Shown here piece after piece: positions 1 through 64,000 of a stretch of DNA of 64,000 nucleotides; the stretch's first letter is position 1; every line of letters starts with the position of its first letter. This DNA comes from Spirochaetaceae bacterium (GTDB lineage Bacteria; Spirochaetota; Spirochaetia; Treponematales; Treponemataceae). The stretch is taken from positions 1 through 64,000 of the forward strand of contig JAFQDD010000008.1 in NCBI GenBank assembly GCA_017416145.1, written 5' to 3'. The notes under the pieces are model-generated. The model worked only from the letters and a program-made list of their open reading frames with translations, did no database searches and was not told the origin of the DNA. A program made the translations under genes and the position numbers.

Positions 1-250
1 GGAGAGAGAAAACCCATTTTTTTCGATAAAACGGGTTTTCTCTCTCCACACCTCTCTCTTTCCCAAAAAAACGACCAGAGAGTTTGCCACTCTCTGGACT
101 CTGGGCTACTAGGTTGGTTCTGAATTTAGAGTTATTTCCTTACGTGCTAAGATGATGTCAGGAATGGCTCTACGAGCATTCCGTGTGTACACAGTCACTG
201 TGCGAAGTCGAAGTAAAGTGTGTTGACTCTACGTCGAGAATAACTCTACA
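1..250 (+). repeat. Dispersed structured repeat, copy 1 (left end cut by window)
   Basis: Non-coding. It opens with a long hairpin (1-47): outer arms GGAGAGAG and CTCTCTCC, inner arms AAAACCC and GGGTTTT, and a TTTCGAT loop. A second hairpin at 75-97 has arms CCAGAGAG and CTCTCTGG. A tail follows with a GGAAT..ATTCC hairpin near 170-192 and a degenerate GCGAAGTCGAAGTAA motif. The same order of modules is seen inverted at 22826-23193 and, shortened, at 40030-40172. The arms differ in sequence between copies but remain self-complementary. It lies downstream of purN. Confidence 0.75.
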
Positions 251-290
251 AACATTCAGCGATTTGAATAATAACAATCATTTCGGAATA

Positions 291-929
291 TTACTTTCCC
301 AATTCATCACACAACAAAATTAGGCCTTCTACCATTGCTTTGTGTTCTTCTGGTGCAATTCGGGCGTATAAAGTTTCTGGGGTGTCGTTTTCCAAAACTG
401 GTACTTTTTTTTGCAAAAGGATTTTTCCTGTGTCGCAACCAGCATCCACCAAGTGGATAGTACAACCGCTTTCCTTCTCTTTTGCAGCCAAAACTGCTTC
501 GTGAACATTGTGACCCCACATTCCAACACCGCCGAATTTTGGTAAAAGTGCTGGGTGCAAGTTGATAATTTTGTTTGAATATTGGTTTACAATATCCCCA
601 GACAAAACGGTTAAAAATCCTGCAAGAACGATAACTTCTATATCATTTTCTTTACAAAGTTCTAAAACTTTGTTTGAAACTGCCAGTCTTTTTTCTTCGA
701 TTGTGGCTTTTTCTGCAATTTCTTTTCCCATAACAGAATAAGGACTTGCGATTTCTGTTTTGATATTTGCATTTTTTCCTCGTTCAAGGGCATAAGCATT
801 TTTTGAACTAGAAACCACAAGAGAAATTGTATATGGACAATCCTTTTTGTGTGCAATTTCGTAATCAATTAGAGCCTGAAGATTTGTTCCACCACCAGAA
901 ACCAAAACCGCAGTTTTAATTTTATTCAT
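291..929 (-). CDS. purN: Phosphoribosylglycinamide formyltransferase
   Basis: This 212-residue protein transfers a formyl group from 10-formyltetrahydrofolate to GAR in purine biosynthesis, in the cytoplasm. The nucleotide-binding start SGGGTNLQAL is at residues 11-20. The catalytic triad of the family is visible as N123 and H125 in INLHPALLPK and D166 in VDAGCDTGK. Length is normal for PurN. It lies 31 bp downstream of hslU on the same strand and is probably the last gene of that run, since repeat copy 1 follows. An AAAGAG sequence precedes the ATG. No other purine genes are nearby. The family call is secure. Confidence 0.95.
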   Translation of the reverse strand: MNKIKTAVLVSGGGTNLQALIDYEIAHKKDCPYTISLVVSSSKNAYALERGKNANIKTEIASPYSVMGKEIAEKATIEEKRLAVSNKVLELCKENDIEVIVLAGFLTVLSGDIVNQYSNKIINLHPALLPKFGGVGMWGHNVHEAVLAAKEKESGCTIHLVDAGCDTGKILLQKKVPVLENDTPETLYARIAPEEHKAMVEGLILLCDELGK

Positions 930-960
930 ACTCTTTAACTCCGTTTTGTATTCCTCAAAA

Positions 961-2397
961 TTACAAGATGTATTTTGACAAGTCTTGGTTTTGAACTACG
1001 TCTTTTAGTTTTTCATCAACGTAAGATGCTGTAATTTCGATGGTTTCACCAGCGTGTTCATCGGCCTCAAAAGATAAATCTTCCAAAAGTGTTTCCATAA
1101 TTGTGTGAAGACGTCTAGCACCAATGTTTTCAACTTTTTGGTTTACATCAGCAGCAAGAGAACTTAATCTATCAATTGCTTCATCTGTAAATTTGATAGT
1201 AACATCTTCTGTTTCTAAAAGGCTTGTATATTGTTTTGTTAAAGCGTTTTTTGGCTCTGTTAAAATTCGTTTAAAATCTTCTGCACTTAAGGATTCAAGC
1301 TCCACACGAAGTGGGAAGCGACCTTGTAATTCTGGAATCAAATCACTTGGTTTTGAAACATTAAAAGCACCAGCTGCAATAAAGAGAATGTGAGTTGTAT
1401 CAATTACGCCAAATTTTGTGTTTACGTTTGAACCTTCCACGATTGGCAAAATATCCCGTTGAACACCTTCTCTAGAAACATCTTGACTACCGCTTCCGCT
1501 ACCTTTCGCTGCAATTTTGTCGATTTCGTCAATAAAAATGATACCCATTTCTTGAACACGGTTTCTAGCTTCTTCAGCAACTTTGTCTGGGTCTGTCATT
1601 TTATCAAGTTCTTCTTCCAAAATGATTTTTCGAGCTTCTGCTATTGTAACGTTTTTCTTGCTTGAACGAGGACCAGAAAGCATTGTTGCAATTCCTTGCA
1701 TTGCACTTTCCATGTCTTCCATGTTTCCACCAGCAAAAATCTCGAAGGTTGGCATTTTATTTCCGCGGGATGCCACAACTTCTACAGTTCTGTCTTCTAG
1801 CTTACCTTCACGAAGCATAACTCTAAATTTTTCCCGAGTTTCTGCCATATTTCCCTTGTCAGCTTCGTTTTCAGCTGGAAGGTTTTCTGGATTTTGAACT
1901 GGAGCTTGTCCCATTCCAAAAAATGTTTTTTTCTTTTTTGTGTCTTTTCCGCTGCCTGGTAAAAGTAAATCTAGCAAAGCATCTTCAACTTTTTCTTCGG
2001 CTTTTACTCGTAAATCTTCTTGCATTTCAGATTTTACCATTTTGTAGCCAACAGCCATTAAATCACGAATCATAGATTCCACATCACGGCCAACGTAACC
2101 AACTTCTGTATATTTTGTAGCTTCAACTTTCAAAAATGGTGCCCCGCAGAGTTTTGCAAGACGACGAGCAATTTCAGTTTTACCAACACCAGTTGGCCCA
2201 ATCATTAAGATATTTTTTGGAGCAATTTCATCTCTAATATCTTCTGGCAACTTTAAGCGACGAGTTCTGTTTCTAAGGGCAATAGCCACAGATTTTTTTG
2301 CTTTTTGTTGACCTACAATGTAAGTATCAAGTTTATTTACAATTTCTCTTGGAGTTAAATCTTCAAGAGCTTGTTTTTTTTCTGCTGTAGTTTCCAT
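961..2397 (-). CDS. hslU: ATP-dependent protease ATPase subunit HslU (ClpY)
   Basis: AAA+ unfoldase that feeds proteins into the HslV peptidase. Walker A is GPTGVGKT at residues 67-74, a Walker B FIDEIDK lies in the middle, and the protein ends in LSKYIL, the tail that docks into and activates HslV in this family. An I-domain-like insertion rich in Lys and Glu lies between. I chose the ATG at 2397 (478 residues). The frame stays open upstream to 2466, but that would overlap hslV by 56 bp and adds 23 residues unlike HslU. With this start the genes are 13 bp apart, with AGGA near the hslV stop serving as the ribosome site. Confidence 0.95.
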   Translation of the reverse strand: METTAEKKQALEDLTPREIVNKLDTYIVGQQKAKKSVAIALRNRTRRLKLPEDIRDEIAPKNILMIGPTGVGKTEIARRLAKLCGAPFLKVEATKYTEVGYVGRDVESMIRDLMAVGYKMVKSEMQEDLRVKAEEKVEDALLDLLLPGSGKDTKKKKTFFGMGQAPVQNPENLPAENEADKGNMAETREKFRVMLREGKLEDRTVEVVASRGNKMPTFEIFAGGNMEDMESAMQGIATMLSGPRSSKKNVTIAEARKIILEEELDKMTDPDKVAEEARNRVQEMGIIFIDEIDKIAAKGSGSGSQDVSREGVQRDILPIVEGSNVNTKFGVIDTTHILFIAAGAFNVSKPSDLIPELQGRFPLRVELESLSAEDFKRILTEPKNALTKQYTSLLETEDVTIKFTDEAIDRLSSLAADVNQKVENIGARRLHTIMETLLEDLSFEADEHAGETIEITASYVDEKLKDVVQNQDLSKYIL

Positions 2398-2410
2398 ATT
2401 CTTATAAATC

Positions 2411-2950
2411 CTATAGTTCTTCAACTGTAATGTGATTATTTGTGTAAATACAAATATTTCCTGCAATTTTTAAGCTTTTTTCAGCAATTTCTTTTGCAGA
2501 ATAATTTGATGATTCAAGATAAGCCAAAGCTGCTGAGTATGCGTAATTTCCGCCAGAGCCAATAGCCAAAACATCATTTTCTGGTTCAATAACGTCACCA
2601 TTTCCAGAAATCAAAAGGATTTTGTCCTTATTTGCAACCAAAAGCAAGGCTTCAAGATTTCTAAGAGCTTTGTCTGTTCTCCACATTTTTGCAAGTTCTA
2701 CAGCAGCTCTTGTAATATCTCCGTTATATTCCCCAAGTTTTGCTTCAAACTTGTCAAAAAGGTTAAAAGCGTCTGCTGTAGCCCCTGCAAAGCCAGTTAA
2801 AACTCTGCCTTCATACATTCTTCGCACTTTACGGGCATTTCCCTTCATTACAGTATCGCCCATTGTAACTTGTCCGTCACCAGCCATAGCCACGTGACCA
2901 TCTTTTTTTACTGCAATAACAGTAGTACTTCGTACTTTTTCGTAAGACAT
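2411..2950 (-). CDS. hslV: ATP-dependent protease peptidase subunit HslV (ClpQ)
   Basis: Proteasome-like threonine peptidase, 179 residues, partner of HslU. By alignment with the family, the mature N-terminus is probably T9 of the STTVIAV sequence, so an eight-residue propeptide would be removed; this is longer than the single Met of E. coli HslV. The motif AGDGQVTMG follows, as in other HslV proteins. It lies 3 bp after xerC and just before hslU, matching the codV-clpQ-clpY order known from Bacillus. An AAGGAA ribosome site precedes the ATG by about 8 bp. Confidence 0.95.
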
Positions 2951-2953
2951 CTA

Positions 2954-3883
2954 TCATTCCTTTCCGTGTGGATGTGCACGGTTATATATTTCTATCAGCT
3001 TTTCTGCTGTAATATGCGTGTATCGCTGAGTGGTGGAAATACTGGAGTGACCCAAAAGTTCTTGAACAACTCGAATATCCGCACCGTTGTTTAGCATTGT
3101 TGTGGCAAAAGTATGCCGAAATGCGTGGGGATTCATGGGCTTATTCGTTCCTTCAATAGAAGAATATCTACCGATAATATAACGAATTCCACTAACGCTT
3201 AAAGGTTTTCCCTGTTGATTTACAAACAAAATCCCCTTATCATCTGTAACCTTTACCCTTTCTTTTCGCTCTGCAATATAAAGTTTTAGAGCCTCTTTTG
3301 CTTCCTTTGAAAAAAACACATAACGCTGCTTTCTTCCCTTTCCGAAAACCAAAGCCGACTCAAAATCAGAAGAAATATCCTTTAGTTTTAAGCCCTGAAT
3401 CTCTGAAACACGACAGCCAGTTGAATAAAGGGTTTTAAAAAGTGCTTCATCTCGACTTGGCCACAAAAGCTCAGTTTCCTCAGGTTTATTGCAAAGCTCA
3501 GTAACTTCATCCTTTGTCATAAAGCGAGGTAACTTTTGGGGATTTTTCAAAGTCTTTACTTCAAAACTAGGGTTAATACTAATATACTGAAGTCTTTTGC
3601 AATAGGCAAATAAAGATTTAAAAGCTGATATAAATCTGTTTACCCGAGCTGGAGAAAAATTTTTTCTAACAAGAAAACTTACAGAAGTTCTCAAATCCTC
3701 TGTGGTAATTTCCGCTATAGAAAAACTTTCCTTTCCGTATTCTTTACCGTAGAGGGAAGAAAGATTTTTCCCAAGCAACTCTAAATCAGTTTTGTAAGCC
3801 AAAACCGTATTTTCAGAGAGCTTTTTTACAGATTCTATATAAACTATAAATTCTTCTACAACGCTATTATAATCAGTTTTCAA
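2954..3883 (-). CDS. xerC: Tyrosine recombinase XerC (probable)
   Basis: Site-specific recombinase of 309 residues. The N-terminal SAM-like DNA-binding domain is followed by the catalytic domain: Arg in TGCRVSEI, Lys in GKGRKQR, HxxR in HAFRHTFA, His in GHSSISTT and the nucleophile Tyr in TQRYTH. The family resolves chromosome dimers at dif. The start is a TTG at 3883, the first possible start, overlapping topA by 11 bp; no early ATG or GTG exists. The position between topA and hslV matches codV/xerC in Bacillus, which is why I name it XerC and the copy at 8031 XerD. The XerC/XerD split is an inference from context. Confidence 0.85.
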   Translation of the reverse strand: MKTDYNSVVEEFIVYIESVKKLSENTVLAYKTDLELLGKNLSSLYGKEYGKESFSIAEITTEDLRTSVSFLVRKNFSPARVNRFISAFKSLFAYCKRLQYISINPSFEVKTLKNPQKLPRFMTKDEVTELCNKPEETELLWPSRDEALFKTLYSTGCRVSEIQGLKLKDISSDFESALVFGKGRKQRYVFFSKEAKEALKLYIAERKERVKVTDDKGILFVNQQGKPLSVSGIRYIIGRYSSIEGTNKPMNPHAFRHTFATTMLNNGADIRVVQELLGHSSISTTQRYTHITAEKLIEIYNRAHPHGKE

Positions 3884-6080
3884 CTTCTTCGCCAGCTGTG
3901 TGCAAATATGTACAATCAGGATTTATACAAGATTTAAATGATCCATGTTTTTTGTCGTATTTTTCAACCATAAACCAACCACATTTTGGACAATATTGAT
4001 CAATTGGCTTAAAGTGAGAAATAAAATCGCAAGTTGGATAATTTGTACATCCGTAAAAAGACTTTGATTTTCCCTTGTTTTTACGCTCTACAATTTCCCC
4101 ATTACATTCAGGACGAGGACATTTTGCCAAAGGAATTGATTTTGTGTTGTGACAAGCTGGGAAACCAGAACAAGCCAAAAAGTAACCAAAACGACCAAGT
4201 TTTTTTAGCATAGGTTTTCCGCAAAGTTCACAAGTTTTGTCAGTAACCTCGTCCATAGAGCCTTTTACGCTTTCCAAAGTAGACATAACTTCGTCCACAT
4301 GATTTTTGAACGGAAAGAAAAAGTCGCCCATCATTTTTGGCCATTCTACTTTGCCTTCTTCCACTTCATCTAGTTTAGACTCAATTTCTGCGGTAAAGTT
4401 TTCGTTTATCACATCTGGGAAAGAATCCACCAAAATATCGTTAATCATCTTTCCAAGAGGAGTTGGCACAAACTGTTTGTTATTTCTACTGATATAATAT
4501 CTATCTAGCAAAACAGAAATAATTGGTGCGTAAGTTGAAGGTCGTCCAATCCCCTTTTCCTCTAGAGTTTTTACAATAGAAGCATCAGTGTATCTTGCAG
4601 GTCCAGAAGTAAAATGCTGTTCTGGAGAAAAATCTGTAGCCTTAAGCTCTTCCCCAATTTTTAAACTAGGAATTGACCCTGTGATTTCTTCCTTTGAAGA
4701 AAGAAGTTTCACCACATTGTAAAAACCTTTTTCTGTAACTTTTGTAGAAGAAACTCGGAACAAAGCCTCATCTGCTTTAATATCAACACTGGTAGTTAAA
4801 CATTTTGCCCCCTTCATTTGGCTAGAAACAAAAGCTTCCCAAATCAATTGATACAAGCGAAGTTCATCCCGTGATAAAAATTCTTTTACGTAATCTGGAG
4901 TGTATTCAGTGTAAGTTGGGCGGATTGCTTCGTGGGCATCTTGAGCTTTTTTACCAACTGCGTATTCCACAGGTTTTTCAGGTAAATCATTTGGAAAGTT
5001 CTTCCCAATCCAAGAGCGAACATCTTCAAGGGCAGAGTCTGAAATACGCACAGAGTCTGTACGCATGTAAGTAATCAAACCAACTCGCTTTGAGCCAATG
5101 TTTACACCTTCATAAAGTTTTTGAGCAATTTGCATTGTTTTTTTGGAAGTAAAACCAAGTCTTGTAGCAGCAGATTGTTGCAACTTAGAAGTTGTAAAAG
5201 GGGCTTTTGGTTTTACATTACGTTCGCTTTCTTTTATATCAGAAACAACGCACTTTGCATTTTTTATAGCTTCAATGATTTTATTTACATCGTTTTCAGA
5301 TTTTAGCTCAGGTTTCTTTCCTTCGTATTGAACAAGTTGAGCTTTGCAATTAGATTTTCCCTTTGCAAAAGTAGCTTCCAAAGTCCAATATTCCTCTGGA
5401 ATAAACTCTAAAACCTCTTTTTCCCGCTCACAAATTAGTCTTAAAGCCACAGATTGCACACGACCTGCAGAAAGTCCGTTTTTTACCTTCACCCACAAAA
5501 GCGGAGAAAGATTGTATCCCACAAGTCTATCCAAAACACGACGAGCTTTTTGAGCGTTTACCTTTTCTTCATCAATTACAGATGGATTTTTAACAGCTTC
5601 TTTTATGGCAACGGGAGTAATTTCATTAAACACAATTCGTTGAATCGGAGCCGAAGTTTTTCCAACAAAAGCGTTGTTCAAGTGCCAAGCAATAGCTTCT
5701 CCTTCCCGGTCATTATCACTTGCTAGAAGAACAAGAGTAGATTTTTTTGCTTCCTTTTGCAAATCCTTCAAAATAGCAGCACGGCCTCTAACAGTTATGT
5801 ACTCAGTCTGAAAATTATTTTCTGGATCAATAGCAATTCTTGATTTTGGCAAATCAATTAAGTGTCCCATAGAGGCCTTTACAGTGTAACCAGCACCCAA
5901 ATACTTTTCTATAGTTTTTGCCTTAGCAGGAGACTCTACCACAACCAAAACAGATTTTTTTGCTTTTGTGCTCTTAGCTGTGCTTTTTGCTCCCTTAGAA
6001 GTTTTTTTAGCAGCTGCTTTTGTTTTTGTAGTACTTTCTTCTGCTTTACTTTTGCTAACTTTTTTTTCAAGTGTTGCCAT
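3873..6080 (-). CDS. topA: DNA topoisomerase I
   Basis: Type IA topoisomerase that relaxes negative supercoils, 735 residues from the ATG at 6080. That start has AAGGTGG 6 bp upstream, whereas the ATG at 6086 directly abuts it. A Lys/Ala/Ser/Thr-rich tail of about 40 residues precedes the TOPRIM domain (VVVESPAKAKT; DNDREGE at 122-128). The catalytic Tyr is Y338 in GLITYMRTDS. The C-terminus carries three four-cysteine zinc ribbons (CELCGKP..., CPRPEC..., CPKCGW...). The gene overlaps xerC and nearly abuts dprA. The basic N-terminal extension is unusual and may add DNA contacts. Confidence 0.95.
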   Translation of the reverse strand: MATLEKKVSKSKAEESTTKTKAAAKKTSKGAKSTAKSTKAKKSVLVVVESPAKAKTIEKYLGAGYTVKASMGHLIDLPKSRIAIDPENNFQTEYITVRGRAAILKDLQKEAKKSTLVLLASDNDREGEAIAWHLNNAFVGKTSAPIQRIVFNEITPVAIKEAVKNPSVIDEEKVNAQKARRVLDRLVGYNLSPLLWVKVKNGLSAGRVQSVALRLICEREKEVLEFIPEEYWTLEATFAKGKSNCKAQLVQYEGKKPELKSENDVNKIIEAIKNAKCVVSDIKESERNVKPKAPFTTSKLQQSAATRLGFTSKKTMQIAQKLYEGVNIGSKRVGLITYMRTDSVRISDSALEDVRSWIGKNFPNDLPEKPVEYAVGKKAQDAHEAIRPTYTEYTPDYVKEFLSRDELRLYQLIWEAFVSSQMKGAKCLTTSVDIKADEALFRVSSTKVTEKGFYNVVKLLSSKEEITGSIPSLKIGEELKATDFSPEQHFTSGPARYTDASIVKTLEEKGIGRPSTYAPIISVLLDRYYISRNNKQFVPTPLGKMINDILVDSFPDVINENFTAEIESKLDEVEEGKVEWPKMMGDFFFPFKNHVDEVMSTLESVKGSMDEVTDKTCELCGKPMLKKLGRFGYFLACSGFPACHNTKSIPLAKCPRPECNGEIVERKNKGKSKSFYGCTNYPTCDFISHFKPIDQYCPKCGWFMVEKYDKKHGSFKSCINPDCTYLHTAGEEVEN

Positions 6081-6091
6081 TGTCATCCACC

Positions 6092-7084
6092 TTAAAAACT
6101 AAACTCATTTTGAATTATATATTTTCCGCTTTCCAAAACCACATCCGCAGAATCCGTAACAATCGCACCTTCTGCAATATATTCTTCGATTCCACGAATA
6201 ATTCTAGAACCAGCTTTTTTCTTTTTATTTTTCGTTTCTAGATTCACACTAGAAAAATGATTATTTCCAGAAAGGATTTTTGCATAACCCAAAGACACAG
6301 GATGAAAAAATACATCCCGATTTTGATCTAAGGCGTAATCCACCGTAATCAAAGACCCAGATTTTTCTAGAGCTTCAATCACCATAACCCCAATAGAAAC
6401 CCCACTTATCAAACGATTCCTCTCTGGAAAATGATAAGCCAAAGCAGGAGTTCCTAGTGGATATTCACTTAAAACACAGCCACCAGAACGTAAAATACGA
6501 CCTGCAAGAGATTTATTTCCAGAAGGATATATCGTATCTATCCCAGAGCCTAAAAAAGCCACTGTAGAACCGATTTCCCCTTGCTCAGATTCCACTGCCA
6601 AAGCCCCCTTGTGAGCCGCAGCATCAATTCCCAAAGCAAGTCCAGAAACCACAGTTCCACCTCTTTCAGCCACAGCTTCTGAAAAATCAAAAGCGGCTTT
6701 CATCCCCTCAGTATCAGGATGGCGAGTTCCCACCACACCAACACAAGGTTTTTTCAGACAACCAATATTACCTCGATAATACAAGGCAAAAGGAACAGGT
6801 TTAATTTCTTTCAGCAAAGGAGGAAAATCCTCATCCAAAACAGACACAATATCAATTTTATATTGTTCCATCAATGACAAATCTTTTTCCACCTGCTTCA
6901 AAAGCAAATCAGGATTCCATTGAGTTTTATCCAAATTCTTTCCAGAAAGTTTTTTTAACTCTTCTATAGAAAGTAATGCAACCTTAGACAAATTGTCAAG
7001 ATTATTCAACAAGACAATCTTTTGACCACAGGATAAAAAACTCATCCGAGACAAGGCAACAACCAAATCTCTTTTATGCGTCAT
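6092..7084 (-). CDS. dprA: DNA-processing protein DprA (Smf)
   Basis: DprA binds incoming single-stranded DNA and loads RecA during natural transformation; its role in spirochaetes is not established. The 330-residue protein has the Rossmann-like core: VGVVGTRHPD, VVSGLALGIDAAAHKGAL, GSGIDTIYP, FPERNRLISG and EALEKSGSLITVDYALDQNR. An N-terminal helical region of about 100 residues precedes it. It overlaps the upstream lipoprotein gene by 11 bp, and its stop lies beside the topA ribosome site, so it is part of the same transcript. The order dprA-topA-xerC-hslVU is widely conserved. Confidence 0.93.
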   Translation of the reverse strand: MTHKRDLVVALSRMSFLSCGQKIVLLNNLDNLSKVALLSIEELKKLSGKNLDKTQWNPDLLLKQVEKDLSLMEQYKIDIVSVLDEDFPPLLKEIKPVPFALYYRGNIGCLKKPCVGVVGTRHPDTEGMKAAFDFSEAVAERGGTVVSGLALGIDAAAHKGALAVESEQGEIGSTVAFLGSGIDTIYPSGNKSLAGRILRSGGCVLSEYPLGTPALAYHFPERNRLISGVSIGVMVIEALEKSGSLITVDYALDQNRDVFFHPVSLGYAKILSGNNHFSSVNLETKNKKKKAGSRIIRGIEEYIAEGAIVTDSADVVLESGKYIIQNEFSF

Positions 7085-7808
7085 ACATAATATCCATTAC
7101 GATTTTTTTATTTGCTTCAGCCTCAGCCCTAGTTTCATCAGAAGTTGTAGTAGCAATTATTCTATCATACATATCAATAGCTAACTGAAATTCATAATTA
7201 ACATAATAAGCCCGAGCCAAAACAAACATAGCATCAGTATCCTTTGTTTCGATTGTTAAAAATTTCTCCAACAAAGGAATAGCCTTTGCACTTTTACTTT
7301 TATCAAACTCAAAAACATACAAAACAGCCAAACCATACAAAGCTCGAGTATAAGTTGGATTTAGCTCAATAGCCCGAGAATAAGCACTTTCTGCCAACTT
7401 CAAATAATTTTCCCGTTTTGACAAATCCCCAGTTGCACCATAATCCAAAGAAGCATCCGCCATATAACCAGCACACAAACCCACATAATAATACAAGTTC
7501 GGATTTGCAGGATAATACATTATAGCCTTTTCAAAAGCAGCCAAAGCATCACCATACATTCCCTCGTCCAAATAACGAGAGCCAAGGATTTTCCACCAAA
7601 TTCCAGTTTGCTGCTCCGCAATCATAATATCATTGATTCTATTTTCATATTTTCCGATAGCATCTTTTAATTCATCCACAGTAGTTGGAGAACTCACCCC
7701 TTCTTCCATAGCTTGAAGACGTTTAATCTGATTATAACTTTTACCACAAGACACAAAAATCAGAGAAACGATTAAAAAACAACACAAAATATAAAAAGAT
7801 TTTTTCAT
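7074..7808 (-). CDS. TPR-repeat lipoprotein
   Basis: Predicted lipoprotein of 244 residues. A hydrophobic signal (YILCCFLIVSLIFVSC) ends in a lipobox-like FVSC, so the mature protein would be lipid-anchored at a membrane. About three tetratricopeptide-like units are visible (AAFEKAIMYYPANP..., AESAYSRAIELNP..., AIDMYDRII), which mediate protein contacts in this family. I chose the ATG at 7808 because GAGG lies 6 bp upstream; the ATG at 7820 overlaps that site. It overlaps dprA by 11 bp. Its place between division and DNA-processing genes hints at an envelope or assembly role, but no partner is shown. Confidence 0.8.
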   Translation of the reverse strand: MKKSFYILCCFLIVSLIFVSCGKSYNQIKRLQAMEEGVSSPTTVDELKDAIGKYENRINDIMIAEQQTGIWWKILGSRYLDEGMYGDALAAFEKAIMYYPANPNLYYYVGLCAGYMADASLDYGATGDLSKRENYLKLAESAYSRAIELNPTYTRALYGLAVLYVFEFDKSKSAKAIPLLEKFLTIETKDTDAMFVLARAYYVNYEFQLAIDMYDRIIATTTSDETRAEAEANKKIVMDIMYDA

Positions 7809-8030
7809 AAAATACCTCATATTAAATTATATATCTTAATTTCAATTTTTTTTAAAATATATTCCAAAATTTTATAATAGGTCAATATTTTTTTATGGAG
7901 CAACCCACTTCCCAGTGAAAACCTGCTATTCGGGGTTCCGCAGGGAAATCCCTGCTCCATTCCAAGCCACCTTGTGCCTTGGAACGGCTTCGCCGCCCCT
8001 ACTATCAGGGCTAGGCTTCTACAAAACCTA
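7809..8030. repeat. Intergenic GC-rich palindromic island
   Basis: This gap between xerD-like and the lipoprotein gene contains a GC-rich patch (about 7895-8020) unlike its AT-rich surroundings. Two hairpins are clear: GCAGGGA AA TCCCTGC at 7940-7955, and TTCCAAG (7960-7966) pairing with CTTGGAA (7978-7984). A short open frame crosses it, but its composition looks like a translated repeat, not a protein. It resembles a mobile palindromic repeat or a relic; no second exact copy is in the window. Confidence 0.5.
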
Positions 8031-8927
8031 TTATTTTTCCTCTTTCTCAAAAAATTCCTTATGAAAATCCTTTAACTCAGAATTATCCACATGGGTATAA
8101 ATTTGAGTCGTTGCCAAATCTGAATGTCCCAATAATTGTTGTACACTCCGTAAATCAGCACCACCTTGCAAAAGATGAGTTGCAAAAGAGTGACGCAAAG
8201 TGTGAACCTTACTTTCAACCCCAGCCAAAGCCTTAATTTCTTGAAAACGCTTCCATATTCCCTTTCTGGAAAACTGCTTCCCCTGATAATTCACAAAAAC
8301 AAAGGGTACATTTTTTCGACCGACAATTTTTGGACGTTCTTCTTCTATCCATTTTGTAAGCCAAATTTTTGCATCCTCTCCAAAAGGCACAAGACGCTCC
8401 TTATTCCCCTTTCCCAAAACAAACAAAATTCCTTCTTTTAAATAAATATTTTGAAGCAATAGTCCAGAAACTTCACTAATTCTAAGCCCAGAAGAATAAA
8501 TTATTTCAAACAAAGCTCTATCCCGAATCCCAAGAGAAGTTGAAACATCAATCGAAGCAAGAAGAGTTTCCACTTCATCTACAGAAAGAACTTTTGGAAT
8601 TTTAATTGATTTTCGAGGTCGTTCTAGCAAAAAACCAAGATTTTCCTTCCAGACTCCCAGTCTCACAAGATAACTTCCAAAAGAACGTATAGCAGAAATT
8701 TCTTTTGCCACAGTTGTTTCGTCAGACTGAGTTTGTCTTGTTACAAAAAAAATCATTAAATCTTGGATGGAAAGATTTTCTAAATCAAGATTTTTTTCTA
8801 AAAGCCAATTTGTAAAGATTTTTATTGATATGAGATAAGTTTCAGAAGTGTTTTTAGACTTGCCCTCAACAGTTATCAAATCATTATGATAACCGTTGAG
8901 GAAAGAAGAAAACTTATTTTTTTCCAA
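8031..8927 (-). CDS. xerD: Tyrosine recombinase, XerD-like
   Basis: Second Xer-family recombinase in the cluster, 298 residues. Catalytic residues are present: Arg in [12 protein letters not shown], Lys in [12 protein letters not shown], HxxR in [11 protein letters not shown], His in GHSDLATTQ and Tyr in TQIYTH. The N-terminal SAM-like domain covers about residues 1-95. It overlaps ftsZ by 14 bp, so it is probably translated with the division genes, which fits a role in resolving chromosome dimers at septation. The XerD name follows from having another Xer copy in the XerC position at 2954; sequence alone does not separate the two. Confidence 0.85.
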
Positions 8928-10140
8928 GGTTAATGTGATTTCCTCGGTTTCTCAAATAAGTTGGAGTGTTTATATCATCCATAGGATTTTGTTGACCTGT
9001 AGAAAGTCCAGAACTTCTACTTTGTTCAAGTTCTTTAAATTCCTTTATAGAAACAAAATCACTTTTTGAGGCAGAAGTAGCAGTTTTTTGAGGAGGCACA
9101 ACAGCACTAGCTTGATTTGTTGGCTTATTTTGATAAAGCAAATCTTCGATTGTTGTAACCGAAGAAGTATCATCGCCTTCAGAAGGGAAACCTGTAGCAA
9201 TTACAGTAATCATCACTGTATCTGTCATTGTAGGGTCTACAGTTGTTCCGTGAATAATCAAAACATTTGGATCTGCTGTAGAATTGATAATATTGATAGC
9301 TTCTTCCACTTCAATAAGACTTAAATCTTCCCCACCAGTAATATTGATAAGGATATTTTTTGCACCTTCAATATGAGAATCTTCTAGAAGAGGATTATTT
9401 ATGGCGTTTGTGGCAGCATCAATAGCTTTGTTATCACCATGACCAATACCAACACCAAGAATCGCATCCCCCTTGCCTTCCATAGTTGTTTTTACATCAG
9501 CAAAGTCGATATTTACTTCACCAGGTTTTGTAATCAAATCAGAGATTCCCTGTACACCTTGACGCAAAACATCATCTGCAAGTAAAAATGCTTGTTTAAT
9601 TGGGGTACGTTTGTCTACGATTTTTAACAAATGTTGATTTGGAATCACAATTAAAGTATCAACTTCTTTGTGGAGTTTTTCGATACCAATTTCTGCAAGA
9701 GACATTTTGTTTTTGCCTTCAAAGTTGAAAGGTTTTGTAACAACACCTACAGTTAACGCACCTTGTTCTTTTGCAATTTTTGCAATAATTGGAGCAGCAC
9801 CTGTACCTGTTCCACCGCCCATTCCAGCGGTAACAAAAACCATATCAGCACCTTTTAGCACATTTGCAATAGCATCAGAATCTTCTACAGCGGCCTGTTC
9901 ACCAACTTCAGGTTTTCCACCAGCCCCTAATCCACCTGTTAATTTAGATCCAATTCCGATTTTTTCTTTTGCATTAGAGTCATTCAATGCCTGTAAATCT
10001 GTGTTTGCTACGATAAAATCTACGTTTTCAAGTCCAGCAGAAATCATTCTGTTTACAGCGTTTGAACCACCGCCACCAACACCAATTACTTTAATAATAG
10101 TTGGACTAATTGTCTTTTTTTCTACAACTGAAAATTCCAT
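8914..10140 (-). CDS. ftsZ: Cell division protein FtsZ
   Basis: Tubulin-like GTPase that forms the division ring, 408 residues. The GTP-binding region shows [15 protein letters not shown] near residues 18-32 and the tubulin signature GGGTGTG at 108-114. The C-terminus carries the conserved partner-binding peptide TPTYLRNRG, which docks FtsA. I start at the ATG at 10140, with GGAGGA about 10 bp upstream; a TTG at 10161 lies before that site. It follows ftsA by 44 bp and overlaps the xerD-like gene. The call is certain. Confidence 0.98.
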
Positions 10141-10184
10141 AATATTAGTTCCTCCACCCAATTTACTAATTTATGTCAAATTTT

Positions 10185-11423
10185 TTATACAAATTCCTTA
10201 AACCATTCTTTGATGGCAGTTAAAAAGGTATTCTTCTTTTTATCACTTTCCTTTCTAGTTTGTAAAGTACCGTGACTTTTTGCATTTGCAACCACAAGAC
10301 CAACTGCAACGGCGTATTCAGGAGCTCGATATTCTTCTTGCAATCCACCAAAATTGGCAGGAATCCCGATACGAACATTTCTCGTATCAAAAACCTCTCC
10401 AGCAACTTCAACGATACCAGGAAGTAAAGCTCCGCCACCACATAATATTACATTTCCCGATAGCTTTCTATCTTTGACTGTGGCACCAATTTTATCTCTA
10501 ACCATAGTAAGAATTTCTTCTACCCGTGGTTGAATATAACTACACAAATCATGGCGAGTTATAGCTTCTGGAGGTCTTCCCCCAAGACCTGGGATAATAA
10601 CTTCTTCCACTTCATCAAGCAAAGCTTCATAACAACAACCAGAAGATTTTTTTATTCGCTCTGCACTTTCAAAACTTATACCTCGAACAACAGAAATATC
10701 ATTTGTTACAGTAGCACCGCCTAAAGGAATTGATACAGAACAAACAGGAGCTCCATCAGTAATAACCAAGGCATCAGTTGAACCACCACCAAGGTCAATA
10801 ATTATTGAACCAAGATCTCTTTCTTCTTCTGTAGTAATTGCTTCTGCTGCTGCCAAAGTTTTTAGGCGAATATCCTCCACATCAAACTTTGCTCTTTTTA
10901 TACATCGAATAAGATTTTGTATAGAAGTTACTGCAGCTGTAACAATATGAACTTCAGCTTCAAGTCGAACTCCCACATTACCTAGAGGACTTTTGATTCC
11001 TTTTTGTCCATCAATCGTATAAGTTTGTGGGATTACGTGAATAATTTGACGAGCCATATCAATTGGAACAGATTTTGCTGCTTCCAAAACCCTTTCTATA
11101 TCACGTTGTGAAATCTCTTGAGTTCCCTTTCCGTTTCCTGCAACTCCAACAACACCTGTGGAGTTCATACTACTAACTTGAGAACCACCAATAGCTGTAT
11201 ATACAGAAAGAACTTCATGCCCAGCCATCATTTCAGCAGCTTCAATAGCAGCAGTTACAGAGGACATTGCAGCTTCTAAATTTATAATTGCACCATTGCG
11301 TAAACCGTTTGAAGGTGATTTTCCAACTCCTGTTATTTGCAATTCACCATTTTCTGTGAATACGCCGATTACAGCTCTAACAGTTGATGTACCTATATCA
11401 AGCCCTACAATTGTTTCGCTCAC
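10185..11423 (-). CDS. ftsA: Cell division protein FtsA
   Basis: Actin-like ATPase that tethers FtsZ to the membrane, 412 residues. It has the phosphate-1 motif VGLDIGTSTVRAVIG near the N-terminus, IIIDLGGGSTD and the adenosine motif ILCGGGALLPGI. The C-terminal amphipathic helix FLTAIKEWFKEFV is the membrane-targeting sequence. The start is GTG at 11423 with GGAGGA about 9 bp upstream. It sits between ftsQ and ftsZ as in most bacteria. Confidence 0.97.
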   Translation of the reverse strand: MSETIVGLDIGTSTVRAVIGVFTENGELQITGVGKSPSNGLRNGAIINLEAAMSSVTAAIEAAEMMAGHEVLSVYTAIGGSQVSSMNSTGVVGVAGNGKGTQEISQRDIERVLEAAKSVPIDMARQIIHVIPQTYTIDGQKGIKSPLGNVGVRLEAEVHIVTAAVTSIQNLIRCIKRAKFDVEDIRLKTLAAAEAITTEEERDLGSIIIDLGGGSTDALVITDGAPVCSVSIPLGGATVTNDISVVRGISFESAERIKKSSGCCYEALLDEVEEVIIPGLGGRPPEAITRHDLCSYIQPRVEEILTMVRDKIGATVKDRKLSGNVILCGGGALLPGIVEVAGEVFDTRNVRIGIPANFGGLQEEYRAPEYAVAVGLVVANAKSHGTLQTRKESDKKKNTFLTAIKEWFKEFV

Positions 11424-11488
11424 TTATAAATCCTCCAAAAAAACTACTAATAACTATAAATTACAAAAAATCGCCAACAAAATCAACC

Positions 11489-12292
11489 TTATGATTTTTT
11501 ATATGAAATTGTACCGTATCTCATATCAACCTCTGTTACATCAGGATCTACGGATTCAATCACATCTAAAACAACCATCATATATTGCAAAGTTTCTTCA
11601 CCAAAAGATCTATCCACTAAAAACTTTGTATGACTTTGTAGAGGATAAAGCATCAATTCATATCCATCATAATCTGTTGGAACAACTCTAATTTCTGATA
11701 AAGCAGCAAAATAGGCTGGATTTATTTCCCAAATTTCTTCAACTTGTTCCAATAAAGTACGATATTTTGCAGGAATTCTCATTCCCTCTGAAACTGTAGC
11801 AAGTTCAATACCAGTAATTAAAGGCATTGAAGTAGATGGCATTTTGTTGCCAACAGAAAAAATTACACCATTTTTATCAATCTGAATTGGAACAGTTTTT
11901 CCATCAATATTTACAAGAGAACAACAAACTGGAGTTCTCTCATTGATTTTCACTAATATTTGGTCTGGAAATTTCTTTTCAACGGAAACAGTCTCAATAG
12001 CAGCATTACTTGCCAATTTTGAAGCGAATCCAGCTGTATCAAAACCCATCCAAGAAACTGAACCTGTTATTCCACCTTCTAGTAGCAAATCCTCTGCTTG
12101 AAGAGATGACAATCCAGAAAAAGTAATTTTTGCAGTAGATAAACAAGGCATAACTACAGTATATATTATAGCCTCAACAACCAAAAAAACAGACAAAACA
12201 ATAACTAAAATCTTTAAAATTTTTGCTTTATTGTCATTTTTTTCAGTTGTATAATAATTCTCCATACCTGAATAAATATAACTATCACTCAT
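11489..12292 (-). CDS. ftsQ: Cell division protein FtsQ/DivIB
   Basis: Bitopic division protein of 267 residues. A short cytoplasmic tail (about 25 residues) is followed by one membrane helix (ILKILVIVLSVFLVVEAIIYTV) and a periplasmic POTRA region (AKITFSGLSSLQAEDLL...), then the FtsQ beta domain. The family links FtsB/FtsL with the septal synthase. It overlaps ftsW by 8 bp, so translation is likely coupled. Similarity is visible mostly in the POTRA segment and in gene order. Confidence 0.85.
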   Translation of the reverse strand: MSDSYIYSGMENYYTTEKNDNKAKILKILVIVLSVFLVVEAIIYTVVMPCLSTAKITFSGLSSLQAEDLLLEGGITGSVSWMGFDTAGFASKLASNAAIETVSVEKKFPDQILVKINERTPVCCSLVNIDGKTVPIQIDKNGVIFSVGNKMPSTSMPLITGIELATVSEGMRIPAKYRTLLEQVEEIWEINPAYFAALSEIRVVPTDYDGYELMLYPLQSHTKFLVDRSFGEETLQYMMVVLDVIESVDPDVTEVDMRYGTISYKKS

Positions 12293-13430
12293 ATATCATC
12301 TCCGAAGCATTTTCGTATTTTGAAATATTAATTATTATTCCACAAGTAATTAAAGTCATAAGCATAGATGAACCACCATGGGAGAAAAATGGAAGTGGGA
12401 TACCTGTTGAAGGCAAAGCTCCACAAACAACTCCACAATTCATTAGAGATTGAATAACAATGATTGTTCCACAACCAAAAGCTAACAAACTTCTAAAAAA
12501 ATCATCACAACTTATGGCAATTTTGTAAACTTTATAGGCGAAATAACCTAATAAAGCAAAATATCCTATGATTCCAATAAATCCCATAGCTTCTGCCCAC
12601 CCTGCAAATACAAAGTCAGCGTGAACTTCTGGAATAGATTTTATTTTCTCAAGACCAGTTCCCATACCCTGCCCCCAAAAACCTCCAGCACTAATTGCAA
12701 GTTTTGAAGCATTAACTTGGTAGTTAATTCCTTGAATATCAAACTCAGGTCTTAAAAAGGCAATCAATCTTTCAACCCGATATGTTTTCAAAAAAATGAA
12801 TATAATTGCGACTGGCACAGAAAATACCAAGAACACACCAAACCATTTAAATGAAACACCAGCAATAAAAAAGATTAGTAAGCCTAATCCTAGAATAATC
12901 ATAGATGTTGCATAGTCATTTTGTTTGATAATAATAAAAATAAAAGCGAATAAAACCACTAAAGCTTGACTTATGCAAGTTGCAGCATCATTGATTCTAT
13001 CCTTTTTTTTATCAAACAAGTTGGCTAAAAAAAACACAAGTACAACTTTTGCCACTTCTGAAGGCTGAAAAGTGTGAGAAAAGATTTTTATCCATCTTTT
13101 TCCACCATTTTTCTCAAAGCCGATTACTGGCAAAAAAGGTAACAAATTTAAAACGATAGTTACAAGCAAAATCATCAAGGTAAATTTTCTTACCATATCA
13201 AGATTTATACAACTCATAACCATCATACAAATCAATCCCAAAACAACAGAAAACATTTGTTGCTTTAAGAAGTGAGTAGCTCCAGAATGAACCCGAAGTC
13301 CATAATCAGAAGAAGTAAAATACAAGGTAACAAGTCCAAATCCCAACAACAAAATAATTGAGATTACCAACCCTGTATCAGTCTTTTTTGAATTTACAGG
13401 ACGTTCCACCACAAAGTGATTAAATTTCAT
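12285..13430 (-). CDS. ftsW: Septal peptidoglycan polymerase FtsW (SEDS family)
   Basis: Polytopic membrane protein of 381 residues with about ten helices. SEDS landmarks are present: GKRWIKIFSHTFQPSEVAK in the middle, GQGMGTGLEKIKSIPEVHADFVFA, and the C-terminal STGIPLPFFSHGGSSM. These proteins polymerise glycan strands from lipid II. It overlaps murF by 11 bp and ftsQ by 8 bp. Position among ftsQAZ indicates FtsW, not RodA. No ftsI-type transpeptidase gene lies in this cluster. Confidence 0.93.
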   Translation of the reverse strand: MKFNHFVVERPVNSKKTDTGLVISIILLLGFGLVTLYFTSSDYGLRVHSGATHFLKQQMFSVVLGLICMMVMSCINLDMVRKFTLMILLVTIVLNLLPFLPVIGFEKNGGKRWIKIFSHTFQPSEVAKVVLVFFLANLFDKKKDRINDAATCISQALVVLFAFIFIIIKQNDYATSMIILGLGLLIFFIAGVSFKWFGVFLVFSVPVAIIFIFLKTYRVERLIAFLRPEFDIQGINYQVNASKLAISAGGFWGQGMGTGLEKIKSIPEVHADFVFAGWAEAMGFIGIIGYFALLGYFAYKVYKIAISCDDFFRSLLAFGCGTIIVIQSLMNCGVVCGALPSTGIPLPFFSHGGSSMLMTLITCGIIINISKYENASEMIYE

Positions 13431-14871
13431 TTTTAACCACCTTAGCAGCTAGTTTATCCGCAATTCTTTCTAATTTTATGCCCCGAGACCCTTTAAAAAA
13501 GAATAAATCCCCAGATTTTGCACATTTTTCTAACTTTTCAGTTAATTCAAAAACGCTTCCATCATCATAGGATTCAAGACTTTCTAATTCTACCAAAAGA
13601 TTTTTGGCATTTTTTATTTCTTTAGCAATAAAATAACCATAACTCATTTCTTTTCCAACAAAAATAATTTTGTCAATATTTTGATTTACAGCTATTTCCC
13701 CAATTTTTTCATGTAAAGCTTTGGAATCAGAACCAAGTTCTAGCATATCTCCAAGAACAAAAGTTTTTTTTCCAGAAACTTCTAGTTTTCCATAAAAATC
13801 AATAGCAGCAGCCATTGAATCAAAATTTGCGTTGTAGCAATCTTTTACAACTGTAAAATCTCCTTGGATAATGTTACTTCTGTCTCCAAGAGGTTTCACT
13901 TTTTCAATTCCAGTTTTTATTTCATTTGCAGAAAGTCCCAATTTTTCACCGAGGAAAACTGCACTTAAAGCATTTGAAAAATTATATTTTCCAGCTAAAG
14001 CCAAGTTAATATTTACATTTTCATAATTAAAAGATGTTCCTAAAAGTCCCAAATCCTCTACAGAGGAAATTTTTGATGAAGATTTTTCACCGTATGTAAA
14101 AATTTTACCTTTTTGGACATCTTGCAAAAAACTTGCATATTCATCATCTTCTGGTACAAAACCTACAGATTCATCGTTAAAATTGTAAAAAATATTTTTT
14201 TTCTCTTTAGCGATATTATCCTTTGTGCCGAGAATACCAATGTGGGCAGTTCCAATATTTGTGATAATTGCAAAATTTGGAAAAAGAACGTTAGCAAGTT
14301 CTTTTATTTCATCCACTCGGTTCATTCCAAGTTCAAAAACTCCGATTTCGTGTTCCTTTCTGATATTAAAAACAGACAAAGGAAGTCCTGTTTCTGAGTT
14401 AAAATTACCTTCGGTTTTTATCACATTATATTTTGTTTCCAAAACGCTAGAAACCAATTCTTTAGTGGTTGTCTTTCCGTTAGAACCTGTAATTCCAACC
14501 TTTATCAATTTTGGAAATTTTTTCACATAAAATGCAGCGGCTGCTTGTAAAGCGTATAAAGTATTTTCTACTGTGATAACAGTTGCTTTATTTTCCACTA
14601 AATGGGAATATTTAGCCTTATCTAAAGACCAAACTTTTTCATCTGCCACAATTACAGAAGCACCATTTTCGATGGCTTTTCCTATAAATGTGTGACCGTC
14701 TTGAAATTCTCCAAGTAAAGGGAAAAATGCTCCATTAGACTTCACATTTCGGCTATCAGTTGCCACCGAAAAGACACCTATACAATCTTCTTGTGGTGCA
14801 TAAGCAACTTTTGCCTTTGTTGAGAAAATCAATTCATCTAATGTTAGAAGCAACGCTTCATTTTTATTCAT
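13420..14871 (-). CDS. murF: UDP-MurNAc-tripeptide-D-Ala-D-Ala ligase
   Basis: Mur ligase of 483 residues that adds D-Ala-D-Ala to the UDP-MurNAc-tripeptide. The ATP loop is GITGSNGKTTTKE, the central domain has TEGNFNSETGLPLS and ELGMNRVDEIKELA, and the C-terminal domain has DCYNANFDSMAAAI and FVLGDMLELG. Other mur genes (murC, D, E, G, mraY) are absent from the cluster, so this is a reduced dcw arrangement. It overlaps ftsW and lies 4 bp after ftsL. Confidence 0.95.
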   Translation of the reverse strand: MNKNEALLLTLDELIFSTKAKVAYAPQEDCIGVFSVATDSRNVKSNGAFFPLLGEFQDGHTFIGKAIENGASVIVADEKVWSLDKAKYSHLVENKATVITVENTLYALQAAAAFYVKKFPKLIKVGITGSNGKTTTKELVSSVLETKYNVIKTEGNFNSETGLPLSVFNIRKEHEIGVFELGMNRVDEIKELANVLFPNFAIITNIGTAHIGILGTKDNIAKEKKNIFYNFNDESVGFVPEDDEYASFLQDVQKGKIFTYGEKSSSKISSVEDLGLLGTSFNYENVNINLALAGKYNFSNALSAVFLGEKLGLSANEIKTGIEKVKPLGDRSNIIQGDFTVVKDCYNANFDSMAAAIDFYGKLEVSGKKTFVLGDMLELGSDSKALHEKIGEIAVNQNIDKIIFVGKEMSYGYFIAKEIKNAKNLLVELESLESYDDGSVFELTEKLEKCAKSGDLFFFKGSRGIKLERIADKLAAKVVKNEI

Positions 14872-14875
14872 TTTT

Positions 14876-15169
14876 TTATTTTTTTCCTACTTCAACTCGC
14901 ACAATTTCATCACTTTCTGCAAGACGCATTCCGTATTCAGAAACTGCAATTTTTTCGATTCGCTCAGAACTTGATAACATCCCAATTTCGCTAACAAGTT
15001 TTTTATTTTCTTCAATCAATTGATATTGAGTCTGTTCCAATTCAGAAACTTCTTTTTCTAAAGACGCATATCTTTGAGTTTCTAAATTTGCCAAAGCCAA
15101 CAAAACTGGAATACTTGCAGCCAATATCAAAGTTCCAAAGTTTTTTACAAATCCTGACTTTTTTTTCAT
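14876..15169 (-). CDS. ftsL: FtsL/DivIC-like septum protein
   Basis: Small bitopic protein of 97 residues: a basic N-terminus, one membrane helix (TLILAASIPVLLALANL), and a periplasmic coiled coil (SLEKEVSELEQTQYQLIEE) with a short tail. This architecture and its position between rsmH and murF match FtsL, which joins FtsQ and FtsB to activate the septal synthase. Sequence identity in this family is always low, so size and order carry the call. A GGAGTAGAAGT ribosome site precedes the ATG. Confidence 0.8.
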   Translation of the reverse strand: MKKKSGFVKNFGTLILAASIPVLLALANLETQRYASLEKEVSELEQTQYQLIEENKKLVSEIGMLSSSERIEKIAVSEYGMRLAESDEIVRVEVGKK

Positions 15170-15193
15170 ACTTCTACTCCAATAACAAAATAG

Positions 15194-16138
15194 TTAAAGT
15201 TTTCGCAAAACTCTAAGTTTTGCACTTCTAGAAGGAGAATTTTCAGCAACTTCACTGTCGCTTGGTCCCACAGGCTTTCGTAAAATCAATTCAGCCTTAG
15301 GTTTTCCCCCACAATTACATATCGGTTGTTCTGGAGGGCAAGTACACTTTTTTGCCCAATCCTTAAACATATTTTTAACTATCCTGTCTTCAAGCGAGTG
15401 AAAAGTAATTACACCCAATTTTCCACCAGGTTTAAGATTTTTAAATGCATTTTCCAAAGCCAAAGGCAATCGGTCTAACTCACCATTTACAGCAATTCTA
15501 AAAGCTTGAAAACTCTTTGTTGCTGGGTGAATATTTCCGTGGCGATATTGAGCTGGAACTGCACCGTAAATTATGTCTGCAAGAACTTTAGAAGAAGCAA
15601 TTTTGCTCATTTTTCTGTGTTCCACAATGGCACGAGCAATTCTTCTGCTATAACGCTCTTCCCCATAATTAAAGATGATATTTGCAAGTTCTTCTTCTCG
15701 CTTTGTGTTTACCAAAGTTTCAACAGATTCCCCTGCATTTGGATTAAGCCGCATATCAAGAGGCTCATCATACCTAAATGAAAATCCCCGACCACTTCTT
15801 TCGTAGTGAAAAACCGAAATTCCTAAATCAAAAAGAATTAAGTCCGGTTTTGGTAGATTTTCAGGATAATTTGCATAGAAATCGTTGAACCAGCCTGAAT
15901 AAAAATTCATCCGATTTCCAAAAGGAGCTAACCTTTCTTTCGCTCGAGCCTGAATTTTACAGTCTGCGTCCAATCCGATTATCCGCAAATTTTCAAAACT
16001 ACTTAAAAACGCTTCGGAATGTCCACCTTCTCCCAAAGTTGAGTCAACCATAAAACAATTTTTTTCAAATGGTTCACCAACAGGAGAAAGATATTTTAGT
16101 GTTTCTTGTAATAAAACTGGTGTATGGATAATTTCCAT
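15194..16138 (-). CDS. rsmH: 16S rRNA (cytosine1402-N4)-methyltransferase RsmH
   Basis: SAM-dependent methyltransferase (MraW) of 314 residues that modifies C1402 in the ribosomal P site. Visible motifs are HTPVLLQETLKYL at the start, VDSTLGEGGHSEAFL (SAM site), FDLGISVFHYERSGRGFSF and GVITFHSLEDRIVK. A CTCPPEQPICNCGG cysteine pair occurs near the C-terminus, as in many RsmH proteins. It follows mraZ by 15 bp, as nearly everywhere in bacteria. Confidence 0.97.
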   Translation of the reverse strand: MEIIHTPVLLQETLKYLSPVGEPFEKNCFMVDSTLGEGGHSEAFLSSFENLRIIGLDADCKIQARAKERLAPFGNRMNFYSGWFNDFYANYPENLPKPDLILFDLGISVFHYERSGRGFSFRYDEPLDMRLNPNAGESVETLVNTKREEELANIIFNYGEERYSRRIARAIVEHRKMSKIASSKVLADIIYGAVPAQYRHGNIHPATKSFQAFRIAVNGELDRLPLALENAFKNLKPGGKLGVITFHSLEDRIVKNMFKDWAKKCTCPPEQPICNCGGKPKAELILRKPVGPSDSEVAENSPSRSAKLRVLRKL

Positions 16139-16153
16139 AAATTAGACACCCCG

Positions 16154-16597
16154 CTAAAAACATATATCTCGAAGACCTTCCGTAGCCTCAAGGAATGATT
16201 CTTCACTTTGTTCAAGATATTCCTTATAACGAGCTGAATCCCATAGTTCTATGTATTTATTGATACCTAAAACTACACAATCCTTAGAAAGTCCCGCATA
16301 TTCACGTAAACTTTGGGGAATAGAAAGGCGACCTGACTTATCAAACTCAACTTCCTGAGCCGGAGCAACCAAACGTCTCACAACAAGACGAGCTTTTGGA
16401 TCAAAAGGTGAAGCAGATTCCATCAGTTTGGATGATAAATTTTTCCACTCTTCTGGAGTATAAAGCCATAAACAGCGGTCTAAAGCTTGGGTGATAATGA
16501 GAACATTGCCTGTAATTTCTTGACGAAGTCTTGAAGGAAAAAGGATTCTACCCTTCTCATCCAAAGTGTTTCGATATTCACCAGTTAATAATTCCAT
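16154..16597 (-). CDS. mraZ: Transcriptional regulator MraZ
   Basis: AbrB-like DNA-binding protein with two swapped-hairpin halves, 147 residues from the ATG at 16597. The first half is GEYRNTLDEKGRILFPSRLR and the second VEFDKSGRLSIPQSLREY. MraZ represses its own division operon in E. coli. The frame also opens at a GTG at 16612 with GGAG 4 bp upstream, so the start is uncertain; the ATG matches the usual family N-terminus better. Four TGG boxes with 10-bp spacing run right up to this ATG. Confidence 0.93.
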   Translation of the reverse strand: MELLTGEYRNTLDEKGRILFPSRLRQEITGNVLIITQALDRCLWLYTPEEWKNLSSKLMESASPFDPKARLVVRRLVAPAQEVEFDKSGRLSIPQSLREYAGLSKDCVVLGINKYIELWDSARYKEYLEQSEESFLEATEGLRDICF

Positions 16598-16631
16598 ACC
16601 ACTATTTACCACTAATCTCCACTAATTCCCA
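16598..16631 (-). promoter_or_regulatory. MraZ operator array (four TGG boxes)
   Basis: Read on the minus strand, TGGG, TGGA, TGGT and TGGT begin exactly every 10 bp at 16631, 16621, 16611 and 16601, and the last one abuts the mraZ ATG. Intervening bases are similar (AATTAG, GATTAG, AAATAG). E. coli MraZ is known to bind TGGGN repeats separated by 5 bp upstream of mraZ, which gives the same 10-bp period. That this is the autoregulatory site is an inference. Confidence 0.75.
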
Positions 16632-16641
16632 CCTATTTACT

Positions 16642-16669
16642 ATTTTATCAACAAATTTATGAATGTCAA
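16642..16669 (-). promoter_or_regulatory. Promoter of the division cluster
   Basis: On the minus strand TTGACA (16669-16664) and TAAAAT (16647-16642) are separated by 16 bp. Expected transcription starts near 16635, just upstream of the MraZ boxes, so bound MraZ would block initiation or early elongation. Confidence 0.65.
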
Positions 16670-16708
16670 TTGAAAATCCTCCCACTTTTTCGAAAACTGA
16701 AAAGTATC

Positions 16709-16737
16709 TTTACTTTTTACTATCACACTTGTATAGT
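16709..16737 (+). promoter_or_regulatory. Promoter of the 16750 gene
   Basis: TTTACT (16709-16714) and TATAGT (16732-16737) are 17 bp apart. The ATG is only 13 bp past the -10 box, so the transcript would have almost no leader. Confidence 0.5.
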
Positions 16738-16749
16738 AAGAAGTAAACT

Positions 16750-17466
16750 ATGATAAACACCTACAACGAAACAGATTTACACAAATTTTTCAAAGAGAAA
16801 TACGCAACGGAAAATCAGGGATTTACTGAAGTAAAAGTAAAAAACTATATTTGTGACATTTTCACAGAAGATTCTTCCATAATCGAAATACAAACCGGTT
16901 CTTTGTACAAATTAGTTCCAAAAGTTCAAGATTTAAGTCCTGATTATAAAATTAAAATTGTTTTTCCCTTTCCTTTTGAAAAATACATAGAAAACTATTC
17001 TGAAACTGGAGAATTATTAAGCTGTAAAAGAAGTCCAAAAAAGAACAGATGGATAAATATTTTTACAGAGCTTTTTGGAATTCTTCCGCTAATTTTAGAA
17101 AAGAAAGCTATTTTGGAAATAGTAGCGATTTCTATCAGCGAAAAAAGAATAAAAACAGAAAATCCAGTTCAAACAAAAAACAAAAGTAGAAGATTTTTAA
17201 AAAATTGGTACAAAACAGGAAAATCTCTAAACCAAATAATTGAAACAAAATGCTTTTCAGAAAAAACAGATTTTATCCAAATATTAAAAGAAGAATTTTC
17301 TACAAACAAAATTGATATGAATAATTTTACAGCCACTGATTTGAAAAAATATTTTACGAAAAGAAAATTGTATTTGGTGATTTCTTTATTAAATAAAAAC
17401 GGAATAATTGAATTTACAAAAACTGAAAAAAATAAGCGATATTACAAACTTTGTGAAACAAATTAG
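16750..17466 (+). CDS. Uncharacterised PD-(D/E)xK-like protein with winged-helix tail
   Basis: Protein of 238 residues without a recognised named function. Residues E27, D36 and the E46-I-Q48 motif (CDIF then IIEIQT) resemble the D...ExK/Q core of restriction-endonuclease-fold proteins. The section after it (KLVPKVQDL, IKIVFPFPFEKY, RSPKK, FTELFGILPLI) matches my memory of a family of short bacterial proteins with an EIQT core. Residues 190-236 (FTATDLKKYF...LVISLLNKNGIIEF) look like a winged helix. It is transcribed divergently from mraZ with almost no leader. Nuclease activity and DNA binding are inferences. Confidence 0.6.
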   Translation: MINTYNETDLHKFFKEKYATENQGFTEVKVKNYICDIFTEDSSIIEIQTGSLYKLVPKVQDLSPDYKIKIVFPFPFEKYIENYSETGELLSCKRSPKKNRWINIFTELFGILPLILEKKAILEIVAISISEKRIKTENPVQTKNKSRRFLKNWYKTGKSLNQIIETKCFSEKTDFIQILKEEFSTNKIDMNNFTATDLKKYFTKRKLYLVISLLNKNGIIEFTKTEKNKRYYKLCETN

Positions 17467-17470
17467 AGAC

Positions 17471-17508
17471 AAAAAAAAGCTACCAAGAAGTAAATTCTCA
17501 GTAGCTTT
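17471..17508 (-). terminator. Terminator of the flaA operon
   Basis: AAAGCTAC and GTAGCTTT form an 8-bp stem. On the minus strand it is followed by eight T residues (the A run at 17471-17478). It lies 18 bp after the flaA stop and between convergent genes, so it may also serve the plus strand weakly. Confidence 0.8.
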
Positions 17509-17525
17509 CATAAACTTATTTACGA

Positions 17526-18269
17526 TTACCAGTTATCACTGATATCATCTGGATCACTATTTTCCATGTCGTACAAGTCTGTTACAGCACGTAAGTCATC
17601 CATATACATATAATATTGACCAAATGCGTATTCTGGATCACAGTCTACACGGAATCCAACAATGCGAAGTCCAGGTCTATCTCCCCAGAATGCACTTTGT
17701 TGAACGATACCACGCTTTCCATCTGGTGATGGTGGAATTGCAACTGTCAATTTCTTCCAACCAGAGAAAGCCAAACTTCCCATATATACTTCAAAATTGT
17801 TTCCAAAATAATCTTGTACTAATAGAGTTAATTTGTGAGATTGATTACGACCTGCAACCCAAACAGAAACAGTTTTTGTTACACCTTCGATTGGAATTGG
17901 TCGTGCAGCAGTGATATAAAATGTATTGATACCACGGCGGAAAAATTCAACTTTTACACCGTATACAGTATCATTTTCTGCATCAGCTACTTCTGCTGGT
18001 AGTTTGATTTGTTCTTGTTTTGCTTCTGCATCAAGATTTGAATATGGACCACCATCAAATAAACGACCACTAATAACTCCAACATCTGGAGAAATACGAC
18101 AATTCCATGCACCTTCTCTTTCAAATAAGTCAAGAGAGATTTCACGTAAAGCTTGTGCTGCTGAATCAGCTCCAACAACTGATGGATCAGGTTCTGTTAG
18201 AGAAGAGTTCTGTGCAAACACAGAAACTGCTAAAAATAATACACATAATAAAGCAACTAATTTTTTCAT
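17526..18269 (-). CDS. flaA: Flagellar filament outer-layer protein FlaA family (second of pair)
   Basis: Periplasmic flagellar sheath protein, 247 residues. It has a clear signal peptide (LVALLCVLFLAVSVFAQ) and the FlaA pattern: GRNQSHKLTLLVQDYFGN, LAFSGWKKLTVAIPP, LRIVGFRVDCDPE and YMYMDDLRAVTDLY. FlaA proteins coat or bind the FlaB core of spirochaete periplasmic flagella. It overlaps the upstream paralogue by 4 bp (ATGA) and ends at a strong terminator. The C-terminus is acidic (MENSDPDDISDNW). Assignment to a numbered FlaA paralogue is not possible from sequence alone. Confidence 0.9.
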   Translation of the reverse strand: MKKLVALLCVLFLAVSVFAQNSSLTEPDPSVVGADSAAQALREISLDLFEREGAWNCRISPDVGVISGRLFDGGPYSNLDAEAKQEQIKLPAEVADAENDTVYGVKVEFFRRGINTFYITAARPIPIEGVTKTVSVWVAGRNQSHKLTLLVQDYFGNNFEVYMGSLAFSGWKKLTVAIPPSPDGKRGIVQQSAFWGDRPGLRIVGFRVDCDPEYAFGQYYMYMDDLRAVTDLYDMENSDPDDISDNW

Positions 18270-19024
18270 TTTGCGCTACTTGCTCCCTCTGTTGATGAAG
18301 ATTGAGATTCGAAATCAGGTTTTCTCAATTCGAAACCATCGTATACAAAGTTCATTGTATTTGTTGTATATCTAAATTGATCTAGATAGATTACAAAATC
18401 ATCTACGAACTCTGATGCTGCAGAACGAATTCTGAATCCGATAAATGTAAGATTTTCTGGACCAGAACGAAGTCTAGATTGTTGTCTAATAGCTGTAGGA
18501 ATTTGAATAACGATGTTTTTCCATCCTTCAAAATTCATCATTGTAGCTGGTAAAACGTGAACAACACTATTTGCATCTCGAACTAAAAGTTCTAGATAGT
18601 AGTTATAGTTTGCTCCCCAAGCCCAGAAATCAATTTGTGAAACTTGCCCTAGTAGAGGGATTTCATAGTTTTCACCTGTTTCTTTGCTAACTGGGTAAAT
18701 TTCAAACCAGTTATCACCTTTTTTATCAAAGCGAACTTGAGCTCCAAAAACATAAGGTGTGCCATCGTCAGCAGTTCTATATGCACGTAGTGAATTTGGA
18801 ATAGCCTCTACATATCCCATTTTTGGATATGTATCTTCTGCTGAATCACCAACATGGATAAATTTACTAGCCTGAACAGACCATTCCCAGTCCATTTCAT
18901 CGGCTGTATCAAAGTTATCAATCAAAATAGTCTCAACGCTTTTTGAACTTGGTTGTGCTGCCACTGGCAAACATACCACAAAAGCTAGAAAGAGACATAT
19001 AAAGATTATACCGCCCTTTTTCAT
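18266..19024 (-). CDS. flaA: Flagellar filament outer-layer protein FlaA family (first of pair)
   Basis: FlaA paralogue of 252 residues. The signal peptide (GIIFICLFLAFVVCLPVAAQ) directs it to the periplasm. Family segments include SQIDFWAWGANYNYYLELLVRD, MNFEGWKNIVIQIP, LTFIGFRIRS and VIYLDQFRYTTN. It starts the two-gene flaA operon behind a consensus promoter and an AAGGAG ribosome site. The C-terminal tail is Ser-rich. The flaA pair beside fba resembles the T. pallidum arrangement as I remember it, where two flaA genes neighbour the aldolase gene and the fliW-csrA block. Confidence 0.88.
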   Translation of the reverse strand: MKKGGIIFICLFLAFVVCLPVAAQPSSKSVETILIDNFDTADEMDWEWSVQASKFIHVGDSAEDTYPKMGYVEAIPNSLRAYRTADDGTPYVFGAQVRFDKKGDNWFEIYPVSKETGENYEIPLLGQVSQIDFWAWGANYNYYLELLVRDANSVVHVLPATMMNFEGWKNIVIQIPTAIRQQSRLRSGPENLTFIGFRIRSAASEFVDDFVIYLDQFRYTTNTMNFVYDGFELRKPDFESQSSSTEGASSAK

Positions 19025-19077
19025 CCAAAACTCCTTTTGAATACAATTTTCGATTTTATCAATTTAATCTTTGAATA

Positions 19078-19106
19078 ATTATATTTCTTCATAGATTGTT
19101 TGTCAA
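19078..19106 (-). promoter_or_regulatory. Consensus sigma-70 promoter of the flaA operon
   Basis: On the minus strand TTGACA (19106-19101) and TATAAT (19083-19078) are exactly 17 bp apart, a perfect consensus. This suggests strong, constitutive expression, and no sigma-28 motif is visible. Confidence 0.8.
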
Positions 19107-19135
19107 ACTCTTTATCGGCAAATTTTAACTAACTC

Positions 19136-19165
19136 TTGATTATTTTCATATAAATAAATTATATT
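19136..19165 (+). promoter_or_regulatory. Possible promoter of fba
   Basis: TTGATT (19136-19141) and TATATT (19160-19165) are 18 bp apart in an AT-rich stretch upstream of fba. Other spacings are possible here. Confidence 0.4.
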
Positions 19166-19224
19166 ATATATGCTTACTTTTAGATAGAAGTAAAATTCTA
19201 TTATCATTTTATGAAGGAGTCGCT

Positions 19225-20226
19225 ATGACTAGTTATAAGGAACTTGGCCTTGTAAACACAAAAGAAATGTTTGAAAAGGCTGTTAAAGGTGGATACGCAA
19301 TCCCTGCTTACAACTTTAACAACATGGAACAAATGCAAGCAATTATTCAAGCTTGTGTTGAAACAAAATCTCCTGTAATCCTACAGGTTTCTAGTGGTGC
19401 ACGTAAATATGCAAACCAAACTCTTCTACGCTACATGGCACAAGGTGCTGTAGAATACGCAAAAGAACTTGGTTGTGAAAACCCACAAATCGTTCTTCAC
19501 CTAGACCACGGTGATTCTTTTGAACTATGTAAATCATGTATCGACATGGGATTCTCATCAGTAATGATTGACGGTTCTGGTCTTCCATATGATGAAAACG
19601 TAGCTCTAACAAAAAAAGTTTGTGACTACGCACACAGCCAAAAAGACTACGTAACAGTAGAAGGCGAACTTGGTGTTCTAGCTGGTGTTGAAGATGAAGT
19701 TTCTCACGAAGAATCTCACTACACAAAACCAGAAGAAGTTCAAGACTTCGTTTCAAAAACAGGTGTAGACTCTCTAGCAATTTCTATTGGTACATCACAC
19801 GGACGCTGTAAATTCAAACCAGAACAATGTACACGCAATGCTGACGGTGTTTTAGTTCCACCTCCACTAGCATTTGATGTTCTAGAAGAAATCGAAAAGA
19901 AACTACCTGGTTTCCCAATCGTTCTACACGGATCTTCTTCAGTTCCAGTAGAATACGTAAAAGAAATCGAAAAATACGGCGGAAAACTAGCTGACTCTGT
20001 TGGTATTCCAGAAGAACAACTAAGAAAAGCTGCAAAATCTGCTGTTTGTAAAATCAACATCGACTCAGACGGTCGTCTAGCAATGACAGCTGCAATTCGC
20101 AAAGTATTCTGTGAATCACCAAGCGAATTTGACCCACGCAAATACTTAGGTCCAGCTCGTGAAGAACTAAAGAAACTTTATATGCACAAAAACATTGAAG
20201 TTCTAGGTTCAGCTAACCACCTATAA
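19225..20226 (+). CDS. fba: Class II fructose-bisphosphate aldolase
   Basis: Zinc-dependent aldolase of glycolysis and gluconeogenesis, 333 residues, cytoplasmic. Metal and active-site segments are LDHGDSF, EGELGVLAGVEDE, GTSHGRCKF, VLHGSSSVP and KINIDSDGRLAM. An AAGGAG ribosome site lies about 8 bp before the ATG. Codon use differs from the neighbours: Asn, Asp and Tyr mostly use the C-ending codon, and Arg uses CGT/CGC, which suggests selection for high expression. It is followed by an intrinsic terminator and is probably monocistronic. Confidence 0.96.
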   Translation: MTSYKELGLVNTKEMFEKAVKGGYAIPAYNFNNMEQMQAIIQACVETKSPVILQVSSGARKYANQTLLRYMAQGAVEYAKELGCENPQIVLHLDHGDSFELCKSCIDMGFSSVMIDGSGLPYDENVALTKKVCDYAHSQKDYVTVEGELGVLAGVEDEVSHEESHYTKPEEVQDFVSKTGVDSLAISIGTSHGRCKFKPEQCTRNADGVLVPPPLAFDVLEEIEKKLPGFPIVLHGSSSVPVEYVKEIEKYGGKLADSVGIPEEQLRKAAKSAVCKINIDSDGRLAMTAAIRKVFCESPSEFDPRKYLGPAREELKKLYMHKNIEVLGSANHL

Positions 20227-20264
20227 TCTTTAGATTCATAGACGATAAACGCAACTTTTTGGAG

Positions 20265-20293
20265 AGCAATCTTCAAAGGGTTGCTTTTTTTTT
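20265..20293 (+). terminator. Terminator of fba
   Basis: AGCAATC (20265-20271) and GGTTGCT (20279-20285) pair around a 7-nt loop and are followed by a run of T to 20293. It lies 39 bp after the fba stop. Confidence 0.8.
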
Positions 20294-20294
20294 G

Positions 20295-20523
20295 GCTACG
20301 TTCAACAGCCTATTCGGCAAAGGGATTGGAGTGGTTTGGCGAAAGCCAAAGTGTTTTTAGGGATTTTGGTGGAATTACAAAATATTTTGAGAAAAGTTTT
20401 TTTGGATTTTGGGGGAATTTTAGAAAAAGAGACCCTAAAAATACCGGAGCGCTTTGACGCGGAGCCACGGAAAGCCCGGTTAGTGGCTTTAGCCACTAAC
20501 GCCCCAGATAAAAATAAATTTTA
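20295..20523. repeat. Intergenic palindromic island
   Basis: No gene is supported here. Two perfect hairpins stand out: TTTGGC GAAA GCCAAA (20335-20350) and GTTAGTGGCT TT AGCCACTAAC (20479-20500). A GC-rich patch around 20450-20515 contains GCGCTTTGACGCGGAGC. Short frames on both strands are repeat translations. It may be a relic of a mobile palindromic repeat. Confidence 0.45.
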
Positions 20524-21207
20524 TTATTGAAGTTTTGATTTTATTTTTGAGGAAAAAACATAAAGGCTAATTGTTCCTGCTACAAATAAAACTGTAAGAA
20601 CTATTCCAAAGGGGAATAGGATTTTTGTGTAATAGATACTGTAAATTATTGCAGGTAAAGTAATTGCTAAAATTATTATCAAGGCAGAAATAAGAATCGC
20701 AATTTTTTTTGTAGTTTTTTCCACCACTGAAACAAGTAAATCCAAAGCGTATTCTTGTAAAAAAATCATAGTGGTGAAAAGTACTGGAACTACAAATAAT
20801 AAGAAAAAGTCGAAATTATCATTTTTTGAGATGGTTTCATAAGGCAAAAATACACCGTAAAAACCGATTAGCATTGGAGTGAAAGATTTTAGTTTGAAAG
20901 TCCAGCTATCTTTTGAGAGTAAGAATAAAATCACTGCACAAATCAAAATTGGCACAAAAATTGTTGATAAAAAGTAATATGGAAAATTTGCAAATATGCT
21001 GTAAATTGGATTTCTATAGGCATAGGCTGTAAAAAAATCCACAAAGCAATATATTATTGAAATAATTATTCCAAATAATATCAAAAATCCTTTTGAAAAT
21101 GTAGAATCTTCTAAATTTACGACATCAACAACGTCTTTTTTTTGATTTTTTAAAACTGAGAAAATAAAGTAAAAAATTGGTAATGCAAAAAATAAAAACA
21201 AATACAT
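20524..21207 (-). CDS. Multi-pass membrane protein of unknown function
   Basis: Hydrophobic protein of 227 residues with about six to seven predicted membrane helices, for example LFLFFALPIFYFIFSVL, GFLILFGIIISIIYCFV, IFVPILICAVILFLL, LLFVVPVLFTTMIFL, IAILISALIIILAITLPAI and FGIVLTVLFVAGTISLYVF. I recognise no conserved motif. It lies downstream of fliE, separated by an inverted repeat, so co-transcription with flagellar genes is uncertain. Base composition and codon use look like the neighbouring genes. Confidence 0.7.
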   Translation of the reverse strand: MYLFLFFALPIFYFIFSVLKNQKKDVVDVVNLEDSTFSKGFLILFGIIISIIYCFVDFFTAYAYRNPIYSIFANFPYYFLSTIFVPILICAVILFLLSKDSWTFKLKSFTPMLIGFYGVFLPYETISKNDNFDFFLLFVVPVLFTTMIFLQEYALDLLVSVVEKTTKKIAILISALIIILAITLPAIIYSIYYTKILFPFGIVLTVLFVAGTISLYVFSSKIKSKLQ

Positions 21208-21268
21208 ATGTTTAGGTTATCAAAAATTGGGGTAATAAACAAGAGGATTTTTTTTAAATTCAGAATGC

Positions 21269-21322
21269 AGAATTCGGAATTCAGATTTACCCACTTGCTC
21301 TGAATTCTGAATTCCGAATTCT
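21269..21322. repeat. Inverted repeat rich in GAATTC
   Basis: Arms of 17 bp at 21269-21285 and 21306-21322 are perfectly complementary (AGAATTCGGAATTCAGA against its complement). Five GAATTC sites occur in about 60 bp. It lies just after fliE and lacks a clean T run, so it looks more like a small mobile repeat than a terminator. Confidence 0.6.
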
Positions 21323-21331
21323 TAATTAAAT

Positions 21332-21658
21332 TTATCTTGTTGTGGTGATTTCTGTCCAAGCTTTTGTTAATCTGTCGATTACGTTTTGTGCAATGCTTAG
21401 TGAAAGATTTGCTTCTGCCATGGCTGTAGTTACGTCGTGAACATCAACAGATTCTGGGTCGATAACTAACCGCTGTGTAATGTCTGTAGAGGCTTGTTGT
21501 TTTTCGTTTACGTAATTTATGGCGTCTAGTAGATAGTTTTCAAAAGTAGAGTTAGATTTGCCTGTTTCTGTAGTTGTTTTTGTATTTCCAAAGCCAATGT
21601 GTCCTGGTTTTGGAGCAAGCATTTGATGTGATGATAAAATTTCTAAATTTGTGTTCAT
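21332..21658 (-). CDS. fliE: Flagellar hook-basal body protein FliE
   Basis: Small MS-ring/rod junction protein, 108 residues. The C-terminal half has the FliE pattern SVDVHDVTTAMAEANLSLSI followed by NVIDRLTKAWTEI. The N-terminus has a linker with SFENYLLDAINYVNEKQQ. A GGGGAAAA ribosome site precedes the ATG. It is third in flgB-flgC-fliE, but fliF does not follow as it does in many spirochaetes; an inverted repeat and a membrane protein gene follow instead. Confidence 0.93.
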   Translation of the reverse strand: MNTNLEILSSHQMLAPKPGHIGFGNTKTTTETGKSNSTFENYLLDAINYVNEKQQASTDITQRLVIDPESVDVHDVTTAMAEANLSLSIAQNVIDRLTKAWTEITTTR

Positions 21659-21730
21659 ATTTTTCCCCTAACCTTCTTTCACGTTAAATCGTGTTATCTG
21701 AAAGTTTTCCCTATCTACAGTTTATATCAG

Positions 21731-22183
21731 TTATCTACCGATTTCAAGTGCTTGTTGGAACATATCCTTTGCACCTTGAATAACTGATGAGTTTGCTTCG
21801 TAGGCTCTAGAAGCTGAAATTAGGTCTACCATTTCGTCTACAATGTTTACATTTGGATATTCAACGTATCCTGCGTGAGGACCAGATTTGATTGCGTCTG
21901 GGTGGGTTGGGTCATAAACAAGACGACCTTCTGAAGTGTCTACTTGAATAGCAGAAACTCTTACACCACTTCCAGCTCCGTTATCATATTGTTCAGGAGT
22001 GTATACGCCACGATATTGTAAACCGTCTCTTGATTCTAGGATTACTGTGGAGCGTTGGAATTTTCCACCTTCTGGAGTTCTTGTGGTAGAAGCGTTGGCA
22101 ATATTGTTTGAAATTACGTCTGTTCTTAGACGTTCAACACTCATTCCAGTTGCTGCAATATTTATACTTGTAAACATTCCCAT
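21731..22183 (-). CDS. flgC: Flagellar basal-body rod protein FlgC
   Basis: Proximal rod protein, 150 residues. The N-terminal rod motif (NIAATGMSVERLRTDVISNNIANAST) and the C-terminal heptad region (NIVDEMVDLISASRAYEANSSVIQGAKDM) are both present, and the DPTHPDA segment matches FlgC. The GAGG ribosome site supports the ATG at 22183. It follows flgB by 55 bp and precedes fliE by 72 bp. Confidence 0.95.
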   Translation of the reverse strand: MGMFTSINIAATGMSVERLRTDVISNNIANASTTRTPEGGKFQRSTVILESRDGLQYRGVYTPEQYDNGAGSGVRVSAIQVDTSEGRLVYDPTHPDAIKSGPHAGYVEYPNVNIVDEMVDLISASRAYEANSSVIQGAKDMFQQALEIGR

Positions 22184-22238
22184 GTTTGTTTTCCTCTTTA
22201 ATATTTAGTTTTTGGTTTTGATTTTTAGTTTTTCAAGA

Positions 22239-22652
22239 TTATTGAAGTGCAATTTTCATTTGTTGAAAGTGAAAATTTTGCATTTGTGTTAAAAGTTGAT
22301 AATTTAACTGAGTTTTTAAGATTTCCATTGCTTCTGTTTCAGCATCAACATTGTTTCCGTTGGCTTTCGCAGTTGTAGCATAATCTAAAACCCTGCGTGG
22401 TTCTACATCTTGGTAATTTCTTGGAGTACTTGAAGATAAATGACGTTCATCTGAGCGGAGCATTTGAAAACTATCATCTGCGTTTTCTGCACTTTCAATA
22501 GCACGTTTTAGTTCGCTTTCAAAATTTACCACAGTTCGCTTGAAATTTGGCACTTCTGAGTTTGCTAGGTTGTTTGCACTAACTTGATAACGTAAAGTGC
22601 TAACGTCCATTGCTCTGTGTAATAAATCAACTGATCTTGAAAAACTGTTCAT
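22239..22652 (-). CDS. flgB: Flagellar basal-body rod protein FlgB
   Basis: Proximal rod protein, 137 residues. It has the rod motif LHRAMDVSTLRYQVSANNLANSEVPNFKR, a central region, and the C-terminal helix with NNVDAETEAMEILKTQLNYQLLTQ. The GGGGGAATT ribosome site is strong. It heads flgB-flgC-fliE. In several bacteria this set directly follows hslUV, but here the two groups lie about 20 kb apart. Confidence 0.95.
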   Translation of the reverse strand: MNSFSRSVDLLHRAMDVSTLRYQVSANNLANSEVPNFKRTVVNFESELKRAIESAENADDSFQMLRSDERHLSSSTPRNYQDVEPRRVLDYATTAKANGNNVDAETEAMEILKTQLNYQLLTQMQNFHFQQMKIALQ

Positions 22653-22825
22653 TAATTCCCCCTAAACCGAAGATTTCGGCTTAATATAAATTTCCCACAT
22701 TTAAATCTTCGGATTTTGGAAAATAAAGTTTAGAGAAAAAGATGAAAAAAAACGCCATTTTCAAAAAAATGTATTAGAAATGAGAAAAATAATAATTTAA
22801 TTATGAACTTTTATTTACATATTAA
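22653..22825. other. Leader region upstream of flgB
   Basis: AT-rich non-coding stretch between flgB and the repeat copy. A small CCGAA GAT TTCGG hairpin lies close to the flgB ribosome site (about 22675-22687). I see no clear promoter. Confidence 0.35.
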
Positions 22826-23193
22826 ACACGGAATGCTCGTAGAGCCATTCCTGACATCATCCCAATCCCGTTACTTCGATTTCGCTCAGTAACCACATAC
22901 CCACGGAATGCTCGAAGAGCCATTCCTGACCACCAATCCCAGTCACGTTACTTCGACTTCGCTCAGTAACCACATACCCACGAAATGCTCGAAGAGCCAT
23001 TCCTGACATCATCCCCGTCACGTAAGGAATCAGCACAAAACATTCAGAACCAACATCCCCTGCCCAGAGTCCAGAGAGTGGCAAACTCTCTGGTCGTGCA
23101 AGGAAAGGTGGGGAGTATGAGGGGAGGAAAAACTACGCTTCGAAAGTAGTTGGTTTTCCTCCCCTCATATAGTTTACCAGCTTTCCAAAGCTG
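22826..23193 (-). repeat. Dispersed structured repeat, copy 2 (longest copy)
   Basis: Inverted relative to copies 1 and 3. Read on the minus strand: a CAGCTTTGGAAAGCTG hairpin (23193-23178); a long hairpin with 16-bp arms TATGAGGGGAGGAAAA and TTTTCCTCCCCTCATA and a TTCGA loop; the CCAGAGAG..CTCTCTGG hairpin (23093-23071); then a tail of three 75-77-bp units each with a GGAAT..ATTCC hairpin. The long stem differs in sequence from copies 1 and 3 but still pairs. It fills the gap between csrA and flgB. Confidence 0.8.
22829..23010 (+). repeat. Three tandem 75-77-bp units
   Basis: Units begin at 22829, 22904 and 22981. Each opens with CGGAATGCTCGAAGAGCCATTCC or a close variant and, in the first two, continues to a GTTACT..AGTAAC hairpin around TTCGCTC. 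The third is shortened. Copy 1 of the dispersed repeat has one such unit only, so unit number varies between copies. Confidence 0.8.
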
Positions 23194-23199
23194 ACCTAG

Positions 23200-23436
23200 C
23201 TATTTCTTAATAAGCTTATTCAACGCAGAAAGATTTTCTGGTGCCACATTTGATAAGGAAGCAGCAGCTTTATTTTCTTTTTGGATTGCATCGTAAACTT
23301 CTTGGCGGAAAACCTTTACTTCTTTTGGAGCTTCAACTCCAACTTTTACTTGGTCACCCTTTACATCAATAATTGTGAGAGTAATGTTGCCGCCAATGCA
23401 AATTTTTTCGTTAATTTTGCGAGATAGAATCAGCAT
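23200..23436 (-). CDS. csrA: Carbon storage regulator CsrA
   Basis: RNA-binding translational regulator, 78 residues. The start [15 protein letters not shown] and the segments [20 protein letters not shown] are typical; a short Ala/Asn-rich tail follows. It lies 3 bp after fliW with the GGAGAG ribosome site over the fliW stop. In Bacillus and other bacteria FliW binds and antagonises CsrA to control flagellin translation; the same coupling is likely here. It closes the flgN-flgK-flgL-fliW-csrA run, and the structured repeat follows it. Confidence 0.95.
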
Positions 23437-23439
23437 TTG

Positions 23440-23868
23440 TTACTCTCCTTTTCCAAGAATATTGTGTTTGGTTGTCCATCGATTATCGCCTAAAACAACT
23501 TGTTTTGCAATACCAGTTTCTTTGTTGATAATAAGCGGACCTTGTAGGTTTGCAGTTACTGGGCTTCCGCTGGCTGGGATTGTGATAATTGCCATAACTG
23601 TAACTTTTGCAGGAGAATCGATTCCGATTGAAGCAAGAGTTCCATCATCAACATCAATTTCGTAGTCTTCACAAAATAGAAATGGATCTACAATCAAAAA
23701 TGCAAGATTTTTTTCTTCTAGAGATTGAAGCCAAACAAATGGTTCGTACTCTGAATCAATTAGGGCAAATTTTTTGTATTCTTCAAAACCAATAATTCCT
23801 TCTGGAAGTGTTAGTTTTTGTTCATCAGTAATTGTAACTGTTCCAATTGCTTTTGTTTCAATTTCCAT
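23440..23868 (-). CDS. fliW: Flagellar assembly factor FliW
   Basis: FliW, 142 residues, binds flagellin and CsrA and so couples filament assembly to translation. The family pattern is clear: LPEGIIGFEEYKKFALI, PFVWLQSLEEKNLAFLIVDP and ANLQGPLIINKETGIAKQVVL. An AGGAT ribosome site precedes the ATG. It sits between flgL and csrA, the usual arrangement in spirochaetes and Firmicutes. Confidence 0.95.
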   Translation of the reverse strand: MEIETKAIGTVTITDEQKLTLPEGIIGFEEYKKFALIDSEYEPFVWLQSLEEKNLAFLIVDPFLFCEDYEIDVDDGTLASIGIDSPAKVTVMAIITIPASGSPVTANLQGPLIINKETGIAKQVVLGDNRWTTKHNILGKGE

Positions 23869-23907
23869 AGTTTATCCTCGTATATTTTTTTTGATACTAA
23901 ATCAATT

Positions 23908-25152
23908 TTACTTCATGTAATTTAGAAGTGTGTTTGAATACATTTTTCCAGCGTTGCTTAAAGTTGCTTGTTGAACGTATTCAAGCATTTTCATATCTGT
24001 AATTGCTTCTGTTATGTCTAAGTCTCCTTCTCTTGAAACTTGGGCTGTGGCATTTAGCACGTTGGTTTCGGCTCTAGCAATATTTTGTAAAGCTCTTTCG
24101 TAACGTGAACCAACTTCTGCAAGGCGGGTTGTTAGATTGTCTAAACCGGCATCAAGACCACCGAGAACTTTACCCCCAATTGCTTCGTAATCACCTTGAA
24201 TAAGGGAATCTCGGAGGGCGATTACAGTGTCGAATAGAGAGCCCCCTGAAACAGTTGCTGATACAGCGATATTGTATGGGGGACGTTGGGTAGAATCTTT
24301 GATTAGCCCAAGGTCGTATAAGGTGTTTCCGTTTCCGTCTTCTAGCCAAAGTTGATGAGAATCTGTTGTAGCAAGGTTTAAGCCGTTGGAAACTGGGTCT
24401 AGAGAAGCTTTTACGGCAACTCCAGCATTATTGATTTTTGAGATAATGGAATATACGTTATCTCCTTGCTTTAGGTTGATTTCTTTTCCATCAATCATAA
24501 TTGAGCCATCTGCTGGAACAGTGTATGTTGTGGCATCTCGACCTGCAATAAGTTGTTGATTTTCTGCCCAGAAAACTTGGCTTCCTGGTGTTCCAGAAGT
24601 CATATAGGAGTTTTCATCAACTTCTACTTGGTTTGCATTTAATGAACCGTTGTATTTTACGCTGGTAATCATAGCAGAAGTGGCTCCACTAACTGGACCT
24701 GTTTCTACTTCAAAGGCTGTGCGGTTTAGGCTTGTTCCAGCAAAAATAGCGTTTCCTTCTGGACCGATGGCGTTAGCATTTTGTACAAGTTCTTTTAGTA
24801 GCTCGTCAACTTCCACAGCGATATTGCTTAAATCTTCTTTTGAGTAGATTCCGTTGGCACCTTGAACAGCTAATTCTCGGATTCGCTGCATAATATCCAC
24901 AGATTGATGTATGTAACTTTCTGCCACTGTGTATTGGTCACGAAGAGTTTCAGCATTTTTTTGGAATTGTTCTGCCCGTGAAAGATATGACTGATAGCGA
25001 ACTAAGTGCCCCGCAGCAATTGGGTCATCTCTAAGACTAGTGATTCTTTGTTGGCTTCCCATTTGTTGATTAACTTTGTTTAAACGAGATTCTGTTCTTC
25101 TTAGATTAAGTTGAACATCATTATTTGCCATATTTGAACTAACTCTTGTCAT
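23908..25152 (-). CDS. flgL: Flagellar hook-associated protein FlgL (HAP3)
   Basis: Hook-filament junction protein, 414 residues from the ATG at 25152. The frame also opens at a TTG at 25170, but GGGAG lies between the two, so the ATG is preferred. The N-terminal flagellin-like helix (NLRRTESRLNKVNQQMGSQQRI then SLRDDPIAAGHLVRYQSYLSRA) and the C-terminal helix (DLDITEAITDMKMLEYVQQATLSNAGK) frame a variable middle. It follows flgK and precedes fliW. Confidence 0.94.
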   Translation of the reverse strand: MTRVSSNMANNDVQLNLRRTESRLNKVNQQMGSQQRITSLRDDPIAAGHLVRYQSYLSRAEQFQKNAETLRDQYTVAESYIHQSVDIMQRIRELAVQGANGIYSKEDLSNIAVEVDELLKELVQNANAIGPEGNAIFAGTSLNRTAFEVETGPVSGATSAMITSVKYNGSLNANQVEVDENSYMTSGTPGSQVFWAENQQLIAGRDATTYTVPADGSIMIDGKEINLKQGDNVYSIISKINNAGVAVKASLDPVSNGLNLATTDSHQLWLEDGNGNTLYDLGLIKDSTQRPPYNIAVSATVSGGSLFDTVIALRDSLIQGDYEAIGGKVLGGLDAGLDNLTTRLAEVGSRYERALQNIARAETNVLNATAQVSREGDLDITEAITDMKMLEYVQQATLSNAGKMYSNTLLNYMK

Positions 25153-25203
25153 ATTTATTTTATCTCCCAAAAAAGCTTTTTATCAATTTCTACTAATTAT
25201 CTA

Positions 25204-27072
25204 TTAAACTAAGCCGTTGATTACGGTGTCTAATAAATTATCCATAATGCTAATTAGTTTTGCGGCAGCATTATATCCGTGTTGGAACTTGATTATGTCT
25301 GCAAGTTCTTCATCAATATTTACCCCAGAAATTGAATCCCGCATTGTGCGTAAATCTGCCATAATTGCAGTTTGATTTTCTAGATTCATTTGGGCTTGTT
25401 CGCCTTTTAGACCAACATTTGTTACAGCGTCTGCAAAATAGTCGTCAAAGGTGTCTGCATTGCCAATCATCACTTTGGAATTACGCAAACTTGCAATTTC
25501 TAAAGCACTTGAAGCATCTCCAATTTCCACTGTTCCGTCTGAATTTGGCTTTGCAGCGGCTACAGACAAAACATCATTTACAATAGCTGGATTTACTTTC
25601 ATATATCCAGATGGATTCATAACTGGGCTTACTGTGTATTGGGCATCTGCCAAAACATTTACAGCTGTTGGATTTTCAAAATCAAAAGCACCTTCTGGTC
25701 CACTTTCTGCTAAGATTCCAGAATATCCTGTTAGGAAAAATCCTGAATCTTCCACGTGGCGAATAACAAAGTCTGGATTGTCAGCAGAACTTGCTGTGCT
25801 TCCCTTTAGAACTAGGTTATTGTTTCTGTCTAAATAGGCTTTTACTTCACCGTTTGAATCGTTAATGCGATTGATAACAGTTTCTACTGTATCTGCTGCA
25901 TAATATGGAATATCAATATTTCCATCGTGACCAGAAATTGTGATTGTACCTTCTAGCCCGATTTGTTGTTGAGGGTCAAGTTTGTTTGTTCCAGTTAAAC
26001 GGAAAATGTATGAAGCATCTTCCACACCGTCGCCGTTTCTGTCGTAGCTACCAATTGCATTTGTAACAAAAGGATCTTCTACAAAGAAATCTAAACCAGT
26101 TGTGTTGTTTGCACCAACTGAGTTTCTGTGAATATCGTTTACCAAATCCATAAAGTTCATAGTCATTGTATCAAGGCTTTGTAGCTCGTTTCGTAAATCC
26201 ACATCACGTAGTTCGATTAAAGCTCCAAGAGAACCATCGCTGATTTCTGCAACGGCTCTTGTATCAGCCCAAACAACTTTGTTGTAACCGCTGTTGTCCA
26301 AAACTGGTTCTGTATCAAGTTGACGAGCAACCTTTCCCTGAACCAAAACGTGACCGTCAATGTGTACCATAAACTCATCATTATCTCGAGTGTCTGTGGT
26401 TACATTTGCAATTGAAGAAAGTTTTTCTACCATCAAATCTCTTTGGTCGTACAAATCGTTTGGATGGTCGCCCATAGCTTCAGAGCGTTCAATTTCTTTG
26501 TTTAATTCTGCAATTCGAGTTGCGTAATCGTTTAATTGTTTGATTGTGGCGTCAATATCACCATTTAAAAGGGTTCCAATTCCTGCAAGGCTTTTTTGTC
26601 GTTGTTGAATTGCTTCTGCAAGAGTTTCACCACGGGTTACAACTGCTTGACGAGCTGCCTTTGTTTCTGGATAAAGAGAAAGTTCTTGCCAAGCTTCCCA
26701 AAATTTGTCCATATTTGTGCGAACAGAAACCTCTGCAGGTTCGTTGTAAACACCTTCTAACATAGAATAATATTGGCTACGAACTTCCCAGTAAGATTCA
26801 GAGCTAGACTGTGCCACAATGCGTTTTTCCAAAAGTTCATCTCTTACACGAGTAATGCTTTCTGCACTAATACCTTGACCAATTTGTCCTGCTGTTTCTG
26901 CACGAGACAAGTCTGGGCGATAAAGTGGGTCAAATTGTTTTAGATTAACACGTTGACGTGAATATCCTTCTGTATCAGCGTTTGAAATATTGTGTCCTGC
27001 AGTGCTAATAGCTGTACTTTGAGCCATTAAACTGCGTTTTCCCATTTCTATTCCTGCAAATGCACTAGCCAT
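25204..27072 (-). CDS. flgK: Flagellar hook-associated protein FlgK (HAP1)
   Basis: Hook-filament junction protein, 622 residues. It begins with the rod/hook motif SLMAQSTAISTAGHNISNADTEGYSRQRV and ends with SGVNIDEELADIIKFQHGYNAAAKLISIMDNLLDTVI, both diagnostic. The large central region forms the surface domain. A GGAG ribosome site lies 6 bp before the ATG. It follows flgN, its expected export chaperone. Confidence 0.96.
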   Translation of the reverse strand: MASAFAGIEMGKRSLMAQSTAISTAGHNISNADTEGYSRQRVNLKQFDPLYRPDLSRAETAGQIGQGISAESITRVRDELLEKRIVAQSSSESYWEVRSQYYSMLEGVYNEPAEVSVRTNMDKFWEAWQELSLYPETKAARQAVVTRGETLAEAIQQRQKSLAGIGTLLNGDIDATIKQLNDYATRIAELNKEIERSEAMGDHPNDLYDQRDLMVEKLSSIANVTTDTRDNDEFMVHIDGHVLVQGKVARQLDTEPVLDNSGYNKVVWADTRAVAEISDGSLGALIELRDVDLRNELQSLDTMTMNFMDLVNDIHRNSVGANNTTGLDFFVEDPFVTNAIGSYDRNGDGVEDASYIFRLTGTNKLDPQQQIGLEGTITISGHDGNIDIPYYAADTVETVINRINDSNGEVKAYLDRNNNLVLKGSTASSADNPDFVIRHVEDSGFFLTGYSGILAESGPEGAFDFENPTAVNVLADAQYTVSPVMNPSGYMKVNPAIVNDVLSVAAAKPNSDGTVEIGDASSALEIASLRNSKVMIGNADTFDDYFADAVTNVGLKGEQAQMNLENQTAIMADLRTMRDSISGVNIDEELADIIKFQHGYNAAAKLISIMDNLLDTVINGLV

Positions 27073-27123
27073 AATTTTCTCCTACTATTCCTTGCTTTGT
27101 CTTTTGCTCGTTTTACTCAAAAA

Positions 27124-27579
27124 TTAACCTAATGTGTTTACCAACAATGATTCTGGAACCGGTCTAACAATATTTCCTGTTCTAGAATAAAGTGTATTTC
27201 TTCTAGTTGGAACAACAGTTTCAAAAATTCCTTGCAAAAAGTTTTTTGTAATTTCAATATATGTATTTAAAGAATCATTTTCGATTTTTGAAAAAACAAG
27301 TTTACGTTTCACTTCTTTTAATAAATTTTCAGATTTACAAATCTGTTTTACTTTTTCTTCGCCAATCTCTAAAGAAGTTTTTTCGATTAGTTGATTTCTT
27401 TCATCTTCCAAAGTCATAAAAATATTTGCTTTGTCTTGCAACAATTTCATTTCATTTTCAAGACTCATCCAATCACGCTTTGTTACAAAAAATCTAACTT
27501 GTTTTTGAGACGCAATAATCGAATCTAGCACTTTTTCCTCTTCAATAAGATGATTTTTCAATTCTACAGCAAAATCCAT
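27124..27579 (-). CDS. flgN: FlgN-like flagellar export chaperone
   Basis: Helical protein of 151 residues from the ATG at 27579, supported by AAAGGAAG 6 bp upstream; the open frame continues to 27759 but that part is not credible. The body is a long helical hairpin (ELKNHLIEEEKVLDSIIASQKQ ... LEDERNQLIEKTSLEIGEE) and the C-terminus is extended and basic. FlgN proteins escort FlgK and FlgL to the export gate, matching its place just before flgK. Sequence similarity is weak, so order matters for the call. Confidence 0.78.
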   Translation of the reverse strand: MDFAVELKNHLIEEEKVLDSIIASQKQVRFFVTKRDWMSLENEMKLLQDKANIFMTLEDERNQLIEKTSLEIGEEKVKQICKSENLLKEVKRKLVFSKIENDSLNTYIEITKNFLQGIFETVVPTRRNTLYSRTGNIVRPVPESLLVNTLG

Positions 27580-27784
27580 ATAAACTTCCTTTAAGATGAA
27601 TCTAAGATACACCTTATTTCTAGTATCGGATTTTGATTTTTCAAGTTTAGTCATTTGATATTTTTTTTCATTAAATCTATGAAATAAAAAAAATGCTAAA
27701 CTCATTTTTGAAATCTCCGACAATGAAAAAGTATTCTGAAATTTATGAGTAATTTTCAAAAATCACTTAAAATTGGAGGCAAAT

Positions 27785-27997
27785 ATGGGATACTACTCAC
27801 TAAAAGGTCACGGAACTTCAAACGACTATATGATGATTGTTAGAGAAATGGATGAAGGTTTTGTTATTCGTATTGTTCGTGATTTAGACGGATACGAAGA
27901 CGTAACTACAGACTTTATGAGCAAAACACTTTTCGATAGCTGCATCAGAACAGGATATTTAACAGAAATTGCTGCTGCGGAAAAACTTAACGCATAA
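27785..27997 (+). CDS. Small protein of unknown function (70 residues)
   Basis: Starts at the ATG at 27785, with GGAGG 5 bp upstream, the strongest ribosome site nearby. The product (MGYYSLKGHGTSNDYMMIV...) is mixed alpha/beta in character, with no signal peptide or membrane helix and a regular charged pattern (REMDEGFVIRIVRDLDGYEDVTTDFM). I do not recognise the family. It is divergent from flgN, and its last 11 bp overlap the convergent glycosyltransferase gene. The clean ribosome site argues that it is real. Confidence 0.7.
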   Translation: MGYYSLKGHGTSNDYMMIVREMDEGFVIRIVRDLDGYEDVTTDFMSKTLFDSCIRTGYLTEIAAAEKLNA

Positions 27998-29234
27998 GTT
28001 TTATACAAAAGTGGAAGCTTCGGATGATTTTTAAGCCGTCGAACCAAGTGTGGAAGGCGGCTTCTAATTTTTTTGGGGACTTTCCATAATTTTTTTTGAT
28101 TTTTTCGTAATTTTCCAAAAACTTTTCATCAGTTAAAAAATCTTTTAGTTTTGTATCATTTTGATTTTTTGATGTAATAAATTTTTTCAATTCTTCATAA
28201 ATCCATTCATCATAAAAAGGATAAGAGATTTTTTCCAAAACTTTTTCTTGAATATTTGAATCTGCAACTTGATTTTTTGCTTCTTCCACCAATTCCTTAA
28301 TACGAGAACCTGTTCCAAACAAAACACGGTTAGAAATCCTGCTAGACGGAAAAACAGCGGTAGGCAACCTTTTAGTTTTTAAAGATTTACCTTCTGCAAT
28401 TTTAAGCTTTATAAGACTTTGCAAAAAATAAAAATCTTCTCCAGCCACTTTTTGATTCATTCCGTTCACAGCACAATAAGCATAATTACTAGAAATCAAA
28501 GTCGGTCCTAAAGCCACAGGATAAAATGGAGTTCCACACTCTTCTAATTTTTTACTGTGATATTTTAAAAACTCTTCGTAAGAATCAATTGCTTTTTGTA
28601 AAAATTGATTTTCAGCCTTTTGATGAAAAAAATCTGTTACAGCAAAAAGTTCCCCAGTTTTTTCCACATCATCTAAAAATTGATACAAAGTTTCTACGTA
28701 ATTTTTTTGGACTAATGTGTCTCCGTCAAGACAGGCTAAAATCTTACAATCAAAAAAGATAGCGTAATCCATTCCCAATTTTCGAGCATAACCTACCCCC
28801 TGTTTTTCTGGCAAAAATCCCATTGGTGGATTTAGGTTTACTACAAAAAAATCTAAGCCCTTATATTTTTCTTGATTTTTTGCTTCTTCCAAAGCCAAAA
28901 GCAATTTTTCATTATTTTTTATCACTGCTTCTGAATCATCTTTCAAAGCGTTTACCACAAGAATCACTAGGATTTTTTCTTTTTCACAAGTGACTTGCTC
29001 ACAGGCTGATTTTTCACAAAAGGAAGTTTCACAAAAAGAAAGCCAAGATTGATTTAATGATTCTAGCGTATTAAAAAAATCTGGAAACTCATTTTTTATG
29101 GGGATAATTACAGAAATCTGGTGCTGGTCTACAAGGGAAGAATACAATTCTGAAAGACGGCCAGAATTGTATTCTTCTTTCAGCAAAGAACGCTTTGAAA
29201 GGTAAATGTGCCGGTTATCTTTTTGATTTCCCAT
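27987..29234 (-). CDS. Family 2 glycosyltransferase
   Basis: GT-A fold enzyme, 415 residues. The N-terminal segment QISVIIPIKNEFPDF, the DxD-like ACLDGDTLVQ and the AGEDFYFLQSL motif are the family landmarks. It would transfer a sugar from a nucleotide donor; the acceptor is unknown. A Cys/Glu-rich insertion (CETSFCEKSACEQVTCEKEK) lies after the first strand and is unusual. No signal peptide is seen. It follows miaA by 7 bp and probably shares its transcript. Confidence 0.8.
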   Translation of the reverse strand: MGNQKDNRHIYLSKRSLLKEEYNSGRLSELYSSLVDQHQISVIIPIKNEFPDFFNTLESLNQSWLSFCETSFCEKSACEQVTCEKEKILVILVVNALKDDSEAVIKNNEKLLLALEEAKNQEKYKGLDFFVVNLNPPMGFLPEKQGVGYARKLGMDYAIFFDCKILACLDGDTLVQKNYVETLYQFLDDVEKTGELFAVTDFFHQKAENQFLQKAIDSYEEFLKYHSKKLEECGTPFYPVALGPTLISSNYAYCAVNGMNQKVAGEDFYFLQSLIKLKIAEGKSLKTKRLPTAVFPSSRISNRVLFGTGSRIKELVEEAKNQVADSNIQEKVLEKISYPFYDEWIYEELKKFITSKNQNDTKLKDFLTDEKFLENYEKIKKNYGKSPKKLEAAFHTWFDGLKIIRSFHFCIKLMR

Positions 29235-29241
29235 TTTTTGC

Positions 29242-30225
29242 TTAACCTAAAATTAACTGAATAGCTTTTTCTAGTCGCCAAGCTACACTACGAGCTTCTT
29301 CTGAGCCATCAAAAGGAAGCCAGTGGATTTTTACACCTTGTTTTTCCATACGGCGAAACCAAGTTTCCTGACGTTTTGCAAATTGTCCGATAGCAATGTA
29401 AAGTTTTGAAATCAATTCTTCTTTTGAAGGGATTTTGCCTTCTAAGTATTCCGATACAAAGCGGTATTCCAAGCCTAATCTTTCCAAACGGTCATAGCCA
29501 ATTCCCATTTTGTTAAGTTTTTCCACTTCGGGAATAAGACCTTCATCAACTCTAGCAGAAAGCCGCTTTTTGATTCCTAACCGCAAAATATCCCGTGGAA
29601 AAGTTGTGCCAATAATAAATGGCCGAATATCAGGGCGAGGTGGCATACGGTTTGTTTTTGGAATTTCTTGATTATTTTGCTGGAAAACTTCGATTTCTAT
29701 GGCACGTAACAATCTGTGGCGGTCTTCTGTATCTGTTTTGTTATGGAGTTTACCATTTTTTAGATTTAGTAGGATTTCAGTAAGCTCTTGTTCACTTTTC
29801 CCGCTAAGCTCATTTCTAAGTTCTTCGTTGCAAGGAACTTCTACTAAATCTAAGCCTTGCACCACCGACTGAAGATACATACCAGTTCCGCCACAAAAAA
29901 CTGGAACCTTGTTTCTGGCGATTATCTCTGGGAAAACCTTGTACACTTCTGCTTGATAATCAAAAACCGAATATTCTGTAGGAAGCTCTGTAACGTCAAT
30001 TAGGTGATAGGGAATTGGTTTTCCATTCACAACGTATTCGCACAAATCTTTTCCAGAGCCAATATCCAAATATTTGTAGACTTGCCGAGAATCAACAGAA
30101 ATAACTTCGCCGTCAAAAGCGTTTGCAAGAGCCACAGCAAGAGGAGTTTTTCCCACAGCAGTTGGACCTAAAACGCAAATACAGTTATATTCAGCAGGTA
30201 AAATTAGTTTTCCAGATTTTTCCAT
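29242..30225 (-). CDS. miaA: tRNA dimethylallyltransferase MiaA
   Basis: Adds the dimethylallyl group to A37 of tRNAs reading UNN codons, 327 residues. The P-loop is GPTAVGKT near residue 20, followed by ISVDSRQVYKYLDIGSGK, HLIDV and FCGGTGMYLQSVVQG. The C-terminal IGQFAKRQETWFRR is typical. It lies 12 bp after the RlmI-like gene. Confidence 0.96.
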   Translation of the reverse strand: MEKSGKLILPAEYNCICVLGPTAVGKTPLAVALANAFDGEVISVDSRQVYKYLDIGSGKDLCEYVVNGKPIPYHLIDVTELPTEYSVFDYQAEVYKVFPEIIARNKVPVFCGGTGMYLQSVVQGLDLVEVPCNEELRNELSGKSEQELTEILLNLKNGKLHNKTDTEDRHRLLRAIEIEVFQQNNQEIPKTNRMPPRPDIRPFIIGTTFPRDILRLGIKKRLSARVDEGLIPEVEKLNKMGIGYDRLERLGLEYRFVSEYLEGKIPSKEELISKLYIAIGQFAKRQETWFRRMEKQGVKIHWLPFDGSEEARSVAWRLEKAIQLILG

Positions 30226-30237
30226 AAATCATTTTTC

Positions 30238-31488
30238 CTATAGCACACGCAAAATTGCACATTTTAAATATTCTGATTTTGGATATCCAACTAAAACAGG
30301 ATGGTCAGGCCCTGCTCCCCGTTTTTCTAAAATCTGAATAGTTTTGTGAGCGTCTTCTGCAGCGTTTTGAATCATACTGTAGAAAGTGTTTGTATCAAAA
30401 AAGTGAGAGCAAGAACAAGTTACCAAAATTCCGCCTGGTTTTAGAATTTTCAAAGCCCGTAAGTTGATTTCTTTGTAACCGCCGTAAGCCTTTTGTACCA
30501 TTTTTGCACTTTTTGTAAAGGCTGGTGGGTCAAGAATTATCATATCGAAGGATTTTTTTTCTTCTTCATATTGGCGAAGTAAATCAAAAACATCTGCACA
30601 AACAGCAGTAACAGTTTTTTGTTGATTATTTAATTTTATGTTGTTGTTTACAGTTTCCACAGCTTCTGGGCTAATATCCACAGCGGTAACTTCTTTTGCT
30701 CCGGCCAAAGCACAGTTTAGGGCAAAGGCACCTGTATGGGTAAAAGTGTCTAGCACGGTTTTTCCTTTTGCAAAAGTAGAAACAACTTTTCGGTTGAATT
30801 TTTGATCTAAAAAGTAGCCAGTTTTTTGTCCTTTTTCTAAATCAACTGTAAGCAAAACACCGTTTTCTTTTATGGTGATAACAGGATTATGCTCAGCTCC
30901 AATCCAACCAGTTTTTTCTTCCAAGCCTTCTTTTTCCCGAACAGAAGCATCGCTTCTTTCGTAAATTCCAAAAGGATGGCAAACTTCTTTTAGAGCTTCA
31001 ATAATTTCTTCCCGATACTTTTCTGTACACAAAGCTAAAAATTGCACACAAAGAAAAACTCTTCCCTCAGTGTCGCAGTAGCGTTCAACAGTTAAGCCAG
31101 GCAAAAAATCTGCTTCATCAAACACAAGACGGTATGAATCTTGTTTTGCGTAATATGGAAAGCGAATTGCAAGAGCTTGTTCTATGCGATTTTTGAAAAA
31201 GTCGTAATCAAAGTTTTCACCACGATTTTTGCTCATAATTCGCACAGTGATTTTTGACTTTTTGTTAAAAATCCCAGTCCCAAGATAAAGGCCAGATTTT
31301 GAAAGAACTTCCACCACAGAACCGTCTTCTAGTTTTGTGTTTTCTAGTTTTTCAAGTGATGATTGATGGGCACCAGTTTCTGTAAGCCATTCACGTTTTA
31401 CAATTTCAATTTCGTTATCGAAAACCCAAGGAAAACCTTGCTTTATTTCTTTTTCTTCTTTTGCTTTTAAAAATATTTTTGATGTCAT
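30238..31488 (-). CDS. rlmI: RlmI-like rRNA (cytosine-C5) methyltransferase
   Basis: Protein of 416 residues with an N-terminal PUA domain (KEEKEIKQGFPWVFDNEI...VVEVLSKSGLYLGTGIFN) and a C-terminal Rossmann methyltransferase domain: KTGYFLDQKFNRKV, VLDTFTHTGAFAL, VTAVDISPEAV, ILDPPAFTKS and LVTCSCSHF. The last Cys-containing motif fits m5C chemistry of the RlmI family. The exact rRNA target is inferred from family. AGGAAT precedes the ATG. Confidence 0.87.
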   Translation of the reverse strand: MTSKIFLKAKEEKEIKQGFPWVFDNEIEIVKREWLTETGAHQSSLEKLENTKLEDGSVVEVLSKSGLYLGTGIFNKKSKITVRIMSKNRGENFDYDFFKNRIEQALAIRFPYYAKQDSYRLVFDEADFLPGLTVERYCDTEGRVFLCVQFLALCTEKYREEIIEALKEVCHPFGIYERSDASVREKEGLEEKTGWIGAEHNPVITIKENGVLLTVDLEKGQKTGYFLDQKFNRKVVSTFAKGKTVLDTFTHTGAFALNCALAGAKEVTAVDISPEAVETVNNNIKLNNQQKTVTAVCADVFDLLRQYEEEKKSFDMIILDPPAFTKSAKMVQKAYGGYKEINLRALKILKPGGILVTCSCSHFFDTNTFYSMIQNAAEDAHKTIQILEKRGAGPDHPVLVGYPKSEYLKCAILRVL

Positions 31489-31513
31489 ATTTATTCCTTC
31501 TAAAATATATAAT

Positions 31514-34500
31514 CTATTTTGTTACAGCATAGGCTTTCATTAAGCCTTTGCCTTTTACTTCAACTTCTTGAACAGGCTCAAAATCAATTTGATTTTTACA
31601 AGCTAATTTAATATTTTCCGTTACAAGAATTTCTCCCTTTGGACAAAGACTTTCCATTCGACTAGCAACATTTACAGTATCTCCCCATAAATCATAAATA
31701 AACTTAGATTTTCCAATAACACCAGCAATAACAGAGCCACAATTTATTCCAATCCTAATATCCATGGGATGTTTAGCAGTTTTGTTATATTTTTGTAAAT
31801 CTTTATACATTCCTTTAGCAAAATTTACAATTTTTACAGCATAAGCAGAATCCGGCTCAGGAAGGCCACACACCGCCATGTAAGCATCTCCAATTGTTTT
31901 TATTTTTTCAATTCCAGAGTTTTTAGCCCTTTCGTCAAATAATGAAAACAAGACATTCAAAGATTCCACAATTTCTTCGGCAGACACACTATCTGCCAGT
32001 TCTGTAAAATTTACAATATCTGCAAACAAAACAGATACATTTTCAAATCTATCAGCAATTGTCTTATTTAAACTATTTTTTAAACGATATGCAATTGGTT
32101 CTGGTAAAATATTTTTTAACAATCTATCAGAGTTATCTTTTTCGATTTCTAGATCTATCGTTTTCATTTGCACCATAGTTTCCAAACGTAATTGTTCTTC
32201 CATCATGTGTTTTTCACGAATTCTCACAAAAATCACAAAAGCAAGAACTACTAACAAAGCAATTAACAACCAAAATGCAAAAGTTTGATAATAAAATGGT
32301 TGCTGGTGGATTTCAATAGTAGCAGGACTTTCGCTCCATAATCCATCACTATTAGAAGCCATTACAGAAAAGGTATAATCTCCTGGAGCAAGGTTTGTAT
32401 ATGAAACATTTCTAGAAGATGTACTTGAAGAGAAATCATCTTCAAAACCAGTTAATTGATATTTAAACCTTACCATTTCTGAAGAAATAAAACTTAAACC
32501 TGTATATTTTATATCAATACGTTTTGTACCAGCTGGTATAATTATTACTTCTTCTGATGGAGAAATAACTCTATCGTCAATTTTTATTTGCTCTATATGA
32601 ACTAGAGGCAATGTCCTATTGGATTTTACTTTTACAGGATCATACACTGCATAGCCATCAATTAACGTAAACCAAAGACGTCCAAGAGAATCTATCATAC
32701 TTAAAGATGTGGAATTTATGCCTCCAGATGGAAGTCCATCATTTTGATTAAAGAACTTTGGATCAATAGAACTAATTTCACCGTTGGCAAGTTTATTCAT
32801 GTCATCAAGGCTTACGGTGGAAATTCCTTTATTGCTTGTCATCCAAACTGTGTGAGTATAATCAATGAGCATTTGGAAAACAGAATCTACACCAAGACCT
32901 GTTGATAAATCGTAGTTAAAAAATGTGTTTCCATCAAATCGACTTATTCCAGTACCAGTGGAAATCCAAAAAAGATTATTATATTCAAATATTTTAAAAA
33001 TTACGTTTCCAGCTAAACCATTTACATCTGAAGTATAAGATTTTATAATTTTCTCATTTCGGATGATGTTTATTCCACCACCATCTGTGCCAACCCAAAT
33101 ATCTCCATTAGAATCTTCTAGCAAACACATAATGTAGTCATTATTTAACCCGTCTGTGCGAAAATAGTTTTTTATTTTCCCGTCAGAATAAATTAGTGAT
33201 AGACCTGTTGTTGTGCCAACCCAAAGATTTCCATATTTATCTTCTATACAAACTCGAACCTTATCTCCAGCAAGCCCTTCTTTTGATGTCCAATTTATTA
33301 TGCCATCTTTAGTTTTTCGAACTTGTCCTTTTTGAGAATAACAACTTATTAAAATATCACCATTTTTTGCAATCCCTGTATGACGAATCCGCAAATCTTT
33401 ACAATATTCTGTTAGCTCATTTTCTACCAATTGATTTTTGCTATAACACAATAGTCCGTTATCAGTTCCAACCCAAACTAAACCTTCTAAATCCTCTGTA
33501 ATTGCATTTACAGCAGTTGGTAAATTTATTGTTCTAAATTTACCCATACTCATTTTTTCAATACCACCACGATCTGTTGCAATCCAAATGTTACCTTCTC
33601 TATCTTCGATAATTCTTTTTACACTATTACTTGTTAAGCCCTGACTTTCGTTATAATAAAACCATTTATAATCTTTGTATAAAATTACACCATCTTCTGT
33701 TCCGAACCATAAGGCATTGGATTTATCCATGTAAATGCAACTTATACTATTATTTGTTAATCCATTACTAGCATTAAAAACTTCTGGAATACCATCATCT
33801 ATTCGAATAGCACCATTTTCTCCTAAGGCAAACCAAAATGCACCTGTGGAATCTTGCATAATATAATTTACAAGAACATCGCCAAAATTATCTAAGCCTT
33901 CATATTTATGAAATTTTCCTGCAGTGTAATAAAAAACTCCGCCCGGTTTTGCAGTGTTTAGCCAGACCCGTCCTGCGATATCGCAATATAAGCTAACTGC
34001 AACATCTTGCTCACTATCAAATTCTTCAAGTCCATTTGGCACAACAAAGCCTTTTTCCTCAGAATAATACACTATTCCGGAAGCTGTTCCTATCCAAATA
34101 TTTCCTTGCTTGTCTTCGGTAATTGCACGTATAGAATTATTTGGTAGCCCATCTTTTACTGTAAACATTGTTACTTTTTCATTTTTGATTTTTACAAGTC
34201 CACCATCGTTTGAGCCAATCCACAAAATACCTTTAGAATCTTCAAAAACAGAACGAGCAGAAACGCAATTAAAATCTTTTACAGTGTTTTTATTTAATAT
34301 TGTAAAATCAAAACCGTCATAGCGTACTAAGCCATCGTAAGTTCCAATATAAATATAACCATCTTTTGATTGAATTAAATCAGTTATTGTATTACCTGGA
34401 AGTCCATCTGTAGTTGTTAAAACTCGGCTCACATAATCGGAAGGAAAAATTTGTGAAAAACTAAAGTATCCTAAAAACAAAAAAGTAAAAAGCAAAAAGA

Positions 34501-34540
34501 ACTTTTTTGAAAAAAAACTTTTATCCGTAAATAAACTCAT
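31514..34540 (-). CDS. Propeller-sensor class III adenylate cyclase
   Basis: Large receptor of 1008 residues from the ATG at 34540 (AGGAGG 4 bp upstream). Order: signal/anchor (FFLLFTFLFLGYFSFSQ); a periplasmic two-blade propeller made of about 14 regulator-propeller repeats (DGLPGNTITDLIQSKDGYIYIGT, NIWIAT, NGLTNNSISCI...); a Y_Y_Y domain (LTGFEDDFSSSTSSRNVSYT); a membrane helix (FAFWLLIALLVVLAFVIFV); and a class III cyclase domain. The latter has metal Asp in FADIVNFTEL, Lys in KTIGDAYMA, Asp in YDLWGD and the N/R pair in TVNVASRMES. The Lys/Asp pair favours ATP over GTP. It would sense an extracytoplasmic ligand and make cAMP. Confidence 0.88.
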   Translation of the reverse strand: MSLFTDKSFFSKKFFLLFTFLFLGYFSFSQIFPSDYVSRVLTTTDGLPGNTITDLIQSKDGYIYIGTYDGLVRYDGFDFTILNKNTVKDFNCVSARSVFEDSKGILWIGSNDGGLVKIKNEKVTMFTVKDGLPNNSIRAITEDKQGNIWIGTASGIVYYSEEKGFVVPNGLEEFDSEQDVAVSLYCDIAGRVWLNTAKPGGVFYYTAGKFHKYEGLDNFGDVLVNYIMQDSTGAFWFALGENGAIRIDDGIPEVFNASNGLTNNSISCIYMDKSNALWFGTEDGVILYKDYKWFYYNESQGLTSNSVKRIIEDREGNIWIATDRGGIEKMSMGKFRTINLPTAVNAITEDLEGLVWVGTDNGLLCYSKNQLVENELTEYCKDLRIRHTGIAKNGDILISCYSQKGQVRKTKDGIINWTSKEGLAGDKVRVCIEDKYGNLWVGTTTGLSLIYSDGKIKNYFRTDGLNNDYIMCLLEDSNGDIWVGTDGGGINIIRNEKIIKSYTSDVNGLAGNVIFKIFEYNNLFWISTGTGISRFDGNTFFNYDLSTGLGVDSVFQMLIDYTHTVWMTSNKGISTVSLDDMNKLANGEISSIDPKFFNQNDGLPSGGINSTSLSMIDSLGRLWFTLIDGYAVYDPVKVKSNRTLPLVHIEQIKIDDRVISPSEEVIIIPAGTKRIDIKYTGLSFISSEMVRFKYQLTGFEDDFSSSTSSRNVSYTNLAPGDYTFSVMASNSDGLWSESPATIEIHQQPFYYQTFAFWLLIALLVVLAFVIFVRIREKHMMEEQLRLETMVQMKTIDLEIEKDNSDRLLKNILPEPIAYRLKNSLNKTIADRFENVSVLFADIVNFTELADSVSAEEIVESLNVLFSLFDERAKNSGIEKIKTIGDAYMAVCGLPEPDSAYAVKIVNFAKGMYKDLQKYNKTAKHPMDIRIGINCGSVIAGVIGKSKFIYDLWGDTVNVASRMESLCPKGEILVTENIKLACKNQIDFEPVQEVEVKGKGLMKAYAVTK

Positions 34541-34590
34541 AATCCCTCCTAGGAAAAATTGCATTAAGGTTTCAAAACTTTGTATACCCT

Positions 34591-34625
34591 AAAAAAAATG
34601 CACACAGGAAAAAATCACTGTGTGC
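34591..34625 (-). terminator. Terminator of lysC-dapB
   Basis: GCACACAG and CTGTGTGC form an 8-bp stem; on the minus strand an eight-T run follows after one A. It lies about 30 bp past the dapB stop. Confidence 0.8.
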
Positions 34626-34654
34626 TTTATCAGTAAGTGATGATTTACTTGATA

Positions 34655-35431
34655 TTATACAAGTAAATCAGTCATTGTGTAAACATTTCCTTTTGATAGG
34701 TTACCTTCTTTTACACCTTTTACAAGCCATTCACAAGCACGAACTGCACCAAGAGCAAATCCTTCTCGAGAACGGGCTGTGTGAGTTAGTTCGATTGTGT
34801 CTGCCACAGAATCGTAATAAACTGTGTGAGTTCCAGGAACTGAGCCAACACGAGTTGAACCAATTTGAAGTTGATGTTTTTCTGGTTTGCAAGGGAAATT
34901 GCCGTTTACAAGTTCTGTTTTGCTTTTCATATTTTCCAAAACGTAATCAGCAATTTTTAATGCTGTTCCAGATGGACTATCAGCCTTTGTATTGTGGTGA
35001 GCTTCCCAAATTGCACAATCATATTCGTCGAAGTCTGAAATCAATTTAGAAGCCTCTGCTACAATTTTGTAAAATAGGTTTACACCAATGGAATAGTTTG
35101 CTGCATAAAATAGATTGCTGTTTGTTTCTTTTGTTAGTGCAGTAACTTTTTCCAATTTGCTAAGCCAACCTGTTGTTCCAACAACTAGCGGAATTCCCAA
35201 AGGAAGCAAAGCATTGATATTGTTTTCTACTGAATCTGGATGAGTAAATTCGATAATTCCCTCAGCTCCAGATTCTTTTATAGCTTTTGCAATAGCTTCA
35301 GAATCAGAAGATTTGAATGTGGCATCTTCTGCATAAGGGTCACATGTTAAAACAACATTATTGCCTCTTTTTTTAGCAATATTTTCTATCATATGACCCA
35401 TTTTTCCGTAGCCTACGATTGCAATTTTCAT
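34655..35431 (-). CDS. dapB: 4-hydroxy-tetrahydrodipicolinate reductase
   Basis: NAD(P)H-dependent reductase of lysine and diaminopimelate synthesis, 258 residues. It has the Rossmann start AIVGYGKMGHMIE, FTHPDSVENN, VGTTGW and the catalytic/substrate segments EAHHNTKADSPSGTALKIAD. It overlaps lysC by 4 bp (ATGA), so the two first-half enzymes of the pathway are co-translated. The operon ends at a clear terminator. Confidence 0.93.
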   Translation of the reverse strand: MKIAIVGYGKMGHMIENIAKKRGNNVVLTCDPYAEDATFKSSDSEAIAKAIKESGAEGIIEFTHPDSVENNINALLPLGIPLVVGTTGWLSKLEKVTALTKETNSNLFYAANYSIGVNLFYKIVAEASKLISDFDEYDCAIWEAHHNTKADSPSGTALKIADYVLENMKSKTELVNGNFPCKPEKHQLQIGSTRVGSVPGTHTVYYDSVADTIELTHTARSREGFALGAVRACEWLVKGVKEGNLSKGNVYTMTDLLV

Positions 35432-36777
35432 TTTAGTTCATCTCCTGGTTTATCACCAAATAAAGCTGTGTGTAAAACTTGAACAACACGGTTAACATCA
35501 ACTTCATCACAAATCATACTAAAGTTTACTTTTGAAGCACCTTGGCTAATCATTTGCACGTTAATGTTTTCAGCTGCTAAAGCTTTGAAACCAGCTGCAA
35601 GAATTGCACTTGAACGTTTAACATCACAAATAATTGTAACAATAGCTTTTCCAGAAGTTGTGTTTACACCAGCCACACGACCAATATCTTGAATTAGACC
35701 GTCTAGGTTTTTCTTTGTGTTTACAGTTAGAGAAACTGAAACTTCACTTGTGGCAACTACATCAACAGAAATATCCCATTTTAGGAATTGATTGAAGATG
35801 TGAGCCAAGAAACCAGCTGCTCCAAGCATACGTGTTGAAACAATATCAATTAGGGTAATTCCCTTAACAGCAGTGATTGCTCTTACTGGAAGTGGAACTC
35901 CTGAGTGTTCTTCAACAATTAAAGTTCCTTCTGATTTGATATTATATGAGTTTTTTACACGAACTGGAGTTCCAGTTTTGCGACAAGGCAACATTGAACG
36001 TGGATGTAAAACCTGTGAACCAAAGTAAGCAAGTTCTGAAGCTTCTTCGTATGTAACAATTGGAACAGGACGTGCTTCTTTTACGATTCTTGGGTCTGTT
36101 GTTAAGATTCCGTCAACGTCTTTCCAAGTTTGAACTTCATCTGCACCGATTGCAGCCCCTAGCATAGTTGCAGTTAAATCACTACCACCACGACCTAAAG
36201 TTGTGATATAGCCATTTTTGTCCTTTGCAATAAAGCCAGTAACAATTGGAATACGTGAGTCTGAACCTGATTTATAGTCTTTTAAACACTCTGGAATTGT
36301 TTGCCAAACAGAATCAAGTAATTCTGCTGACATAAAGTTTGAGTCTGAGTAAAAACCAGCGTCCCATGCGTCATAGAATTTTGCATCAACGCCAATTTTA
36401 TTAAGATAAGCACTAGCAATACGTACGCTTAATCTTTCACCAAAAGAAACAAGATAATCACGAGTACGCTTAGTTAATTCCCGGAGCATAGAAATGCCGG
36501 TTAAAAGAGTTTTTAACTCTGAAAGTAACTCATCCACATCCTTACGGTCAATATCCAAAATTTGTACCGTTTCATAGTGGAGAGCTTCCACACCAGATAT
36601 ATCAACCTTTCCAGCTACTGCCATATCAGCAGCTTCTAAAAGGTGATCCGTAGTGTCTCCCATAGCAGAAAGAACAACTAGAGGCTTCTTTTCTTTGTAA
36701 GCCTGAATAATAGATGCAACATGCTTTATACGTTCTGCATTAGCAACTGAAGAACCGCCGAATTTCATTACGACCAT
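35428..36777 (-). CDS. lysC: Aspartate kinase
   Basis: Phosphorylates aspartate at the head of the Lys/Thr/Met pathway, 449 residues. The kinase domain has VMKFGGSSVANAERIK, LVSFGERLS and TLGRGGSDLTATMLGAAIGADEVQTWKDVDGILTTDPR. Two ACT domains follow (ITLIDIVSTRMLGAAGFLAHIF and AIVTIICDVKRSSAILAAGFKAL), which usually bind lysine or threonine for feedback control. A G-rich ribosome site (GGGGGGA) precedes the ATG. It leads dapB. Confidence 0.94.
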   Translation of the reverse strand: MVVMKFGGSSVANAERIKHVASIIQAYKEKKPLVVLSAMGDTTDHLLEAADMAVAGKVDISGVEALHYETVQILDIDRKDVDELLSELKTLLTGISMLRELTKRTRDYLVSFGERLSVRIASAYLNKIGVDAKFYDAWDAGFYSDSNFMSAELLDSVWQTIPECLKDYKSGSDSRIPIVTGFIAKDKNGYITTLGRGGSDLTATMLGAAIGADEVQTWKDVDGILTTDPRIVKEARPVPIVTYEEASELAYFGSQVLHPRSMLPCRKTGTPVRVKNSYNIKSEGTLIVEEHSGVPLPVRAITAVKGITLIDIVSTRMLGAAGFLAHIFNQFLKWDISVDVVATSEVSVSLTVNTKKNLDGLIQDIGRVAGVNTTSGKAIVTIICDVKRSSAILAAGFKALAAENINVQMISQGASKVNFSMICDEVDVNRVVQVLHTALFGDKPGDELK

Positions 36778-36901
36778 GACGTCCCCCCAGGAATTAAAAT
36801 GTCAAAATGGAGTATAGCAAAAAACGGGGTGTGGGGCAACAATTTTTTACAAAATTTGTAAAAAATTTATTAAGAATTTTTTATCCCTTCCCCATTTCCC
36901 T

Positions 36902-39900
36902 CTATCCCAAAATCTCCACCTTAATTTCACTTCCGAAGTTGGATTTTTTCACTTCTATTCGGTTAAAATCCCGCTGTTTTAGTTCTGAAACGTGAGAAAT
37001 AATTCCAACGCTACGGTTTTCTCGTACTTCGTCTAAGGTTTGTAAAGCACTTTCTAAAGCTGTTTCGTCAAGAGAACCAAAGCCTTCATCAATAAACAAA
37101 CTGTCTAGTTGGATTCCGCCTTTTTTGTTTTGCACAGTATCTGTTAATGCTAGAGCCAAACTCAAAGAAGCCAAGAATGTTTCTCCTCCAGAAAGAGTGT
37201 CTACGCTTCTGGCTTTTTTTGTGTAGGAATCCACAATTTCAATATCAAGTCCCTTTAAGCCCCGATTGCTAGAACCTTCCCCAAGTCGCATTGTGTAACG
37301 ATTAGAAGTCATTTTCTTTAAGCGAAGACTTGCATAATATGTGATTTCTTCCAAAAAAATTCCCAAATACCAGGCATCAAAAGGTGTTTTTTTCGGATTA
37401 TCTCCAGACAAAGCCTTGTAAAGTTTTTCGTAGATTTCAGCCTTTTCAAAAACCTCTTGTTGCTTTGCTAAATTATTATCATAATTGATTTTAGTTTTTT
37501 CAAGTGTTGCGACTTTTAAGTTTTGAGACTCAAATTTTTCTTCTACAAAAGACTTTTCATCAACAATTTTTGCCTTTTCAGAAATCAATTTTTCAACTTG
37601 ATTTTCAGCGGCTTCCAAATCTTCTTTTTCATAATCCTTTTCTTCTGAAAGCAAAGTTTTTATTCCATTGATTTTTAATTGCCAATCTTCCACAGATTTT
37701 TTCAAAGAAATCAAAACATTTTCTTCCAAAATCCAAGACAAAATTTCAGTTTCCGAAGCAAAATCAGAATCTGACAAAGCCTTTTCAAAATCTTTTTTTG
37801 CTATTTCCTTTTCTTTTTGACGATTTTCTTTTTGAGAATCTAAAACTTCCTTAGAAGAAGAAAGTTTTTCAAAGTTGGATTTTGCATTATTAAAATTATT
37901 TTCTAATTTTTGAATTTTTTCTTCTAATTCTTCAATCAAATTCCCAGTTTTTTCAAACTCATTTTCAAAAAAGCCTTCTTCCACAAGATTAAAATCCACT
38001 TTTTCTGCAAAATCAATTTGTGAAAGTTCTTCTTCAATATTGGCGATTTTTGTTTTTTCCACTTCCAAAGAAGTTTTCACAGTTGGTAGATTTTCCAAAA
38101 TCCTTTCTAATTGACTTTCCACATCTTTTTGATTTTGCTCCGCTAATTCCTTGTCTTGAATCATTTTATTTAGATTTTCAAGTTCAGAATCAAGGGCATT
38201 TTGAGCATCTTCAAAAATCTTTAGACTCTCTGTTTTTAAAAGCATTTTTTCCAGTGCTGTTTTACTAGAAAAATCCACAGTAGGATTTTTAGTTTTCAAA
38301 AAGCTGTTTTTCTCTAAAATTGAAAAAACTTCTGGAAATTTTTCCTCTACTTTTTTTGTCACAGAATCAAGCAAAGCCTTGTTTTGCCCAAAAAGATTTT
38401 TCTCATCTTCTAAAATCTTTTTTTGTGATGCCACATTTTTTTCTTGGATTTGAATTTTTTCTTCAAGAGGTTTAAAATCCACAGTAGATTTTACCAAATT
38501 TGGATGATGCAAACTTCCACAAACAGGACAAGGCTGATTTTCTTCCAATTTTTCACCAAGAATAAAGGCCAAATTTTGATTTTTATTTTCTTCAAGTTGA
38601 TTTTTGTATTCTGCCAAAACTTCTTCATTGGATTTTAATAATTTTTCAGTTTCAAAAATCTCTTTTTCAAGATTTCCTGACTTTTCAAAATATTCTTCTT
38701 TTTCAAAATACAATTTTTGCAATTCTGAAAATTTTTCCACAGTGGTTTTCAAGAGATTTTTTTCTTCCACTAAGGCAAGATGATTTTTTGTATTTTTCTC
38801 AAGATTTTTGATTTCATCTTTGATTTTTTCTTCTTTTGATGTTAAATCCTTTTTTTGATTTTCAAGTTGCTCTTTTTCAGCTAAAAGTTTTTCCACTTGA
38901 TTTTTTGACTTTTTCAAAACAGAGAATTTTTCACTGGCGGATTTTAGTTTTTCCAAAATGATTTTTTCTTTTTCCAGTTTTTTTGAAAGTTCTGGAACTT
39001 CTTTTTTTTCGGTTTTTGCCTTTTCCAAAAGTTTTTTTGCGTCTTTCAAAGATTTTTCAGTTTCTTCCAATTCCAAAATCAATTGATTAAACTGACTTTC
39101 ACTTTGATTTTTGCTGTTTAACAAAGGTACAAGTTTTTCAGCCTTTTCCCCATTTTTAATTTTTTCATTTTTTTCTTTGATTATGTTTTCTTGCAAAAGC
39201 AATTCATCAAGTTCCGCCTTATTTGAAAGCGTTTTTTTGATTTTTGCAATTTCTTGATTTTTTTCGATTAAAGTTTTTTCGATTTTTGAAATCTCTTTTT
39301 CAATTTCCTCTTTTTTTAATTTTAAAATTTCCAATTCAGATTTTTCATTTTTAATATCATCTTCATAAGTTTGCGGATTAAAATCTTCTGTAATATTTGA
39401 AAGTTGACTTTGTAAAATCTTTTTTTCTGTGGAAATGTCCTCATTGATTTTTTTAACTTCTTCAATAATTTTTGAATAATACTCTGATGGAAAAAGTTTT
39501 GCCAAAGTTTTTTGCTTTTCGCTGGATTTTTGCTTTAAAAATGCAGCAAATTCTCCCTGAGGCAAAAGCACAATTCTAGAAAATTCATCATCTGTAAGGC
39601 CGATTAGTTGATTTATATATTTATCTACTTCGGATTTTTGGTTAGTGAGTAAATTTTCACCATCCTTTCCTACTTCGTAAAGAACAACTTTTCCTTCTTG
39701 GGAAGTTTTCTTTTCCTGATTTTTGGGAGGATTTCTAAGAATTCTGTATTTTTTTCCCTTTACTTCAAAGGTAAAATCCACTTGGCACAAATCTTCTGGA
39801 GAAGCAAAATCGCTAAAAAGTGCCTTCGCTCCAATAAGATTTCTACTGCCAGGAAGTTTTCCATAAAGGGCATAGGTTATTGCGTCAAAAATTGTGGTTT

Positions 39901-40015
39901 TTCCAGAACCCATTTTTCCACAAATCAAATACATTTCACCAAGTTCTGTAAAATCTAAGTTATGTTTCCCACAAAAAGGGCCAATATTTGTAAGTTTTAA
40001 GTTTATAGGTTTCAT
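36902..40015 (-). CDS. sbcC: Nuclease SbcCD subunit C
   Basis: Rad50-like ATPase, 1037 residues from the ATG at 40015 (GGAAATTGT upstream); the frame continues to 40114 but that part is translated repeat. Walker A is GKMGSGKTTIFDAITYALYG near residue 35. Long Lys/Glu-rich coiled coils follow, with the zinc hook CPVCGSLHHP in the middle. The C-terminal lobe has the signature LSGGETFLASLSLALAL and Walker B LFIDEGFGSLDE. With SbcD it cleaves DNA hairpins and ends. The third structured repeat copy lies between it and sbcD. Confidence 0.94.
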   Translation of the reverse strand: MKPINLKLTNIGPFCGKHNLDFTELGEMYLICGKMGSGKTTIFDAITYALYGKLPGSRNLIGAKALFSDFASPEDLCQVDFTFEVKGKKYRILRNPPKNQEKKTSQEGKVVLYEVGKDGENLLTNQKSEVDKYINQLIGLTDDEFSRIVLLPQGEFAAFLKQKSSEKQKTLAKLFPSEYYSKIIEEVKKINEDISTEKKILQSQLSNITEDFNPQTYEDDIKNEKSELEILKLKKEEIEKEISKIEKTLIEKNQEIAKIKKTLSNKAELDELLLQENIIKEKNEKIKNGEKAEKLVPLLNSKNQSESQFNQLILELEETEKSLKDAKKLLEKAKTEKKEVPELSKKLEKEKIILEKLKSASEKFSVLKKSKNQVEKLLAEKEQLENQKKDLTSKEEKIKDEIKNLEKNTKNHLALVEEKNLLKTTVEKFSELQKLYFEKEEYFEKSGNLEKEIFETEKLLKSNEEVLAEYKNQLEENKNQNLAFILGEKLEENQPCPVCGSLHHPNLVKSTVDFKPLEEKIQIQEKNVASQKKILEDEKNLFGQNKALLDSVTKKVEEKFPEVFSILEKNSFLKTKNPTVDFSSKTALEKMLLKTESLKIFEDAQNALDSELENLNKMIQDKELAEQNQKDVESQLERILENLPTVKTSLEVEKTKIANIEEELSQIDFAEKVDFNLVEEGFFENEFEKTGNLIEELEEKIQKLENNFNNAKSNFEKLSSSKEVLDSQKENRQKEKEIAKKDFEKALSDSDFASETEILSWILEENVLISLKKSVEDWQLKINGIKTLLSEEKDYEKEDLEAAENQVEKLISEKAKIVDEKSFVEEKFESQNLKVATLEKTKINYDNNLAKQQEVFEKAEIYEKLYKALSGDNPKKTPFDAWYLGIFLEEITYYASLRLKKMTSNRYTMRLGEGSSNRGLKGLDIEIVDSYTKKARSVDTLSGGETFLASLSLALALTDTVQNKKGGIQLDSLFIDEGFGSLDETALESALQTLDEVRENRSVGIISHVSELKQRDFNRIEVKKSNFGSEIKVEILG

Positions 40016-40029
40016 ACAATTTCCTTTTT

Positions 40030-40172
40030 CAGCTTTGGAAAGCTGGCAAACTTTATGAGGGGAAAAAACCCATTTTTTTCGATAAAACGGGTTTTCTCCC
40101 CTCATACTCCCCACTTTCCCAAAAGAACGACCAAAGGGAATTACATCCCTTTGGAATCCCTGTTTTTATAGA
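40030..40172 (+). repeat. Dispersed structured repeat, copy 3 (short)
   Basis: Starts with the CAGCTTTGGAAAGCTG hairpin (40030-40045). The long hairpin (40057-40103) has arms GAGGGGA/TCCCCTC and AAAACCC/GGGTTTT with symmetric A-C mismatches and a TTTCGAT loop. A second hairpin (40131-40154) reads CCAAAGGG..CCCTTTGG where copies 1 and 2 read CCAGAGAG..CTCTCTGG, a paired change. The GGAATG tail units are missing. It sits between sbcD and sbcC. Confidence 0.8.
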
Positions 40173-40257
40173 TTCTTTTTTATTCTAATTTTAATTTTTT
40201 AGTAAAATCAAGATAAAAATATAATTTAGAAATATTAAACATATATTTCTTATTTTT

Positions 40258-41391
40258 TTATTCTTCTTTTTCCAAGCCGGAGGCGATTTTTTCTAGAATT
40301 TTTACTTCTTTTTCGTAGTCTGTTAAATCTTTTCCGAAAATGTCTTTTACAAAGGCACCGAAAACCTCTTTTATTGGTAAAGATTCTTTTTCTTCAAACA
40401 TTTTTTGCTTTACTTCGTTGGAAATCTTTTCTTCTGTTTTTTCGTCATTTTCAGAATCACTGAATAATTGAAAAGTCATTAGATTTGGGAAAAACTTTTT
40501 TAGTGTTCCAGAAGCTGCTGTAGGCAAAACTGAATCTGTACACAAAAATTCTATGTAATCATCTTTGAAATCTTTGTATTCAGGTTTTTCCAAAAAGTTT
40601 TGAAAGCTATCTTTTATGATTCTAAACTTTCGTAAAGGATTTGCTGGAATCTTTTCTATCGAAAGTGGATTTTCTTCTGTGATTTCAATTTTCAAAAAGG
40701 ATTTTTCGTATTTTATTTCATCAAAGGAATATGGCAAAGGTGAACCTGCATAATAGATTTTTTCAGAAACTTTTTGTGGTTTGTGAATATGTCCAAGTCC
40801 TGTATATGAAAACTTGCTAAAAATCCCAGAATCAAGATTTTCTGCATTTCCAACAAAAGTTCTTTCAGAAGAAGAAGTTTCTGCCCCTAAGGTTAAACAA
40901 TGGGAAAACAAAATTGCAGGTTTTTCTTTTGATGGATTTACAGTTTCTGCAAATTTTTTAATATCCTCTGCATAAACAAAGGGCAAAAGATAAAAATCAC
41001 ATTGAAAATTCTTTGAATCTGTAATTGTAATTGGCTTTTGATTTATGATTTTTTCAATATCACTTTCTGCACAAATATAAATATTATTAGAAGATAGCAA
41101 TTTTGAAGCAAAGGAAAGTCGCTTTGCAGAGTCGTGATTTCCAGAAATTATCATAATAGAAATTTTTGGCTTTTTTGCGTGAATTTCAGTTAAAAAAGTG
41201 TCAAAAAGCTTTACGGCTTCAGGCGAAGGCACTGCACGATCATAAATATCACCTGTTAAAGCAAGAACATCATATTCATCATTTAAAAGAATGTTTTTAA
41301 GTTCATTCAAAATGTGTTTTTGGTCTTCGATTAAAGAATATTCGTAAAGGATTTTTCCAAGGTGTAAATCCCCAGTTTGTAAAATTTTCAT
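40258..41391 (-). CDS. sbcD: Nuclease SbcCD subunit D
   Basis: Mre11-like metallophosphoesterase, 377 residues from the ATG at 41391. Metal-binding motifs are GDLHLGK, LTGDIYDRAVP, ISGNHDSAKRL, LFSHC and YTGLGHIHKP, in the family order. No strong ribosome site is visible before the ATG. It is upstream of sbcC on the same strand, with 242 bp holding a hairpin-rich repeat in between; that is odd, since SbcCD itself acts on hairpins. It is divergent from ispH by 45 bp. Confidence 0.94.
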   Translation of the reverse strand: MKILQTGDLHLGKILYEYSLIEDQKHILNELKNILLNDEYDVLALTGDIYDRAVPSPEAVKLFDTFLTEIHAKKPKISIMIISGNHDSAKRLSFASKLLSSNNIYICAESDIEKIINQKPITITDSKNFQCDFYLLPFVYAEDIKKFAETVNPSKEKPAILFSHCLTLGAETSSSERTFVGNAENLDSGIFSKFSYTGLGHIHKPQKVSEKIYYAGSPLPYSFDEIKYEKSFLKIEITEENPLSIEKIPANPLRKFRIIKDSFQNFLEKPEYKDFKDDYIEFLCTDSVLPTAASGTLKKFFPNLMTFQLFSDSENDEKTEEKISNEVKQKMFEEKESLPIKEVFGAFVKDIFGKDLTDYEKEVKILEKIASGLEKEE

Positions 41392-41436
41392 ACAATTAGT
41401 ATAGGCGAAAAGCAATAAGTCGTCTATAATCGGCTT

Positions 41437-42327
41437 ATGGATATTTTACGAGCAAAAGTTTTAGGATATTGTATGGGCGTTCGACGAGCAATGGAAACTG
41501 CAGAAGAATGTCTTTCAAAATATAATGATAAAAAAGTTTTCACTTTTGGACCACTAATTCACAACAAAGAGGCTTTGCTTCCTTTGGAGAAAAAAGGTCT
41601 TGGAATTATTGAAGAAAAAGATATTGAATCTATCGACGAAAAAAATCCACCGGTGGTAATAATTCGAGCCCACGGGATTTCTCCCTTTGTTTTAGAAAAA
41701 TTGCAGAAAAAAAATTGTCTGATTGTGGATGCAACCTGTCCTTTGGTGGTGGCAAATCAAAAAAAAGCTGCCAGTTACGCAAAAGAAGGCTATCAAGTGA
41801 TTTTGGCTGGAGACAAAAACCACGGTGAAGTTGTGGGAATTGCAGGATTTGCAGAATACGAAAAATCAGGCTCTTGCTTTCTTGTGGAAAACGAAGCAGA
41901 TGCCCTTAAATTGATAGAAAATTCTAGCGAAAATCAAATTGATATAAATGAAGGAAAATTGGTTTTTCTTTGCCAAACAACTTTTTCAAGCAAAGAATTT
42001 GATAAAATCGCCAATGTGTTACAAAATGCAAAACCAGACACGGTGATTTTAAAAACTATTTGCAACGCCACAAATCAGCGTCAGGAAGCTCTTTTAGATT
42101 TGTGTAAGCAAGTTGATGGGGTAATTGTTGTGGGAGGCAAAAACTCTGCAAACACACAGCGGCTTTATCTTTCTGCAAAAGCAAACTGCGAAAATGCTTG
42201 TCATATAGAAAATGCCAGAGAAATCCCAGAATCATTTTTTAAGTTAGAAAAAATTGGAATTACTGCAGGAGCTTCCACTCCAGATGAAGTTATTGAAGAT
42301 GTGGAAAAAGCTTTGAAGGAAAATTAA
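41437..42327 (+). CDS. ispH: 4-hydroxy-3-methylbut-2-enyl diphosphate reductase
   Basis: Last enzyme of the MEP isoprenoid pathway, 296 residues, an iron-sulfur protein. The three cluster-binding cysteines are C12 (GYCMGVRRAM), C101 (DATCPLVV) and C209 (KTICNAT). Other motifs: TFGPLIHNKEAL, IRAHGISP, GDKNHGEV and ITAGASTPDEVIE. It makes IPP and DMAPP for undecaprenyl carriers and for MiaA substrate. It stands alone on the plus strand, divergent from sbcD. Confidence 0.96.
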   Translation: MDILRAKVLGYCMGVRRAMETAEECLSKYNDKKVFTFGPLIHNKEALLPLEKKGLGIIEEKDIESIDEKNPPVVIIRAHGISPFVLEKLQKKNCLIVDATCPLVVANQKKAASYAKEGYQVILAGDKNHGEVVGIAGFAEYEKSGSCFLVENEADALKLIENSSENQIDINEGKLVFLCQTTFSSKEFDKIANVLQNAKPDTVILKTICNATNQRQEALLDLCKQVDGVIVVGGKNSANTQRLYLSAKANCENACHIENAREIPESFFKLEKIGITAGASTPDEVIEDVEKALKEN

Positions 42328-42391
42328 CGGAACTATTAAACCTTGTTATTAACACAGAATTTTGGTTAAGGTCGAATTTACAGAAAAGACT

Positions 42392-45300
42392 TCACGGTCT
42401 CCCAGCAATTGGAAAGTCTTGCCTTCTTAGGTCTTTTTGTGGCACTTGTTCATAGCCCCATTTTTCATAGCTTCTCTCTGGTACTTCGTTTTCTACATAA
42501 CTTGCTAATTCTAAAAGTGTTACAAAACCATCATCATTACTGTCGGCTTCTCCCTTTAAGCCTTCTAGCAACACATATGTAAATACACCATGTCCTTCAT
42601 AGCCTTCCATTGCTGATTGACTATCTGATGATGCTGCTAATGTTGCATGTCCCGTTGCTCTTGTCAACCTGTCTATCGCTGTTTTCTCGCTTAAGCCTCT
42701 CTGTCCTGAATCTGCAAAAAAAGCTCCTGAATTACATGTATCCAACATCAATAATGTTTTTCCTGCTTTTATTAATGATAGATTTTCTATCAAATCATTC
42801 TTTGATACACCTTGTATTGGTATTTCTTCTCTACTTGTATATCTAATATTTACTGGTAAATAATAATAGTCTCCGTCATCATAAGTTGTACCATGTCCTG
42901 AAATATAAAAGATAAAGACATCGTCTGCTGTTACTAAATTTGATAATCTTTCAAATACTTCTCTGATTCCTTCTTTGGTTACTTCCCCATCTTGTAATGA
43001 TGACACATATACTTTTTCATACAATCCTGATTCTTGTGTCTTGAATGATTCTGCTATTGCATTTGCATCTGGTACACAATAATTTAACCAAAGAGATTTA
43101 TCTCTGTATTTATTTATTGCCAATGTTAATACATACAGATTTGGTTTTGAGGTTGCTCCTTCCCATTTTATTGCATTACTTGAACGACGGCTTTCTACCA
43201 TGCCACTGCCGTTGTATGCAAATGCCTCTATGGTGTTTTCTCCGTTTTGTAAGGTTATTGTATGCCTAAAGTTTACTGTTTGCCCTGTTGAGGATGACAC
43301 ACCCTCTGACAATTGGATTGTTTTTCCATTTAGCACAAGATTTACTTTCCCTATTCCGCCACCTGTGTTTTTTACACATACATCAAAGGTGATGTCTTTG
43401 CTTGTTGGGTTTTCTGGTAGATTTTCTAAGGTTACAACTGGTACACTACCGCTACGAACAAGGGAAGCAAGGTTTACCTCTTTTGCGTACATGGAGATGT
43501 CCTCACCTCGCATTTTTGCTGCCACTAAGTCTGGGCGATAAAGTTTGTCGTAGACTTGGTCTATACCGATTACTTCTAACCCGTCTACAATATGCACAAG
43601 GTTCTTTGTTGTCCATTCGCTACCTGTAAAAAAGCCTTCTGGAGTATAAGTTAGCCATTCTCCATCTTTGCCGTTTATGATTGTGTAGATAAGTTCTCCT
43701 GTTTCTACGTTCCAGAGTTTTACAGTACCATCCAAACTTCCACTTACTAGGTATTTATCATCAGGGCTAAAATTGATGGAATATACTTTTTCTGTATGAC
43801 CAGAAAATAACATTCTTTCTCCACTATCTACTTCCCACAGCTCTATTTTTTTATCCCAGTCTCCGCTCCCAGTTGCAATATACTTTCCGTTTGGACTTAA
43901 ACTTCCAGAATATACACTTCTGAAGGTCTCATAAAATGTCTTTTTTAATTCTCTTGTTTCAACATCCCATAGTCTCACTTTACCATCTTCAGTTACAATT
44001 ACTATATATTTCCCATTGGAAGTAAAACTTAAAAAATTTACATTATACGTATAATCAGAAAATGTACTTATCTCTTCACCGTTCTCTACATTCCATAGTT
44101 TTACTGTATTATCAATACTTCTACTTATTACATATTTTCCATCAGGACTAAAATTTACAGAAACTACACTATCTGTATGACCAGTTAATGTCCTTATTTC
44201 TTTTCCACTCTCTACTTCCCATAATCTTACTGTATTGTCTCCACTTGCACTTACTACGTATTTCCCATCAGGACTAAAACTTACAGAGTATACATAATCT
44301 GTATGACCTGAAAATGTCCCTATTTCTTTTCCACTCTCTACTTCCCATAATTTTATTGTATTGTCATCACTTTCAATTAAAAGGGATTTACTATCGGGAC
44401 TAAAAGTTACAGATGGTGTATTTATATGAAAAGAAGTCCATATTTCTTTTCCATTCTCCAAATTCCAAACTTTTACTGTTACATCCTTATAAATTCCACC
44501 TGTACTTACTAGATATTTCCCATCTGGGCTAAAACTTACAAATGCTATAGTGTCTGTATGAAGATAAAATGCCCATATTTCTTTTCCTTTTTCTACATCC
44601 CAGACTTTTACTGTACCATCATCACTTCCACTTACTATGTATTTCCCATCAGGACTAAAACTTACAAAATATATTTGACTTGAATGAGAAGAAAAAGCTC
44701 TTATTTCTTTACCACTCTCAACTTCCCAAAGTTTTACTGTTTTATCCCAACTGCCGCTTGCTAGATATTTCCCATCAGGACTAAAACTTACAGAGTACAC
44801 AACATCATCCGTATGTCCAGTTAATGTCCTTATCTCTTTCCCACTATCTACTTCCCAGAGTTTTACTGTATTATCATAACTTCCACTTGCTATATATTTC
44901 CCATCGGGACTAAAACTTACAGAATCCACGGTATCCGTATGACCAGTTAACGTCCTTATTTCTTTTCCACTCTCTACTTCCCAGAGTTTTACTGTATCAT
45001 CAGAACTGCCACTTGCTAGGTATTTCCCATCGGGACTAAAACTTACAGAGTTTACCCAATCTTTATGACCAGTTAATGTCCCTATTTCTTTTCCACTCTC
45101 TACTTCCCATAATTTTACTGTATTGTCTCTACCTGCACTTGCTATGTATTTCCCATCAGGACTAAAACTTACAGTCTGTACCCCTGCAGAATGCCCAGTA
45201 AAACTGTTAATCTCTTTACCACTTTCAATATCCCATAATTTCACTGTAGAGTCATACTCTCCGCTACTTACAAGATATATTCCATCGGGACTAAAACTTA

Positions 45301-45718
45301 CAGAGTTTACCCAATATTCATGACCAGGTAATATGTTTTTTATTTCTTTTCCACTCTCTACTTCCCATAGGATTATTTCATTAATAGATCCCCCCACGAT
45401 ATATTTTCCACTAGGACTAAAACTCACAGTAAAGATACCCCAATAATGAGTAAATTCTCTTATTACTTTTCCACTATCAACGTCCCATACTTTTACTGTA
45501 TCATCTTGACTTCCACTTGCTATATATTTACCATCAGGACTAAAACATACAGAGTTTACAGGAGCTACATGCCCAGTCTGAAACTTAATCTCCAGCTTCC
45601 CTAATGTACTTTCACTCTCGGTAATCGTTTCTGCAACAATTCCACGATTTGTGGTTTGGGCAAAGGTTAGGGTTGCTAAAATAAGTAGTGTTATGGTAAT
45701 TGTTAGTTTTTTTTGCAT
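42392..45718 (-). CDS. Secreted WD40-repeat caspase-like (C14) protease
   Basis: Protein of 1108 residues. A signal peptide (LTITITLLILATLTFAQ) predicts export. Residues about 50-680 hold 15 WD40 repeats of about 42 residues (SVSFSPDGKYLASGS..TVKLWEVESGKEI), enough for two propellers. A linker with an Ig-like segment follows, then a caspase-like domain (858 on) with YVLTLAINKYRD, catalytic His942 in YISGHG and Cys995 in LDTCNSG. An EF-hand-like loop DSNDDGFVTLLE (1059-1070) suggests calcium dependence. It overlaps the ARMT1-like gene by 16 bp, so translation is coupled. The substrate is unknown. Confidence 0.88.
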   Translation of the reverse strand: MQKKLTITITLLILATLTFAQTTNRGIVAETITESESTLGKLEIKFQTGHVAPVNSVCFSPDGKYIASGSQDDTVKVWDVDSGKVIREFTHYWGIFTVSFSPSGKYIVGGSINEIILWEVESGKEIKNILPGHEYWVNSVSFSPDGIYLVSSGEYDSTVKLWDIESGKEINSFTGHSAGVQTVSFSPDGKYIASAGRDNTVKLWEVESGKEIGTLTGHKDWVNSVSFSPDGKYLASGSSDDTVKLWEVESGKEIRTLTGHTDTVDSVSFSPDGKYIASGSYDNTVKLWEVDSGKEIRTLTGHTDDVVYSVSFSPDGKYLASGSWDKTVKLWEVESGKEIRAFSSHSSQIYFVSFSPDGKYIVSGSDDGTVKVWDVEKGKEIWAFYLHTDTIAFVSFSPDGKYLVSTGGIYKDVTVKVWNLENGKEIWTSFHINTPSVTFSPDSKSLLIESDDNTIKLWEVESGKEIGTFSGHTDYVYSVSFSPDGKYVVSASGDNTVRLWEVESGKEIRTLTGHTDSVVSVNFSPDGKYVISRSIDNTVKLWNVENGEEISTFSDYTYNVNFLSFTSNGKYIVIVTEDGKVRLWDVETRELKKTFYETFRSVYSGSLSPNGKYIATGSGDWDKKIELWEVDSGERMLFSGHTEKVYSINFSPDDKYLVSGSLDGTVKLWNVETGELIYTIINGKDGEWLTYTPEGFFTGSEWTTKNLVHIVDGLEVIGIDQVYDKLYRPDLVAAKMRGEDISMYAKEVNLASLVRSGSVPVVTLENLPENPTSKDITFDVCVKNTGGGIGKVNLVLNGKTIQLSEGVSSSTGQTVNFRHTITLQNGENTIEAFAYNGSGMVESRRSSNAIKWEGATSKPNLYVLTLAINKYRDKSLWLNYCVPDANAIAESFKTQESGLYEKVYVSSLQDGEVTKEGIREVFERLSNLVTADDVFIFYISGHGTTYDDGDYYYLPVNIRYTSREEIPIQGVSKNDLIENLSLIKAGKTLLMLDTCNSGAFFADSGQRGLSEKTAIDRLTRATGHATLAASSDSQSAMEGYEGHGVFTYVLLEGLKGEADSNDDGFVTLLELASYVENEVPERSYEKWGYEQVPQKDLRRQDFPIAGRP
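43680..45590 (-). repeat. Tandem WD40-coding DNA repeats, period about 126 bp
   Basis: The WD40 part is repetitive at DNA level: stretches such as CCATCAGGACTAAAACTTAC recur in unit after unit with few changes, including synonymous sites. Such repeats can recombine and change propeller number between strains. Confidence 0.75.
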
Positions 45719-48063
45719 GGGTGGTATTCCTTTGATTTGATTAATTTCTTTGTTTCAGATATTTCTTCGAAAAAGAAATGTTTTTTATTAATATCCATAG
45801 ACTTTGAGTTATTATGAAGATTTGAATATAAAACTTCTAATTTTGTTTTTAATTTGTTCCTAAAATCTATTCTGTTTTCTTCGGTTGCACATTTTTTACC
45901 AAAATCAGAGATTCCAAGAATATTTTCTAAAAGCCATTCATTAGGAATTATTTGTTTATCAAAAGCCTTATCCACATTTGTTTTGTTTTGCTTAATTTCT
46001 GAAACACCATACATAAGAACAGAACATAAAAGTTGTGCTAAGCATCCTACATTTTTACATACTGGTTTCATAATTTCTTTGTAATCTTCTGTAAGGTTTG
46101 ATTTTTCGTTTAATGTTATTTCATATTCAAAATCCACAATATCTTTTACTGCTCTAATTGAAGGTCTAGAAAAAGAAGGTTCCAAACTTTTTTCTGCTTC
46201 TATTTTCATGTCATTTAACAAATCGAAAAAATAAGTATTATTCAGATTTTCTGTTTTATCAATAATTTTCTCTTTCGCTTTTGTAATTATTCCTTCATTA
46301 ATAAATCTTACAAAATCAGTGTATTCTACAAGTGCAACTTTTTTTGAATCTAATTTTACATACCGTTTTAACGAGCGAAATGCCCAACCTATAGACCATA
46401 TTGGATATTCATCAACTAAGTCAAAAGCTATCATTCTTGAAAGGTGTGCATCTGTCTTTTTAATCTCGTTTTTTACTTCATTGATTTTTCCATCTATACA
46501 TTCTTTTGCTTTCTTTTCCAACATGTCTTGAGAATATTGATTAACCGCAACTTTTACTTCATTTTCGAGAATAAGTTTAGGCATAATAAAGCTACCTGTA
46601 ACAAGTACTGTCAAAGCAGATAAGACCAAAGCAAAATCAATTTTGTTTACAGTGTCATTGTTTACAGAGACATTGTTTACAGTGTCATTGTTTACAAAAG
46701 TTTCACCCTTAAAAAAAGATAGAACTATAGAACCAATAACAAAAATTATAAGAAGTAATATTAATACAAGTATTCCAAAATATAATTTTGTGTGTATTGC
46801 TTTTTTATCTTTTTTGTCGTCTTTACTTTTGAATATATTTTCTTTTTTTGACTTTTTATCTTTGATTTTTCTGTTTTTGGGAACATTTTTCAATTTTTTT
46901 TTTAATGTTGTCTGAATAACTCCCCATTTTCCATCTGTTTTAAACTTTTTATCCTGAGCTTTCGCCATAGAAATAAAAACAGGTTCTACTCCAACAAGAA
47001 CGTCAGATTTTAAAACCCTTGGAGCAATTACTGGAATATCCTTAATTAAACATCTTTTTTCAAAAGAGTCAGTTGATTTCCAATTTTTATCCCCAACTAA
47101 TCGGCGATAATTCAAATCACCTTTTACAATCAACAAATCTGTAGTGTTCTTGTTTATTCCTAAATCCTTTGGTAATTCATAAAAATATTTTGCTTCTGTC
47201 CAGAATTTATGAGTTTTTACTTCAATTTTCTTTTTAGAAAGAAGTTCTAATAATTGTGAATTAGATTTATTTTTTGTAAGAATGTTCACTAACCTTCCAA
47301 AGTCATCTATTGTTGCATCAGAAACAAAGTAGGGATAACTCTTCACATGCAGAACTACTTTATTTACATAATCATGGACTATCATAAAAACAGCCAAATA
47401 AATATCTGAAAAAAGTTCTGCTCCACTGTTATCGCAAATTATGTCAAAGCGTTTGTGTTTTTTGGAAATAATAAAATTAAAACATTTATCTGTATCATCA
47501 TGCAAAATTCTAACTGAATCTGGACGATTTATCTCTAATTGGCTTAAATCACCTGTATTCGCAGTAAGTGAATAATTTAATATTGCTCTGAAATCTCTTT
47601 GTTGAGAAAGAAATTTTTCTCGTTGGTCTTTAATATTTTGATAATAATTTCCTTGATTGAATAAGTTTTCTAATTCTTTTCTGTAGGAATCATGTTCATT
47701 TGTATAATCTGTATCTTTTTTTATAGCAAAGAAATCATTCTTATTTTTAAAATATTCTTTTTGAGCAAGTAAAACGTGATAAAACAAAACTTCTGATTCA
47801 AAAAAAGGTTCGCTTTCAAAAAAATCTTTTAATGTTTTAGTTTCTTTTCCTTGAATAAAAGATAAATCAGAACATTCATTTTGTTTAAATATATTTTTTA
47901 GAGCATCTTCTACAGTTGTATGTTCTATAAAATCGTCAAAATTTCCAGAACAATAATCATTGTAGATTTTGGGGAAACGTTCTTTTATTGTAAAGTATGC
48001 AAAAGAATCCAATTGTGAAGCAGAGAAAAAAGTTGTGGGTTTATTTTTTTCATTTTTATTCAT
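45703..48063 (-). CDS. Membrane-anchored ARMT1/DUF89-like phosphatase fusion
   Basis: Protein of 786 residues. Residues 1-385 match the whole ARMT1 (DUF89 subfamily III) layout: SFAYFTIKERFPKIY (20-34), metal residues D211/N212 in DNSGAELFSD, D249 in YFVSDATIDDF, and LIVKGDLNYRRLVGDKNW (311-328). The family comprises metal-dependent phosphatases, and ARMT1 was also reported as a glutamate methyltransferase. A Lys-rich linker (386-425), two membrane helices (about 427-450 and 477-495) and a novel 290-residue C-terminal domain follow. Both ends should be cytoplasmic. Ribosome site AAGGAAG. It lies 11 bp after the DUF4384-type gene and overlaps the caspase gene. Confidence 0.8.
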   Translation of the reverse strand: MNKNEKNKPTTFFSASQLDSFAYFTIKERFPKIYNDYCSGNFDDFIEHTTVEDALKNIFKQNECSDLSFIQGKETKTLKDFFESEPFFESEVLFYHVLLAQKEYFKNKNDFFAIKKDTDYTNEHDSYRKELENLFNQGNYYQNIKDQREKFLSQQRDFRAILNYSLTANTGDLSQLEINRPDSVRILHDDTDKCFNFIISKKHKRFDIICDNSGAELFSDIYLAVFMIVHDYVNKVVLHVKSYPYFVSDATIDDFGRLVNILTKNKSNSQLLELLSKKKIEVKTHKFWTEAKYFYELPKDLGINKNTTDLLIVKGDLNYRRLVGDKNWKSTDSFEKRCLIKDIPVIAPRVLKSDVLVGVEPVFISMAKAQDKKFKTDGKWGVIQTTLKKKLKNVPKNRKIKDKKSKKENIFKSKDDKKDKKAIHTKLYFGILVLILLLIIFVIGSIVLSFFKGETFVNNDTVNNVSVNNDTVNKIDFALVLSALTVLVTGSFIMPKLILENEVKVAVNQYSQDMLEKKAKECIDGKINEVKNEIKKTDAHLSRMIAFDLVDEYPIWSIGWAFRSLKRYVKLDSKKVALVEYTDFVRFINEGIITKAKEKIIDKTENLNNTYFFDLLNDMKIEAEKSLEPSFSRPSIRAVKDIVDFEYEITLNEKSNLTEDYKEIMKPVCKNVGCLAQLLCSVLMYGVSEIKQNKTNVDKAFDKQIIPNEWLLENILGISDFGKKCATEENRIDFRNKLKTKLEVLYSNLHNNSKSMDINKKHFFFEEISETKKLIKSKEYHPCKKN
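46643..46696 (-). repeat. 15-bp tandem repeat in the ARMT1-like gene
   Basis: Three full units and a partial one of TTGTTTACAGTGTCA (plus strand), in frame, encode the VNNDT-VNNVS-VNNDT stretch of the predicted periplasmic loop between the two membrane helices. Gain or loss of units keeps the frame. Confidence 0.8.
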
Positions 48064-48074
48064 AAATACTTCCT

Positions 48075-49124
48075 TTATGGCAAAACTGTGTAGGTTATTT
48101 TAAATACACTTGTCTCATATTCTTCTGAATCGTCTTGAGTCACAGCCATAATTCCTCTTGTAATTTGTTGAATATCATTTTTTGCATAACTACTATTAGA
48201 TTGTTGATTTGGCAAACCTTTTGGAGAAGAAGAAGCATAAACAAGAATTTGTTCTGCACCATAAACCCCATCTACAACTTTAAAAACGGTATTAGCGATA
48301 TCTGGAAAAGTTCTAACTTCACCCGCTGGAATAAAATTATTTTCAATAGGCAACCATGACTTCATACCATTCGCATCAATACACAACAAAGCAATATATG
48401 AATCTTTATTGGTAGAAATCATAAATTGAACAATATCTTGAGGGAATAATATATTTACAAGATTATATTCTTTATCCAACATTGCAGCTGTTATCACAAT
48501 TGAATTGTTGCCTAATGATTTAAATTCTTGTTGATTGTTGCCCTTTGAAGTAGTTTCATTGTTATTTATTTTTTCGATTTCACTTTCTGTATTTGTAAAA
48601 TCTTGTTGAACTTGTTCTGCCAATTCTATATTTTGTGGATACAATGTGAGTTTACGTTCTTGAATAACTGACATAGGAATTATTGCAGTTTCAGATGCAA
48701 AAAGTTTATTTTCCATATCATACAGTTCCAAAATCAGTTCAACATTATCCCCTACTTCGTAATATGTGCCATTAAGAATGTATTTTCTTGTTCCTGTATT
48801 TTTAGCTGCTGCAACTCCACCAAAAGCTCCTCTTGTAGTCACAATTGTTTGTTCTTCTGGCTTTAACTCCGAAGATGTAATTACTGTAAGATGACGAGTT
48901 TTAGAAACCGCCTGTTTGATTTGACTTTGAAACCAAGGTACTACACTACCGCAAGTTTCACTATCACCATAACTTATAAAACCAATAGAAATTTCAGCAT
49001 CTGAATTAGCAGAATTTAAAATCTTTGTATCAAATTTTTTAATAACATTCTCTATAGTTTGTTCCTGTGCAAATAAGATAAACTGACTAAAAAACATAAA
49101 AACAAATAATATTATTTTCTTCAT
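48075..49124 (-). CDS. Periplasmic FlgO-like/DUF4384-type protein
   Basis: Exported protein of 349 residues (signal ILFVFMFFSQFILFAQ). Residues about 40-150 (ISIGFISYGD ... GTRKYILNGTYYEVGDNVELILELYD) resemble the FlgO/CsgG-type fold of envelope assembly proteins. The C-terminal half (DIVQFMISTNKDSYIALLCIDANGMKSWLP ... GAEQILVYAS) resembles DUF4384. In other bacteria DUF4384 is often found with caspase-like domains, sometimes in one polypeptide; here it is encoded two genes upstream of the caspase. It has a GAGGAG ribosome site. Domain names are from memory and need profile support. Confidence 0.65.
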   Translation of the reverse strand: MKKIILFVFMFFSQFILFAQEQTIENVIKKFDTKILNSANSDAEISIGFISYGDSETCGSVVPWFQSQIKQAVSKTRHLTVITSSELKPEEQTIVTTRGAFGGVAAAKNTGTRKYILNGTYYEVGDNVELILELYDMENKLFASETAIIPMSVIQERKLTLYPQNIELAEQVQQDFTNTESEIEKINNNETTSKGNNQQEFKSLGNNSIVITAAMLDKEYNLVNILFPQDIVQFMISTNKDSYIALLCIDANGMKSWLPIENNFIPAGEVRTFPDIANTVFKVVDGVYGAEQILVYASSSPKGLPNQQSNSSYAKNDIQQITRGIMAVTQDDSEEYETSVFKITYTVLP

Positions 49125-49151
49125 AAAACACTCCTCTACAACAAAGTGAAC

Positions 49152-50990
49152 TTAGTCTTTTCCAATTAAAATGTGGTTTTCGGATATTTTTCCAGTGGCA
49201 TTTGTCCTAACAAGTTGCGTAGGTTCACAAAACCTTCCTTCTTCATCTACGGCACATAAATTCACCACAAAACCATAGTCGTCACAAGGAACAAACTCAC
49301 GCACAACTTCCATATCAGAAAAACATTCTTCTGTGTATAATTTTTCCCATGCAACAGAATAATCATTTCTATACAACGAACGAACAAAAGGCGTTCCACC
49401 GTTTCCACTTGAATCTGTTGCATTCAAAGTTCCACAAATCACTATTTCATTAAAACCTTCATCAACATATATGGAACGTCCATAACTGTAAGTTTCTGGT
49501 GCTACATACACAAATTTTGATTCTGCTATATCTTGTTTTACAGCCATCAAAGCAACAGAGGAAGCTGTATCTGTTACAGTTTCACCAACAAGATAAACTG
49601 TACCATCTTTTGCTTGTTTTATATCTTCCACAAAGCGGATTGTATTGTTTAACTTAATTTCTTCTGAAACACCACTTTCTATATCTATTCTGAACAAAGA
49701 AGAAATAACCAAATTTGTCATATTTTCTTGTGCATTGCACACTAGATATAAATATTTACCATCTGAACTAATACAACTTTTTGTATCATAAATTGCTGAA
49801 TCAATGACTTCGATAGAAGTAATAAATTCAAATTCCTTTGAATCATTTTCTTTTAATTTGTAAACTAAGGCCTTTCCCTCAGAATTAGAACCTACAACAA
49901 AAAAATCATTTTCAGTAATTTGTATTATTGAAAACACAGCATATACATCTGCAAGAGTCTTATTCCATAAAAGGGAGCCAGAATTTAAATAACAGGAAAC
50001 TAATCCATTAGGTTCTTTATCAACCCTTTGTCCCACAGATATAATATTTCCATCTTCTTTTATAATTGAATCAAAAAAAGTAGTAGAATCTGCTTGATTT
50101 TCTTCATAATTTATAGTGAGTTTTTTTTCTTTATAAGTTGAAATATCTGTTTCAAAATAGCAAGTAAATGCAGAATTGTATTTATTACTATTGTTGTCTG
50201 TTTTAATTTGAGTTCCTGTAATATAAATATTGTCTTTTTGAATTTCTATATCATTTATTTCAAGATTATTTTCTATTTCTAACGACCAAGTTGGTTCTGC
50301 TTGTTTGAGCAATGGTCTTGAATCTGTACGATAAACGGATTTCCCGTCGAATTCGTAAGTGTAGACATAACCCGGTAAAAATCTGTCATCTTTATTAATG
50401 GAAATTAAATCGGATTTCAAAGTAGTATTCTGTAGAAAAAATATTGAATTATCATTTATTTTATATACAATTTGACTTTTACCCTTTAAATAATATTCAG
50501 GTGAAATATTTACAGTATTTATTTGTCCTTCATAATAACAAGGAAAAATAGAACGTCCATTAGTCAATTGAACCGAATCATTCGAAGTGTTTTTTATAAT
50601 AATATACGACTCAGTTTCTGTTATTTTTGTTGGATTTTCTATGATAATTTTCGATTGATTGTCTGCAATTAGTTTTTTCTCTATATGTTTATAAAATACA
50701 AAATCTGTTAATGGAATTTTGTAAGTAATAATTAACTCGTCATAAATCTCAGAACTATGCAAAGGCAATTCTTGATTTTGTATTATAGTTTTCGTTGGAA
50801 TAATTAGAGAGTTTATGAATATTTCATAATCAGAATTATTGATTATGTCAGCACAAAAAGTATAACTATCTAATTCTGAATTCGATAATTTCTGAAGTGT
50901 ATTATCTTGTTTAGTTGGAATTGAAGTATTTGTTTTGCAAGAAATAAGAAATGTAAAAAATATGATATACAAAAAAAAGATTCTTTTCAT
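49152..50990 (-). CDS. Lipoprotein with beta-propeller-like C-terminus
   Basis: Lipoprotein of 612 residues; the signal IFFLYIIFFTFLISC ends in an LISC lipobox. The N-terminal third contains short beta modules (DIINNSDYEIFIN, IIKNTSNDSVQLTNGRS) like those of the neighbouring lipoprotein, and PGYVYTYEFDGK, similar to PGYKYEL there. From about residue 230 repeated strands (IEIQKDNIYITGTQ, IIKEDGNIISVGQR, ITENDFFVVGSN, QAKDGTVYLVGET, YVDEGFNEIVICGTLN) suggest a six- to seven-blade propeller. I know no named family. It is the second gene of the presumed operon. Confidence 0.65.
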   Translation of the reverse strand: MKRIFFLYIIFFTFLISCKTNTSIPTKQDNTLQKLSNSELDSYTFCADIINNSDYEIFINSLIIPTKTIIQNQELPLHSSEIYDELIITYKIPLTDFVFYKHIEKKLIADNQSKIIIENPTKITETESYIIIKNTSNDSVQLTNGRSIFPCYYEGQINTVNISPEYYLKGKSQIVYKINDNSIFFLQNTTLKSDLISINKDDRFLPGYVYTYEFDGKSVYRTDSRPLLKQAEPTWSLEIENNLEINDIEIQKDNIYITGTQIKTDNNSNKYNSAFTCYFETDISTYKEKKLTINYEENQADSTTFFDSIIKEDGNIISVGQRVDKEPNGLVSCYLNSGSLLWNKTLADVYAVFSIIQITENDFFVVGSNSEGKALVYKLKENDSKEFEFITSIEVIDSAIYDTKSCISSDGKYLYLVCNAQENMTNLVISSLFRIDIESGVSEEIKLNNTIRFVEDIKQAKDGTVYLVGETVTDTASSVALMAVKQDIAESKFVYVAPETYSYGRSIYVDEGFNEIVICGTLNATDSSGNGGTPFVRSLYRNDYSVAWEKLYTEECFSDMEVVREFVPCDDYGFVVNLCAVDEEGRFCEPTQLVRTNATGKISENHILIGKD

Positions 50991-51003
50991 AAAAAACCTA
51001 AAT

Positions 51004-51037
51004 TTTAGGGCTATTACCTAATGGGAACAGCCCTAAA
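51004..51037 (-). promoter_or_regulatory. Hairpin between the two lipoprotein genes
   Basis: TTTAGGGCT (51004-51012) and AGCCCTAAA (51029-51037) form a perfect 9-bp stem right after the first lipoprotein stop. On the minus strand a T6 run follows after seven other bases, so it may be a weak terminator, attenuator or RNA processing site. Confidence 0.5.
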
Positions 51038-51043
51038 TCTAAT

Positions 51044-52162
51044 TTATTCCATAAAAAGTTCTATACGAGCATCTTCAACAAGGCTCTTCTTGCCAACTTC
51101 TCTGATATCATATTCGTAATTTCCATTTATTTCAGTAACAATCAATTCGTACTTATATCCAGGCATAAAAACAAAAGGTGCTATGCTTTTTTTAGAAAAA
51201 TCGTCAAACTCAAACATCAAACCAGTATAAGTCTGTCCATTTTCTCCATTTGTAGAAGGAATTTCATAAACATCTGTTCTACCAGAGGCTGTTAAACGTC
51301 TACCCTTTTGATTTTTAAGTGTTGTTTCACCATTTCTAAATTCTATACCAGATTTCGTATCGTTTTGTACACTTACAAATGCTACATCATAACCAATATT
51401 TGAGCCAGATGGACCTTCAAAACGCATAGGAGTAATTTCACCTCCAACAAGTTCTGGAAGAGCTCGTTTTCTATCAGTTTTTCCTGCATTCATAGATGTT
51501 TTTTCACCTGTCTTTGGATTTACATAAACAAAAGTTGGATAAAAATCGTACGCAAAACCATCATCACGAGAAGCTAAAAATATTTTTTTATTTGTTGTCA
51601 AAGGTGGTAATGTTGCAATTATCTCACCTTGTGAAGGATTCTCGAGACGTAATTCAAGAACAAAATGCTCTGATTCATTACTTACATATATACATTCTTG
51701 CTGACTACTATCAACACCTTTGTAAATTGACAAATCAATTCTATCACCACTATCATTCAAGTTGTAAACAACTAGTCCTGTATAAATAACATCATCTTCT
51801 GTAATTATAGCATTTTTCTTATTATAAGTTTCGAAAGTAGCTGCACGAATTAATAAAGATCCATTTGCTGGAATACCTGAAATTTTTGATAAATCAAAAC
51901 TTCTTGACTTTCCTGCATAAATTCCACCTAAAATATTACCTTTTTCAACTTTTCCAACAAAGATAACAACATCTTCTGCTGTATCATTAGAAATAGTAAG
52001 AGAACCTCTTTCGCTATTAAAGTTCACTCCTTTTGTTTGTACCGTAATTGACGAAACAGATTCTGTACTAGTTGTTGAAGCATCGGAACTAGCACAACCA
52101 CCTAAAATACAAACACTCAATACAATTAAAATGAATGTTACCCACGAAAATTTTGATTTCAT
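51044..52162 (-). CDS. Lipoprotein with three beta modules
   Basis: Lipoprotein of 372 residues; the signal FILIVLSVCILGGC is a standard lipobox. Three similar modules begin with LTISNDTAEDVVIFVG, IYVSNESEHFVLELRL and VSVQNDTKSGIEFRNG, probably beta sandwiches. The second and fifth genes of the cluster suggest an envelope-associated complex. It is the first gene behind the shared promoter region with the divergent XRE regulator. No named family is recognised. Confidence 0.68.
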   Translation of the reverse strand: MKSKFSWVTFILIVLSVCILGGCASSDASTTSTESVSSITVQTKGVNFNSERGSLTISNDTAEDVVIFVGKVEKGNILGGIYAGKSRSFDLSKISGIPANGSLLIRAATFETYNKKNAIITEDDVIYTGLVVYNLNDSGDRIDLSIYKGVDSSQQECIYVSNESEHFVLELRLENPSQGEIIATLPPLTTNKKIFLASRDDGFAYDFYPTFVYVNPKTGEKTSMNAGKTDRKRALPELVGGEITPMRFEGPSGSNIGYDVAFVSVQNDTKSGIEFRNGETTLKNQKGRRLTASGRTDVYEIPSTNGENGQTYTGLMFEFDDFSKKSIAPFVFMPGYKYELIVTEINGNYEYDIREVGKKSLVEDARIELFME

Positions 52163-52235
52163 TTTTTCACTCCTCTAAAATCTTTTAACATTTTATATTT
52201 TTGACAATAAAATGATATCGCAACAACATATAAAT

Positions 52236-52251
52236 TGTTAAGATTTTAACA
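52236..52251. promoter_or_regulatory. Palindromic operator candidate
   Basis: TGTTAA GATT TTAACA is a perfect 6-bp inverted repeat with a 4-bp centre. It lies just past the -10 box of the lipoprotein-caspase promoter and over a possible -35 (TTAACA) of the XRE gene, a typical place for an XRE-family operator. Confidence 0.5.
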
Positions 52252-52260
52252 CTATGTTGG

Positions 52261-52289
52261 ATTTTACAATAATATATTATCGTTGTCAA
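52261..52289 (-). promoter_or_regulatory. Promoter of the lipoprotein-ARMT1-caspase cluster
   Basis: On the minus strand TTGACA (52289-52284) and TAAAAT (52266-52261) are exactly 17 bp apart. The expected start is near 52254, within or beside the palindrome. Confidence 0.65.
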
Positions 52290-52323
52290 TTTTATAGCGT
52301 TAATATTTTGTTATCATATTTTC

Positions 52324-52644
52324 ATGACATTTAAAGACAGATTAAGAGAAGAAATTGAATATAAAGGTATATTAATAAAGGAAATCTCTGCCGAGATTGG
52401 TATTAGTAACAATACTTTTTTATCGTATATCAATTCTAGAAATGTTATGCCAAATGTTGAAACAGCTGTAAAAATAGCAAAAGTACTCAATGTATCTGTT
52501 GAATATCTTGTTACAGGAGAAGATTCTTTACATACGGAAAAAAACAAACATTTAAGAGACTTAATAAAAGATCTTTCAAATATCGATGAGAAAACTTTAT
52601 TAGTACTAAAACCAATGATTCATGCTTTGGCACAAGAAAAATAA
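52324..52644 (+). CDS. XRE-family helix-turn-helix regulator
   Basis: DNA-binding protein of 106 residues. The HTH covers about residues 15-70 (IKEISAEIGISNNTFLSYINSRNVMPNVETAVKIAKVLNVSVEYLVTG), followed by a short helical tail. It is transcribed divergently from the lipoprotein-caspase cluster across a 161-bp region with a palindrome, so it is the likely local regulator. TAACAC and TAATAT boxes may form its own promoter. It resembles phage-type repressors in size, but no phage genes are near. Confidence 0.85.
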   Translation: MTFKDRLREEIEYKGILIKEISAEIGISNNTFLSYINSRNVMPNVETAVKIAKVLNVSVEYLVTGEDSLHTEKNKHLRDLIKDLSNIDEKTLLVLKPMIHALAQEK

Positions 52645-52694
52645 TTTTTTTATTAAAAACACATTTACTCAGTCTATGAAAAAATTCTCCTTAT

Positions 52695-52743
52695 AAAACA
52701 TCCCCGAATTTTCACGAAATTCTTTTATCAAGTTTTCTATGTG
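52695..52743. repeat. 49-bp direct repeat A (copy of nifS-like 3' end)
   Basis: About 86 percent identical to 53755-53803; the last 24 bases (TTCTTTTATCAAGTTTTCTATGTG) are identical. On the minus strand it encodes HIENLIKEFRENSGMF, close to the cysteine desulfurase C-terminus HIENLIKELSEISGMF. The two copies flank the Rpn-type gene. Confidence 0.85.
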
Positions 52744-52845
52744 ATTTTTTTTATCTTTTTTCTCATTTTTTTTCAAAAAACTTAAAAAATTTGTTTTCTA
52801 TGCATCAATATTATATATGAAAACCAAATATAAGGATGAATATTG

Positions 52846-53733
52846 ATGTCTAATCGTAATTACAAAGATTCTGTTTTTGTAGACCTTTTTTCAAAAGATT
52901 TACACGCAAAAGAAAATTTTATTTCACTTTATAATGCTCTTCATAGAACAAACCTTGATCCAGTCAATACAGAAGTAAAACCTGTTATGTTGGAAAAAGT
53001 ATTGTATATGAAATACTACAACGATATTTCTATGCTAATTGATGGAAAAATTGTGGTAATGATAGAGCATCAATCTACTGTTAATGAAAATATGCCTTTT
53101 CGATTTTTGGAATACATTGCCCGAGTTTATGAAAAAATAACCCCTACCAAGGAGAGATTTGGCAGAAAACAAATAAAACTTCCCAAACCAGAGTTTTATG
53201 TTTTCTATAATGGGATAGAAGATTTTCCTTTAGAAAAAGAACTTTACTTGTCTGACGCGTTTATTTATAGTGATAAAGAATCTTTACAAGATACAAAAAT
53301 ACCTCTTGAAATTACAGTAAAAGTTGTTAATATAAATATTGGAAAAGATAATCCAATTTTAAGAAACTGTAAAACCCTAGCTCAATATTCTAAGTTTATA
53401 GAAGAAGTAAGAACACTGATAAAAGAAGGACATTCCGACCCTCTTTCAGATGCAATTACACAATCCATAAAAAATGGGATATTAAGCGAATATTTAGAAA
53501 GAAAGTCCAAGGAGGTCCGAAATATGCTTTTAGCAGAATATGATTATGACACTGATATCGCTGTTCAACGAAAAGAAGCTTATGACGACGGCCTTGAAAC
53601 AGGAAGAAAACAAGGAATTGAACAAGAAAAAATAAATACCGCTAAAAAACTTTTATCAATGGGACTTTCTATAGAGCAAATATCAGAAGGAACTGGTTTA
53701 ACTTTAGAACAAGTAAAAAAACTACAAGAATAA
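52846..53733 (+). CDS. Rpn-family PD-(D/E)xK nuclease (putative transposase-like)
   Basis: Protein of 295 residues from the ATG at 52846 with AAGGA 9 bp upstream. Family segments: KDSVFVDLFSKDLHAKENFISLYNALH at the start, D60 in YNDISMLIDGK and E74/Q76 in VMIEHQST forming the nuclease core, then EFYVFYNGIEDFP. The C-terminus is a Gln/Lys/Glu helix (EAYDDGLETGRKQGIEQEK) with a short helical tail. E. coli Rpn proteins promote RecA-independent recombination and cut DNA. It sits alone between direct repeats derived from the neighbouring gene end. Confidence 0.85.
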   Translation: MSNRNYKDSVFVDLFSKDLHAKENFISLYNALHRTNLDPVNTEVKPVMLEKVLYMKYYNDISMLIDGKIVVMIEHQSTVNENMPFRFLEYIARVYEKITPTKERFGRKQIKLPKPEFYVFYNGIEDFPLEKELYLSDAFIYSDKESLQDTKIPLEITVKVVNINIGKDNPILRNCKTLAQYSKFIEEVRTLIKEGHSDPLSDAITQSIKNGILSEYLERKSKEVRNMLLAEYDYDTDIAVQRKEAYDDGLETGRKQGIEQEKINTAKKLLSMGLSIEQISEGTGLTLEQVKKLQE

Positions 53734-53746
53734 AGTTTTTCCCAAT

Positions 53747-54907
53747 CTACCGATTAAACATCCCAGAAATTTCAGAAAGTTCTTTTATCAAGTTTTCTAT
53801 GTGGGATTTTTCTGTGTTTGCGCCAAAACTAAAGCGCACTGCGTTGGTGGATTTTTCGTCGGAAATTCCCATGGCTTTTAGAATTGGCCGATTCATTTTT
53901 CGTGCTGAACAAGCAGAACCTGTAGAAATACAATATCCCTTGGAAGAAAGAGTTCTTACCATCACTTCTCCTGGAATATTTTCAAAAGAGATTTGCACCA
54001 CAGAAGGTGAATATTTTTCTTGATGTTCAAGCCTTACTGGTGGAATTAGGGTGGCATTTTTATCTTTTAAAACTTCGGAAATAAAAAACTTTGTATTTTC
54101 CATTTCTTTTGCATAATTTTCTTCTAAAACTGATTTTGAAGCGTATCTTTCCAAGCACAAAGTCATAGCAATTATTCCAAAAAGATTTTCCGTGCCGCTT
54201 CTAAGACCTTTTTCCTGCCCGCCGCCTTTCAAAAAACTTTCTGTTTGATTTGCAGCATAAAGTAGCCCCACTCCCCGAGGCCCGTAAAATTTGTGAGCGC
54301 TTAAGGCGGCAAAGTCTATTCCCTTTGCTCCAAGCTGTACCGGTATTTTCCCGATAGCCTGTACACAATCTGTATGAAACTTTGGCTTACGTTTTCCCTT
54401 GCAATGGCTTTCTATAGCCGCTGCAATTTCATAAATTGGTTGAATTGCACCAGTTTCATTGTTTACAGTCATTACGCTTACCAAAGCGGTGTCGTCCTGA
54501 AGTTTAGAAATTACAGTTTCTGGCTCCACAATCCCAAGATTATTGCAAGGGGCATTTATCACCTTCCAGCCAGTTTTTTTCAAAGATTCAGCAATTTCCC
54601 TAACCGCAGGATGCTCAATATTTGATATTACAATACTTCCCTTATTTGGGCGATTTAGCAAAGACAAAAAAGGAATATGGTCGCTTTCTGTGCCACCAGA
54701 AGTAAAATAAAGATTTTCAGCTTTTACCCCCAAAACCTTGGCACAACGGTTTCGCATTTCTTCTAAAAGATTTTTCGCCTTTATGCCTTCTTGATGAACG
54801 CTAGAAGGATTTCCAGAATATTCCAAGCTCATAGCTAAAGCTTTTTCCAATATTTCTTTATCTGGTAAAGATGTAGCGGCATAATCAAAATATTTAGAAA
54901 CTTCCAT
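53747..54907 (-). CDS. Cysteine desulfurase (NifS/IscS-like)
   Basis: PLP-dependent enzyme of 386 residues that takes sulfur from cysteine for Fe-S or tRNA thiolation. The PLP Lys is K206 in LSAHKFYGPRGVG; the persulfide Cys is C333 in STGSACSARK. Other motifs: FDYAATS, SGGTESDH, SVMTVNNETGAIQ, HTDCVQAIG and GLRSGTEN. It has the short Cys loop of the NifS/SufS-type split families; the subtype is left open. Its 3' end exists as a second diverged copy at 52695-52743. It follows aroB by 10 bp. Confidence 0.9.
   Translation of the reverse strand: MEVSKYFDYAATSLPDKEILEKALAMSLEYSGNPSSVHQEGIKAKNLLEEMRNRCAKVLGVKAENLYFTSGGTESDHIPFLSLLNRPNKGSIVISNIEHPAVREIAESLKKTGWKVINAPCNNLGIVEPETVISKLQDDTALVSVMTVNNETGAIQPIYEIAAAIESHCKGKRKPKFHTDCVQAIGKIPVQLGAKGIDFAALSAHKFYGPRGVGLLYAANQTESFLKGGGQEKGLRSGTENLFGIIAMTLCLERYASKSVLEENYAKEMENTKFFISEVLKDKNATLIPPVRLEHQEKYSPSVVQISFENIPGEVMVRTLSSKGYCISTGSACSARKMNRPILKAMGISDEKSTNAVRFSFGANTEKSHIENLIKELSEISGMFNR
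53755..53803. repeat. 49-bp direct repeat B (3' end of the desulfurase gene)
   Basis: Partner of 52695-52743, 1060 bp away. This copy is inside the intact gene. Confidence 0.85.
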
Positions 54908-54917
54908 ATATCAACCT

Positions 54918-56021
54918 TTATAAAACCTTTGCAACTTCTGAATCAGATACTTCTTGAATGACTGTTTTTTTAATATCACTTTGCAAAACAAAACGTACAG
55001 TGGGACTAGAATTTTTCTTGTCTTTTTTCATGGCAAAAAGCAAAGTTTCTTTCACTTGATTTTCAGGGATTTTTCCATTTAAAACAGGATGCAAAGCCTC
55101 TGTAGAATATCCATAATTTTTTAACATTGCAAAAACTCGGTTTTTATAAGTTTCAGAAGCTAAACCTAAGTTTTGGCTAAGTTCCACAGCTCTACCGCAA
55201 CCCCAAGCCACAGCCTCGCCGTGGGAAATTGCCCCAAGACCAGCCACAGTTTCCAAAGCGTGAGCAAAAGTGTGACCAAGATTTAGCTGCATTCTAAGAC
55301 CTTTTTCTGTCAAATCTTCTTCTACGATTTTAGCCTTTGCTCTAACGCATTTTTCGATTATTTTATCCAAAAGTTCAGGATTCCTAGTGCGAACTAAATC
55401 TGCTTTGGTTTCAAAATCTTCAAACATTTCTTCATCATAAAGCATGGCGGTTTTTACAGCCTCTGCTAGTCCAGAAAAATATTCGCTTTCTGGCAAACTT
55501 TGCACAAATTCAGAGCAAATGTACAATTTTCCAGCAGGATAAAAACTTCCTATCATATTTTTGTAGCTTTCAAAATCACAGCCAGTTTTGCCACCACAAG
55601 CTGCGTCTACCATTGCCAAAAGTGATGTTGGAATTAGTTCCAATTTTGCACCCCGCTTAAAAATAGAAGATGCAAAGGCTGTCATATCTGTAATAACGCC
55701 GCCGCCAATGCCGGTAAACACAGAATTTCTGTTAAAATCAGCTTCTAGGGCAGCTTTTACAATGTTAAGCACAGAATCTAGAGTTTTATTTTCTTCTCCA
55801 GCTGGTAAAATCACCACAACTTGATTTTTGGCTTTTTGTTCGTCCAAAAACTTTTTCACCTCTGGCAACAAAGCGATATTTGAATCTGTAACGTAAATGT
55901 GCTTGTTTTCCCCATTGCCAATATTTGCAAAAAGTTCACTTTCTTTTTGAAAAAATACAACTTCAGTTTTTTCTGTTCCTTGATGAATCATTGGATAATT
56001 GATATTAAAATCTTTTTTCAT
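54918..56021 (-). CDS. aroB: 3-dehydroquinate synthase
   Basis: Second enzyme of the shikimate pathway, 367 residues, NAD- and metal-dependent. Motifs: FTGIGGGVITDMTAFASSIFKRG, PTSLLAMVDAACGGKTGCDF, KNMIGSFYPA, and the metal ligands in EEDLTEKGLRMQLNLGHTFAHALE and ISHGEAVAWG. Length is typical. It is the first gene of a likely pair with the cysteine desulfurase. Confidence 0.95.
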   Translation of the reverse strand: MKKDFNINYPMIHQGTEKTEVVFFQKESELFANIGNGENKHIYVTDSNIALLPEVKKFLDEQKAKNQVVVILPAGEENKTLDSVLNIVKAALEADFNRNSVFTGIGGGVITDMTAFASSIFKRGAKLELIPTSLLAMVDAACGGKTGCDFESYKNMIGSFYPAGKLYICSEFVQSLPESEYFSGLAEAVKTAMLYDEEMFEDFETKADLVRTRNPELLDKIIEKCVRAKAKIVEEDLTEKGLRMQLNLGHTFAHALETVAGLGAISHGEAVAWGCGRAVELSQNLGLASETYKNRVFAMLKNYGYSTEALHPVLNGKIPENQVKETLLFAMKKDKKNSSPTVRFVLQSDIKKTVIQEVSDSEVAKVL

Positions 56022-56147
56022 ATTAGCTTTTTCCCACTGTAAAATCTTAAATTGCCAAAAGTCAATTTATCACTTTGAATTGATATTTACAAGATATAGG
56101 GCTACTGAAGATTTTTTTTAGGATTTTTAAAATAATTCAAAAAAAAT

Positions 56148-56203
56148 TTGACAAAGTGTTATCACTATGATAGTCTTAATATCATAGTGATAGTTTTACT
56201 ATC
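56148..56203 (+). promoter_or_regulatory. Promoter with TetR-type operator array
   Basis: A TTGACA box (56148-56153) is followed by two 13-bp arms, TATCACTATGATA (56160-56172) and TATCATAGTGATA (56180-56192), that are perfect inverted repeats of each other around 7 bp. Each arm is itself a palindrome (TATCA..TGATA), and GATAG TTTTA CTATC (56189-56203) overlaps the second. The -10 must lie inside the array, so a bound regulator would block transcription of the glycosyltransferase-tetR-symporter operon. Confidence 0.75.
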
Positions 56204-56246
56204 AAAACATAAATTTGCGTTGCAATCTTTTTATAGGAGTATTTTT

Positions 56247-57734
56247 ATGAATTTGGAAAAAACTAGGTCTATTTTTGGAAATATTATCGATTCAAAAACT
56301 GTTAAAAAAGCAAAAAAAACTTGCAAAAAATATTTAAAGCGATTTGGAGATGATAGAAATACTAAATATCACCTTGCATTAGAAGAAAATAAAGTTCTTT
56401 CAGAACTTGGCACAAAAAATTTGGTGATTTCTGAAAATCCACTTACAGAACTTCCAAAAAATCCTATTATTATCGGAAATATTCGAATGGGATTTGGGCA
56501 TTATAGAATTTCTATGGCTTTTGCCTCTGCTGCAAAAGCTTTAGGTTACTCTCCTGTTTGGATGGACTTAAACTCTTTTAAAAACACAACTTGTACAAAA
56601 ATTATTTCCTCACAAAACGATTTATATTCTCTAGGCTCTAGACTTTCCCAAAAATCAAAATTATTTAACAAACTTTATTGGGAACCATTAAACTCAGAAG
56701 GTTTTAGAAAACTCACTTACAACGCTGTGGATCAAGCCGCCTCTAGTTTAATGACACCGGTTTTTACTGATATTCCAAAAGATATTCCATTTATTGCAAC
56801 TCACGCTTGGCCATCTCAAGCAGCTGTTCACGCAGGGATGAAAAACGTGTTAAACGCTATTCCAGACAACTGGCCAATGGCTTTGCATCTTTCAGAAGGA
56901 GCTTTACACGCTATTCAAACTCATTCTAGTTATCTTGGCTACAAGGTTTTGCGAGGCATGGCTGGAAAGAAAATCTTAAACCCAATGACAGATAAGGATA
57001 TTATTTACACAGGACACTACATTGACCATGAATTAGTTTCTAATATCGAAGAAGATTGTAAAAATCGTATTCAGCGGGTAAAAGAAGGAAAACCAATAAG
57101 ATTTTTGCTAACAGTTGGAGGAGCTGGAGCCCAAGGAGACTTTTTTATTGCAATCATAAAATCACTTTTGCCATACATCAAAGAAAACAAGGCTTCACTT
57201 TTTGTAAATGTTGGAGATCACAAAAATGTTTGGGAAGATTTTGAAAAGAAAATCCCAGAATTAAAAGAATTTTCAAAATCTAATTTATGCAAAACCCACT
57301 TTGAGGATTTTGAAGAAGTAAAAGATTTTGCAAACAAACTTACATCAAATGAAAAAGCTGAAACTAGCAACGGTATTCACATTTTTTATGATTCAGACAT
57401 TTTCTCTGCCGTTTACAGCACAAACCTTTTAATGCGAATTTCTGATGTGTTAATCACAAAACCTAGCGAACTTGCTTTTTATCCAATTCCAAAACTCCAC
57501 ATAAAACGAGTTGGCGGACATGAAATGTGGGGCGCAATTCACTCTGCAGAAGTTGGAGACGGAACATACGAATGTGAAACTGTAGAATCCACTGTGGGAA
57601 TGATACATGAATTTTTATCAAATCCAAGTTTACTAGAAAAAATGTGCAACAACATTATAGAAGCAAAAAAAGCAGGAATTTATAACGGTGCTTATGAAGC
57701 AATAAAGGCTTTGGCAAAAAGAGGTGAAAAATGA
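56247..57734 (+). CDS. UgtP/MurG-like GT-B glycosyltransferase
   Basis: Protein of 495 residues from the ATG at 56247 (TAGGAG upstream); an upstream open stretch would cross the operator and is not credible. The segment IIIGNIRMGFGHYRISMAFASAAKALGY resembles the N-terminal G-x-G-H loop of UgtP/MurG-type GT-B enzymes, and ITKPSELAFYPIPKLHIKRVGGHE their C-terminal donor site. No membrane helix is present. Family similarity is partial, so the product could be another GT-B-like sugar protein. It is first in an operon with a TetR regulator and a sugar symporter. Confidence 0.6.
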   Translation: MNLEKTRSIFGNIIDSKTVKKAKKTCKKYLKRFGDDRNTKYHLALEENKVLSELGTKNLVISENPLTELPKNPIIIGNIRMGFGHYRISMAFASAAKALGYSPVWMDLNSFKNTTCTKIISSQNDLYSLGSRLSQKSKLFNKLYWEPLNSEGFRKLTYNAVDQAASSLMTPVFTDIPKDIPFIATHAWPSQAAVHAGMKNVLNAIPDNWPMALHLSEGALHAIQTHSSYLGYKVLRGMAGKKILNPMTDKDIIYTGHYIDHELVSNIEEDCKNRIQRVKEGKPIRFLLTVGGAGAQGDFFIAIIKSLLPYIKENKASLFVNVGDHKNVWEDFEKKIPELKEFSKSNLCKTHFEDFEEVKDFANKLTSNEKAETSNGIHIFYDSDIFSAVYSTNLLMRISDVLITKPSELAFYPIPKLHIKRVGGHEMWGAIHSAEVGDGTYECETVESTVGMIHEFLSNPSLLEKMCNNIIEAKKAGIYNGAYEAIKALAKRGEK

Positions 57735-58360
57735 ATGTAAAGGAAATAAAAATCAATCATATTTTGGAACAGGGTTTTGAATTGTTTTCAAAAGAAGGCA
57801 TTGATAATGTAACAATGAATAATATTGCAGATAAGGCAGAAATCGGCGTTGCATCCTTGTATCGATATTTTTCTACAAAAGAAGAATTAGCAATTCAATG
57901 TGCAACCAAAATGTGGCAAAAAGAAAAAGAAAAAGCTATTGACATTTTTACCAGTGAAAAATATTTAGAAAAAACAGGAAAAGACCAATTAGAAGAAATT
58001 TTAAACTATTTTGAAACATCTTTTGACACAACTCAAGATTTTTATCGATTTATTTATTACTTTGATTCATACATAAAACGACAAAACATTGAAAGTAGCA
58101 ATTTGCAAAATTACGAAAACACTATTAAAGAAATCACACAAATTGCTTTTCAAGCCATTGAAAAAGGATTTTCCGACGGTTCAATTTTATATCCAAACGA
58201 AAATCTCCAAACATTAACGTTGACAATTATGCACAGTTTCTTTTCTTTGGCACAAAAACTTTCTCTAAGTGGTGGAATGTTAAGCCAAGATATTTCCAAT
58301 CCACCTAAAAATCAATTAGAAATACTAAAAAAATTGATATTGTCATCTTTATCAAAATGA
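57731..58360 (+). CDS. TetR/AcrR-family regulator
   Basis: Ligand-responsive repressor of 209 residues. The HTH (FSKEGIDNVTMNNIADKAEIGVASLYRYFSTKEELA) lies at about residues 18-53, followed by the helical ligand domain. It overlaps the upstream gene by 4 bp (ATGA) and the next by 4 bp at its outer start. The palindromes upstream of the operon are the obvious binding sites, so it should autoregulate. The ligand may be a sugar or glycoside, given the neighbours. Confidence 0.9.
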   Translation: MNVKEIKINHILEQGFELFSKEGIDNVTMNNIADKAEIGVASLYRYFSTKEELAIQCATKMWQKEKEKAIDIFTSEKYLEKTGKDQLEEILNYFETSFDTTQDFYRFIYYFDSYIKRQNIESSNLQNYENTIKEITQIAFQAIEKGFSDGSILYPNENLQTLTLTIMHSFFSLAQKLSLSGGMLSQDISNPPKNQLEILKKLILSSLSK

Positions 58361-58374
58361 AAACAGGAGGAAAT

Positions 58375-59718
58375 ATGAAATCTTTAACAAAAAGTAAAAT
58401 GTGGCTTTTTGCCATGGGACAATTTGGTTGGGCCTTGCTTTCTGGCTTAATCGGAAGTTGGCTTGTGTATTTTTATCAACCAGATACACAAAGTATTGCT
58501 GCAGGACTAACACCACTTATTCCACAAGGTAGGGTAATCTTTGGAGTGCTAACAATTATTGGCTTAATCACAGCCTTTGGACGCTTGTTTGACGCTGTAA
58601 CAGATCCATTAGTTGCTTCCATGTCTGATAAATGTAAATCTCCCCTTGGAAGACGAATCCCATTTTTAAAATGGTCTGCAATTCCTTTGGCAGTAACAAC
58701 AGTTTTAGTTTTTTGTGCTCCATTTGCTGCTGAAAGCACATTAAACGGAATCTGGCTTTTTATTTTCGTTGCACTTTACTATTTCTTCATTACAGCTTAT
58801 TGTACTCCATATACAGCTTTATATTCAGAAATTTGTAATACAGAAAAAGAACGTATGACACTTTCCACAGCAATCAGTTTAACTTTCATAATCGGTACAG
58901 CTGTTGCCTATGTTGCACCAACAATCTGGGGAATATTTGAACCACTTATCGGAAGAATTACTGCTATGCGGGTTGCTTTTGGGATATTAGCCGGGATTGC
59001 CGCAATTTGTATGTTTTTTCCAGTGTTTTTCATCAAAGAAAAAGATTATGTTGACGCAAAACCTGTAGAATCAACTGCAATCCAATCTTTAATACAAACT
59101 TTCAAAAACAAGGATTTTAGAATCTTCGTTGGCTCAGACATTTTTTATTGGATTGCACTAACAATGTTCCAAACAGGGCTACCATTTTTCGTAACTGCTT
59201 TAATGGGTTTGCCAGAAAATATGTTTACTCCAATGTTTGTTGGCATGACAGCTTGTTCCCTAATTTTCTATTTACCAATAAATCACTTTGTAGAAAAATT
59301 TGGCAAGAAAAAAATGGTAATTTTTGCCTTTGCTATGTTCACCCTAACCTACACCATCACAGCTTTATCTGGAAAATATTTAGGATTTTCAAGCTTAGCC
59401 CAAGGAATCTTAATTGTGATATTAGGCTCTCTTCCAATGGCAATCTTTGGAATTTTGCCACAAGCTATGGTTGCAGATGTTGCAGAATACGATGCTAAAA
59501 AAACTGGAGAAAAACGCCAAGGAATGTTTTTTGCAGCTAGAACCTTTTGCTTCAAACTTGGTCAAAGTATTGCAATGTTGATGTTTACCTCAATCGCCAC
59601 AATCGGTGTTGAATCTGGAATTGGATACAGACTAGTTGCTATCATTGCAGCTGTTTTTTGCTTAATCGGGGGAATAATCCTTTTCTTCTTTAACGAAAAA
59701 CGAATCTTAGAAAAATAA
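58375..59718 (+). CDS. GPH-type (MFS) sugar:cation symporter
   Basis: Membrane transporter of 447 residues from the ATG at 58375, with AGGAGG just upstream; the ATG at 58357 lies before that site. About twelve helices are seen. The loop SDKCKSPLGRRIPFLKWSAIP and the early FGRLFDAVTDPLVASMSD are signatures of the glycoside-pentoside-hexuronide family, and VADVAEYDAKKTGEKRQGMFFAARTF is the second-half motif. Substrate is unknown. It ends at a bidirectional terminator. Confidence 0.88.
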   Translation: MKSLTKSKMWLFAMGQFGWALLSGLIGSWLVYFYQPDTQSIAAGLTPLIPQGRVIFGVLTIIGLITAFGRLFDAVTDPLVASMSDKCKSPLGRRIPFLKWSAIPLAVTTVLVFCAPFAAESTLNGIWLFIFVALYYFFITAYCTPYTALYSEICNTEKERMTLSTAISLTFIIGTAVAYVAPTIWGIFEPLIGRITAMRVAFGILAGIAAICMFFPVFFIKEKDYVDAKPVESTAIQSLIQTFKNKDFRIFVGSDIFYWIALTMFQTGLPFFVTALMGLPENMFTPMFVGMTACSLIFYLPINHFVEKFGKKKMVIFAFAMFTLTYTITALSGKYLGFSSLAQGILIVILGSLPMAIFGILPQAMVADVAEYDAKKTGEKRQGMFFAARTFCFKLGQSIAMLMFTSIATIGVESGIGYRLVAIIAAVFCLIGGIILFFFNEKRILEK

Positions 59719-59723
59719 AAACA

Positions 59724-59780
59724 AAAAAGGTGGCTATAGATTTTCTTGAAATAATTTCAAAAAGTCTATGCCACCTTTTT
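59724..59780. terminator. Bidirectional terminator between symporter and chemoreceptor
   Basis: AAAAAGGTGGC pairs with GCCACCTTTTT, with ATAGA/TCTAT pairing further in. T runs lie on both sides, fitting the convergent genes at 58375 and 59809. Confidence 0.8.
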
Positions 59781-59808
59781 ACTAGATTTTTGCTATTTCA
59801 AAACATAA

Positions 59809-61992
59809 CTAAATCTTAAACTTACCAATAAGATTTTCCATAGATTTAATATTATCCATAGTTTCTGTAGCCATGTTAGAAACTTCAGAAGCTGATTTGT
59901 TAATTTCTTGAGCTCCAGCTGTCATTTCATCCATGCTATTATCAACTAAGTAAATAATTTCGTTAAGTTTATCAAGCTCGATTCCAGCATTACTTGTTAC
60001 ATCTTTCATAGATTTTGAAGTTGCTTGAACATCCATTGTAGAAGCATTTACATCTTTTAGAGCTTCCAAAACTTGTTTAGAGGCACTATCTTGTTCTTCC
60101 ATTGCATAGTCAATTTCATTTACAAGATTGTCCGTATCAGAAATCTTTTCTGTAATTGTTTTAAAAGCTTCGTTTGACTGATTAGAAGCTGCAACAACTT
60201 CTTCCACAGTTTTTGTAATCAACTTAAGTTCAGCAGCAATGTTGTGAGATTGCTTACTAGAATTTTCAGCCAAAGTTCTAATTTCATCAGCAACAACAGA
60301 GAATCCAGCTCCAGCTTCTCCAGCATGGGCGGCTTCAATAGCTGCGTTCATAGCAAGTAAGTTTGTTTGAGAAGCAATACGAGCAATAACACGGTTTGCT
60401 TCAATCATAAGCTTAGATTGTTCGTTCATTTGAAGAACTTTTTTATTTACTTCTGATTGAGTTTCTCTACCGTTTTGAGTTACAGCAATCAATTCTTTAA
60501 ATTGAGCACTCATAGTTTTTACAGAGTTTGAAACAGAAGCAATATTAGAAACCATTTCTTCGATAGAAGCTGATGATTGAACAATTCCAGCAGACTGATT
60601 TTCGATAAGTTTATCCAAAGTTGCAGTAGAATCAAAAACTTCTTTCATTTTTTCACTGGCAGAAGAAGAAGCTGAAATCTGATTTTTGGTTTGTTTTTTT
60701 ACACTTTCAATATTTGCCATAATCTCAGAAATCGCACTAGCACTTTCTACTGAAGTTGATCCCAAAGTTGCACCAATATCTTCAAGAGAAGTTTGAGCTG
60801 ATTTTAATTCGCCAATAAGTCGCTGTTGTCTATCAATAAATTTATCAACATCCTGACATAGATTTCCAATTTCGTTATTTTTGTTAAAATTGATTCTGTA
60901 AGTTAAGTCAGTTTCTTCAGATTCTTCTGCAAGACTTTTTATAGCCTTTGTGGCTTTTCTCAACGGAATAAACATCAAAGTTGTCAAAATTGCCAAAACC
61001 AAAACAATCAAACCAATTGTTTGAAGTGCAGAAGCAATAGCAGAAGTTTTTACAACCGCACCAATAGTTGATTCAACAACATTTGTGGAAATAGCAATAG
61101 AAAACATAATATTGTGCAAACCATTGTCAACTTTTGATGGGAAATAAACAACCAAATAATTATCCAAACCTAATTGTTGTTCAACTGTGTAAGTTTCTCC
61201 TCGCTCATAAACAGCTTCCATTACGTCAGGGTAGTTTACCTTGCTTCCAGTTAAACGAGTTCCAGCCACATCAGGATTGAAAATTGATGTACCAATTCGC
61301 TTATTTTCGTAATAACTTGTAAATTCTGCATTTAACATTCTTGCAAAATGGTCGCTAACTTCATCTACAATCAAATTATCTTCCAAAACACAATATCCAG
61401 AAAATCCCATAGGAGTTTCAACTTTTGCAATAGCAACATAGCACAATCTATCATGATAATATGATAATTGGTAAGCTACAGCTCTAGATTTTACAAGTTC
61501 AAGAACACCGTTTTTTTTGAGCATATTTGGATCTGGAATAACTCGCTGAGAAGAATAAAGAATTTTCCCAGAATTATCCAAAATAAAAGCATTTGAAACA
61601 CCAATCGATCTTTGCAATTCATTACAATATTTAGTAATAGAAAAAATATCACCAGAAAAATGAGCCTCATCAATAGTATTCAAAAATGCAGAATCTGTGT
61701 GAAGTAATTTTAAGTTTGTAGAAATTTTTTCACCACGTTGAGTTAAAGCAATCAAAAACGCTTCTTTTTTTCCATTTACTTCATCATGGAAATAAGAGTT
61801 TAAAGCTTTTTTCGTCCCACTAGCAGAAGCCAAAAGTGCGCATATAGCACAAATCGTAAACCCAAATATTAGAGCTACAATAATGGGAGTCTTAATTGAT
61901 TTTTTCTTAGTTGTATTTGATTGTTTTTTGGCAGATTGTGATTTTGAAATTGATTTTTTCTCTTTTTTGGATAATTTTGATTTTTGACTCAT
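59809..61992 (-). CDS. Methyl-accepting chemotaxis protein
   Basis: Chemoreceptor of 727 residues. A Lys/Ser-rich cytoplasmic tail (about 34 residues) precedes helix 1 (TPIIVALIFGFTICAICALLA). A periplasmic Cache-like sensor of about 250 residues follows, then helix 2 (LQTIGLIVLVLAILTTLMFIPL), HAMP, and the signalling domain with the tip LLAMNAAIEAAHAGEAGAGFSVVADEIRTLA. It signals to CheA/CheW and the flagellar motor. The long basic tail is unusual. It is monocistronic between the terminator and its own promoter; the ribosome site is GAGG. Confidence 0.95.
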   Translation of the reverse strand: MSQKSKLSKKEKKSISKSQSAKKQSNTTKKKSIKTPIIVALIFGFTICAICALLASASGTKKALNSYFHDEVNGKKEAFLIALTQRGEKISTNLKLLHTDSAFLNTIDEAHFSGDIFSITKYCNELQRSIGVSNAFILDNSGKILYSSQRVIPDPNMLKKNGVLELVKSRAVAYQLSYYHDRLCYVAIAKVETPMGFSGYCVLEDNLIVDEVSDHFARMLNAEFTSYYENKRIGTSIFNPDVAGTRLTGSKVNYPDVMEAVYERGETYTVEQQLGLDNYLVVYFPSKVDNGLHNIMFSIAISTNVVESTIGAVVKTSAIASALQTIGLIVLVLAILTTLMFIPLRKATKAIKSLAEESEETDLTYRINFNKNNEIGNLCQDVDKFIDRQQRLIGELKSAQTSLEDIGATLGSTSVESASAISEIMANIESVKKQTKNQISASSSASEKMKEVFDSTATLDKLIENQSAGIVQSSASIEEMVSNIASVSNSVKTMSAQFKELIAVTQNGRETQSEVNKKVLQMNEQSKLMIEANRVIARIASQTNLLAMNAAIEAAHAGEAGAGFSVVADEIRTLAENSSKQSHNIAAELKLITKTVEEVVAASNQSNEAFKTITEKISDTDNLVNEIDYAMEEQDSASKQVLEALKDVNASTMDVQATSKSMKDVTSNAGIELDKLNEIIYLVDNSMDEMTAGAQEINKSASEVSNMATETMDNIKSMENLIGKFKI

Positions 61993-62036
61993 AGCAAAAC
62001 CTCGTCTATTTTATATTCCGTAATCATCCTTTTTCA

Positions 62037-62064
62037 ATCATACCATAGAAGAAGTAAAAGTCAA
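62037..62064 (-). promoter_or_regulatory. Promoter of the chemoreceptor gene
   Basis: On the minus strand TTGACT (62064-62059) and TATGAT (62042-62037) are 16 bp apart, upstream of a GAGG ribosome site. Confidence 0.55.
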
Positions 62065-62147
62065 CATCATAAAAAAACTTCACCCCATAATACTAGGGAA
62101 TTTTTTATTAAAAAACATAAAGAATTTTGAAAAGTTTTTGTTTATAA

Positions 62148-62175
62148 TTTACCTTTGAAATTTTTCATATATAAT
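62148..62175 (+). promoter_or_regulatory. Promoter of the 62227 lipoprotein gene
   Basis: TTTACC (62148-62153) and TATAAT (62170-62175) are 16 bp apart, 51 bp before the TTG start. Confidence 0.5.
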
Positions 62176-62226
62176 AGAAATGTTATGGCAAAAGTTTGGA
62201 TATTTTTATATTTTTAGGAGCTTGAT

Positions 62227-64000
62227 TTGAAATCTAGAAAAAATCTTTTTTCCTTTGTTTTGATTTTATTTATCACACTTTTTACATTTAACTGTACCGA
62301 TTGGTATAAAATTGATATGACCACCGATTTGGATTTTAAAATTCAGATTCCAAAAACTCGCACTGCTCAAAATGAAACAGAACCTCTAAAATTGGTTGTA
62401 AAATTAGCAGATAAAAATGAAAATACTAGTTTAGAACAAACCTTATATTCCACTTCGGAAAAGATAGAAAAGATTACTTTTAGAGAAATAAAAATCGGCT
62501 CTGAAGTAAAAATTTCAGCAAATATTTATGACTCTGGAATCCTTTTGTATACTGGAGAAACAGAATATAAAAAAGTTGAACCAACTAACAATGTTTTTTC
62601 GCTTACTTTGGAAAAAGTGAATACAGAAGATATAATTGATGCGAAAGTACCTGAAATAATAATCCAACCAGAAAATAAAACAAAAAATACGTCAGAAGAA
62701 ACTCAAGAACCATTTGAACATACGTTACACATCTCTGCACAATCTAATGATGGAGGAATTATTTCATTCCAATGGCAGACAAAAAAAGATAATGGCGAAT
62801 GGGAAAATATTAATGAAACAAATTCTGCACAAGCTGAAAATCTATACTCTAGTATTCTTTCTGTAACTATTCCTCTCAATACAGTAAAATATTATCGTTG
62901 TATCGTTACTAACACAAATGAGAATGTTAATGGTAAAAAAACTGCAAGTATCCATTCCAATGAAGTTTCAGTTTCTTATTTAAAAGGGGAACTTACAGAA
63001 ATAACAGCAACTTACAATTCTACAGGTTATGAAGTTTTTGGAAATGAATTCTACGATGCAGAAAAAAAAGAATATGATTATTCAAATATCGAGATTGAGG
63101 AAACATATTCTTTTTCAAATGGCGACACAAAAACATACAACACTCAATATTCAAGCGATAATTACTCAATCCAAAAATCTACCGAAGTTGAAAATGCAAT
63201 CGGATATGTGCCTTATACTGTAACTTATAATGGTGGAACAACTTCCGGAGTCTCAATTTCTAACACAATGTATGTGCCTGTGAAGTATAAACTTTCAGCT
63301 GATTCTCTTTCAATTTCTGGCACACCAAATGAAACTGCAACTTGGGGAACAGAAAGTAATCCGGAAAAAGTTGCTCAACACACAGGTTCTTCAACTTTAA
63401 CAGCAAAATATTCTTCAAACATAAGTTTATATTCTAAAGATTCTTCAGAGGTAGCAGACTTTAATATTCTTGATAATTGTTCAATTTCTTGGTCAACGGG
63501 AACTAAAAATGCCGATAACTCAGTTACTGTTGACAATTCTATCGCAGGAAATTTCACCTATACAGCCACTTTAACTTCAAATTCAGAATGGATTGTAGGA
63601 GAAGAAATCTCAGCAAAATATTACATTACAGTTTGTCCTTGGGAAATTGCAATCAAAGACAGCGAAGGAAAAACTGATTTAACTGAAAGTAAAGACAAAC
63701 TTGATGGAAAGACAGAATACACACTTTTTGCTACAAATGAAGCTGAATCTCCAAGTGATGAAATTACTTGGATAAGTACTAATAGTGCTTTTTCAATTAA
63801 TGCAGGAACATTATCAACTCCAGAAGCAACAACCGAAACTCAAACTGCCACAATCACAGCAAAAGTTGGAGAAAAATCTATTAAATCGATAGAAGTTTCT
63901 GTACAGGGCAGTAGTGTAGATGATGGAACAATAAAATCTGTCAGTGATTTATCTGAATATTTTGATTCTGATAATGAATATTACGCACTTACCAATGGCA
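62227..64000 (+). CDS. Large Ig-like surface lipoprotein (3' end beyond window)
   Basis: Open frame of at least 591 codons with no stop before the right edge, so the gene is partial. It starts at TTG 62227, the only start after an in-frame TAG at 62215, with AGGAG 6 bp upstream. The signal SFVLILFITLFTFNC ends in Cys23, a relaxed spirochaete lipobox. The rest is Ser/Thr/Asn/Glu-rich beta protein: a region with SFQWQTKKDNGEWENI and YYRCIVTNTNENVNG looks Ig-like, and ITWISTNSAFSINAGTLSTP with ATITAKVGEKSIKSIEVSV looks like a BIg2-type domain. Probably a surface or adhesive lipoprotein; no specific function is claimed. Confidence 0.72.
   Translation, partial: MKSRKNLFSFVLILFITLFTFNCTDWYKIDMTTDLDFKIQIPKTRTAQNETEPLKLVVKLADKNENTSLEQTLYSTSEKIEKITFREIKIGSEVKISANIYDSGILLYTGETEYKKVEPTNNVFSLTLEKVNTEDIIDAKVPEIIIQPENKTKNTSEETQEPFEHTLHISAQSNDGGIISFQWQTKKDNGEWENINETNSAQAENLYSSILSVTIPLNTVKYYRCIVTNTNENVNGKKTASIHSNEVSVSYLKGELTEITATYNSTGYEVFGNEFYDAEKKEYDYSNIEIEETYSFSNGDTKTYNTQYSSDNYSIQKSTEVENAIGYVPYTVTYNGGTTSGVSISNTMYVPVKYKLSADSLSISGTPNETATWGTESNPEKVAQHTGSSTLTAKYSSNISLYSKDSSEVADFNILDNCSISWSTGTKNADNSVTVDNSIAGNFTYTATLTSNSEWIVGEEISAKYYITVCPWEIAIKDSEGKTDLTESKDKLDGKTEYTLFATNEAESPSDEITWISTNSAFSINAGTLSTPEATTETQTATITAKVGEKSIKSIEVSVQGSSVDDGTIKSVSDLSEYFDSDNEYYALTNG

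Follow-up and report, generated by a model that had tools for sequence, protein, structure and literature searches.

A dispersed DNA repeat of treponeme-like spirochaetes with a core probably selected to fold as two tandem intrastrand triplexes

We analysed a stretch of 64,000 nucleotides (the window) that is contig C7 of the assembled genome of a Spirochaetaceae bacterium (2.9 Mb in 35 contigs; below, the host genome). Three copies of a dispersed hairpin element lie in it, at 1 to ~260 on the plus strand (copy 1), at ~22826–23194 on the minus strand (copy 2) and at 40030–40160 on the plus strand (copy 3), the last of them between the co-directional genes sbcD and sbcC. Position 1 falls inside copy 1, and this copy lacks its left part because the assembly breaks at the repeat and the window starts at the contig end. 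Flagellar genes were also seen; together with the Rfam TD-1 and TD-2 families in relatives, they suggest Treponemataceae as the likely family of the host. Positions 42392–45718 encode a large protein in which beta-propeller repeats are combined with a caspase-like domain at the C terminus (model NF047832, below cut-off).

An earlier note on this DNA had described the element as a small hairpin, a long hairpin with a TTCGA loop, a second hairpin and, in two copies, GGAAT..ATTCC units, and we found the three copies and this order again. The long hairpin (hairpin 1) is indeed present in all three, with the qualification that copy 2 belongs to a different loop subfamily (AACTAC..TTCGAA..GTAGTT). 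The second hairpin (hairpin 2) is, as stated there, CCAGAGAG/CTCTCTGG in two copies and CCAAAGGG/CCCTTTGG in the third. What had been overlooked is a third, mirror-symmetric tract beside each hairpin, so that the hairpin alone is an incomplete description; we call the strand opposite to the one first read the triplex strand. In copy 3, a small flanking hairpin (CAGCTTTGGAAAGCTG, 40030..40045, plus strand) precedes hairpin 1, which has its purine arm at 40057–40071 and, after a loop, its pyrimidine arm at 40089–40103 (plus strand). The third tract of hairpin 1 is at 40107..40120 on the minus strand, reading CTCCCCACTTTCCC on plus and GGGAAAGTGGGGAG on the triplex strand. Hairpin 2 follows on the plus strand (CCAAAGGG at 40131–40138, CCCTTTGG at 40147–40154), with its own third tract at 40155..40160 on the minus strand (AATCCC on plus, GGGATT on the triplex strand).

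Hairpin 1 of copy 1, cut by the contig end, has its purine arm at 1–15, a loop at 16–32 and its pyrimidine arm at 33–47 on the plus strand, the triplex strand here being minus; its third tract at 51..64 on the minus strand (CCTCTCTCTTTCCC on plus, GGGAAAGAGAGAGG on the triplex strand) mirrors the arm GGAGAGAGAAAACCC. Hairpin 2 of this copy is a long-form variant with arms at 75–82 and 90–97, then the tract ACTCTGG at 98–104 (plus strand), and a tail module GGAATGGCTCTACGAGCATTCC lies at 161..182 (plus strand). In copy 2 the plus strand is the triplex strand and the parts come in the reverse order. Its tail holds three spaced GGAATGCTC..GAGCCATTCC-type units at 22830..23003 on the minus strand. 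Hairpin 2 has the tract CCAGAGT at 23064–23070 and arms at 23071–23078 and 23086–23093, all on plus. The third tract of hairpin 1 (GGAAAGGTGGGGAG, 23102..23115, plus strand) comes next, then hairpin 1 itself (23119..23166, plus strand; purine arm 23119–23133, loop, pyrimidine arm 23152–23166) and a small flanking hairpin (CAGCTTTCCAAAGCTG, 23178..23193, minus strand). The GGAAT..ATTCC-type units noted before are thus those at 161–182 of copy 1 and those that start at 22830, 22905 and 22982 in copy 2, the last with GAAATG.

The earlier note had let its reading depend on further copies in the genome and on covariation in them, and both were found. BLAST with 260 bases returned 35 matches in the host genome, and a covariance model built from 19 copies gave 89 hits there, at about 50 distinct places once the opposite-strand echoes of the palindromes are set aside. 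This model matches 28 of 59 relatives. At a stricter setting over the whole phylum it matches 30 of 296 genomes, namely 26 of the same family, 3 of the same order and 1 of another family. The repeat family is scattered in treponeme-like spirochaetes, with its occurrences gathered mainly in a single family of the phylum. The host genome (L192–L197) shares a nearly identical core with another genus (L128). The linker of the host-genome copies, searched for in 40 relatives, had matches in the host genome only, and its pattern across 85,000 genomes had one match, in a coding gene, which we judged to be a chance match. A search of the literature with partial coverage gave no report of these repeats in Treponema.

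The matching changes reported for the long stem hold in a larger alignment. In 12 equal-length copies, 97.8% of the cells are paired and 9 of 15 pairs vary on both sides, and the covariation score was not reached in any of 500 shuffles or by slid structures. Over 119 copies, 1048 of 1071 stem cells are Watson-Crick pairs. The selection on structure proposed in the earlier note is supported by these data. The 3′ arm or the third tract has been lost from a few copies. In four host-genome copies (L014, L027, L195, L200) a palindrome, GCAAATTGCTGCGAGTCTCGCAATTTGC, replaces much of the 3′ arm of hairpin 1, and in the genomes G026, G027 and G033 other small palindromes are seen between hairpin 1 and its third tract.

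Side by side, the copies show a mirror image of the 3′ arm, made of pyrimidines, 2–4 bases after each hairpin on the strand first read. Along the triplex strand this becomes a purine tract and, after a short loop, the purine arm, then a further loop and the pyrimidine arm; copy 3, for example, has GGGAAAGTGGGGAG-TAT-GAGGGGAGAAAACCC-loop-GGGTTTTTTCCCCTC. The tract changes with the arm between copies; on the strand first read, GAGGAGAGAAAACCC goes with CTCCTCTCTTTCCC, GAGAGAGGAAACCCC with CTCTCACCTTCCCC and GAGGGGAAGGAACCC with CTCCCCAACCTCCC. Such a mirror relation is not obtainable by Watson-Crick pairing; it is what the third strand of a purine-motif triplex needs. The layout is that of a predicted class I purine-motif intrastrand DNA triplex, with two units in tandem. 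We counted matches in the purine part of the tract (231 cells) in 21 curated host-genome copies, which had been picked by their linker and second-hairpin motifs and not by the mirror, and 222 of these cells obey G.GC, A.AT or T.AT with their own arm. When the third tracts were dealt to other copies, 158 ± 7.6 cells did so, and none of 200,000 shuffles reached 222. With one copy for each of the 14 distinct arms the count was 149 of 154 versus 102 ± 6 (0 of 500,000 shuffles).

This signal extends to other genomes. Among 91 distinct copies from 21 genomes, the match to the own arm was 773 of 819 versus 655 ± 7 in shuffles (0 of 100,000). Copies are related within genomes, so that these shuffles overstate the significance; drawing one copy per genome lessens this effect and gave a z of about 5.8, the observed value being unreached by 2000 shuffles in each of 200 draws. 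A further set of 33 distinct copies from 14 additional genomes, fetched after the 91-copy test and treated by the identical procedure, gave 8.42 versus 7.19 of 9 (z 8.9, 0 of 100,000) as an independent result. The covariance model holds no pairs in the third tract and is thus unable to generate the mirror signal. Hairpin 2 shows the same design in smaller form, and the length of its G run equals that of the run in its third tract in 43 of 61 copies versus 23.6 ± 3.5 (0 of 20,000). Over about 35 genomes, the two arms and the third tract were shown to co-vary in the way predicted for purine-motif (reverse-Hoogsteen) triplets G.GC, A.AT and T.AT. We know of no copying process that makes such three-strand mirror changes by itself; polymerases, to our knowledge, make no mirror copies.

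The kinds of substitution also point to this type of triplex. On the triplex strand, the third base opposite an arm G (G-C pair) is G in 495 of 515 cells. Opposite an arm A (A-T pair) it is A in 177, T in 68, G in 11 and C in 4 cells, and in the new set of 14 genomes A in 54, T in 17, and G and C in 1 each. Because T.AT is allowed in the purine motif, T is expected there as the main alternative, and it is unexpected for a pyrimidine motif on the other strand. A pyrimidine-motif (class III) reading of the strand first read was tried and rejected; it accounts for 205 versus 222 of 231 cells and leaves the T.AT exchanges unexplained. Where the arm is interrupted by a pyrimidine, the third base is T opposite C in 6 of 6 cases (four genomes) and C opposite T in 4 of 6. 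At the top of the stem there are as many C as there are G at the distal end of the tract (53 cells), and a third G opposite an arm C is a non-standard triplet for the purine motif. In mismatched arms, which include a recurrent C.T mismatch, the third tract agrees with the triplex strand's purine arm rather than with the other arm (63 versus 15). A scan of 464 kb of the host genome, partly selected for holding copies and thus giving no density estimate, found strong motifs of class I but none of class II, and motifs of that strength were absent from ~300 kb of relatives and from shuffled sequence. As a separate observation, a single-copy class I triplex-like hairpin of unrelated sequence, so far unproven, lies right after the stop codon of a groEL-like gene in another genome (G002, C2:2499–2545, L073).

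The third tract and the adjacent arm by themselves form a purine mirror repeat with a centre of 2–4 nt, in which the tract tracks that arm. This is what would be expected of classical H-DNA, where such a mirror repeat opens in supercoiled double-stranded DNA and the inverted repeat is incidental or forms a separate cruciform. We consider this account unlikely, since H-DNA needs no complementary distal arm, yet pairs of the long stem change on both sides and nearly all stem cells are paired, as given above. Recognition of the arms and the third tract as linear DNA by one or more proteins, with the mirror as repeated contacts, would agree with the conserved linker and loop motifs and with the stem C.T mismatch that recurs in many genomes. 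A reader of fixed sequence would not, however, allow dozens of arm sequences that are each matched by a third tract, nor tolerate the exchange of A and T with C or G rare at A positions, and we think this explanation improbable as well. These two are the strongest remaining rivals, and the RNA and transposase explanations discussed below are weak.

A structured RNA, or a transcription terminator or attenuator on either strand, would be in keeping with the stable hairpins, with the intergenic position near genes and with tails that in some relatives match Rfam TD-2. The genes around 115 copies, however, stand in all four orientations (-- in 38, +- in 31, ++ in 25 and -+ in 21), in line with the earlier note, which had seen both orientations and argued against a plain terminator, and copy 3 lies between two co-directional genes. 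Traits of intrinsic terminators are missing, in that 21 of the 115 copies are between divergent genes and no T run follows the stems in copies 1–3. Hairpin 1 is at most 30 bp from a gene in 53 of the 115 copies, and the other side, with the variable module tail, in 10. The stems contain one G-T pair (on the strand first read) and 16 A-C cells, and this near-absence of G-T wobble favours DNA over RNA. The core had no match above threshold in Rfam, where sub-threshold hits to plant and animal miRNAs were taken as chance. Purine-motif triplexes are, moreover, reported not to form in RNA (PMC4666352). An RNA explanation is very unlikely on these grounds. Of the two possibilities named in the earlier note, a structured RNA or a palindromic mobile DNA, dispersed palindromic DNA of a mobile type is the one favoured, since the third tract co-varies by the rules of purine-motif triplexes, which points to DNA. 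In two relatives, four copies (L118, L135, L136, L290) are followed on the same strand by TD-2 (RF03162), which starts 16–48 bp beyond the core, and TD-1 (RF03155) is found near L137. TD stands for Treponema denticola. These candidate RNAs cover the tail and not the triplex core, and may themselves belong to the composite repeat as modules.

The closest known kind of element is the intrastrand triplex motif of E. coli and other bacteria known as PIT, BoxC or TM, of which the potential intrastrand triplex (PIT) elements were reportedly described by Hoyne in 2000. Both kinds have one strand with a third tract and with purine and pyrimidine blocks that obey G.GC, A.AT and T.AT, and both are multi-copy, mostly intergenic and without preferred orientation; the E. 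coli motif also has a T opposite one A. In contrast, the E. coli TM/BoxC motif is class II (pyrimidine–purine–third) with an almost invariant sequence, whereas the spirochaete family is class I (third–purine–pyrimidine) with other sequences, a tandem double unit, long hairpin loops and widely varying arms with matching third tracts. Holder et al. 2015 described four classes of intrastrand triplex and found that the E. coli motif folds in vitro, that the folded form was undetected in vivo, that the repeats have no promoter or terminator activity and that the motif is associated with genome instability (PMC4666352). Compensation or covariation is unmentioned in the text of that paper, and its ITxF search has a loop limit of 6 nt (PMC4666352), so that hairpin 1 would be missed. 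The role of intrastrand DNA triplexes in living cells has been an open question since PIT elements were described, and comparing sequences gave no answer, because the E. coli motif is near-invariant and in vivo tests of it were negative. The spirochaete family offers many natural copies whose three strands vary jointly and obey triplex rules. With so many differing natural copies, the question becomes directly testable with matched and mismatched variants, and the family could help to find a protein that recognises triplex DNA in its folded form.

On the evidence of sequence comparison, we regard it as probable that treponeme-like spirochaetes have in this element a dispersed non-coding DNA repeat of modular build, whose core consists of two tandem class I intrastrand triplex units and is selected as a fold. 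One strand of this ~105-bp core would carry the third tract, purine arm, loop and pyrimidine arm of hairpin 2, then a linker and the same series for hairpin 1. When single during replication, repair or transfer, this strand would fold into a compact double triplex hairpin. If copies with all three tracts matched alone keep being propagated, the element would behave as non-autonomous mobile or recombinogenic DNA, which may be recognised by its folded shape. More tentatively, the double DNA triplex could be the recognition structure of a spirochaete mobilisation or recombination machinery, with the matched fold selected and the cores swappable between carriers, a possibility that we consider rather doubtful.

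Like REP and BIME sequences, the element is an intergenic palindromic repeat that occurs in arrays. As a side observation, ~140-bp units that each hold the hairpin 2 motif form a tandem array at one place in the host genome (L017, C6:78107–78630). Movement of REP-type repeats by a Y1 (RAYT) transposase would suit short dispersed palindromes with species-specific subfamilies, and a REP-associated transposase had been suggested in the earlier note. Against this, the Y1 transposase model (PF01797) has no match in the host genome and none in most element-rich relatives (e.g. G020, G048, G050, G178, G216 and G223), and the spirochaete repeat differs from REP and BIME also by its third tract and its much longer composite unit. 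We thus give this explanation hardly any credence.

In host-genome copies, homology starts upstream of the core, at module borders that are used preferentially. Three host-genome copies (L189, L190, L193) lie in ~316-bp MITE-like units with TGTCAA..TTGACA ends and exact 16-bp target duplications (GACAAAATGAATGTTA, GAATCAAGTTTTATGC and TATTTGTATTAAGAAC), and these hold different triplex cores within nearly alike flanks. Some copies would also move within a small unit that resembles a transposon and has TGT..ACA as its ends, in the format of IS1202-group MITEs; ISTde1 of Treponema denticola, a member of that group, has a 17-bp target duplication (PMC10132070). Unlike in such MITEs, the core also occurs without these ends elsewhere in the host genome and in other genomes, TGT/ACA ends with ~16-bp duplication fitting L189, L190 and L193 and not most core copies. 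Differing cores in the same flanks are a further difference, as is the absence of a matching ISNCY_2/IS1202-type transposase from the host genome by model NF033594, the only model tried. In the relative G044, rpn/PD-(D/E)XK-type genes have ~27 matches, and several of these genes are interrupted by the core. Three rpn-type genes there (L168, L171, L174) hold the core, without duplication, where intact paralogues (L237, L252, L255) have ~57 bp. A clean insertion was considered and rejected for these genes, because the junctions show ~57 bp replaced instead, and apparent target duplications around the copies proved to be a shared flanking repeat. The shared junctions suggest one event that was later amplified. 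L193 has a counterpart, L194; the compared 2.6-kb stretches (C9:145625–148727 and C17:67041–70143) are 100% identical, the element copy included, and this identity reflects a recent segmental duplication or a duplication in the assembly.
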